From IMG/VR virus record IMGVR_UViG_3300042556_002767, positions 1 to 29,625 of that record: 29,625 bases of DNA. The stretch is one strand, 5' to 3'. The stretch is from a virus. The notes beneath the pieces are model-generated. The model was given only the letters and a program-made list of their open reading frames with translations. It was not told where the DNA came from and searched no databases. The translations under genes were made by a program, and so were the position numbers. Below, in pieces: positions 1-29,625 of this stretch (positions within the stretch are counted from its first letter, which is position 1; each line of letters opens with the position of its first letter).

Positions 1-115
1 TTGATGGTTCTAATGGGTTAATTTGACTCAGGTAATAGAAACGAACTGCTTCCATTGCGTCATTAAATTCGTGTGTGGTGATTTGCTCACCTTTGATAAG
101 ATGTACTTTGTGCAT
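1..115 (-). CDS. Unknown leftward gene, 3' end beyond window
   Basis: An open frame of 38 codons runs from an ATG (complement of 113-115) to the left edge without a stop; it begins MHKVHLIKGEQ. The leader carries the AAACACTTAAA word shared with other left-arm genes, and a consensus-like promoter lies about 40-70 bases upstream, so this may head its own transcript. The visible part is hydrophilic and has no motif I recognise. Function unknown; the gene continues outside the window. Confidence 0.6.
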   Translation of the reverse strand, partial: MHKVHLIKGEQITTHEFNDAMEAVRFYYLSQINPLEPS

Positions 116-154
116 AGTGTAAATTTTAAGTGTTTGTTGATTAAATTATCACCA

Positions 155-187
155 CAAATGTAATATCTTTTTTATACAAAAGTCAAA
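155..187 (-). promoter_or_regulatory. Bacteroidota-type promoter reading leftward
   Basis: On the minus strand, TTTG (complement of 184-187) is followed after 21 bases by TACATTTG (complement of 155-162), matching the TTTG / TAnnTTTG consensus with a spacer slightly longer than the usual 19-20. It points at the gene starting at 115 and lies between that gene and the 3' end of 228-449. Seen directly; activity is inferred. Confidence 0.55.
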
Positions 188-227
188 TAATTTTGATAAA
201 TAGATATTAACTTTTTTGTGTTAATTG

Positions 228-449
228 TCATATAGGTTTAAACATGTTTTGCATACTATCAACTGTCTCTATCCTCATAATTTCTACAAAAACATGAAAG
301 GATTCTTTTTTGAACAGGTTAATTGTATTATCACTTGCCCCTAATTTCAGTAGAAGCAATAGAGCTATTTCGTAGTCATAGGATGAAATTTTGATGTTGT
401 TATCATATAGCAATTGTGCTATTTCTTTGATTGTTGTGTTGTTGCTCAT
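228..449 (-). CDS. Small unknown left-arm protein
   Basis: This is a 73-residue hydrophilic, mainly helical-looking protein beginning MSNNTTIKEIAQLLYDNN. I chose the ATG at 449 over an in-frame TTG at 485 because the longer form would overlap the end of gene 457-723 and uses a rarer start codon. It follows that gene by 7 bases and is probably co-transcribed with it. I recognise no family. It may be an early host-interaction or regulatory protein, but nothing in the sequence decides this. Confidence 0.6.
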   Translation of the reverse strand: MSNNTTIKEIAQLLYDNNIKISSYDYEIALLLLLKLGASDNTINLFKKESFHVFVEIMRIETVDSMQNMFKPI

Positions 450-456
450 GATTATT

Positions 457-723
457 TTAGTTGTTTTGGTGGTTATTTGATACAATACATATTTCTGCTT
501 CCATAGAGTCTATTTTGGTATTAAAACTTTCTAACCCGAAATCGTATTTCAAATTATGTGATTCGCATAAAGACAAAATTTCGCTCATCTTTTCATTTTC
601 CCATAATTGAAAATACATATCATTTAGTATTTCTTTTGGTTTATTTTTATCATCACATCTGATAAAAAATCCAAATTTTCTACCAATTAACTTTTCTGAT
701 TTTTCGATAAATTCTTTTTCCAT
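457..723 (-). CDS. Small unknown left-arm protein
   Basis: An 88-residue protein starting MEKEFIEKSEKLIGRKFGFF, charged and probably globular, with no signal peptide or membrane segment. No family is recognised. The start region is notable: reading the other way, a plus-strand -33 box (724-727) abuts the start codon. The region upstream of this gene (about 724-838) also holds a predicted plus-strand small RNA that would be antisense to this gene's own leader. Expression of this gene could therefore be directly affected by that antisense transcript. Confidence 0.65.
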   Translation of the reverse strand: MEKEFIEKSEKLIGRKFGFFIRCDDKNKPKEILNDMYFQLWENEKMSEILSLCESHNLKYDFGLESFNTKIDSMEAEICIVSNNHQNN

Positions 724-755
724 TTTGATTTTTTGTTTGAATGTATATATATTTG
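724..755 (+). promoter_or_regulatory. Consensus promoter against the left operon
   Basis: TTTG at 724-727, a 20-base spacer and TATATTTG at 748-755 give a full match to the Bacteroidota promoter consensus on the plus strand, opposite to all genes nearby. Downstream there is no plus-strand gene, only a strong plus-oriented terminator at 788-825. The -33 box abuts the start codon of the minus-strand gene 457-723. Confidence 0.6.
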
Positions 756-760
756 ATTTT

Positions 761-825
761 TAAATTTTGTGTGTAGTTTAAGTGTTTAAGTAACGCCCCT
801 GAAACGTCGGGGGCGTTACTTTTTT
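761..825 (+). ncRNA. Predicted ~65-nt antisense small RNA
   Basis: The RNA is inferred from a consensus promoter (724-755) and a perfect intrinsic terminator (788-825) with no plus-strand gene between; the 5' end is approximate. Its single-stranded part contains TTTAAGTGTTTA (777-788). The complement of that word occurs in the leaders of the leftward genes starting at 115 (11 of 11 bases), 2785 (12 of 12) and 4212 (12 of 12), and by position in the leader of gene 457-723. The other common leader form, AAACACATAAAC, pairs with 776-787 at 11 of 12 positions. A trans-acting antisense regulator of the left operon is a reasonable hypothesis. Not a family I know. Confidence 0.45.
788..825 (+). terminator. 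Intrinsic terminator, plus-oriented
   Basis: AAGTAACGCCCC (788-799) pairs perfectly with GGGGCGTTACTT (810-821) around a 10-base loop, and six T residues occupy 820-825 on the plus strand. On the minus strand only two T residues follow the stem, so as a terminator it works best in the direction opposite to the genes. It could also act weakly as the 3' end of the minus-strand gene 839-1402. Confidence 0.75.
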
Positions 826-838
826 AAACACACTAACA

Positions 839-1402
839 TTAAACACCATAATTTGTAACTACAAATGGGTTAAAATCTGGTTTCTTGCATGATTCGATAG
901 CAGTACAGTCTAAATTGATTTCATTCCAGCTATTCGCCCCTGTATTCATTATTTTCTTGCAAGTTTCAATAGCACTATCATATAAAGGTTTTACCTGTTC
1001 AATTTCAGCCCCTGTATAAATCACCATAGCTTTTATAGAAGCAAGCAAGTGAAGCAGTAAAGTTGAAGCAATATCTTTTATCTGTTCATCTGTAAAATTG
1101 GTAAACTGCTCATGTAGAAATTTGCAAGTTTGGTTAATATCATCATCAGTATAAAATCGTTGGGTTATTACCTCTACATGACCTATTTCGTTTTTTGCAA
1201 GTAACATGATTTGGTAATAAGTTGATTTTTTAGGCTTATTCAATTGCCCATTTTTTGGGTTTATTGTTTGGCTAACATGTCTAAATCCATGACCTTTTTT
1301 AAATTCAATACTATCATGTTTAGTAGTTTTTAGCCTAAAACCATAGGGGTAATTTTCGCTGGTTATTACCTGTGAAGTGTGGTGAAATACTAAATTTTTC
1401 AT
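839..1402 (-). CDS. Unknown conserved-looking left-arm protein
   Basis: A 187-residue protein. The N-terminal half has a basic segment around residues 33-62 containing FRHVSQTINPKNGQLNKPKK, typical of small phage or plasmid proteins of this phylum, but I cannot name a function. The C-terminal half looks helical and contains three cysteines (CKK, CTA, CKK) in the last third. It has no membrane segment. The ATG at 1402 is preceded by the shared AAACACAT leader. It follows the clamp-like gene 1443-2429 in the operon, 40 bases downstream. Confidence 0.7.
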   Translation of the reverse strand: MKNLVFHHTSQVITSENYPYGFRLKTTKHDSIEFKKGHGFRHVSQTINPKNGQLNKPKKSTYYQIMLLAKNEIGHVEVITQRFYTDDDINQTCKFLHEQFTNFTDEQIKDIASTLLLHLLASIKAMVIYTGAEIEQVKPLYDSAIETCKKIMNTGANSWNEINLDCTAIESCKKPDFNPFVVTNYGV

Positions 1403-1442
1403 GTGTTTTTTTTTATGTGTTTATATATGATTTTTGATAGGA

Positions 1443-2429
1443 TTAATAAAGAGGAAAAGTATGTACGCCCCCTACAAAAATATGTGCGTCGCTTCCATCA
1501 TTATTGTTTCTTGAAACAGGCATAACGAGCGCGAAATGTCCATTTTGAGTTTCAATACATAGCGCACGATTATTTTCGTCGCTTACATAGAAGGTCATAT
1601 TTCCGCTATCGTTTGCTGCCAAGCAATAGATTGTATCAGCTAATAATTTTATGTTTATTGCCGTTGTTTTATTGTTTTTTTTGTCAAATCCGAATACCAA
1701 ATTTTTTTGATTTTTGCTAAAATTTGCCGCATGATTCATTGCCTTTTCAATTTTAAAAAGCATGTTTTCTGCTGAGCATTCATACCTATTTTGATATTCT
1801 TGTTTATACTGTGGTATTATGGCAGTATAGTTATAATATTTTTCTTCTATCAATTGACCTGTATTGAAATTAATCAACTTTTTTTCAAGGTCTAAATTTA
1901 GATTATTGATAAAAGTATCAGTTTCATTTTTTGCGTCATATAGCCCCTTAAATTTCATCAATGTGCTCATATGAATATCTGATATATCAGAAAGCGTTTC
2001 AAACGTATTTTGCCCCGTTAAAATCACTAATTTATGCGCGTCCGTAGCTACTAAATCACCATTGGTTAAAAATACGCCTTGTGATATTGGGCGCAATTCG
2101 TCATGGCCTACTATATTTTTTAACGATAAAAAACCTTTGTTTTTTATTGGATTTTTTGCTTTGTATGTTTTCGATAGGTTAATAGATAGTGGCAAAAAAA
2201 TATCTTTACTAATGTCTAAGTACAGTTTATTTTTTAACTTGATATTTTCGCCCGATAGCTCATGTAAAAAGTCATGCTGAAAAATCTCAATGTCATGTTC
2301 ATCAAGTTTTTTTCCTGTTAACTTTTCAAGAGCTACAAATGGACAGGCATATTTTTTATCAAGCCCGTTAAATTGTGTAATCAGGTCGTTAAAATTTGCG
2401 CCATAATTGGCAAAAAATTGTGTGTTCAT
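1443..2429 (-). CDS. Putative DNA sliding clamp-like protein
   Basis: A 328-residue protein. Around residues 115-137 is a stretch ending NGDLVATDAHKLVIL, resembling the 'VATDGHRLA' segment of bacterial beta clamps. Near the C-terminus, NGHFALVMPV resembles the closing strand of DnaN ('YVVMPM'). Length is close to that of bacterial clamps (about 370), with roughly 20 additional residues after the closing strand. If correct it would ring DNA and tether a polymerase; no polymerase is visible in this window. The clamp motifs are seen; the family assignment is inference from short matches and needs a profile or structure search. It is the largest gene of the left arm and uses the shared leader. 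Alternative: an unrelated conserved protein of Bacteroidota mobile elements. Confidence 0.5.
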   Translation of the reverse strand: MNTQFFANYGANFNDLITQFNGLDKKYACPFVALEKLTGKKLDEHDIEIFQHDFLHELSGENIKLKNKLYLDISKDIFLPLSINLSKTYKAKNPIKNKGFLSLKNIVGHDELRPISQGVFLTNGDLVATDAHKLVILTGQNTFETLSDISDIHMSTLMKFKGLYDAKNETDTFINNLNLDLEKKLINFNTGQLIEEKYYNYTAIIPQYKQEYQNRYECSAENMLFKIEKAMNHAANFSKNQKNLVFGFDKKNNKTTAINIKLLADTIYCLAANDSGNMTFYVSDENNRALCIETQNGHFALVMPVSRNNNDGSDAHIFVGGVHTFPLY

Positions 2430-2483
2430 GTGTTTAAATTTTGAAGTGTTTATGTGTGTTTATTTTTGTTTTGATAGCCCATA

Positions 2484-2510
2484 ATAGGAGCAAAATTTTG
2501 CTGCTCCTAT
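2484..2510 (-). repeat. Hairpin after stop codon
   Basis: ATAGGAGCA (2484-2492) and TGCTCCTAT (2502-2510) form a perfect 9-bp stem with a 9-base loop. It sits between the stop of gene 2531-2785 and the leader of gene 1443-2429. No T run follows on either strand, so it is more likely an mRNA processing or stabilising structure than an intrinsic terminator. Confidence 0.55.
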
Positions 2511-2530
2511 CATGCGCCTATTTTCGTTTT

Positions 2531-2785
2531 TTAGATATTGAAACCGTAGTTAATAGCTGTAAATTCATCAATATCGCCATGAGGGGTTAAAATACCTCTG
2601 TTAATCAAGTTATGAGCTACTTTTTTATAGTGTGGCTCTAAATAGTCTACATGATTATTTCGCAGCAAGTCAGCAAATAAATACAGGCTACTTTCATTCG
2701 ATAGTTCGCCCAGTTCATAAAGCGCTAAATTTCTTGCAATGTTCAAACCTGAATTGTGTTGTGTGTGTGTTGTGTGTGTGTACAT
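2531..2785 (-). CDS. Small unknown left-arm protein
   Basis: An 84-residue protein beginning MYTHTTHTQHNSGLNIARNL. I chose the ATG at 2785 rather than the in-frame TTG at 2845. The AAATAAACACTTAAA leader shared by the left-arm genes lies just upstream of this ATG and would otherwise be inside the coding region. The N-terminus is a Thr/His-rich stretch encoded by a TG-dinucleotide-rich tract. No family recognised. Confidence 0.65.
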   Translation of the reverse strand: MYTHTTHTQHNSGLNIARNLALYELGELSNESSLYLFADLLRNNHVDYLEPHYKKVAHNLINRGILTPHGDIDEFTAINYGFNI

Positions 2786-2879
2786 AGTAAATTGATTTTT
2801 TAAGTGTTTATTTGTGTATGTTTTGAATATAGCCCGATAGAGCAATTTATTTTTGTTTTATGTGTCTATGTGCCTAAAA

Positions 2880-3152
2880 TTATTTTGATGTGTTTATTGA
2901 GGCTAAAAGGTCATTAATCAGGGGCAAAATATGCCGTGAATCTACATGAATATTACAGGTTACATTTGAACCGTAATATGAGACATGATACGGACGCTCT
3001 TTGTAGTGGTGTGGCTCAATTAATAGCTCACTATTACCTATTTTGAGACATCCTCCAATATAGGCTATTTTACCATTAATTCGAAATCTGATAACTTCAA
3101 ACCCTAAATTTTGCAAAGTATTCCAGCATGCTAATTTTGTTATATTTTTCAT
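2880..3152 (-). CDS. Small unknown left-arm protein
   Basis: A 90-residue protein with a mixed alpha/beta appearance, containing HHYKERPYHVSYYGSN near the middle and several histidines (HH, HV, HV, RH). The histidine cluster might bind metal, but no catalytic signature is complete. The ATG at 3152 is directly preceded by the shared AAACACATAAACAC leader. The neighbours are equally small genes in the same operon. Function unknown. Confidence 0.65.
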   Translation of the reverse strand: MKNITKLACWNTLQNLGFEVIRFRINGKIAYIGGCLKIGNSELLIEPHHYKERPYHVSYYGSNVTCNIHVDSRHILPLINDLLASINTSK

Positions 3153-3173
3153 GTGTTTATGTGTTTTGTGTGT

Positions 3174-3362
3174 TTACATACTTTCTTCTAAATCTCTTAA
3201 TTCACGCTCTAAAAACATTATGCGCTCGTTTATCATGCTACATTGAAAACGTACTGCATTCATATTGCCCCCGTATTTTAAAGAACCTGTATAGTACATT
3301 TCAGCGTGTTCACTTTTCAATTTTTCAATTTTTCTGTTTATTGATTGTATTTTTCGTTTCAT
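3174..3362 (-). CDS. Small coiled-coil protein
   Basis: A 62-residue, highly charged protein. Residues 1-20 (MKRKIQSINRKIEKLKSEHA) and 44-62 show heptad-like spacing of I, L and M, suggesting a short antiparallel or dimeric coiled coil around a central YYTGSLKYGG turn. No DNA-binding signature is evident. The ATG follows the AAACACATAAACAC leader exactly. It ends 21 bases before the next gene in the operon. Function unknown; it could be an adaptor or inhibitor peptide. Confidence 0.6.
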   Translation of the reverse strand: MKRKIQSINRKIEKLKSEHAEMYYTGSLKYGGNMNAVRFQCSMINERIMFLERELRDLEESM

Positions 3363-3380
3363 GTGTTTATGTGTTTTTTT

Positions 3381-3578
3381 TTAAATTTCTGTTATAACAT
3401 CGAATGAGTAGAAATAATCGCATTTTTTGACCTTGGAAAAATAGTCTTCATATACAAATAAAAGCCCTGATTTATTTTTATATTTTAGTGCGCCTGTTAC
3501 TTGCAACCCGCTAAAATTTAGGAGGTATTTTTTGCCCTTTTTTAGCTCTTCAAAAGTGTATTTTTTTTGTCTGTTCAT
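3381..3578 (-). CDS. Small unknown beta-rich protein
   Basis: A 65-residue basic protein beginning MNRQKKYTFEELKKGKKYLLN, followed by short alternating hydrophobic stretches (LQVTGALKY, GLLFVYEDYF) that suggest a small SH3-like barrel. This fold guess rests on pattern only. It uses the shared leader and sits tightly between neighbours of similar size. Confidence 0.6.
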   Translation of the reverse strand: MNRQKKYTFEELKKGKKYLLNFSGLQVTGALKYKNKSGLLFVYEDYFSKVKKCDYFYSFDVITEI

Positions 3579-3598
3579 GTTATTGTGTGTTTATGTGT

Positions 3599-3862
3599 TT
3601 ACTTTGTTTCAATCATTAAAAAGACATGGGCAACATCACAAGCCAAATTATTTACACTGTTATATGTTGAAAAATAAGGCTCTGTTTTAAATTCATAAAT
3701 AAAGTAGGTATTTTTATACTCGCAATAAACCCTCGAAATAAAATCCTCTATTTCGTTTTCTTCTTGTTGATTTAGTCCGCTAAAATCGCCGTTAATTAGT
3801 GCGCTTGCATAATATGACGGGATGATAAACCTCAACTGCTCAAATTTTTTATTTGTGTTCAT
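3599..3862 (-). CDS. Small unknown left-arm protein
   Basis: An 87-residue acidic protein, MNTNKKFEQLRFIIPSYYAS at its start, with an aromatic-rich centre (YCEYKNTYFIYEF). No membrane segment or known motif. The leader is a variant of the operon motif (CACACATAAAAAAACACACACC before ATG). Function unknown. Confidence 0.6.
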   Translation of the reverse strand: MNTNKKFEQLRFIIPSYYASALINGDFSGLNQQEENEIEDFISRVYCEYKNTYFIYEFKTEPYFSTYNSVNNLACDVAHVFLMIETK

Positions 3863-3899
3863 GGTGTGTGTTTTTTTATGTGTGTGTAGGGTTAAAATC

Positions 3900-3917
3900 G
3901 GGGCGTATTTCAGCCCC
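3900..3917. repeat. GC-rich hairpin between left-arm genes
   Basis: GGGGC (3900-3904) pairs with GCCCC (3913-3917) around an 8-base loop containing TTTCA. It lies just after the stop of gene 3925-4212. T-rich sequence follows on the plus strand (TTATTTTTT) and a shorter one (GATTTT) on the minus strand, so it could terminate in either direction. The stem is only 5 bp. Confidence 0.4.
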
Positions 3918-3924
3918 TTATTTT

Positions 3925-4212
3925 TTATATGCTTGCTTGTATGCTTTTGATTTTTTCGGCAGTATCTCGCAAGTTGTAAGAGCTGAGAACTATTCCTCCT
4001 CCGTATATTTGCCCCCTGTATTTTTTCCCTTTTACCTTTCGCGACCTTTCAACCGCAAGTTCATAAAGTGAACGTTGGGTATGTATTCCAAAGCTTTTGC
4101 GCTCATCATCAGAAAGGAATGAAAAAAAATGCACTATGTAACGAGGATTGCCATAATAGTTGTTATTGATTGGGGTGAAATCAATGCCGTTGACATTTTG
4201 TGTACTGCTCAT
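3925..4212 (-). CDS. Small unknown conserved-looking protein
   Basis: A 95-residue protein with NNNYYGNPRYIVHFFSFLS in the first half and GKKYRGQIYGGGIVLSSYNL in the second. The pairing of an 'NPRYIVHF' segment with a 'KKYRG..YGGG.V..SYNL' segment is reminiscent of small proteins on Bacteroidota phages and mobile elements, but I know no function for them. The ATG at 4212 is preceded by AAACACTTAAAAAA, one of the exact copies of the word complementary to the predicted small RNA at 761-825. Confidence 0.65.
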   Translation of the reverse strand: MSSTQNVNGIDFTPINNNYYGNPRYIVHFFSFLSDDERKSFGIHTQRSLYELAVERSRKVKGKKYRGQIYGGGIVLSSYNLRDTAEKIKSIQASI

Positions 4213-4239
4213 TTTTTTAAGTGTTTAATGTTTAAAATA

Positions 4240-4422
4240 TTATTTGTTGTTTGTTACTTTATACCCAGATTCACGGGCTACATAATTTATATGCTTTTGT
4301 GTAGTTTGCGACCAATAACCCAACTGCTCAACTGTTCTGTTTTCATGGTTAATCGTGGCTACATGAGTATTATAACTATAAACGTTACTTTCCTCTACTC
4401 TTAAATTTTGTTTGTATTTCAT
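4240..4422 (-). CDS. Small unknown protein, WS-TT-KH motif
   Basis: A 60-residue protein. The segment YNTHVATINHENRTVEQLGY is followed by WSQTTQKHINYVARE, a pattern I associate with a small family of uncharacterised phage and mobile-element proteins ('V-A-I...WS-TT-KHI-Y'). No function is known to me. It uses the shared leader (ACATACACACATG). Confidence 0.6.
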   Translation of the reverse strand: MKYKQNLRVEESNVYSYNTHVATINHENRTVEQLGYWSQTTQKHINYVARESGYKVTNNK

Positions 4423-4448
4423 GTGTGTATGTTTTTTGTGTTTATTGT

Positions 4449-4538
4449 TTAGATGGTGAAATATGAGGCGATTGATACAAGCACGATATAATAAGCTATC
4501 AATAAAAAAATCTGTTGTTGTTTAGTTGGAGTGTTCAT
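4449..4538 (-). CDS. 29-residue single-pass membrane peptide
   Basis: A very small gene. ATG at 4538 follows AAAACATAAACAC, an exact copy of the operon leader, which is the main reason to believe it. The peptide begins MNTPTKQQQ and then has an uninterrupted hydrophobic helix of about 20 residues (residues 10-29) ending at a TAA at 4449-4451. It is probably an inner-membrane peptide with a short polar N-terminus. It fills an otherwise unexplained 175-base gap between 4422 and 4598. Possible roles include superinfection exclusion or membrane modification; none is shown. Confidence 0.55.
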   Translation of the reverse strand: MNTPTKQQQIFLLIAYYIVLVSIASYFTI

Positions 4539-4564
4539 GTGTTTATGTTTTGAGGGTTTAAAGT

Positions 4565-4588
4565 AGGGGCGCATATTTCAACGCCCCT
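4565..4588. repeat. GC-rich hairpin between left-arm genes
   Basis: AGGGGCG (4565-4571) pairs perfectly with CGCCCCT (4582-4588) around a 10-base loop that includes TTTCA, like the hairpin at 3900-3917. It follows the stop of gene 4598-4825. No T run follows on either strand, which argues against a simple intrinsic terminator. Confidence 0.5.
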
Positions 4589-4597
4589 GTTGTTTGT

Positions 4598-4825
4598 TTA
4601 CTTGTTTATTTTATAGCCTTGAAATGCTAATGTAGATTTTTCGAAGTCCGTAGTCTTAATATTCAAGCTCCATGCTTTTATATGCAGCTTATCTGTTGTG
4701 ATTGCTTCTAAATAGCCTTGATTGTGATAATGTAGAGCTTTTATTGTTTGTTTAATGCCGTCGTAAAAGATAAAATCTCCTATTTCCGCTTTTTGTGTGT
4801 TTAGTGTGTACATTGTATTTTTCAT
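4598..4825 (-). CDS. Small unknown left-arm protein
   Basis: A 75-residue protein starting MKNTMYTLNTQKAEIGDFIF. An internal ATG at 4813 is an alternative start. Alternating short hydrophobic strands (GDFIFYDG, IKALHYH, YLEAITT) suggest a small beta fold. It lies between the lipoprotein gene and the membrane peptide gene. Function unknown. Confidence 0.6.
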   Translation of the reverse strand: MKNTMYTLNTQKAEIGDFIFYDGIKQTIKALHYHNQGYLEAITTDKLHIKAWSLNIKTTDFEKSTLAFQGYKINK

Positions 4826-4853
4826 TTTGTTGAGTGTTATTGTTTCTTGTTTC

Positions 4854-5054
4854 TTAGTTGTTTGCCCAGTTACAACCTTTATTGTTAGTGTTTAAGTAAT
4901 GGCTTCCCTTGTGTTTGTGGCTCAAATGCTTTTGGTACCCATTGCCTACATTGCGAGTAGAACCGCATGATGTAAGAATGATTGAAAGAACCGCAATAAG
5001 TGTCAGAGTTACAATTACATTACGATTTGAAAGTGTGTTAAATACTGTTTTCAT
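4854..5054 (-). CDS. Small phage-encoded lipoprotein
   Basis: A 66-residue protein. Residues 1-11 are basic, residues 13-27 hydrophobic, and LTSC at 27-30 is a lipobox, so signal peptidase II should cleave before Cys30 and leave a lipidated mature protein of about 37 residues starting CGSTRN. The mature part is rich in H, N, G and K. It is the first gene downstream of the leftward promoter at 5104-5135. By analogy with the lipoproteins of phages T5 and phi80 that block receptors, a role in superinfection exclusion is plausible, but this is inference from position and architecture only. Confidence 0.65.
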   Translation of the reverse strand: MKTVFNTLSNRNVIVTLTLIAVLSIILTSCGSTRNVGNGYQKHLSHKHKGSHYLNTNNKGCNWANN

Positions 5055-5103
5055 TTTGTGTGTTTTTTAAATTGTTTGTGTTTTGTGTTCCTTAATTGTT
5101 TGA

Positions 5104-5135
5104 CAAATATAAATCAACTTTTTTGATTATGCAAG
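5104..5135 (-). promoter_or_regulatory. Leftward promoter of the left arm
   Basis: On the minus strand CTTG (complement of 5132-5135) is followed after 20 bases by TATATTTG (complement of 5104-5111), a good Bacteroidota promoter with three of four bases in the -33 box. It lies 50 bases upstream of the lipoprotein gene start and would drive the left operon. A second, weaker -7 match, TACATTTG, is the complement of 5203-5210. Confidence 0.55.
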
Positions 5136-5396
5136 AAAAAAGTAAAATATTTTTGTTTTTTTTTTACTTTATTTCGTGCGTCATCTCGATTGATTGACAG
5201 AACAAATGTAATACATTCTCTCATTCAATCCTAAAAAAAAGTTACTTTTATGTCGTTATTTTATACACATTCGTCGAATATATGTAACTTATTGAGAATC
5301 AATTAGTTAGTGTTTAATGCTTTGAAACGGTGAAAAGTGAGCATAAGCGGGTGAAATTCACATGGAACAAAGCAGAAAGAAACAAACGAAAGAAAG

Positions 5397-5445
5397 TGTG
5401 AAGTAAAAAAGCCTATCAATTAAAAAAAAGTTGTGAAGTAAAAAA
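5397..5445. repeat. Direct repeats of 14 bases
   Basis: TGTGAAGTAAAAAA occurs at 5397-5410 and again at 5432-5445, a 35-base period. Related words starting GTGAAA occur at about 5331, 5351, 5508 and 5546. These look like iteron-type or operator repeats in the divergent gap. Confidence 0.5.
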
Positions 5446-5557
5446 CGAGATGAACATTTACATTCTCATTTTTTAAAATCCTGTTTTCTTGTTTTTTTTG
5501 TTTTCATGTGAAAAGTGAAAATCGGGCGGAAAAAATATCAGGGGGTGAAAACTGGTT

Positions 5558-5658
5558 AAAAGGTCAAAACAAAAGAGAGGGGGTACAAAGGGAAAAAATG
5601 AGGGTAAAGGACTATTATGTACCCCCGCTATTTTTTTGGAATTTGGGTTTGACCTTTT
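5558..5658. repeat. Nested inverted repeats upstream of terminase
   Basis: AAAAGGTCAAA (5558-5568) is the exact inverse of TTTGACCTTTT (5648-5658), and inside it GGGGGTAC (5579-5586) is the exact inverse of GTACCCCC (5619-5626). Together they could form a long cruciform or RNA hairpin about 75-165 bases before the small terminase gene. The position suits a terminase binding or cos/pac site, an origin, or a leader structure. Confidence 0.6.
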
Positions 5659-5705
5659 GGTTCGGAATTTTATGCAACTGTGGGAATGGTTTTGCGTATT
5701 TGTTT

Positions 5706-5713
5706 TATCTTTG
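5706..5713 (+). promoter_or_regulatory. -7 box before small terminase gene
   Basis: TATCTTTG matches the TAnnTTTG -7 box 20 bases before the start at 5733. No TTTG lies at the expected 19-21 base spacing (the nearest, 5691-5694, is 11 bases away), so this may need an activator, or be a chance match. Confidence 0.3.
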
Positions 5714-5732
5714 ATTAATAAATAAAAAGGCT

Positions 5733-6233
5733 ATGAAAGAAAACGGTAAAATAGACAGGGACGAGCAGAAGAAGTTGGAGGTGATTGAGTTTGTCACCAA
5801 GATATGTGAGCACTATGCAAGCGGTAATTACACCATTGCAAGCTGTTGTGGAAAGGAGGGAATCAGCACCAGGGCGTTCAATCAGTATTGCAATAGGTAC
5901 GCTGAATGCGCTGAGTTATATAAAAACGCTAAAAGAGAGGCAACAAGCGCATATAAATCGGAACTGATAGAGAAGGCTCAATCGGCCTTAGAAAAGGCCA
6001 TAGAGGGCTATTATATTGAAGAAACAGAGAGTGTTGAGAGGTTCAATAAGATTGGTGACTCTGTTGGTCGGTCTGAGAGTAAGAAGCGGAGCTTTGTTAA
6101 GCCTAATGTGACTGCTATCATCTTTGCGTTAAAGAACTGTGACCCAATGAGTTGGAACAATGAAGGCTTGCATGAGGCTGTTGCTGACGAGCAGGTGTTT
6201 AAGATTGGCGACCAGGTGATTAAGTTTACTTAA
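5733..6233 (+). CDS. Terminase small subunit (putative)
   Basis: A 166-residue protein that would recognise the phage packaging site and load the large subunit. Residues about 20-60 form a helix-turn-helix-like unit (NYTIASCCGKEGISTRAFNQ). A helical segment follows (YKNAKREATSAYKSELIEKA) and then GYYIEETE, an arrangement typical of small terminase proteins in Bacteroidota phages. The gene begins the late block and lies 500 bases before the recognisable large terminase. AAAAGG precedes the ATG by two bases. The assignment rests on helix-turn-helix pattern and position rather than a unique motif. Confidence 0.7.
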   Translation: MKENGKIDRDEQKKLEVIEFVTKICEHYASGNYTIASCCGKEGISTRAFNQYCNRYAECAELYKNAKREATSAYKSELIEKAQSALEKAIEGYYIEETESVERFNKIGDSVGRSESKKRSFVKPNVTAIIFALKNCDPMSWNNEGLHEAVADEQVFKIGDQVIKFT

Positions 6234-6245
6234 AAGTAGTGGCTT

Positions 6246-6461
6246 ATGACTAAATCAGAGTATACTGTTATTAAGCGTTATGCGAGTAATGTTATTGCCG
6301 AGCATGGTGGTTTGTTACAAGCATACGCTTATATAGAATATGTTTTGATGAAGATAGAGATGAGCATATGCCAAAATCATATAAAAGATAGGTTGATAGT
6401 GGAGTATGATTTTTTCCGTACTATTTTGGATGAGCTTGAGTGTAGGATTTATATGAATTGA
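6246..6461 (+). CDS. Unknown protein between terminase genes
   Basis: A 71-residue helical protein, MTKSEYTVIKRYASNVIAEH at its start, with an amphipathic central stretch and two cysteines. It begins 12 bases after the small terminase gene and ends one base before gene 6463-6738, so all are probably translated from one message. No family recognised. Confidence 0.6.
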   Translation: MTKSEYTVIKRYASNVIAEHGGLLQAYAYIEYVLMKIEMSICQNHIKDRLIVEYDFFRTILDELECRIYMN

Positions 6462-6462
6462 T

Positions 6463-6738
6463 ATGTGGGAGTTGCCAGGGTATATTAGGGGTAGGTTGAG
6501 TCTTAGCATCCCTGAGATTGAATTGCTCATTGGTTCTCTTTGCAAGAGTCAGGATAGTATTAAGATGGTTGATAGGTATATTCAAGCAAGGTTGACTGAT
6601 TATGAGATTAAGATGCGTGATAAGAGCATACTTGATTCTGAGGTTGAGGATTATAGAGATTGGAAGGATGTAGAGAAGTATTTTGACTTGCATAAATATT
6701 CATTTGAGAGGCAATATTTTAGAAAACGTATATGGTAG
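6463..6738 (+). CDS. Unknown protein overlapping large terminase start
   Basis: A 91-residue charged, helical protein beginning MWELPGYIRGRLSLSIPEIE. Its last 7 bases overlap the start of the large terminase gene, indicating translational coupling. The pattern of acidic and aromatic residues in the C-terminal part (YRDWKDVEKYFDLHKYSFER) suggests a small globular or adaptor protein. Function unknown. Confidence 0.6.
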   Translation: MWELPGYIRGRLSLSIPEIELLIGSLCKSQDSIKMVDRYIQARLTDYEIKMRDKSILDSEVEDYRDWKDVEKYFDLHKYSFERQYFRKRIW

Positions 6739-8006
6739 TATTTGAACCTTTTCCCAAGCAAAAGCAGTTTATTGAGGCTGCTTTGAGTGGTGATTATAGT
6801 TATTTGATGTATGGAGGAGCTGCTGGTGGTGGAAAGACGTATGTTACAATGGCTATTGCCATTATGCTTGCTAAGTTTTATCCAGGCTCACGGTCATTTG
6901 TTGTGCGGGAAAGTTTACCTCGTCTTAAAAAGACTTCTATCAAGAGCTTTTTTAAGCTTTGCCCTAAATCTTTTGTCAAAAAATACAATCAACAAGATAA
7001 GTTAGTCATCTTTAGAAACGGGAGTGAGCTTCAGTTCATCTCAGAGAACTTTCAAAATGACAAGGATTTGACGCAGTTTGATGGATTGGAAGGTAACTTT
7101 TTCTTCCTTGAAGAGGGTCAGGAGCTGCAAGAAAGGACTTTTAATAAGGCAATTCTGCGCTGTGGTCGTAATATCATCAGCCCAATGCCTCCCAAACTCA
7201 TCTTTGTTACTTGCAACCCAAGCCAAAATTGGACAAAACAAAGATTCTACAAGCCATATGTAGAAGGCAATATGCCAGAAAAGCATTTTTATTTACCAGC
7301 TACAATGGCTGATAATACTTTATTGCCTGAGGATTATATTGAGAGCTTGAATAATTTGGATGAGATTACACGGGCAATATTCGTTGATGGTAATTGGGAT
7401 GCAGTTGATGTGGATAGACCATTTGCCTATGCCTTTGATAAGAATAGAACGGTTAGGCCAAATATCAAGTATAACCCAAATGAGGATTTGTATTTGTCAT
7501 TTGACTTTAACGTAGACCCAATTACTTGCATATCTGCCCAGCACTATGGGGGCAAGATTAGGATTTTGAAGGAATTTAGGTTACGCAATTCAGACATCTT
7601 TGCTCTTTGTGATGCTATTCAAAAGGAATATGGTAGCGTTCCATTCATTGTAACAGGTGACGCATCAGGCGCAAACCGCTCAGCAATGACCAAAGGGGCG
7701 ATGAACTACTACATGATTATCAAAGAACAGCTTCAAATCACAAGAAGTAGCTTCCGAGTTCCATCATTTAATCCATCTATCAAAAATTCAAGGGTGCTAC
7801 TCAACTCGCTCTTGGAAAAACATCCAGATTTTCAGATTGATGCAAGCTGTCAGTTCTTGATTGCCGACCTTATGGCTGTGGAAAGTAATGATGCGGGTGC
7901 AATTGACAAGGCAAGAGACGCAACTAAAACTCACTTGCTTGACTGTTTCCGCTATTATTTGTGGTCATTTCATAGTAACTTTGTTAGATATTTAAAACAA
8001 GCATGA
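6732..8006 (+). CDS. terL: Terminase large subunit
   Basis: A 424-residue ATP-driven DNA packaging motor with nuclease. The N-terminal ATPase has Walker A GGAAGGGKT (28-36), Walker B FFFLEE (123-128, with D/E pair at the end) and the coupling motif TCN (160-162). The C-terminal RNase H-like nuclease shows the expected acidic residues: D258 in SFDFNVDP, D310 in VTGDASG and D404 in HLLDCFRYY. All catalytic elements are intact and the length is normal. It starts inside the end of the preceding gene. This is the firmest assignment in the window and defines the element as a tailed phage. Confidence 0.96.
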   Translation: MVVFEPFPKQKQFIEAALSGDYSYLMYGGAAGGGKTYVTMAIAIMLAKFYPGSRSFVVRESLPRLKKTSIKSFFKLCPKSFVKKYNQQDKLVIFRNGSELQFISENFQNDKDLTQFDGLEGNFFFLEEGQELQERTFNKAILRCGRNIISPMPPKLIFVTCNPSQNWTKQRFYKPYVEGNMPEKHFYLPATMADNTLLPEDYIESLNNLDEITRAIFVDGNWDAVDVDRPFAYAFDKNRTVRPNIKYNPNEDLYLSFDFNVDPITCISAQHYGGKIRILKEFRLRNSDIFALCDAIQKEYGSVPFIVTGDASGANRSAMTKGAMNYYMIIKEQLQITRSSFRVPSFNPSIKNSRVLLNSLLEKHPDFQIDASCQFLIADLMAVESNDAGAIDKARDATKTHLLDCFRYYLWSFHSNFVRYLKQA

Positions 8007-8007
8007 T

Positions 8008-8127
8008 ATGCCAAAGAAATTAGAAAGATGCGTAATGGATGTGACAAAAACAGGCAAAAGCAAGTCATCAGCATACGCTATTTGTACAGCAAGTCTAAAT
8101 AAATCGAAGAAAAAAGGAAAAAAATGA
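8008..8127 (+). CDS. Tiny basic protein after terminase
   Basis: A 39-residue lysine-rich protein beginning MPKKLERCVMDVTKTGKSKS, then SAYAICTAS and a basic tail. Similar mini-proteins with 'MPKKLE.CV....KGKSKSSAYAIC' occur, from memory, near the packaging genes of many phages; I know no function. It starts right after the terminase stop, and its ending ATGA overlaps the start of the tail chaperone gene. Two cysteines and the basic charge would be compatible with nucleic acid binding. Confidence 0.75.
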   Translation: MPKKLERCVMDVTKTGKSKSSAYAICTASLNKSKKKGKK

Positions 8128-8708
8128 AGTGGTTTAAGAGAAAACAACAACAAACAGAGAGCATAAAGGTAGAATCTGTGATAAAAACAGGTTCTAAAAT
8201 ACCTTTAACGCCTATTTTTCAAGATGCGCTTGGTAGAAATTGGTATCAGTTCGAAAATGCTGTGACTATTCCAGCAAAAAGAGCTATTGCCGCTGAGGTT
8301 GCTACCAAAATGCAAGAAATGAACATAACAAAAGAGAATCTAATTCAGCTCATAGCCAATATGAAGGAGCATGCAAACAACGGTAAAATCGTTGAGCTGT
8401 TTTCTATCTTAAATGAGATTGAATTTAGATTACATTTTATAGCAGAAGAAGAAACGCTTATAAACTTAGCGGCTTGTTACTTTGTGATTGACGGTGAAGA
8501 TGAGACAGATTTTAGTGAAGTTGAGAAGGTTAAAAAAATCAACTACATCAAAGAAAACAAGGAGGCATTTAATTTTTTTGTCCAAAGGGCGTTCGAATTC
8601 ACAACGAATTATTCACAAATGTCAGAAATAGATATCCAAGAGTATTTGCTTCAGAACGCCCTCAACGCGGAAAGAATAAAGAAACATTTGCTTACGCTGA
8701 GATATTAA
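8124..8708 (+). CDS. Putative tail assembly chaperone (G-like)
   Basis: A 194-residue, mostly helical acidic protein beginning MKWFKRKQQQ. It lies directly upstream of the tape-measure gene with a second open frame (-1) overlapping its end, which is the classic arrangement of tail assembly chaperones G and GT. These bind the tape measure protein and recruit tail tube subunits. Sequence similarity to a named family is not visible to me, so the call rests on position, size and the frameshift layout. Its start overlaps the preceding stop as ATGA. Confidence 0.65.
   Translation: MKWFKRKQQQTESIKVESVIKTGSKIPLTPIFQDALGRNWYQFENAVTIPAKRAIAAEVATKMQEMNITKENLIQLIANMKEHANNGKIVELFSILNEIEFRLHFIAEEETLINLAACYFVIDGEDETDFSEVEKVKKINYIKENKEAFNFFVQRAFEFTTNYSQMSEIDIQEYLLQNALNAERIKKHLLTLRY
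8573..8579 (+). promoter_or_regulatory. Candidate -1 frameshift heptamer
   Basis: T TTT TTT, in register with the zero frame (AAT TTT TTT GTC), fits the X XXY YYZ rule. Slipping back one base here enters a frame that is open to 8923. The AATTC / GAATT hairpin about 15 bases downstream is weak. An alternative slip site is A AAG at 8678-8681, which would keep more of the zero-frame C-terminus. Confidence 0.45.
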
Positions 8709-8923
8709 AATATGTGGAAGACATAAATCACATGAATCAATTGATGTGTGATAACCGTGTCTCCGAAATGAAAGTGTTGGAATCTTTAACTGTGGACGAG
8801 TATTATATGACTTTAAGCACTTATATTCGGATTGCAGAAGAAAGAGCTGAGGCGTATGATAAAGGAACATCAAGTGATAGTGGAGGCAACAACAACGCAA
8901 AACGTACATCACTAAGAAGTTAA
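8573..8923 (+). CDS. Tail chaperone extension (T-like), reached by -1 shift
   Basis: In the -1 frame there is no stop from 8573 to 8921. The segment encodes ETFAYAEILKYVEDIN, then LTVDEYYMTLSTYIRIAEER, which reads as real protein, and ends 4 bases before the tape measure gene. A free-standing start is possible only at a GTG (8714), inside what looks like continuous protein. So I interpret it as the extension made when ribosomes slip in gene 8124-8708, giving a minor G-T fusion. Downstream of 8714 the coding potential is convincing; between 8573 and about 8680 it is less certain which frame is used. Confidence 0.6.
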   Translation, partial: FFCPKGVRIHNELFTNVRNRYPRVFASERPQRGKNKETFAYAEILKYVEDINHMNQLMCDNRVSEMKVLESLTVDEYYMTLSTYIRIAEERAEAYDKGTSSDSGGNNNAKRTSLRS

Positions 8924-8927
8924 AAGC

Positions 8928-11900
8928 ATGGCAGTTAAGAATGTTACTTTTCAAGTTAACGCAGATACAAGCAAGGCACAGGTTGCATTAAACGCATTAA
9001 TCAAGTCGCTTAACGATATTCAAAAAAAAGCTACTATTAATGTAAAAGTTAATACTACTCAGGCTACTGCTGGTGTAAATCAACTTGGAAATTCTATAAA
9101 TAGAATATCTCAATCACGAACTGTAAGATTTAGGACTAATGCTCCTCAGGCATCTCAAGAAGTAGGCAGACTAACAACAGGTGTAAACCTTTTTGCTCAA
9201 TCAGTAGCTAACTCAAGCAATAACTTTGTCCGTTTACAAAATGTAATTGCCCGTACAGGGGTGGCTCTTAGTGCTGTTGCCATTGGTGCGGCTATTACTT
9301 CCTTTGGACGAGCGGCTATTAATGCCGCGAAAGACTACGAAGTTTTGAAAGTTGCTTTTACAACCTTTGTAGGAAGCGCAACACTTGCAGAACAAAAGAT
9401 TAAAGAGCTGCGTCAATTTGCAGCAGAAACACCTTTCACGGTAGATGAGGTATTCAAGGCTTCAAGAACTCTTCTTGGTTATGGTGTTGCAGCGGGTGAA
9501 CTGATTCCAATCATCAAAAGACTTGGTGATATTGCGGGTGGTACAGGCGCACCACTTGAACGTATCGCTCTTGTGTTTGGACAGGTTAGAGCAGCGGGTC
9601 GTTTGTATGGACAAGACTTGCTTCAGCTTATTAATGCGGGTTTCAATCCACTTCAAGAAATATCAAGAACTACGGGTAAGTCTTTTGCTCAGTTGAAAGA
9701 CGAAATGCGAAAAGGCCTTATTACTTTTCAGCAAGTTAATGATGCCTTTATTAGTGCTACAAGTGAGGGAGGAAAGTTTTTCAATCTGACAAATGCACTT
9801 GCTAATACTACACAAGGACGACTTGCCCGTTTGAAGGAAGAATGGAATGAGCTTTTGCGTGTTATTGGAGAGGGTCTTTTGCCAACTTTCAATGCCGCTG
9901 TTTCAGGTGGTAGGGCATTTATTGAGTTCCTTAGAAACCTTCCTCAATTTTTACAAGAAAATAGAACTGCCGTTACATTTCTTGCGGGCGCAACAGTTTA
10001 TTTAACTACAATGCAGTTTAGGTATGCTCAATTAAGAGCTATTGTAACTGCTCGTATCATAGCTGGAACAATTGCAGAAAGAGCAAATGCCTTAGTCACA
10101 TCATTTTCAAATGGCATTAATGCAATAAGAAATACACTAAGCGGTCAATATTCAACAGCATTAGTTGCACAAACACTTGCTACGCGAGTTGCAACAGGAG
10201 CGCAAGCTGCTTTTAATGCGGTTGTATCTGCAAATCCACTTGGTTTATTATTGACTGTTCTTGCCACAGTAGCTACTGCATACTTCACATTTGGAGAAGC
10301 GGTTGATACTGCAAATGATAATTTTATAGATGCAAATGAGGCTTTTAATGAATTACAAGTTAACACACAAAAGGCAACATCAGAACAAACCAAGTCATTA
10401 AAAGCACTTATTGATACTGCGAAGGATACAAAAAAGAGCGATGAGGAAAGAAAGAAAGCTATTGAGGATATAAATGAACAGTATGGAACACAACTTGAAT
10501 TTACCGATGATGAAATAAGATTGATAAATATACTCAATGCGGCTTATGGTAGTTTGAAAGTTTCCATTGAACAGACAAACAAAGCAAAAGCTGCGGTTGC
10601 TATTAAAGGAAAATTAGAACAACAGATTGCTGATATTCAATTAGAGATTTTAAATCTTGCGGGTAAAGGTGGCATTAATATACCACTTGACCTTTTAGCC
10701 GATGATACTGAAATACAAAGTGGATTTAAACAGGTTAAAGCGTTAATAGATGATGCTTCCCAACAAATATCAGACATTGGAGTTCCAAATCCAGTTGAAC
10801 AGTTCTTTGACCAATTAGTTGCTGGTGCGCCTACTGCCGCTCAATTTGATGACCCATTTGAAAACATGATGCAGCCAATGGCAAATGAGTCTATCATAGC
10901 AAGGTCAAATGCAGTAGATGGTCTTAATACAGAACTTAGAAAATTAATAGAAACTTATGGTATAATAGGGGCGATAACAGAAGAAGTTAAAACTCCAGAT
11001 ACGCCAGCGGGTTATGAACCAGAAGATGAAAAAGAAGCTGAAAGAAAAAGAAAAAAATACGCAAAGCAATTAAATGATTTCAATAAAGAACTTCTTGACC
11101 TTTTAGACAGGATTCGTAAAAACAACGAAGATATTAGAAGACAATCTATTGAATTTGAGTTCATTGATGCTGCTGATTTTGAAGAGGAAATTCTTAAACT
11201 CAGACAACTTGATAGAATCAATGAAGAAACTATAAACAGAGAGATTGATAGAGAGATTGAAGCGGTTAAATTAAGGGAGTTGACAGAAGCTCAAAAGACA
11301 AAGCTTATAGGTCAACTTGAAATAATCAGAAACCAAGAACAGCAAAAAAGAGAGTTTGATTTACAAACAAGACTTTATGAAATTGACCGTGATGGTACAA
11401 TAGCAAGAAGAAAACTTGCCTTGGAGCTTGGAGCTTTATATGACCAACAAGCAAGTGATAGACTTAGCAGAGAGCTTGAAAATCTTGACAAATTACGAGA
11501 AGGTGTTGATGAGGCTTTTTCTGTTCTTGCTGGTCAAAATCAAATTGCAACACGACCATTCAAATTCTTATCTGAACCTTTATTCCGCGACTTTGGATTT
11601 CAGTTTGAAGATTTTAGAACTGAATTAGAAACACTTGAAGAAGAATTTAAAAAGGTAACAGATTCATTTGGTCAAATAGGATATACACAGTCCTTAATAA
11701 AGTCAATTGAAACCTTTAATGAAAAGTACGGAACATCTATTTCACTCCGCGTTAAAGATGAGATTGCTTTACAAGAAGAGTTAGGCAAAGCTTATGATGA
11801 TGTGCGAGATAATGTCTCCAAGCTTGTTCAAGAGCAAGATAGAATTAGGCCGATTCGTGCCGCAAGACAGGTGCTTCTCAGAGGTAAAGATTCGCCAGTT

Positions 11901-12935
11901 ATTGATGAATTAAAAAATCAACAAAGAGAATATTTAGATTTAGTTGACCAATTCTCTAAAGCAGAAGAAAGAAGATTGATAAATGACAGAAATGTTCAGG
12001 CAAGTGAAATCCAAACTTTATTTGAAGATAGAATAATACAAGAAGCAGATAAAGATTTAAAAATTAAAAAACTTGACGAAGAACTTAAAGAGGCTTTAAA
12101 GCAAAATGAAGATGAGATTTTTGCTAAAAAGCAAGAAAGAATCAGAAAAGATTCAGAAACAGAATCAAAATATTATAAAGAGGGATGGGAATTAATTGAA
12201 GAAGATAAAAAAAGAAGAAATGAAGCTATCCTTGAACTTAAAGATGCGGTTCTTGACTTTACTCAAGTATTTATTGATGCTCAAATCAAACAAACTGAAG
12301 CTTCAATAACGGCTCAAGAAAGAAGGGTAGAAGCAGCTGAAAAGATTGCTGAAAAAGGTAATGCTTCGATTCTTGAACTTGAGAAAAGAAGACTTGAGGA
12401 ACTCAATAAGCAAAGAGCTAAATATGTGCGTCAACAACAATCTCTTGCCGCAATAGAACTTGTGACAAACTCAGCAATTGCAATCAGTAAGGCAGCGGCT
12501 CAAGGAGGAGCGGCAGCACCATTTACAATTGCCGCAACACTTGTGGCTTTAGCAGCTGGTCTTGTAAAAGCACGGGCAACAGCTCAAGCGGCAATAGATG
12601 GCTTTGCTGAAGGTGGTTATACAGGTGATGGTGGCAAGTACGAAAGAGCTGGCGTAGTCCACAAAGGGGAGTTTGTTATTAATGCTGAAAAAACTCGTAA
12701 ATTTAGACCTTTACTTGAAGCTATTCACACAGGAAGAAACACAGACCTTTCTAAAACAACTAATCAAAAGATGCTTGTTGTAAATAGTCACTCAACTGAC
12801 GAAAGACTTGAAAGAATTGAAAGAGCTATTATGGGTCAGAAAGGATTAGAGCTTTCGATTGATGAAAGAGGCATAAATGGAATCGTTTCAAGAATTAGCT
12901 ATAAAGAACAACGATTAAGAAATAGAGCTAAATGA
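8928..12935 (+). CDS. Tail tape measure protein
   Basis: A 1335-residue protein that sets tail length and occupies the tail lumen. Residues about 100-320 form the phage tape-measure domain, with GVALSAVAIGAAITSFGRAA, then AAETPFTVDEVFKASRTLLG, and INAGFNPLQEISRTTGKSFA. A hydrophobic segment lies near 435-455, and long charged coiled coils span roughly 690-1130. The C-terminus carries FAEGGYTGDG (from about 1225) followed by VVHKGEFVIN, a common ending of this family. At about 1.5 angstrom per residue a tail near 200 nm would be expected. It follows the chaperone genes and overlaps the next gene as ATGA. Confidence 0.95.
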   Translation: MAVKNVTFQVNADTSKAQVALNALIKSLNDIQKKATINVKVNTTQATAGVNQLGNSINRISQSRTVRFRTNAPQASQEVGRLTTGVNLFAQSVANSSNNFVRLQNVIARTGVALSAVAIGAAITSFGRAAINAAKDYEVLKVAFTTFVGSATLAEQKIKELRQFAAETPFTVDEVFKASRTLLGYGVAAGELIPIIKRLGDIAGGTGAPLERIALVFGQVRAAGRLYGQDLLQLINAGFNPLQEISRTTGKSFAQLKDEMRKGLITFQQVNDAFISATSEGGKFFNLTNALANTTQGRLARLKEEWNELLRVIGEGLLPTFNAAVSGGRAFIEFLRNLPQFLQENRTAVTFLAGATVYLTTMQFRYAQLRAIVTARIIAGTIAERANALVTSFSNGINAIRNTLSGQYSTALVAQTLATRVATGAQAAFNAVVSANPLGLLLTVLATVATAYFTFGEAVDTANDNFIDANEAFNELQVNTQKATSEQTKSLKALIDTAKDTKKSDEERKKAIEDINEQYGTQLEFTDDEIRLINILNAAYGSLKVSIEQTNKAKAAVAIKGKLEQQIADIQLEILNLAGKGGINIPLDLLADDTEIQSGFKQVKALIDDASQQISDIGVPNPVEQFFDQLVAGAPTAAQFDDPFENMMQPMANESIIARSNAVDGLNTELRKLIETYGIIGAITEEVKTPDTPAGYEPEDEKEAERKRKKYAKQLNDFNKELLDLLDRIRKNNEDIRRQSIEFEFIDAADFEEEILKLRQLDRINEETINREIDREIEAVKLRELTEAQKTKLIGQLEIIRNQEQQKREFDLQTRLYEIDRDGTIARRKLALELGALYDQQASDRLSRELENLDKLREGVDEAFSVLAGQNQIATRPFKFLSEPLFRDFGFQFEDFRTELETLEEEFKKVTDSFGQIGYTQSLIKSIETFNEKYGTSISLRVKDEIALQEELGKAYDDVRDNVSKLVQEQDRIRPIRAARQVLLRGKDSPVIDELKNQQREYLDLVDQFSKAEERRLINDRNVQASEIQTLFEDRIIQEADKDLKIKKLDEELKEALKQNEDEIFAKKQERIRKDSETESKYYKEGWELIEEDKKRRNEAILELKDAVLDFTQVFIDAQIKQTEASITAQERRVEAAEKIAEKGNASILELEKRRLEELNKQRAKYVRQQQSLAAIELVTNSAIAISKAAAQGGAAAPFTIAATLVALAAGLVKARATAQAAIDGFAEGGYTGDGGKYERAGVVHKGEFVINAEKTRKFRPLLEAIHTGRNTDLSKTTNQKMLVVNSHSTDERLERIERAIMGQKGLELSIDERGINGIVSRISYKEQRLRNRAK

Positions 12936-14677
12936 CAGCAGATGTAAAAATATACTTTACAGACCCTAACAACGTAGAAACCCTTGTCACGGGAAGGGTA
13001 GATGGTCTTAGTAGTTTATCGGTTACGTTCAATGATGAATTAACAAGGTCTTTCTCAAGTGAACTTGAGTTCTACGATGATGGGTATGCTATACTAAAAA
13101 CTTGGCTATTAGATAACCAAAACTCATTTACTAATGAGGTAAAGGTTAAGATTTATGATAACTGTTGTAACACCTTAATCATTGAAGGTGTAATTCTTGC
13201 AACGAACATTGATTGGTGTGAGCCAATTTGTTCTATCAAGGCAAATATTGTAGAAGGCAAAGAAGCTATTGACTGTCTGAAATCAACAATTGTTTGGGAT
13301 GATAAAAATGGATTCTTATCAAGGGAACAAAAAAGACTTAGGTATTGTGTAGACCTTAGCCCAACTGGTCTTTTGATAATAATTATGGTTTTTTACGGCA
13401 TATTGAATCTTGTTTTACAAATTTTAAATCTTATCTATGTAACAATTGGTGCAATTATAGCCGCCATTGCATTTGTCGTAAGTGTTGGTTCAATAGACTT
13501 GTTTGACGAACTTAACAATTTTACAGAGGCTATTAATGACTTAAATGACCGACTTGTAATTTGCAATTGGTATCATCCAACTGCGCTTGTAAGAGACTAT
13601 ATTAAAAATGCTTGTGATATTTGTGGCGTAACATTTCAGTCATCAATACTAAATGACTCAGCTTCACCATATTACAATACTTTATTATTTGCAGCTCAAG
13701 TAAGAAAAGGTTATAAGCCATCTCAATCAACGGGTATTCTTATCGGGCAAAACCTTCCTGTTGAGACAGTTGAGACTCTCATGGAAAACCATCTGAAACC
13801 TTTATTTAACGGAGAATATTGGTTAGTGGGTAATACCTTGTTTTTTGAAAGAAAGGATTATTTTGATAATCCCAATAATATTTGGATTGATGTAGAGCAA
13901 CTTCTAAATAATGGTTTAATTGAAAATGACCGTATTTGCTTTTCTTACATTGATAAAGAAAGACCCGCATTTGCAAATTATGAATATTCTCAAGATTTTG
14001 CAGACCCAATCGGCAATTATTCAGGTCAAAGATTCAATAAGATAGTTGAATGGAATCCAGCTCCTATTTCACCAAACCAATCTGGCAAATATGAATTGAT
14101 GTTCCAGTCTTCTCAAGCAAGATATAGAGGTGATTCAATTGAAAGAGATACTTATGAAACAATAGCAACAGACCCTTTCTGGGGATGGCTTAATCTTCTA
14201 TTTAGTTATTCTTTTTCAGAATCAATTGGAATGCTTTTGCTTGGAGACCATGTTTGCTCAAACTACAAGTTTTTGATTTGGGATGAGTCATCGGGTCTTG
14301 TAGATTCAAGGGTTAAAACCAATTATGATAATGCGTTTACGGGAGGTACATTCTATGACTACAAAATAGAAGAGGATACAGGCAATTTAGTGCCTTGGGC
14401 TGTTTCAACCGCAGATAGATATAACTACCCATTTGTAGTAAGACCTGAAAACACCAATAATCTTTATCAGTTTCACCTAATAGATAATCCAAGAAACAAC
14501 AATGTAAAGAAGTACAATTTTGATTTTACATTTAACTTTGATTGTACCAATTATGTAAATTTTGCATTTACCAAGACCGTAAGATTGTTTAAAAATGGTC
14601 AGATAGTGTACGGAAAGGTAAAAGAGCTAAACATTAATTTCGTAAATAGGACAATCGCTGTGACGGGAGAGGTGTAA
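12932..14677 (+). CDS. Distal tail / baseplate protein with hydrophobic insert
   Basis: A 581-residue protein directly after the tape measure and coupled to it by an ATGA overlap, the usual place for distal tail or tail-hub proteins. The N-terminal 140 residues look beta-rich (VKIYFTDPNNVETLVTGRV). Residues 147-188 are almost entirely hydrophobic, enough for two membrane-spanning helices, which is unusual for a tail protein. The remainder is aromatic-rich and mixed alpha/beta. I recognise no enzymatic motif. The tail role is inferred from position; the hydrophobic insert might enter the host membrane during DNA delivery. Confidence 0.65.
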   Translation: MTADVKIYFTDPNNVETLVTGRVDGLSSLSVTFNDELTRSFSSELEFYDDGYAILKTWLLDNQNSFTNEVKVKIYDNCCNTLIIEGVILATNIDWCEPICSIKANIVEGKEAIDCLKSTIVWDDKNGFLSREQKRLRYCVDLSPTGLLIIIMVFYGILNLVLQILNLIYVTIGAIIAAIAFVVSVGSIDLFDELNNFTEAINDLNDRLVICNWYHPTALVRDYIKNACDICGVTFQSSILNDSASPYYNTLLFAAQVRKGYKPSQSTGILIGQNLPVETVETLMENHLKPLFNGEYWLVGNTLFFERKDYFDNPNNIWIDVEQLLNNGLIENDRICFSYIDKERPAFANYEYSQDFADPIGNYSGQRFNKIVEWNPAPISPNQSGKYELMFQSSQARYRGDSIERDTYETIATDPFWGWLNLLFSYSFSESIGMLLLGDHVCSNYKFLIWDESSGLVDSRVKTNYDNAFTGGTFYDYKIEEDTGNLVPWAVSTADRYNYPFVVRPENTNNLYQFHLIDNPRNNNVKKYNFDFTFNFDCTNYVNFAFTKTVRLFKNGQIVYGKVKELNINFVNRTIAVTGEV

Positions 14678-14699
14678 ATTTGAAAAAAAATATGATTAA

Positions 14700-17600
14700 A
14701 TGAACAGAAAAATAGAATTAATATCGGGTATAAACGCTTATGATAATGGTTCAATTACTCCTCCACTTACAAACAATTTGCTTTGTTGTGTCCCATGTCA
14801 AAAAACAGAAGTTGAATTTCAAAACGTACACAACACAGCTCTCACAATTACATCTATTGATGTTGCTGATGATGCGAGTTTAACGGCAACAGTAATTGCT
14901 ATAAATGGTGGCCCAGTTACGCTTCCTTTTACAGTTGCTCCTGATGAGTTTTTTACTGTTACTTTTGAAATTTGCAGAGGCACAGGAACACTTTCCCCTT
15001 ATTGGAAACTTTCGTTTACTACTACTCAACACGGCAACGACCCATTCTTTTATGTTCCAATGAATTGTGTCACTCTTGATGACCTTGTAACCCCTGATTT
15101 AATCTTATTTACTAATGTCATTCCAAATACAATTGTTACAGATATAGGAACAATACAAAATAACACATTAGAACCTTTTAACTACAATATTGATATTAGT
15201 GCGTGTGCAAATATTACTGGAACAAACTTGAGTGGAACAATAGTTCCTGGTCAGACTATTTCTTATACTGTTTCTTGGTCTCCAACAACTCATCCTGAAT
15301 CATTATCTTGTCTTATAGAAATAACGGCTGACGAAAACACGGAAGACTGTACGACTAAAATTACAATAAGTGGAAGCACCGCTAATCTTGATTGTGACCC
15401 TGAAGGCGGTATTTGTTGTTTAAACGTAACTCTAAATACAGAACAACAATATCTAAACCCTGCAAATTTACTTTGTGAGCCAAGCACCGTTTACAATAGA
15501 GCGGCTATTCTTGAAAGAAAGTTTATCGTTTATGATTTAAAGTGGTTTGAGCCAATAACACAGGGAACTCAAATAATATTTAACCCATATTTATTTTCAA
15601 CAAACACAGGAGGATTTAATCCTTTTAGTCCTCCTGCGGTTTTTTATAGCTTGACTTATGGAACAAGTCTCGTAAATGGCAATGCGTACAATATGCTATT
15701 GAGCAATGCTGGGGTTAATGCAAATAATCAAAAAAACACAGATGTTACAATCACTTTTTTAGACCCAGCAAATGGGATATTTAGAATTACGATTATTTTC
15801 TTTGTTGTTTGTGATAGAAACTTTTTGGTAAACAATAGTGTTTTCTCAAATAAGTTTAAGTATCAGAAGTCAACAACTAATGATACTGCTCTTTATGGAA
15901 ATACGCTTCCATCTGTTTATAATCAAGATGAATACATTCTTTCTTATTTCAGAGTAAAAAAAGGCGTTATAGCAGAAAGTGAGTTTATTCATGCAATTCC
16001 TTTTACTGCAAGATTTTATAATAAAGGACTTTATAATGGTCCAAGTGAATTTACCTTCCCATCATTTACTCTTTCAAGGAATGTGGGCATCGTTAATGAA
16101 CTTAGCATTTTTGAAAGAACTAAGATTACTTTTAACATAACAGTAGATACCGTTCCTTATCAAGCTTGTGATGATATTATTTTCCATCTTGTAGATGAAA
16201 CATTAAATGATAATACATTAATGTTTATTCCAGCAACCGATGCTTCAAGACAGAGAATTGGAAACACGACTGGAAATGCGGTTCTAAATAATCACCTTAC
16301 AAGTCCAAGTACATTTACCTCTATTGGAGGTGATGTTTGGGAGGCAAGTTGTTATATAAATACAGACTTAGACCCTACACATCAGTATAGGATGTTTGCA
16401 ATTGTTTACTCAAGAAATCAAGTAGTAAACACATTTAAGTCAGACTCTTATAAAGTTCGTTCTGTTCCTGAGTATGATTGTACTTGTCAACCTGAGATAA
16501 CATCTTATTGGGACAATTACTTTGAAACAAGACAGACTGATGATTACAGACCAGTTGGTAAAGAGCGCATTCAGCATAGACTTGTTTTAAAAACAGGAAC
16601 TATTCAAGAATGCCTTGACAATTGGGGTTTGCCTATTACTGATTGGAGACAAGCTTTGACTTCGGTAAAGCTTCGTATCTATAAGCGTTATATGTATTTC
16701 CCTGTGAGCAATGACCCAAATACAGATTATGCTACATTCTTTGAGTTTGGAAATTATGTTTCCACAAGAAACAATGCGGCAGTTGGTAATTGGGATAACT
16801 TCACAACGATGGATGTTCTTGATGTTAATGCTGATGAGATTCATATTTCATTAAGCAACATCAGAGTTCTTTGGGAAAATACATCCTTTAATGGAAACGT
16901 GAGTCAAGCAAAGATTCAAACTTATATGGACAAGTATCCAATTACGGGTGCGCTTGCCACAAGTTATGTTTCTACTCTTGATGTAATAAATACTTGGATT
17001 GATGACGATATTTATTTTGAATACGACCTTGAGTTTGATTTAAGCTCATATTTTAGTGCGCCATTCAAGTTTCATATTTGTCGCTCATTTATGGTTCGCG
17101 CCATATCATTTGAGTTCTACAATTCTGGATTCCCTACTCACATTATCAACCAATATATAGAAGGATTTGATACAACAATCAATTCTTGGGTTCCACTTGG
17201 AAGTTCTATTAGCGCATCAGCTTATTCTTTGATTAGAATAACTTATACAACAAACTATGGTGCGCCTTTCTATGGATGGTTTAATTTCTTTATTGAAACA
17301 CTTCCATTTGGTCTCCCAACACTTGTTGAAAGCAATGCTATTGCATCTCCAACAGGTTTGACAAACTATGGTCTTGCCGATATTGTACAAGGTCAATCTT
17401 ATACTTACGCCACAACATCAATCGCTCAAGTTGTAATAGACACTACTCAATTACAGAACACGGTTTATCTGTTTTGTGGATATTGGAGTGAATTGACTGA
17501 TAATACGCCTTGTGGATGGTTTAATGTGCATAAGAGTGCTGGTGGTTCACCTCAAGTACAGCTGCTTCCAAATCCAACTAATGCAGACTATTTTACATTG

Positions 17601-17936
17601 ACTTTCTTATCAGCCAGTCAAGGTAACTACATTTATATGAACTCGTTGTTTGGTGTTAGCATTCCTGTTAATGGACAATCATACACACTACATTATTCTT
17701 TCTCAACTCCTTTAACAAATGCGATTCACATATCACTTGGCGTGTTTCTTACTACAATGCCTAATGCTGGTGATATAATAATACCAGCTGGCTCACAAGT
17801 AGGAATAATCCCAATAGTTTGGCCTTTTGCAAATAGTGGAAACTGGACTATAAAGATTTATTCAGGAACATCAATGAGTGGTTATTATAGCTTTGCTTTA
17901 GGAACAGAAGATTGTGCAACATCCCCTTGGGATTAA
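14700..17936 (+). CDS. Large tail protein with ASH/Ig-like domains
   Basis: A 1078-residue beta-rich protein, likely part of the tail tip or a fibre. Residues about 30-125 (VEFQNVHNTALTITSIDV and later VAPDEFFTVTFEICRG) and about 130-230 (ending near YTVSWSPTTHPESLSCLI) resemble ASH-type immunoglobulin folds; the same SWSPTT signature occurs in the protein of 23648-24478. The rest is Asn/Thr/aromatic-rich without catalytic motifs. It begins 22 bases after the preceding gene. A receptor-binding or tail-tip role is inferred from size, composition and position. Confidence 0.65.
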   Translation: MNRKIELISGINAYDNGSITPPLTNNLLCCVPCQKTEVEFQNVHNTALTITSIDVADDASLTATVIAINGGPVTLPFTVAPDEFFTVTFEICRGTGTLSPYWKLSFTTTQHGNDPFFYVPMNCVTLDDLVTPDLILFTNVIPNTIVTDIGTIQNNTLEPFNYNIDISACANITGTNLSGTIVPGQTISYTVSWSPTTHPESLSCLIEITADENTEDCTTKITISGSTANLDCDPEGGICCLNVTLNTEQQYLNPANLLCEPSTVYNRAAILERKFIVYDLKWFEPITQGTQIIFNPYLFSTNTGGFNPFSPPAVFYSLTYGTSLVNGNAYNMLLSNAGVNANNQKNTDVTITFLDPANGIFRITIIFFVVCDRNFLVNNSVFSNKFKYQKSTTNDTALYGNTLPSVYNQDEYILSYFRVKKGVIAESEFIHAIPFTARFYNKGLYNGPSEFTFPSFTLSRNVGIVNELSIFERTKITFNITVDTVPYQACDDIIFHLVDETLNDNTLMFIPATDASRQRIGNTTGNAVLNNHLTSPSTFTSIGGDVWEASCYINTDLDPTHQYRMFAIVYSRNQVVNTFKSDSYKVRSVPEYDCTCQPEITSYWDNYFETRQTDDYRPVGKERIQHRLVLKTGTIQECLDNWGLPITDWRQALTSVKLRIYKRYMYFPVSNDPNTDYATFFEFGNYVSTRNNAAVGNWDNFTTMDVLDVNADEIHISLSNIRVLWENTSFNGNVSQAKIQTYMDKYPITGALATSYVSTLDVINTWIDDDIYFEYDLEFDLSSYFSAPFKFHICRSFMVRAISFEFYNSGFPTHIINQYIEGFDTTINSWVPLGSSISASAYSLIRITYTTNYGAPFYGWFNFFIETLPFGLPTLVESNAIASPTGLTNYGLADIVQGQSYTYATTSIAQVVIDTTQLQNTVYLFCGYWSELTDNTPCGWFNVHKSAGGSPQVQLLPNPTNADYFTLTFLSASQGNYIYMNSLFGVSIPVNGQSYTLHYSFSTPLTNAIHISLGVFLTTMPNAGDIIIPAGSQVGIIPIVWPFANSGNWTIKIYSGTSMSGYYSFALGTEDCATSPWD

Positions 17937-17948
17937 AAATTAGAAAAA

Positions 17949-19010
17949 ATGGAATTATTTGACAATTATCAAGATAGTAAAGGATATTTCTGTGATATAA
18001 CACCTGAAACAAATTACCTTGACCCAATAGCAAGGTTGATTTGTGGTGAATGGGGTATAGGGATAGGCACTTTGTCTTGTCCTGACCTATACTTATACAA
18101 TGGGCTTTGGAGTTGTAGTGACCAGCTTCTTTGGAATTGTACTCTTTGTGGTAATGACTTACCATTTTGGATTCCTTTTACAGATGGTGACACTTTTGAC
18201 TTTCAGTTTCAACAACTTTATACAGATTTCACTTGTGACCATGCTTTTTATCCCGAAAACTTAATAACTGGCGGCCAAACATCAGCAGTCTCTTATGAGA
18301 TTCACTTGTGTTGTGATGACACAATATTTGAGCTTACTGAAGCAATGCACCAAAGTATAGTTCAGCAAGCTTATGTTGGCTCTTACATTACAAGTGATTT
18401 AAACAATTCTACCATTCTTCATCCGATACAAATGGTTAGAATAAACCTTGAGGCAATTAAGGATTACCTTATGATTGCTGATATAGAGCCTTGTTTCTAC
18501 ATTTTGTTCCGCTTTCCAAAGGACAATGATTGTTTGCCATCAGGAAATGTTCTTGAAGTTTATACAGAGCCTTTCCAATATAAAAAATGTGAGTTTTTCC
18601 CATATATCTATACTGTTGAATCAAAATATACCTACAAAGATTGTTACGGCAGTTATTACGGAAATGTATTTGATGAAGGCATAGGAACTCCTTTTGTTTA
18701 TAGCAATCGGGTAAGGGTTCCAGGTTCTTTTGAACAACAATCTTTTAGTATTTCAAAAGAAAAGATAGAGACATCACTAAAGACAACCGCTACTCAAATT
18801 TGTGAAAATTGGTTGCTTAGAACTACACATCTACCAAAAGGATTCGCTAAATTTGTTGTAGCTATTTTAGGTGGAAAAGACGTTCTAATTGATGGAGTTG
18901 AATATCAAATAGAAGGAGAGCTTTCAAGAAATAATGAAACAGGAAACCAATTCTATCTTGAAATACCCGCCCAAAACTGCGATTGTAACAAATCACTTTC
19001 TTGTACATGA
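17949..19010 (+). CDS. Cysteine-rich tail-associated protein
   Basis: A 353-residue protein, MELFDNYQDSKGYFCDITPE at the start, with more than twenty cysteines spread along its length, including WNCTLCGN, HLCCDD and a C-terminal CDCNK. No zinc-finger spacing is repeated regularly. It lies between the large tail protein and the portal gene and overlaps the portal start as ATGA. It is probably structural (tail tip or adhesion). No family name can be given with confidence. Confidence 0.55.
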   Translation: MELFDNYQDSKGYFCDITPETNYLDPIARLICGEWGIGIGTLSCPDLYLYNGLWSCSDQLLWNCTLCGNDLPFWIPFTDGDTFDFQFQQLYTDFTCDHAFYPENLITGGQTSAVSYEIHLCCDDTIFELTEAMHQSIVQQAYVGSYITSDLNNSTILHPIQMVRINLEAIKDYLMIADIEPCFYILFRFPKDNDCLPSGNVLEVYTEPFQYKKCEFFPYIYTVESKYTYKDCYGSYYGNVFDEGIGTPFVYSNRVRVPGSFEQQSFSISKEKIETSLKTTATQICENWLLRTTHLPKGFAKFVVAILGGKDVLIDGVEYQIEGELSRNNETGNQFYLEIPAQNCDCNKSLSCT

Positions 19011-20725
19011 TAAACATTGAAGATATAAATATAATTTTAACGGACAAAAGATACCGCCCAGATTATTATTTGGAATGGGAAAATGTCCGTGAGACAATGT
19101 TTGTGCATACACGAGGCAAAAAGCCTGGTCGTATTCTAACAGAGCGCAGACCAAATGAAGACCCAGATATAAAGAAATATCGCGAGATGATTTATGAGCC
19201 AATCACAAAAGGCTCAATTCAAAAAGCGATAGATAAGCTTTATCGCATATTCCAAAATGCAAACTTCTCAATTCAGGTTAGTGACGAGCTTAATGCTTAT
19301 TTGAGTACGGTAAAGTTCAATGAGAACTTCTTTTACTCCTATATTCAAAAGTTTGTTGTTCCACGAATGATTGAAGACCCTAATGGATGGATTATGTGGA
19401 TTCCAACAGGTGAAGGATTGACAAATCCATCGGTAAAGGTGGATGTTGAGCCTTTGATTATTGGAACTGACCAAATAAAGTACATTGACCGATATTCCAT
19501 CACTTGGATTGACTATAAGGAGAAAAGTAGAATCAAGAAGTCAAACAAGATGGTCGATGAAGGATTGGTTTACTACACGATGACCACAGATACTTTCTAC
19601 AAGCATGTTCAATATGGTGATGATAGAAAGTTACAGTTTGAAATTATTCCAATTTACGTTCACAACATTGGCAAATTGCCAGGTTGTGTTCTTGGTGGAG
19701 ACCTAACCCCAGAGAAATACTTTGAGTCGTATTTCAGCGCATTTGTACCATTTGCAAATGAAGCTATTCGCCAATACTCTGATTGGCAAGGTGTTATGAC
19801 AACTTCTGCATTCCCGTATCGCGAAGAAGTAGGTGAGACTTGTGATGCAAAGGGTTGCCGTGATGGTATTATCTACGATTCAGATAATGAGGAACATGAT
19901 TATTGCAGAAGATGCAATGGAACTGGAAAGATTGTTTCTCGTTCTCCATTTGGTGTATTTATCAGAGAAAGAGGCAACGCTGCTTTTTCGGGCGAATCTT
20001 CAAGTGACCCCTTGATAAGATTTATCAGTCCTCCAGTTGATATTATTCAGTATTCAGGTGATGCTTGGCAAACTTTGCTTAAAAAGGCTGAGGATGCTTT
20101 GCATTTGAATATGATTGATGAAGCTCAAAGTGGAGTAGCTAAGATTATTGACAGAGAAGACTCATTTGCACAGCTGACTAAAATCAGCAACAATATATTT
20201 GACGAAATAATCTACAAATCTCTTGTTTATATTGAGGCTTATCGCAATGTAAGTAATCCTCAAGCACCAAATATCATCAAGCCTATTTCATTCTCAATGA
20301 AGACTGAGTGGGATTTGATGCAAGAGATTATCAATCTTACAGACCGTAATGCACCTGTTTCTTTCCTTATTGAGACTACAAAAGACTTAGCAAGGAAGCG
20401 TTTTAGTGGAAACAAGGCTGTGTCTCGTATGGTTGAAGTTTTGGTTAGCTATGACCCAATTTATACTATCAGCGCAAAAGACAAAATAGCGATGTTGCAA
20501 AGTGGTATCATTGAGAAGGAAGATGTTCTTAAATCACTTCATGCTTACAAGGCCTTGACAACAATAGTTGCTCAAAATGGAACTACTGTTTTAGAAGAAC
20601 CAATTAGTGATATTTTCGCAATGATTGATGCTTATTTAGCCCCTATGATTGCTGAAGAAACAAGCGGTGATTCAAGCATGGATTCAGACAGCTCAGAAGA
20701 CGATTTGCCACCAAACAACAATTAA
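19007..20725 (+). CDS. Putative portal protein with zinc-binding insert
   Basis: A 572-residue protein. ATG 19007 overlaps the previous stop (ATGA) and is preferred to an in-frame TTG at 19001. Its helical N- and C-terminal parts, a central IMWIPTGEG segment, length, acidic C-terminal tail and position immediately before the small charged, scaffold-like and capsid genes suggest the dodecameric portal through which DNA passes. Residues 279-307 carry CxxxxC and CRRCNGTG, a DnaJ-like zinc ribbon (C279, C284, C300, C303). There is no single diagnostic portal motif, so the call leans on context. Confidence 0.7.
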   Translation: MINIEDINIILTDKRYRPDYYLEWENVRETMFVHTRGKKPGRILTERRPNEDPDIKKYREMIYEPITKGSIQKAIDKLYRIFQNANFSIQVSDELNAYLSTVKFNENFFYSYIQKFVVPRMIEDPNGWIMWIPTGEGLTNPSVKVDVEPLIIGTDQIKYIDRYSITWIDYKEKSRIKKSNKMVDEGLVYYTMTTDTFYKHVQYGDDRKLQFEIIPIYVHNIGKLPGCVLGGDLTPEKYFESYFSAFVPFANEAIRQYSDWQGVMTTSAFPYREEVGETCDAKGCRDGIIYDSDNEEHDYCRRCNGTGKIVSRSPFGVFIRERGNAAFSGESSSDPLIRFISPPVDIIQYSGDAWQTLLKKAEDALHLNMIDEAQSGVAKIIDREDSFAQLTKISNNIFDEIIYKSLVYIEAYRNVSNPQAPNIIKPISFSMKTEWDLMQEIINLTDRNAPVSFLIETTKDLARKRFSGNKAVSRMVEVLVSYDPIYTISAKDKIAMLQSGIIEKEDVLKSLHAYKALTTIVAQNGTTVLEEPISDIFAMIDAYLAPMIAEETSGDSSMDSDSSEDDLPPNNN

Positions 20726-20734
20726 TTATATTTG
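20704..20734 (+). promoter_or_regulatory. Consensus promoter before head genes
   Basis: TTTG (20704-20707), exactly 19 bases, TATATTTG (20727-20734): a full Bacteroidota consensus on the plus strand, spanning the end of the portal gene. The first gene starts at 20749, so its 5' leader would be very short. It would boost the head block separately from the tail block. Confidence 0.7.
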
Positions 20735-20748
20735 TAAAAAATTAAACA

Positions 20749-20997
20749 ATGAACAAGATTAAAGTTTTAAACGTGAAAACGGGAAAGGTCTCTATTATGA
20801 CCAAATTTGCCGTTGACCAACTGAAGAAGGGTGGTCTATTTAAGAATTTTGAGATTCTTACTGATAAGCCAGCTCCAGTTCAACCAAAGCCTGTTGTGAA
20901 TGAAGAAGTAGTTGAAGACACCTATGTAGATGGTGAAGAGGCGGCTGCTGAGGAAGGCGAAGAGCCAGCAAAACGCACATATCGTAAACGTAAATAA
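20749..20997 (+). CDS. Small charged head-region protein
   Basis: An 82-residue protein. Residues 1-40 are basic and folded-looking (MNKIKVLNVKTGKVSIMTKF), residues 40-72 are Pro/Glu-rich and very acidic, and the last residues are basic (KRTYRKRK). This bipartite charge suggests an assembly factor or minor head protein. It is the first gene after the internal promoter and is 8 bases before the scaffold-like gene. Function unknown. Confidence 0.6.
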   Translation: MNKIKVLNVKTGKVSIMTKFAVDQLKKGGLFKNFEILTDKPAPVQPKPVVNEEVVEDTYVDGEEAAAEEGEEPAKRTYRKRK

Positions 20998-21005
20998 ACA
21001 ACAAC

Positions 21006-21815
21006 ATGAAGAACATTGAATCATTTTTAAAGAAAATCGGAGTTCCATCTTCTACAATTTCCAAACTTGCTGCGGAAGAAGAGGTGGATATTGAACCGTT
21101 TGTGAATAGCTATAAATCATCAATGCAAGATGTTTTTTCTAACGACCCTTCTTTTATTCAGCCAATCAAAGACGAAGTTCGCGGTACTGAGCTTTCAAAG
21201 ATTGAGCATAAGATTAAAAAGACTTTTTCGCTCAACCCCGAAGAAGTAAAGGATAAGCGTTTTGATGAAATCATCACACTTGCTTATGAAAAGATGAGAA
21301 ATGTCACTCCACAAGGTGCTGAAGAGTTGCAGAACAAGTTGATGGAGCTGACTAAAGAGAATAAGCGTCTTTTGGAGGAAGTTATTCCCGCTAAGGAAAG
21401 CGAATCTCAGAATGCCATCAAGCAGTATAAAAAATCAAACATTTTACGTTCAACACTTGCAAAGCGCGACCTTGTGGTTAAGCCAGAGGCTATTTTGCCA
21501 GCTATTGAGACGTATTTATCGTCAAAATACGATTATGATGTGCTTGATAATGGTGAAATTGAGGTAAAAACTAAAAATGGTTTAAAACCTTTGAACCAAG
21601 ATGGCACAAAATCGCTTACCTTTGACGAGTTGATTGATAATCATTTGTCTGAACTGCAAGTGATAAAGCAATCAAATGCGGGTACAGCTGCTGCACAACC
21701 AACAAGTGTAAAAGCGGTAACTGCTGAAACGCCAAAATTCAACCTGCCTCACTTGCAAAAGGCACAGGCTAATGCCGAAAGTCTTGCTGCAATGAAGGTA
21801 TTTGGTAAAGAATAA
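21006..21815 (+). CDS. Putative scaffold protein
   Basis: A 269-residue, highly charged helical protein just before the capsid gene, the normal place and character of a capsid scaffold. A coiled coil lies near residues 100-125 (EELQNKLMELTKENKRLLEE), a compact domain follows (residues about 150-205), and the C-terminal 50 residues are Ala/Gln-rich and probably flexible. No serine protease triad is visible, so it is not obviously a protease-scaffold fusion. Its message runs into the attenuator-like leader of the capsid gene. Confidence 0.6.
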   Translation: MKNIESFLKKIGVPSSTISKLAAEEEVDIEPFVNSYKSSMQDVFSNDPSFIQPIKDEVRGTELSKIEHKIKKTFSLNPEEVKDKRFDEIITLAYEKMRNVTPQGAEELQNKLMELTKENKRLLEEVIPAKESESQNAIKQYKKSNILRSTLAKRDLVVKPEAILPAIETYLSSKYDYDVLDNGEIEVKTKNGLKPLNQDGTKSLTFDELIDNHLSELQVIKQSNAGTAAAQPTSVKAVTAETPKFNLPHLQKAQANAESLAAMKVFGKE

Positions 21816-21849
21816 ATCGGAGCGGAGGCTCATTCACTCACCTGGGTTC

Positions 21850-21881
21850 GCACACCATAGTGCAATTCGGGGCTAAGATTC
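21850..21881 (+). promoter_or_regulatory. Possible anti-terminator in capsid gene leader
   Basis: A small hairpin GCAC / GTGC (21850-21863) is followed by GGGCT (21870-21874), which can pair with AGCCC at 21882-21886. That AGCCC is also the first arm of the terminator at 21882-21922, so the two pairings exclude each other, as in an attenuator. The alternative stem is only 5 bp. Confidence 0.35.
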
Positions 21882-21925
21882 AGCCCATTCAATTGAATTA
21901 TTTCTTTTGGATGGGCTTTTTTATT
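21882..21925 (+). terminator. Intrinsic terminator between scaffold and capsid genes
   Basis: AGCCCATTCAA (21882-21892) pairs with TTGGATGGGCT (21907-21917) over 11 bp with one G-T wobble, followed by six T residues (21917-21922). It sits in the 150-base gap before the capsid gene. The gap downstream shows no clear promoter, so the terminator is probably partial or regulated. Confidence 0.8.
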
Positions 21926-21965
21926 ACCCCAAAAAAACAAATTCTAATTTTTAAAAAACAAAAAA

Positions 21966-22988
21966 ATGGCTTTTACTCAAGGTTTATGTCAAAACCTGCA
22001 AGTCAATTTGAATGATGTTGCAGGTAACAATGCGCCACAGCTGAAGCGTGACCGTGTTGGTTATTTGGATGCTGTTGTATCTCAAGAGAACACAGCTGGA
22101 GTTGAAATGCTCCCAATCCCTACAAATGGTAAGTATCGCAAAGTACAAGTTAACTATGCTCAACGTGGTATTGAAGATAGCGTTAGCTTGACTTGCTCAA
22201 ACAACTGTACCGCTACAAACGAAGTTGCTCCAAAAGAGTCTATCGTTGATGTAGACAATTGTATTGAGAGCGCACTTCTTTTCAATGAAGATGAAATGCG
22301 TAAATTGTGCGAAGCTGATTCACTTTGGGTTGCACAAACTATTATGGGTCAGATGAACGCACTTAGCGTTGCTTTGGACAAGCAGATGCTTGCTCTTCAA
22401 TCTACTAACTTTGGTAACTTCTCTGATGGTACTGCTCTGAAGAGTGTTAAGTTGTTTGAAGATACAACTAATGCTTCTCGTGCTATTGCTACTGCTCAAA
22501 TTCGTCACGAGTACGATATGACAGGTGCAAGCGGTGCGCCAATGATGATTGGTGGTGGTAACTTGGACTTGTTTGCTAAAGTGAATCAAATCGCTTGTTG
22601 CAATTCAACCACAGGTACTGACCTTGCTCGTTGGACTGACTACATGTACTATCACGACCGTTTCGCTGAGTCTGTACTTGGTGCTGGCAACTTCGCAGTT
22701 CTTGCTCCTGGCGCAGTTCAACTCGTAACTTGGAATCGTTATGTTGGTGACTATGCAAAGCGTAATGATGTATTCGAACACGGTACAATCACAGACCCAT
22801 TCACAGGTTTGACTTACGATTTGAAAGTGCATTATGATGATTGCGCTGACCGTTGGACTATCAAGTTGCAATTGCATTGGACTATGTTCTTTATCCCAAC
22901 TAACGCATTTGCTACTGGCGATACTAACGAAGGTGTAAACTATACTTTCAACTTCGAAGATTGCTCAACAATCGTAGGTTGCGACTAA
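21966..22988 (+). CDS. Putative major capsid protein
   Basis: A 340-residue protein following the scaffold-like gene, with isolated control signals. All twelve arginines use CGT or CGC, unlike the AGA-rich tape measure gene, which marks very high expression and supports a major virion protein. It begins MAFTQGLCQNLQVNLNDVAG and has about a dozen cysteines. The length suits an HK97-fold capsid protein. The alternative is another abundant virion protein. No maturation protease is seen nearby. The call rests on position, size, codon bias and composition. Confidence 0.75.
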   Translation: MAFTQGLCQNLQVNLNDVAGNNAPQLKRDRVGYLDAVVSQENTAGVEMLPIPTNGKYRKVQVNYAQRGIEDSVSLTCSNNCTATNEVAPKESIVDVDNCIESALLFNEDEMRKLCEADSLWVAQTIMGQMNALSVALDKQMLALQSTNFGNFSDGTALKSVKLFEDTTNASRAIATAQIRHEYDMTGASGAPMMIGGGNLDLFAKVNQIACCNSTTGTDLARWTDYMYYHDRFAESVLGAGNFAVLAPGAVQLVTWNRYVGDYAKRNDVFEHGTITDPFTGLTYDLKVHYDDCADRWTIKLQLHWTMFFIPTNAFATGDTNEGVNYTFNFEDCSTIVGCD

Positions 22989-23024
22989 TAAAAATTTGTT
23001 AAACTCTAAAATAAATTAAATAAA

Positions 23025-23570
23025 ATGGCACTTTGTCCTTCTACTTGCGCTCCCCCACTACCCGTATCAATCACGGGTGGTTGCGGTATTACTACTCGTT
23101 CGGGTGGTATTTCTAAATTTGCTTTTATTAAGTGTGATTACGAATTTATCAACATTGCAAGCCGTGCAGAATGGGAAGCAGCTGTTGAATCAGAAGACGT
23201 TGTTTTCTCTGGATTGCTTCTTGCTCAAAAGCCAAAAGGTAGCTTCACTAAGAAGCGTGTATCTTCTTGCGCCCCTGAGCAATTGGTTGGTAAAGAGAAT
23301 CAGGTAACTTTCCAAGATTACAATAGCGACCCTCAAAACTGTAAAGACGTTGAGTTTTGGAACACAATTGTTCAGAACTCTTCTTCTTACCGTTGGGGAT
23401 ACTATACTTGCGATGGTTACTTCTATGGCATCGTTGATGAGTTCTCAATTGAAGTTGACCACGTTATCGAGGACAACTCAACAGGTAACATATTCTTTGA
23501 TGGTACTATTTCATGGCTCGACCTAAATATGCTTTGCGGCACAGCGGTTGACCTCAATGGAGTAGGATAA
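23025..23570 (+). CDS. Putative major tail (tube) protein
   Basis: A 181-residue beta-rich protein 36 bases after the capsid gene, with the same CGT-only arginine usage, indicating high expression. The size and the single-copy abundant character fit a tail tube protein. Eight cysteines are present, several near the N-terminus (MALCPSTCAPPL). A terminator follows directly, so the capsid and tube genes form a short transcription unit. A head decoration protein is the main alternative. Confidence 0.6.
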   Translation: MALCPSTCAPPLPVSITGGCGITTRSGGISKFAFIKCDYEFINIASRAEWEAAVESEDVVFSGLLLAQKPKGSFTKKRVSSCAPEQLVGKENQVTFQDYNSDPQNCKDVEFWNTIVQNSSSYRWGYYTCDGYFYGIVDEFSIEVDHVIEDNSTGNIFFDGTISWLDLNMLCGTAVDLNGVG

Positions 23571-23590
23571 TAGTTGTTATTGTTTTGGTT

Positions 23591-23621
23591 AAAAAGGGGG
23601 TGAATGCACTCCCTTTTTTTT
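23591..23621 (+). terminator. Intrinsic terminator after tail-tube gene
   Basis: GGGGGTG (23596-23602) pairs with CACTCCC (23607-23613, one G-T wobble) around the loop AATG, extended by A residues (23591-23595) opposite T residues, and followed by a run of eight T residues (23614-23621). A TATCTTTG -7 box at 23623-23630 follows immediately, without a -33 box at normal spacing. Confidence 0.85.
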
Positions 23622-23647
23622 ATATCTTTGAAACAAAGAAAAAACTA

Positions 23648-24478
23648 ATGGAACTAACTTTTAGCAATTGTTTTATTAAAACGGGAGAAGGCACAAACTA
23701 TGCTTTTGAATACTGTTGCTGCTCCTTCAATTGCCAATTCACCAATAACCAAGAAAATCCGTCGGGTTTTGTGGTTCCTGTTGAAATTACCGATTTTGCA
23801 TTTGGATGGCAAAATTCGCAATTTGGATTGAATAATTTCTCTATAACTGTTGGAGGAAATCCTGTTTCATTTCCTTATACATTAGGACCAAACGAAGTTT
23901 TGGATGTAGTTATTGAGTTCTGTCCAAATGATGCTGGCAATACTGATAATTGGGTTTTTGAATTGCTATTGAATGGTACAGATGTTCAAATTGAAAGTGG
24001 TGATTTTGAATCCATCGACTTATCAAATATAGCAACTCCATTAGCAGTTAATTTTGGAACTATATTGGTAAATTCAACAGAAACCGTTGAAGTTCAAATT
24101 ACAAACCCATCAATTTGTTGTGATGGCTTTGATATTTCAACAGATTGCCCTGATGTTATTATTCAGCCAGAACGTCCACAAGAATTGTGTACTAATATGA
24201 TTTCAACTATTTATTTATCTTGGTCTCCTACCACATTAGGTTCTATCAGTTGTAATTTGACAATTTCAAATGGTTGTTCTGGTTTAGAGTTGATTATTCC
24301 TGTTTCTGGAAATGCAGTTGATACTTTACCTGTATCAACAACGCCTCAAAAGAACAAAGTTGACCAAACTACACGAGTTGAAGCTTGTTCTCCAAGAACA
24401 GTCAATAACAGATGCACTACCGCAAGAACGATGCAATCTGCAATCCGAACCACAGCAAGAAGATTTGGTAAACGATAA
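23648..24478 (+). CDS. ASH/Ig-like domain virion-associated protein
   Basis: A 276-residue beta-rich protein. I chose ATG 23648, because the longer TTG-started form would read through the terminator at 23591-23621. Two ASH-like immunoglobulin folds are visible: about residues 40-120 and 120-225 (VNFGTILVNSTETVEVQITN, then IYLSWSPTTLGSISCNL). The second shares SWSPTT with the tail protein of 14700-17936. The C-terminal 40 residues are basic (TARTMQSAIRTTARRFGKR). It may be a decoration or adhesion protein; the paralogous domains are seen, the location in the virion is inferred. Confidence 0.6.
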   Translation: MELTFSNCFIKTGEGTNYAFEYCCCSFNCQFTNNQENPSGFVVPVEITDFAFGWQNSQFGLNNFSITVGGNPVSFPYTLGPNEVLDVVIEFCPNDAGNTDNWVFELLLNGTDVQIESGDFESIDLSNIATPLAVNFGTILVNSTETVEVQITNPSICCDGFDISTDCPDVIIQPERPQELCTNMISTIYLSWSPTTLGSISCNLTISNGCSGLELIIPVSGNAVDTLPVSTTPQKNKVDQTTRVEACSPRTVNNRCTTARTMQSAIRTTARRFGKR

Positions 24479-24489
24479 AAAACAACAAT

Positions 24490-24972
24490 ATGATTTACTT
24501 TGAAGAAAAATTAGATGGTGTACACACGGATATTATTACAGCTATCAAAAAACTATGGCTAAATATCTCCCCAAAAACTATTCAAATACTTGCTGGAAAA
24601 AGCACCGATGAACAAGTAGACCACATAATAAAACAGGGTGGAAAATTGGAAGATGTGAATTATGCACGGGCATTAGCTAATTTATATCCAATTGATTCAA
24701 AGACCAATCATAAAATAGCTAAACCAAAGTTTGTTGAATATCTAAAAAAAGGAGATGGAGCTTTATTTGTTATCCGCTCCAATGGATTTAGGCACAAAAA
24801 CGATAAAAGATTTCAAATCGTTTTGGATTGGGTTCTTGAAGAAGTTCCAACAGTATCTTTGGATGTAGTTGAAAATGATAAACACGCCACTTTCTTTTTC
24901 TATATTAAAAAGAAGAAAGAAAAGGAAGAGGCTATTGAAGAAACCCCTAAAGAAGAAACTCCAAATGAATGA
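24490..24972 (+). CDS. Unknown late protein with charged tail
   Basis: A 160-residue protein beginning MIYFEEKLDGVHTDIITAIK. It has a mixed fold with GALFVIRSNGFRHKNDKRF and VLDWVLEEVPTVSLDV, then a low-complexity Lys/Glu tail from about residue 138. No family recognised. Its last 8 bases overlap the amidase gene. Its position between structural and lysis genes gives no clear functional hint. Confidence 0.6.
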   Translation: MIYFEEKLDGVHTDIITAIKKLWLNISPKTIQILAGKSTDEQVDHIIKQGGKLEDVNYARALANLYPIDSKTNHKIAKPKFVEYLKKGDGALFVIRSNGFRHKNDKRFQIVLDWVLEEVPTVSLDVVENDKHATFFFYIKKKKEKEEAIEETPKEETPNE

Positions 24973-25474
24973 ACTTAAATATTTAATTATTCATTGTACA
25001 GCTACTCGCGAAGGGCAGAATATCGGAGCTGAAAATGTAAAAGCCTGGCATACTGCACCACCACCAGCTGGGCGCGGATGGAGTAAGGTTGGTTATTCCG
25101 ACCTTATTTTGCTTGATGGTGATAGACATCAGTTTGTAAAGCACGATGGAGACAAGTTTGTTGATTCAAACGAGATAACCAACGGTGTAAAGGGTATGAA
25201 TAGCATTTCGCGTCACGTTTGCTACGTTGGTGGACTTGATTCAAGTGCAAAAAAAGCTAAAAACACATTGAATAACGAGCAAAGCCAAACTCTTGAGTCT
25301 ATTATTAGAGAAGTTCTTGCATATAAGCCAGATATTTTGATTGCTGGACACAATCAATTCGATAATAAGGCTTGCCCATCGTTCCATGTGCCTACATACC
25401 TTAGAATGATTGGTATTCCTGAGAAAAATATTTACACTAAAGACCCATACGGATATGCTACCAAGTTGTCTTGA
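24965..25474 (+). CDS. N-acetylmuramoyl-L-alanine amidase (endolysin)
   Basis: A 169-residue amidase_2 / T7 lysozyme-type enzyme that cuts the bond between MurNAc and L-alanine in peptidoglycan. The zinc ligands appear as H10 (LIIHCTATREGQ), H129 (AGHNQFD) and C137, with K135 in NKACPSF as a catalytic partner. GWSKVGYSDL supplies the expected tyrosine region. The ATG at 24965 is chosen because the longer frame only shadows the preceding gene. There is no signal peptide, so release depends on the holin encoded downstream. It overlaps both neighbours. Confidence 0.92.
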   Translation: MNELKYLIIHCTATREGQNIGAENVKAWHTAPPPAGRGWSKVGYSDLILLDGDRHQFVKHDGDKFVDSNEITNGVKGMNSISRHVCYVGGLDSSAKKAKNTLNNEQSQTLESIIREVLAYKPDILIAGHNQFDNKACPSFHVPTYLRMIGIPEKNIYTKDPYGYATKLS

Positions 25475-26396
25475 TAATTTAATTGGCGTAAAATGCCTTT
25501 CTTCAAATCCAAAGAGCGGTTTGTGGATAAACGACCTTGAGGGTATCAATATTCGAATGGCGGCAGACATTGCTGATAGCGGATACATGAGCGGCCTTCA
25601 ATTGCTTGAGCAAAAGATAAATTTTGCCTCTCAACTTGTGATGCAAGAACTGAGTGGATTTTTACTTCCATATTTTAGAGTAAATAGCGCGATTGATGAG
25701 CTTTTGGTTGGTGATTTTAACGCCAATTATCTTGCTTCATCATCAACAGACAGAGGAATCAAGGCCACGGTTAAGAATACGCGAATGATGCGAATTTTTG
25801 TTGGAGAGGTTAAAATCCGCATTCAACAGGCTAATACAAATCATTCTTTTCAGATTGTAGATGGATTTAACTCTACCTCGTTTTCTTTTACGACAGATTC
25901 CAATGGTGAGGCAAGTGTTTTTGCTAACTACATCTCATCCAATCGCGAGATTTACATTTTGATGGATAACACATCTATTAATCCCGCTGATACAGATGTG
26001 AAGTCTGGATGTTCTTGCTCTTCTAAGTCTTCTCAGTTTATGCTTGTAAATGGATGGAATGGTTCGGGAGTTGGAAACAATTCTTACGGCATTAAAGCTC
26101 AATTAACCGCTGAATGTAAAATTGATGAGATGATATGTATCATATCTCAGCATTTACGTTTCCCGATTTTATATAAAGCTGGGCTTGAGATTGTAAAGGA
26201 AGCAAAAGCAACAGACAGACTAAATTCTGTTACATTGCTTGACAATGATAAGATAAACTTTTTGTATGAAGAGTTTACAATGCAGTACAATAATCACATG
26301 AAAATCATTGTAAATCAACTACCTGAGTTATTTAAACGAATTGATGACATTTGTGTAATTTGTAATCAATCAAGATATATTTACGGAAACCCATAA
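25455..26396 (+). CDS. Conserved phage protein of unknown role
   Basis: A 313-residue protein. The N-terminus reads SCLDNLIGVKC and then SGLWINDLEGINIRMAADIA, which I recall as a recurrent start of uncharacterised proteins in Bacteroidota phages. The middle is beta-rich, and a CSCSSKSS cluster occurs near residue 190. I chose the ATG at 25455, inside the end of the amidase gene, because the conserved N-terminus begins right after it. Probably a virion or connector component; no motif decides. The 3' end abuts the minus-strand terminator at 26395-26423. Confidence 0.65.
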   Translation: MLPSCLDNLIGVKCLSSNPKSGLWINDLEGINIRMAADIADSGYMSGLQLLEQKINFASQLVMQELSGFLLPYFRVNSAIDELLVGDFNANYLASSSTDRGIKATVKNTRMMRIFVGEVKIRIQQANTNHSFQIVDGFNSTSFSFTTDSNGEASVFANYISSNREIYILMDNTSINPADTDVKSGCSCSSKSSQFMLVNGWNGSGVGNNSYGIKAQLTAECKIDEMICIISQHLRFPILYKAGLEIVKEAKATDRLNSVTLLDNDKINFLYEEFTMQYNNHMKIIVNQLPELFKRIDDICVICNQSRYIYGNP

Positions 26397-26423
26397 AAAC
26401 AAAGCCCCACTTATTAGTGAGGC
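26395..26423 (-). terminator. Intrinsic terminator, minus-oriented
   Basis: On the minus strand GCCTCACT - AATA - AGTGGGGC forms an 8-bp hairpin with one G-U wobble and is followed by TTTGTTTTT. On the plus strand the same position is a C-A mismatch and no T run follows, so the structure is clearly built for leftward transcripts. Confidence 0.75.
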
Positions 26424-26469
26424 AATGTTGGCATGAGTTTACCGCCGTTTTTCGCTTATTGTATCGGCA
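26395..26469 (-). ncRNA. Predicted ~70-nt small RNA, minus strand
   Basis: A perfect consensus promoter (26473-26503) and a matched terminator (26395-26423) enclose about 70 bases on the strand opposite to every gene nearby. Only a six-codon frame is present, so a non-coding RNA is likely. The word CAUUGCC occurs twice (complements of 26466-26472 and 26421-26427). UUGCCG near the 5' end can pair with CGGUAA further on (one wobble), and UUGCC of the second copy can pair with the same GGUAA, so two alternative folds exist. The 5' end is approximate. No known RNA family recognised. Confidence 0.55.
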
Positions 26470-26472
26470 ATG

Positions 26473-26503
26473 CAAATATAAATTAATAAAATAAAAAGTC
26501 AAA
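26473..26503 (-). promoter_or_regulatory. Perfect consensus promoter, minus strand
   Basis: TTTG (complement of 26500-26503), exactly 19 bases, TATATTTG (complement of 26473-26480). It reads leftward, against the late genes, towards the terminator at 26395-26423. Its -33 box overlaps the start codon of the plus-strand gene 26503-26604, the same geometry as the antisense promoter at 724-755. Confidence 0.75.
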
Positions 26504-26604
26504 TGAATAACAACATCAAAGCATGTGGAGCTTGTGGCAAGCCATCAAGACCAGCAGCAAGACCAGTAACAGCAAGACCACGACCAACATCAAGACCCAA
26601 ATAG
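26503..26604 (+). CDS. 33-residue Arg-Pro repeat mini-protein
   Basis: A short frame beginning MNNNIKACGACGKPSRPAAR, followed by further R-P pairs in a quasi-repeat of A-R-P / S-R-P. The CGACGK segment could bind metal and the arginine-rich tail nucleic acid. Support is moderate: the frame fills the gap before the holin gene and has a biased composition typical of small late-phage proteins. No function known. Confidence 0.5.
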   Translation: MNNNIKACGACGKPSRPAARPVTARPRPTSRPK

Positions 26605-26653
26605 AACATTTTTGAAACTCAAGGCGTATAATAATTCTACGTTGCAAGGCAAT

Positions 26654-27151
26654 ATGAAATCCATTGCAATAGAAGTTTTATGCTTGAATTTCAAAAAACA
26701 TGTTCTATTGATAACAGTTGTAGGTGGATTCTCAATTGGTGCTTTCACGGGCTTTGTAGAGGACTGGATATTCTCTCCCGCAGCATCATTGTTTGCCCTT
26801 CTTGCGCTCATTGCGGCTGACCATATAACAAGCCTTGTTGTGGCTTGGAAAAGGGATTCGTTTGACACAAGAAAGGCATTATCCATCTTTTGGAAGCTTT
26901 TATCACATATAGGACTGTTGATGTTCGCTAATAATCTTGCTAAGGGCAGCGTATTTCTTGGATGGTTAAACGAAGGCATATTTGTGCCAATTGTGCTTGT
27001 AAATATGCTTTCACTTATTAAGAATCTTTCGTTGCTTGGATACATCAAGAGGGATTTTGCAAATTGGATTAACAAAAAAGTAGACACATATAAAAATGAG
27101 GACATATCTTCTTCTTCAAGCATTACCGATAACAATAGCAATCCTTCTTAA
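26654..27151 (+). CDS. Holin (phage_holin_4 type)
   Basis: A 165-residue membrane protein with four hydrophobic segments (about residues 17-35, 43-63, 80-97 and 107-130) and a polar Ser/Asn-rich C-terminus. ALIAADHITSLVVAWKRDSF followed by FWKLLSHIG matches the pattern of the phage_holin_4 (TcdE/UtxA-like) family. It would form the inner-membrane lesion that releases the amidase. ATG 26654 is preceded by AAGG; an in-frame TTG at 26612 would add 14 residues. The end overlaps the spanin gene by 56 bases. Confidence 0.75.
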   Translation: MKSIAIEVLCLNFKKHVLLITVVGGFSIGAFTGFVEDWIFSPAASLFALLALIAADHITSLVVAWKRDSFDTRKALSIFWKLLSHIGLLMFANNLAKGSVFLGWLNEGIFVPIVLVNMLSLIKNLSLLGYIKRDFANWINKKVDTYKNEDISSSSSITDNNSNPS

Positions 27152-27542
27152 TTCTTGCATTACTGCGGAGAAATGTGCTGAACGCTACCCTCCGCAAGTA
27201 GAAGTAAGGACTTATTACAAGGACACGGTAATTGTTACACAAACCCGAACCTTTGATACACTTGTGCAGTATAAGAGGCTTGATACCTTAATCATCCACG
27301 ACCACCAGACAGACATCAGGACTGAGCTTATGTTTCTTCCTGGTGATTCTGTCTTTGTGGAAACAACTTGTCCTCCAGATACAGTTCGTGTTGAGAAAGT
27401 TCTTGAGATTATCAAGGAAAAAGCTATTGAGCAAGTAGATGAGACTAAAAATGCTATTCGTTGGATAGCAATCTTCTGTTTTGCACTATTTTTAGCTATC
27501 TTTTCAATTGCTTACTTAATCAAAACCCTTAAAGGTAGATGA
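27096..27542 (+). CDS. Putative unimolecular spanin (lysis lipoprotein)
   Basis: A 148-residue protein with a lipobox LNSC (18-21) after a hydrophobic signal, so the N-terminus should be lipidated at Cys21 in the outer membrane. A C-terminal transmembrane helix (about 123-142) would sit in the inner membrane. The middle is a charged, predicted beta/coil periplasmic region with helix near 100-120. This is the architecture of u-spanins such as T1 gp11, which fuse the two membranes at the last step of lysis of Gram-negative hosts. It overlaps the holin gene and follows the amidase, completing a lysis cassette. Confidence 0.7.
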   Translation: MRTYLLLQALPITIAILLNSCITAEKCAERYPPQVEVRTYYKDTVIVTQTRTFDTLVQYKRLDTLIIHDHQTDIRTELMFLPGDSVFVETTCPPDTVRVEKVLEIIKEKAIEQVDETKNAIRWIAIFCFALFLAIFSIAYLIKTLKGR

Positions 27543-27988
27543 CAATTAAACAAGCCATAGGAAAATTGGGTAGATTGCAAAGCTTACTTGCCACACAATC
27601 CAATAAGATTCTTTTGACACCAACAAAAAGTATTGAGCGTGTTATGAAGGAGCGTATATTTATAAATGGTATAAACTCCGATGAAAATCCTATTGGTATT
27701 GGCTATTCTAAAAGATGGGCTGCCGCTCGTAAAAGCAAAGGATTGCAAACCAATTTTGTGGACATGAAATTTACGGGTAGCTTGCGTAAAAACTTGACTA
27801 CAAAGGTTGCCTCACCTAATAGTGTGGCTATAATGATTGATAATGATTTTGATTACAAGGAAAAAGCCTTAAAACAAGAAAATTTAAGGGAGTTTTATAT
27901 TTTCAGCGCAACATCAGATGAGGTTGATAAATTAGAAAAGTTCGTTGAAAAAGCTTTAGAATTTCAAATTGATAAACTGCTTACCTGA
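27539..27988 (+). CDS. Tail completion / virion morphogenesis protein
   Basis: A 149-residue protein with helical N-terminus, a central segment GIGYSKRWAAARKSKGLQTN followed by VDMKFTGSLRKNL, and a helical C-terminus. The 'YS..(x)..R...G.........TGSL' pattern resembles the phage virion morphogenesis / tail completion (GpS or HK97 gp10-like) families, which finish the head-tail joint. The start overlaps the spanin stop (ATGA) and its own stop overlaps the next start. Seen: the pattern; inferred: function. Confidence 0.6.
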   Translation: MTIKQAIGKLGRLQSLLATQSNKILLTPTKSIERVMKERIFINGINSDENPIGIGYSKRWAAARKSKGLQTNFVDMKFTGSLRKNLTTKVASPNSVAIMIDNDFDYKEKALKQENLREFYIFSATSDEVDKLEKFVEKALEFQIDKLLT

Positions 27989-28542
27989 TGAAACAAGTGA
28001 TTCAATGCTTAGCACAAGACCTTTTGTCTAATATTAATTTTAAAAAAGGTGTTGCCATCGCTCGTTTGGATGATGAGGGGCGAGTTTTAATTCAAGATGA
28101 TGGTGTAAACGAGTATCGTTTTGCTGGTTTGAATGACTATGATGATAGTTATTTTTACATTCGTCACAGAAGCACAGGAGAGATAACCTATGGTGAGTCT
28201 TCTCAAAAAAAGTTTACAGGAATGCAAAACTTCTTTCGTGTTGAGTACCAAATGCGTATTGTGGCTTGCATGAAAAATGTAGATGCGTATGAGCTTGAAA
28301 GCAAAATCAGATTTGTTCTTATGAATGCGAATTTACCTGTGTCTGCTTCTTTTGCTAATGCTACAATAAGTCCTGTACAATCACAAATAGATTCTATACA
28401 GGTATTAACTGAAGAGTCTAAAGCACCAAAGATTTTTGATAAAAACCTTATTTTTGTTGCTCACGACTTCAATGTTACCGCTGATGTTGATATGGCTTTA
28501 GAATTTTATTGCCAAAATCCGTGTTTCAATGCGGGTTGCTAA
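27988..28542 (+). CDS. Putative tail terminator / connector protein
   Basis: A 184-residue mixed alpha/beta protein immediately after the tail completion gene and coupled to it (TGATG). MKQVIQCLAQDLLSNINFKK at the start, a central FRVEYQMRIVACMKNVDAYE and a C-terminal HDFNVTADVDMALEFYCQ give a pattern like tail terminator proteins, with a helix then a beta sheet. Cysteines cluster at the C-terminus (CQNPCFNAGC). Assignment rests mainly on position. Confidence 0.5.
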   Translation: MKQVIQCLAQDLLSNINFKKGVAIARLDDEGRVLIQDDGVNEYRFAGLNDYDDSYFYIRHRSTGEITYGESSQKKFTGMQNFFRVEYQMRIVACMKNVDAYELESKIRFVLMNANLPVSASFANATISPVQSQIDSIQVLTEESKAPKIFDKNLIFVAHDFNVTADVDMALEFYCQNPCFNAGC

Positions 28543-28543
28543 T

Positions 28544-28551
28544 TATATTTG
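28544..28551 (+). promoter_or_regulatory. -7 box before small beta-rich gene
   Basis: TATATTTG lies just after the stop of gene 27988-28542 and 17 bases before the start at 28569. The same AATTATATTTGT context occurs at the promoter at 20727-20734, but here the -33 box is poor (TTTC at 28524-28527, 16 bases away). Confidence 0.35.
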
Positions 28552-28568
28552 TTACAAATACTAAGGAA

Positions 28569-28865
28569 ATGAACTGCGGATGCGCTAAAAATATAGGTTG
28601 TTATGTTACTGGCGATGATATTAATTTCGGTATTACTGCCCCATTTGATGGAACATATATCTTCCACATAACAACTATTAATGGCTATTACAATGAGCAA
28701 GTTATTTTTGAAGTGGGAGACCCGATTATATTACCTTTCACTTTTAATGAAAATAGCGTAACAAGCATCAAAATTGAAGCTCCAAGCACAAGTCCAATAC
28801 CTTTTTTAACATCATCTGATGGTGCTTGTTGTTTTGAAGTAAGTGGAATCGTACCAATTTGCTAA
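28569..28865 (+). CDS. Small beta-rich protein, N-terminal cysteines
   Basis: A 98-residue protein beginning MNCGCAKNIGCYVTGDDINF, then alternating hydrophobic strands and a C-terminal CCFEVSGIVPIC. I chose ATG 28569, preceded by AAGGA, over an earlier in-frame start inside the preceding gene. The Ig-like beta pattern resembles a single small domain of the ASH-type proteins upstream. Possibly a decoration or tail accessory protein; function unknown. Confidence 0.6.
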   Translation: MNCGCAKNIGCYVTGDDINFGITAPFDGTYIFHITTINGYYNEQVIFEVGDPIILPFTFNENSVTSIKIEAPSTSPIPFLTSSDGACCFEVSGIVPIC

Positions 28866-28866
28866 T

Positions 28867-29265
28867 ATGAAAAAGATTGAATCAGTAATGTCATTTTTCT
28901 CAGGTCTTATCGTTGGAGCGATGATAACTGTTTTTATGGCTTCTACTTCTCTTTTAAACGATGTTTATACAGTAGCTTTTACAGGAATTGCCGCTGCCTT
29001 AGTAACCATCTTCATTGATTACCTAATAGCACCCAAACAGATATTTGGGTTTTGGCAGAACGTACTCAAGGCAATTGAAAACAGTCGATTTAAGCCGCTT
29101 GCAAAACCACTTGGAAATTGCATATTCTGTATGAATGTCTACATATATACGGCTTGCTTTGTTGTACTATATATTTATACAGAAAGCTCCTGGTGGTATT
29201 TTATCCCAGGAGCTTCCATGTCTCACGTTGCATTAGCCTATATTGACAGGAAAATCAATTCTTAG
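28867..29265 (+). CDS. Polytopic membrane protein with CxxC
   Basis: A 132-residue membrane protein with hydrophobic segments near residues 5-25, 34-54, 88-104 and 109-125. PLGNCIFCMNVY (C85, C88) at the start of the third segment is a CxxC motif like that of small uncharacterised phage or bacterial membrane proteins (DUF1360-like in pattern). It starts one base after the previous stop and overlaps the convergent gene on the minus strand at its stop codon. It might act in the envelope late in infection; no function is known. Confidence 0.6.
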   Translation: MKKIESVMSFFSGLIVGAMITVFMASTSLLNDVYTVAFTGIAAALVTIFIDYLIAPKQIFGFWQNVLKAIENSRFKPLAKPLGNCIFCMNVYIYTACFVVLYIYTESSWWYFIPGASMSHVALAYIDRKINS

Positions 29266-29625
29266 AACATCTGCATTTGCTTTCGTGCTTGTTTGGCAAA
29301 CTGCATGATTTCTATCTGTCTTTGAGCCTTTTCACGAATAGTACGTATTGCAAGTTCTCTTTGCTTTAGGCTAATCACCCAGTCCTCAATCTCTTTTATA
29401 TCTTCAGTATAGAAATATCCTTTTCCTGAAGCGATTAGATTTGGAAGACCATTTGTACGTAATGCCTGAACAACCTTTCTTACTCTTGATTCGTGTATCT
29501 TTTTATCGAATTTTTTCTCAATCATGTCGGCTATATTGGCATTTTTAACCGCGTTCTTCTTGCCTGTATTTGCCATAAACCATTGACCGAGATATTCAAC
29601 ACATTCAAGTTCAAATGAGTTGAGT
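29262..29625 (-). CDS. Winged-helix-like DNA-binding protein, 5' end beyond window
   Basis: An ATG at 29576 gives 104 residues, but the frame stays open to the right edge and the extra part (NSFELECVEYLGQWFMANTG) reads as continuous protein, so the true start is outside the window. The region VKNANIADMIEKKFDKKIHE, then SRVRKVVQALRTNGLPNLIA and a GKGYFYTED turn has the helix-helix-wing pattern of small winged-helix regulators or replication proteins of phages. The C-terminus is a basic helix. It converges on the late operon and overlaps its last stop codon. Confidence 0.6.
   Translation of the reverse strand, partial: LNSFELECVEYLGQWFMANTGKKNAVKNANIADMIEKKFDKKIHESRVRKVVQALRTNGLPNLIASGKGYFYTEDIKEIEDWVISLKQRELAIRTIREKAQRQIEIMQFAKQARKQMQMF

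What the first reader, a model, noticed from the sequence alone, without database searches (positions are those of the whole stretch)
724..825. Predicted antisense small RNA that could pair with the shared leader of the left operon
A consensus plus-strand promoter (TTTG-20-TATATTTG) is followed about 35 bases later by a 12-bp terminator with six T residues, and there is no plus-strand gene. The enclosed RNA carries UUUAAGUGUUUA. Exact complements (11-12 bases) lie in the leaders of leftward genes starting at 115, 2785 and 4212, just before their start codons. The common AAACACATAAAC leader pairs at 11 of 12 positions. One RNA could thus switch translation of many early genes together.
Basis: partly seen in the sequence, partly recalled or inferred. 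Interest (0 to 1): 0.8.

Follow-up and report, generated by a model that had tools for sequence, protein, structure and literature searches.

The report
Conserved antisense RNA against phage leaders
A group of uncultured phages, probably infecting Bacteroidota, carries a conserved RNA of about 70 letters made backwards across its own early operon; it can pair with the stretch just before the start codon of several early genes, so it probably acts as a brake on them, but no experiment has yet shown that it is made.

Summary
In detail: at 724-825(+) there is a Bacteroidota-type promoter (TTTG-20-TATATTTG), a predicted 67-nt RNA with UUUAAGUGUUUA, a strong hairpin and six T. Alone this is not beyond chance, but relatives settle it. 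Eight distinct sequences from related IMG/VR phages keep the unit: -33 and -7 boxes 95% and 100% identical against 67% for the spacer, five stem pairs changed on both sides, T5-T6 on the antisense side only, while neighbouring genes are exchanged. A covariance model built without the window finds it at E=6e-8. In each early operon it is the only strict antisense promoter. An antisense RNA gene is therefore very likely (about 0.9). Its tail pairs with early leaders better than shuffled tails do in five of seven phages tested; in the other two only two leaders qualify, the operon's first gene and a conserved 183-aa gene. The antisense of other leaders would pair as well, so trans control of many genes is plausible, not shown; cis pairing is nearly certain if the RNA is made. 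Anatomy is like P22 sar or lambda OOP RNA; no Rfam family matches.

The parts
724..755 (+). Antisense-RNA promoter: -33 TTTG/TTGAT (724-729), -7 box TATATTTG (748-755)
   Evidence: boxes 95% and 100% identical in 8 genomes, spacer 67%; the only strict antisense promoter in the early operon of each genome
760..825 (+). Predicted antisense RNA, about 66-67 nt, no conserved ORF
   Evidence: start inferred from box position -12 to -5 (PMC9723704); CM R1 hit 725-824 at E=6.2e-8, model built without the window; no conserved ORF in 8 homologues
777..788 (+). Anti-leader word UUUAAGUGUUUA
   Evidence: word or close variant in all 8 homologues, often in tandem
788..825 (+). Terminator hairpin (stem 788-802/807-821) and T6 (820-825)
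   Evidence: five stem pairs with two-sided changes, T5-T6 in 8 of 8 on this strand only
457..723 (-). 88-aa leftward ORF; the antisense RNA covers its long leader in cis
   Evidence: no homologue in the relatives searched
125..135 (-). Target word (AAACACTTAAA) in the leader of the leftward gene starting at 115, the conserved 183-aa 'MHKVH' gene
   Evidence: duplex -21.2 kcal/mol, best of all window leaders; this gene's leader is matched by the RNA in all 8 phages
2799..2810 (-). Target word in the leader of the gene starting at 2785
   Evidence: duplex -16.5
4216..4227 (-). Target word in the leader of the gene starting at 4212
   Evidence: 13-base match TTAAACACTTAAA
5055..5095 (-). Leader of the first gene of the leftward operon (start 5054), A/C-rich, predicted target
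   Evidence: duplex -19.6, 11-base match ACACACAAAAT
5104..5134 (-). Main leftward promoter of the operon (-7 box TATATTTG 5104-5111)
   Evidence: same promoter class on the sense strand in L029, G003, L020, L021, L204
155..187 (-). Second leftward promoter TTTGAC...TACATTTG ahead of the gene at 115
   Evidence: identical in L003

Best explanation
The segment is a small non-coding RNA gene of the phage. Host RNA polymerase starts at about 760 from a standard Bacteroidota promoter and stops at the hairpin-T6 near 825, giving an RNA of about 67 nt with a largely single-stranded G/U-rich 5' tail and a 3' terminator hairpin (inferred from conserved anatomy, not from a transcript). The RNA runs against the leftward early operon, so it is perfectly complementary to the operon mRNA at one gene junction and should form a duplex there, opening the mRNA to double-strand cleavage or hindering the downstream gene (inference). 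In trans, the tail's UUUAAGUGUUU word can cover A/C-rich leaders just upstream of start codons, the region that drives initiation in Bacteroidota, which lack Shine-Dalgarno sites. The most consistent targets are the 183-aa 'MHKVH' gene and the operon's first gene; other leaders come and go between phages. Proposed net effect: a brake on early-gene translation. Shown: conservation, covariation, complementarity. Inferred: transcription, pairing, repression.
For: Eight distinct homologues at the same kind of operon position. A CM from six relatives finds L019 (1.3e-8) and window (6.2e-8), nothing comparable in the 26 other loci searched. Boxes 95-100% vs spacer 67% identity. Exactly one strict antisense promoter per operon, at most one sense one. 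Five stem pairs with two-sided changes, T5-T6 in 8 of 8 on this strand only. The same promoter pattern precedes a tRNA-Leu in an unnamed bacterial MAG and fits the published TAnnTTTG box. Flanking genes differ between clades while the unit stays. Tail-leader pairing beats shuffled tails in five phages (0-3 of 200 shuffles reach it) and beats coding sequence clearly in window, L003 and L019. Leaders of L013 and L015, relatives without the RNA, pair poorly (-8 to -10 vs -13 to -20 in the five best phages). In L020/L021/L204 both the RNA's second word and the MHKVH leader have lost the same two bases.
Against: No transcript data exist. Antisense versions of other leaders pair as well as the real tail. 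Own-versus-swapped leader test only p 0.037, without correction for kinship. L020 and L021 show no overall leader preference. L027 keeps the word in 4 of 10 leaders without the RNA gene. Two stem mismatches (C-A in the antisense RNA of L003 and of L029/G003) would be G-U pairs in the sense mRNA, as if the sense strand also uses the hairpin. A second promoter-hairpin unit (26395-26502, minus) lacks the word, so such units need not act through it.
Confidence: 0.55

Rival explanations
1. A real antisense RNA that works only in cis: it duplexes with, or its transcription collides with, the operon mRNA at this junction, separating expression of upstream and downstream early genes (OOP-like). The complementarity to other leaders is a by-product of lying over one copy of the shared leader motif.
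For: Perfect cis complementarity over the whole RNA (by construction). Antisense of other leaders pairs equally well. In L020/L021 few other leaders match. A second such unit without the word exists.
Against: In the window and L003 the word lies about 55 nt or more from the next start codon, where a leader function would not hold it, yet it is kept or duplicated in 8 of 8. The gene in cis differs between phages, while the match to the MHKVH leader recurs.
Confidence: 0.27
2. A real small RNA whose main target is a host RNA or protein; leader complementarity reflects only G/U- versus A/C-rich composition.
For: Many phage RNAs act on host targets (reviewed in PMC12197685). The loop sequence AAACG is conserved in all 8, hinting at a further contact.
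Against: Dinucleotide-shuffled tails of the same composition pair clearly worse in five phages.
Confidence: 0.1
3. The hairpin is an element of the leftward mRNA (stabiliser or processing site) and the plus-strand promoter is fortuitous.
For: Other gene junctions of the operon also carry GC hairpins. C-A mismatches in L003 and L029/G003 are G-U pairs on the sense strand.
Against: Promoter boxes conserved 8 of 8 while the spacer drifts. T-tract only on the antisense side, 8 of 8. No other strict antisense promoter in any of the operons.
Confidence: 0.05

Closest known systems
P22 sar RNA
   Same: Short phage RNA with its own promoter, antisense to an mRNA region that controls start of translation (PMC12197685, PMC13397905).
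   Different: sar targets one gene, ant. Here the neighbouring gene varies and the tail also matches leaders elsewhere in the operon. No sequence relation detected; different presumed host phylum.
Lambda OOP RNA
   Same: Short phage RNA opposing an early operon, with its own promoter; acts as antisense with RNase III (PMC12197685).
   Different: OOP is antisense to the cII gene; this one fills an intergenic leader and carries an anti-leader word.
DonS-type antisense RNAs of Bacteroides
   Same: 78-128 nt cis-antisense RNAs in Bacteroidota, negative regulators (PMC7366714).
   Different: Chromosomal, act on susC homologues of polysaccharide loci; Rfam hits to Bacteroides RNAs here are far below threshold (BTnc049, rteR).
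P1/P7 c4 RNA
   Same: Phage antisense RNA that regulates by base pairing (PMC12197685); short pairing words are from my own knowledge.
   Different: c4 is processed from its target's own transcript (own knowledge); this one has its own opposing promoter.

Membership tests
Phage antisense RNA with own promoter and terminator (sar/OOP kind) | Own promoter opposing the target gene | tested here: met
   Strict promoter, conserved 8 of 8
Phage antisense RNA with own promoter and terminator (sar/OOP kind) | Intrinsic terminator at the RNA's 3' end | tested here: met
   Hairpin with covariation and T5-T6 on this strand only
Phage antisense RNA with own promoter and terminator (sar/OOP kind) | Transcribed, and represses its target | not testable with these tools
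   No RNA data for any of these uncultured phages
Phage antisense RNA with own promoter and terminator (sar/OOP kind) | Homology to any RNA family held in Rfam | tested here: not met
   No match at gathering score in window or in L003, L019, L029, L021
Trans-acting small RNA with several targets | Complementarity to target leaders above chance | tested here: met
   Met for window, L003, L019, L029, G003; not for L020, L021
Trans-acting small RNA with several targets | Complementarity beyond what any antisense leader would give, or coevolution with targets | tested here: inconclusive
   Other anti-leaders equal it; swap test p 0.037
Bacteroides RNA families BTnc049 / rteR | Score above the Rfam gathering threshold | tested here: not met
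   BTnc049 25.9 vs 81.9 bits, rteR 15.7 vs 72

The most novel reading that the evidence does not exclude
A phage encodes one trans-acting RNA that recognises a repeated leader word placed ahead of many of its own early genes, so a single RNA tunes translation of a whole early operon in hosts that lack Shine-Dalgarno sites; the word is kept in register between RNA and core target leaders as phages diverge.
Probability: 0.38. Interest if true: 0.78.

Novelty: new variant of a known kind. Interest (0 to 1): 0.62.

Why it matters
Known phage antisense RNAs mostly silence one gene. Here an undescribed, conserved RNA family in phages that probably infect Bacteroidota is complementary to a leader motif shared by several early genes, which would let one RNA act like a repressor of an operon at the level of translation. 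Bacteroidota start translation without Shine-Dalgarno pairing and rely on A-rich leaders (PMC6847099), so a G/U-rich antisense tail is a natural way to block them. The covariance model and the promoter pattern give a direct way to find more.

Tried and rejected
Isolated phages: no megablast hit for the window's first 20 kb and no tblastn hit for the clamp-like protein; the best-covering terminase hits are only about 24-27% identical. Rfam: nothing above threshold. Small ORF inside the RNA: none conserved. Covariation between RNA tail and MHKVH leader as proof of trans pairing: only p 0.037, kept as suggestive. AlphaFold2 of the MHKVH protein: pLDDT 56, not used. Pfam/PHROGs for MHKVH, the 88-aa and the 73-aa ORFs: no convincing family. 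Alignments with the window included: MAFFT misaligned the stems of window and L019, so stems were aligned by register and the CM was built without these two.

Full report
What was checked. The finding is at 724-825 on the plus strand of a 29.6-kb IMG/VR virus record that carries terminase, tape-measure and other late genes rightwards and a run of small early genes leftwards. The sequence elements are as described: TTTG 724-727, 20 nt, TATATTTG 748-755; the word TTTAAGTGTTTA at 777-788; a hairpin 788-821 with MFE -26.7 kcal/mol (z -5.4); six T at 820-825. Exact copies of the word lie in the leaders of the leftward genes at 2785 and 4212, an 11-base copy in that of the gene at 115; shuffles expect 0.04 copies in the window against 3 seen. 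Generic promoter and terminator scans gave no more hits than shuffles, so the single sequence does not prove an RNA gene.

Relatives. Searches with the neighbouring 187-aa and clamp-like proteins found one close relative, L003. A terminase search found 28 loci, and searches inside their records located the early operons. A scan for promoter plus hairpin plus T-tract over all loci, a promoter-pattern scan of the viral collection and a search with the 183-aa protein alignment gave eight distinct homologous units: window, L003, L019, L029, G003 (L165), L020, L021 (identical in L022) and L204. All lie antisense to a gene junction in the leftward early operon. The flanking genes differ: on the upstream side a 187-aa gene (window, L003), a 92-aa gene (L019), another gene (L029, G003), a 90-aa gene (L020, L021, L204); on the downstream side an 88-aa, 75-aa, 78-aa or 91-92-aa gene. 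The unit thus outlives exchange of its neighbours.

It is an RNA gene. Across the eight, the -33 box is 95% and the -7 box 100% identical, the spacer between them 67%. In each operon there is exactly one strict promoter (TTGA[CT]-N16-21-TATATTTG) on the antisense strand, this one, and at most one on the sense strand; relatives L013, L015 and L027, which lack the unit, have no antisense one. The box matches the published Flavobacterium sigma-A consensus TAnnTTTG at -12 to -5 (PMC9723704), and the same degenerate pattern precedes a tRNA-Leu in an unnamed bacterial MAG. Stem pairs 5 to 9, counted from the loop, change on both sides between phages, and five or six T follow the hairpin on this strand in all eight, on the other strand in none. 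A covariance model built from six relatives without window and L019 finds L019 at E=1.3e-8 and the window at 725-824 at E=6.2e-8; the next hits in 315 kb are the window's own opposite strand (0.002) and the second unit described below (0.013). No ORF is conserved in the RNA. I put the existence of this RNA gene at about 0.9.

What it may pair with. For the window, the tail pairs with 13 early leaders at a mean of -15.6 kcal/mol, against -9.4 for coding stretches of the same operon (p 2.9e-6) and -11.0 for shuffled tails (1 of 200 as good). L003, L019, L029 and G003 also beat shuffled tails (0-3 of 200); L020 and L021 do not as a whole, but in each two leaders stand out, those of the operon's first gene and of the 183-aa gene. 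Tails pair poorly with leaders of L013 and L015 (-8 to -10). In L020, L021 and L204 the RNA's second word and the 183-aa gene's leader have both lost the same two bases (AAACACTTAAA to AAACTTAAA); this is one event, and a swap test over the eight gives p 0.037.

Limits. The reverse complement of other leaders of the window pairs with leaders as well as the real tail does. The signal therefore comes from a shared A/C-rich leader family; that the RNA was selected to exploit it in trans is not shown. Points in favour are that the word lies about 55 nt or more from the next start codon in the window and L003, and is duplicated inside the RNA of L029, G003 and, in variant form, L020, L021 and L204. 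Points against are L027, which keeps the word in 4 of 10 leaders without the RNA, and two stem mismatches that would be G-U pairs in the sense mRNA.

Mechanism. Most likely a brake on early genes: pairing in cis with the operon mRNA if both are made, and probable pairing in trans over leaders just upstream of start codons, where adenines promote initiation in Bacteroidota (PMC6847099). The host phylum is inferred from promoter type and leaders, not shown. Timing is unknown; since the main operon promoter and this promoter are of one class, they may be active together, which would make the RNA a governor rather than a late shut-off (inference).

Comparison. In anatomy it works like P22 sar and lambda OOP RNAs (PMC12197685, PMC13397905), but shows no Rfam homology. 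The closest Bacteroidota parallel is the DonS kind of cis-antisense RNA (PMC7366714). My paper searches found no report of this RNA or of an anti-leader RNA in Bacteroidota phages, within an open-access library only.

A second unit. The window has one other strict promoter with a hairpin, on the minus strand at 26502-26395, in the late region; four relatives, the L027 phage (L209) among them, keep promoter, hairpin and T-rich tail at the same place, one with TACATTTG in place of TATATTTG. It lacks the anti-leader word. This suggests that such antisense units are a habit of these phages and that the word is specific to the early one.

Noticed in passing
window 26395-26502 (minus); L206 about 3305-3410, L207 about 5160-5272, L208 about 4051-4160, L209 about 4680-4790: A second short antisense RNA candidate in the late region: TTGAC-N17-TATATTTG, about 70 nt, hairpin GCCTCACTAATAAGTGGGGC, T-rich tail, ending at the stop of the 328-aa gene; kept in four relatives, including one that lacks the early RNA.
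   Followed up: partly
L189:7187-7335, L186 about 3010-3156, L192:5288-5436: Three other phage contigs carry the same promoter class followed by a strongly folded RNA of about 115 nt (z about -4) with a possible loop-loop contact GUAGCGG/CCGCUAC that covaries to GUAGCAG/CUGCUAC; no Rfam match.
   Followed up: partly
window 1-5100 (minus) and L003 1-5200: Small early ORFs are gained or lost close to the shared leader repeats (for example the 88-aa ORF 457-723), as if the leaders serve as recombination joints.
   Followed up: no
window 2480-2516, 3900-3918, 4570-4592: Other early gene junctions carry GC-rich hairpins, two of them with the sense-strand loop TGAAATA; their role is unclear.
   Followed up: no
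window 155-187 (minus): A second leftward promoter (TTTGAC...TACATTTG) ahead of the 183-aa gene is identical in L003 and related in L029 and G003.
   Followed up: partly
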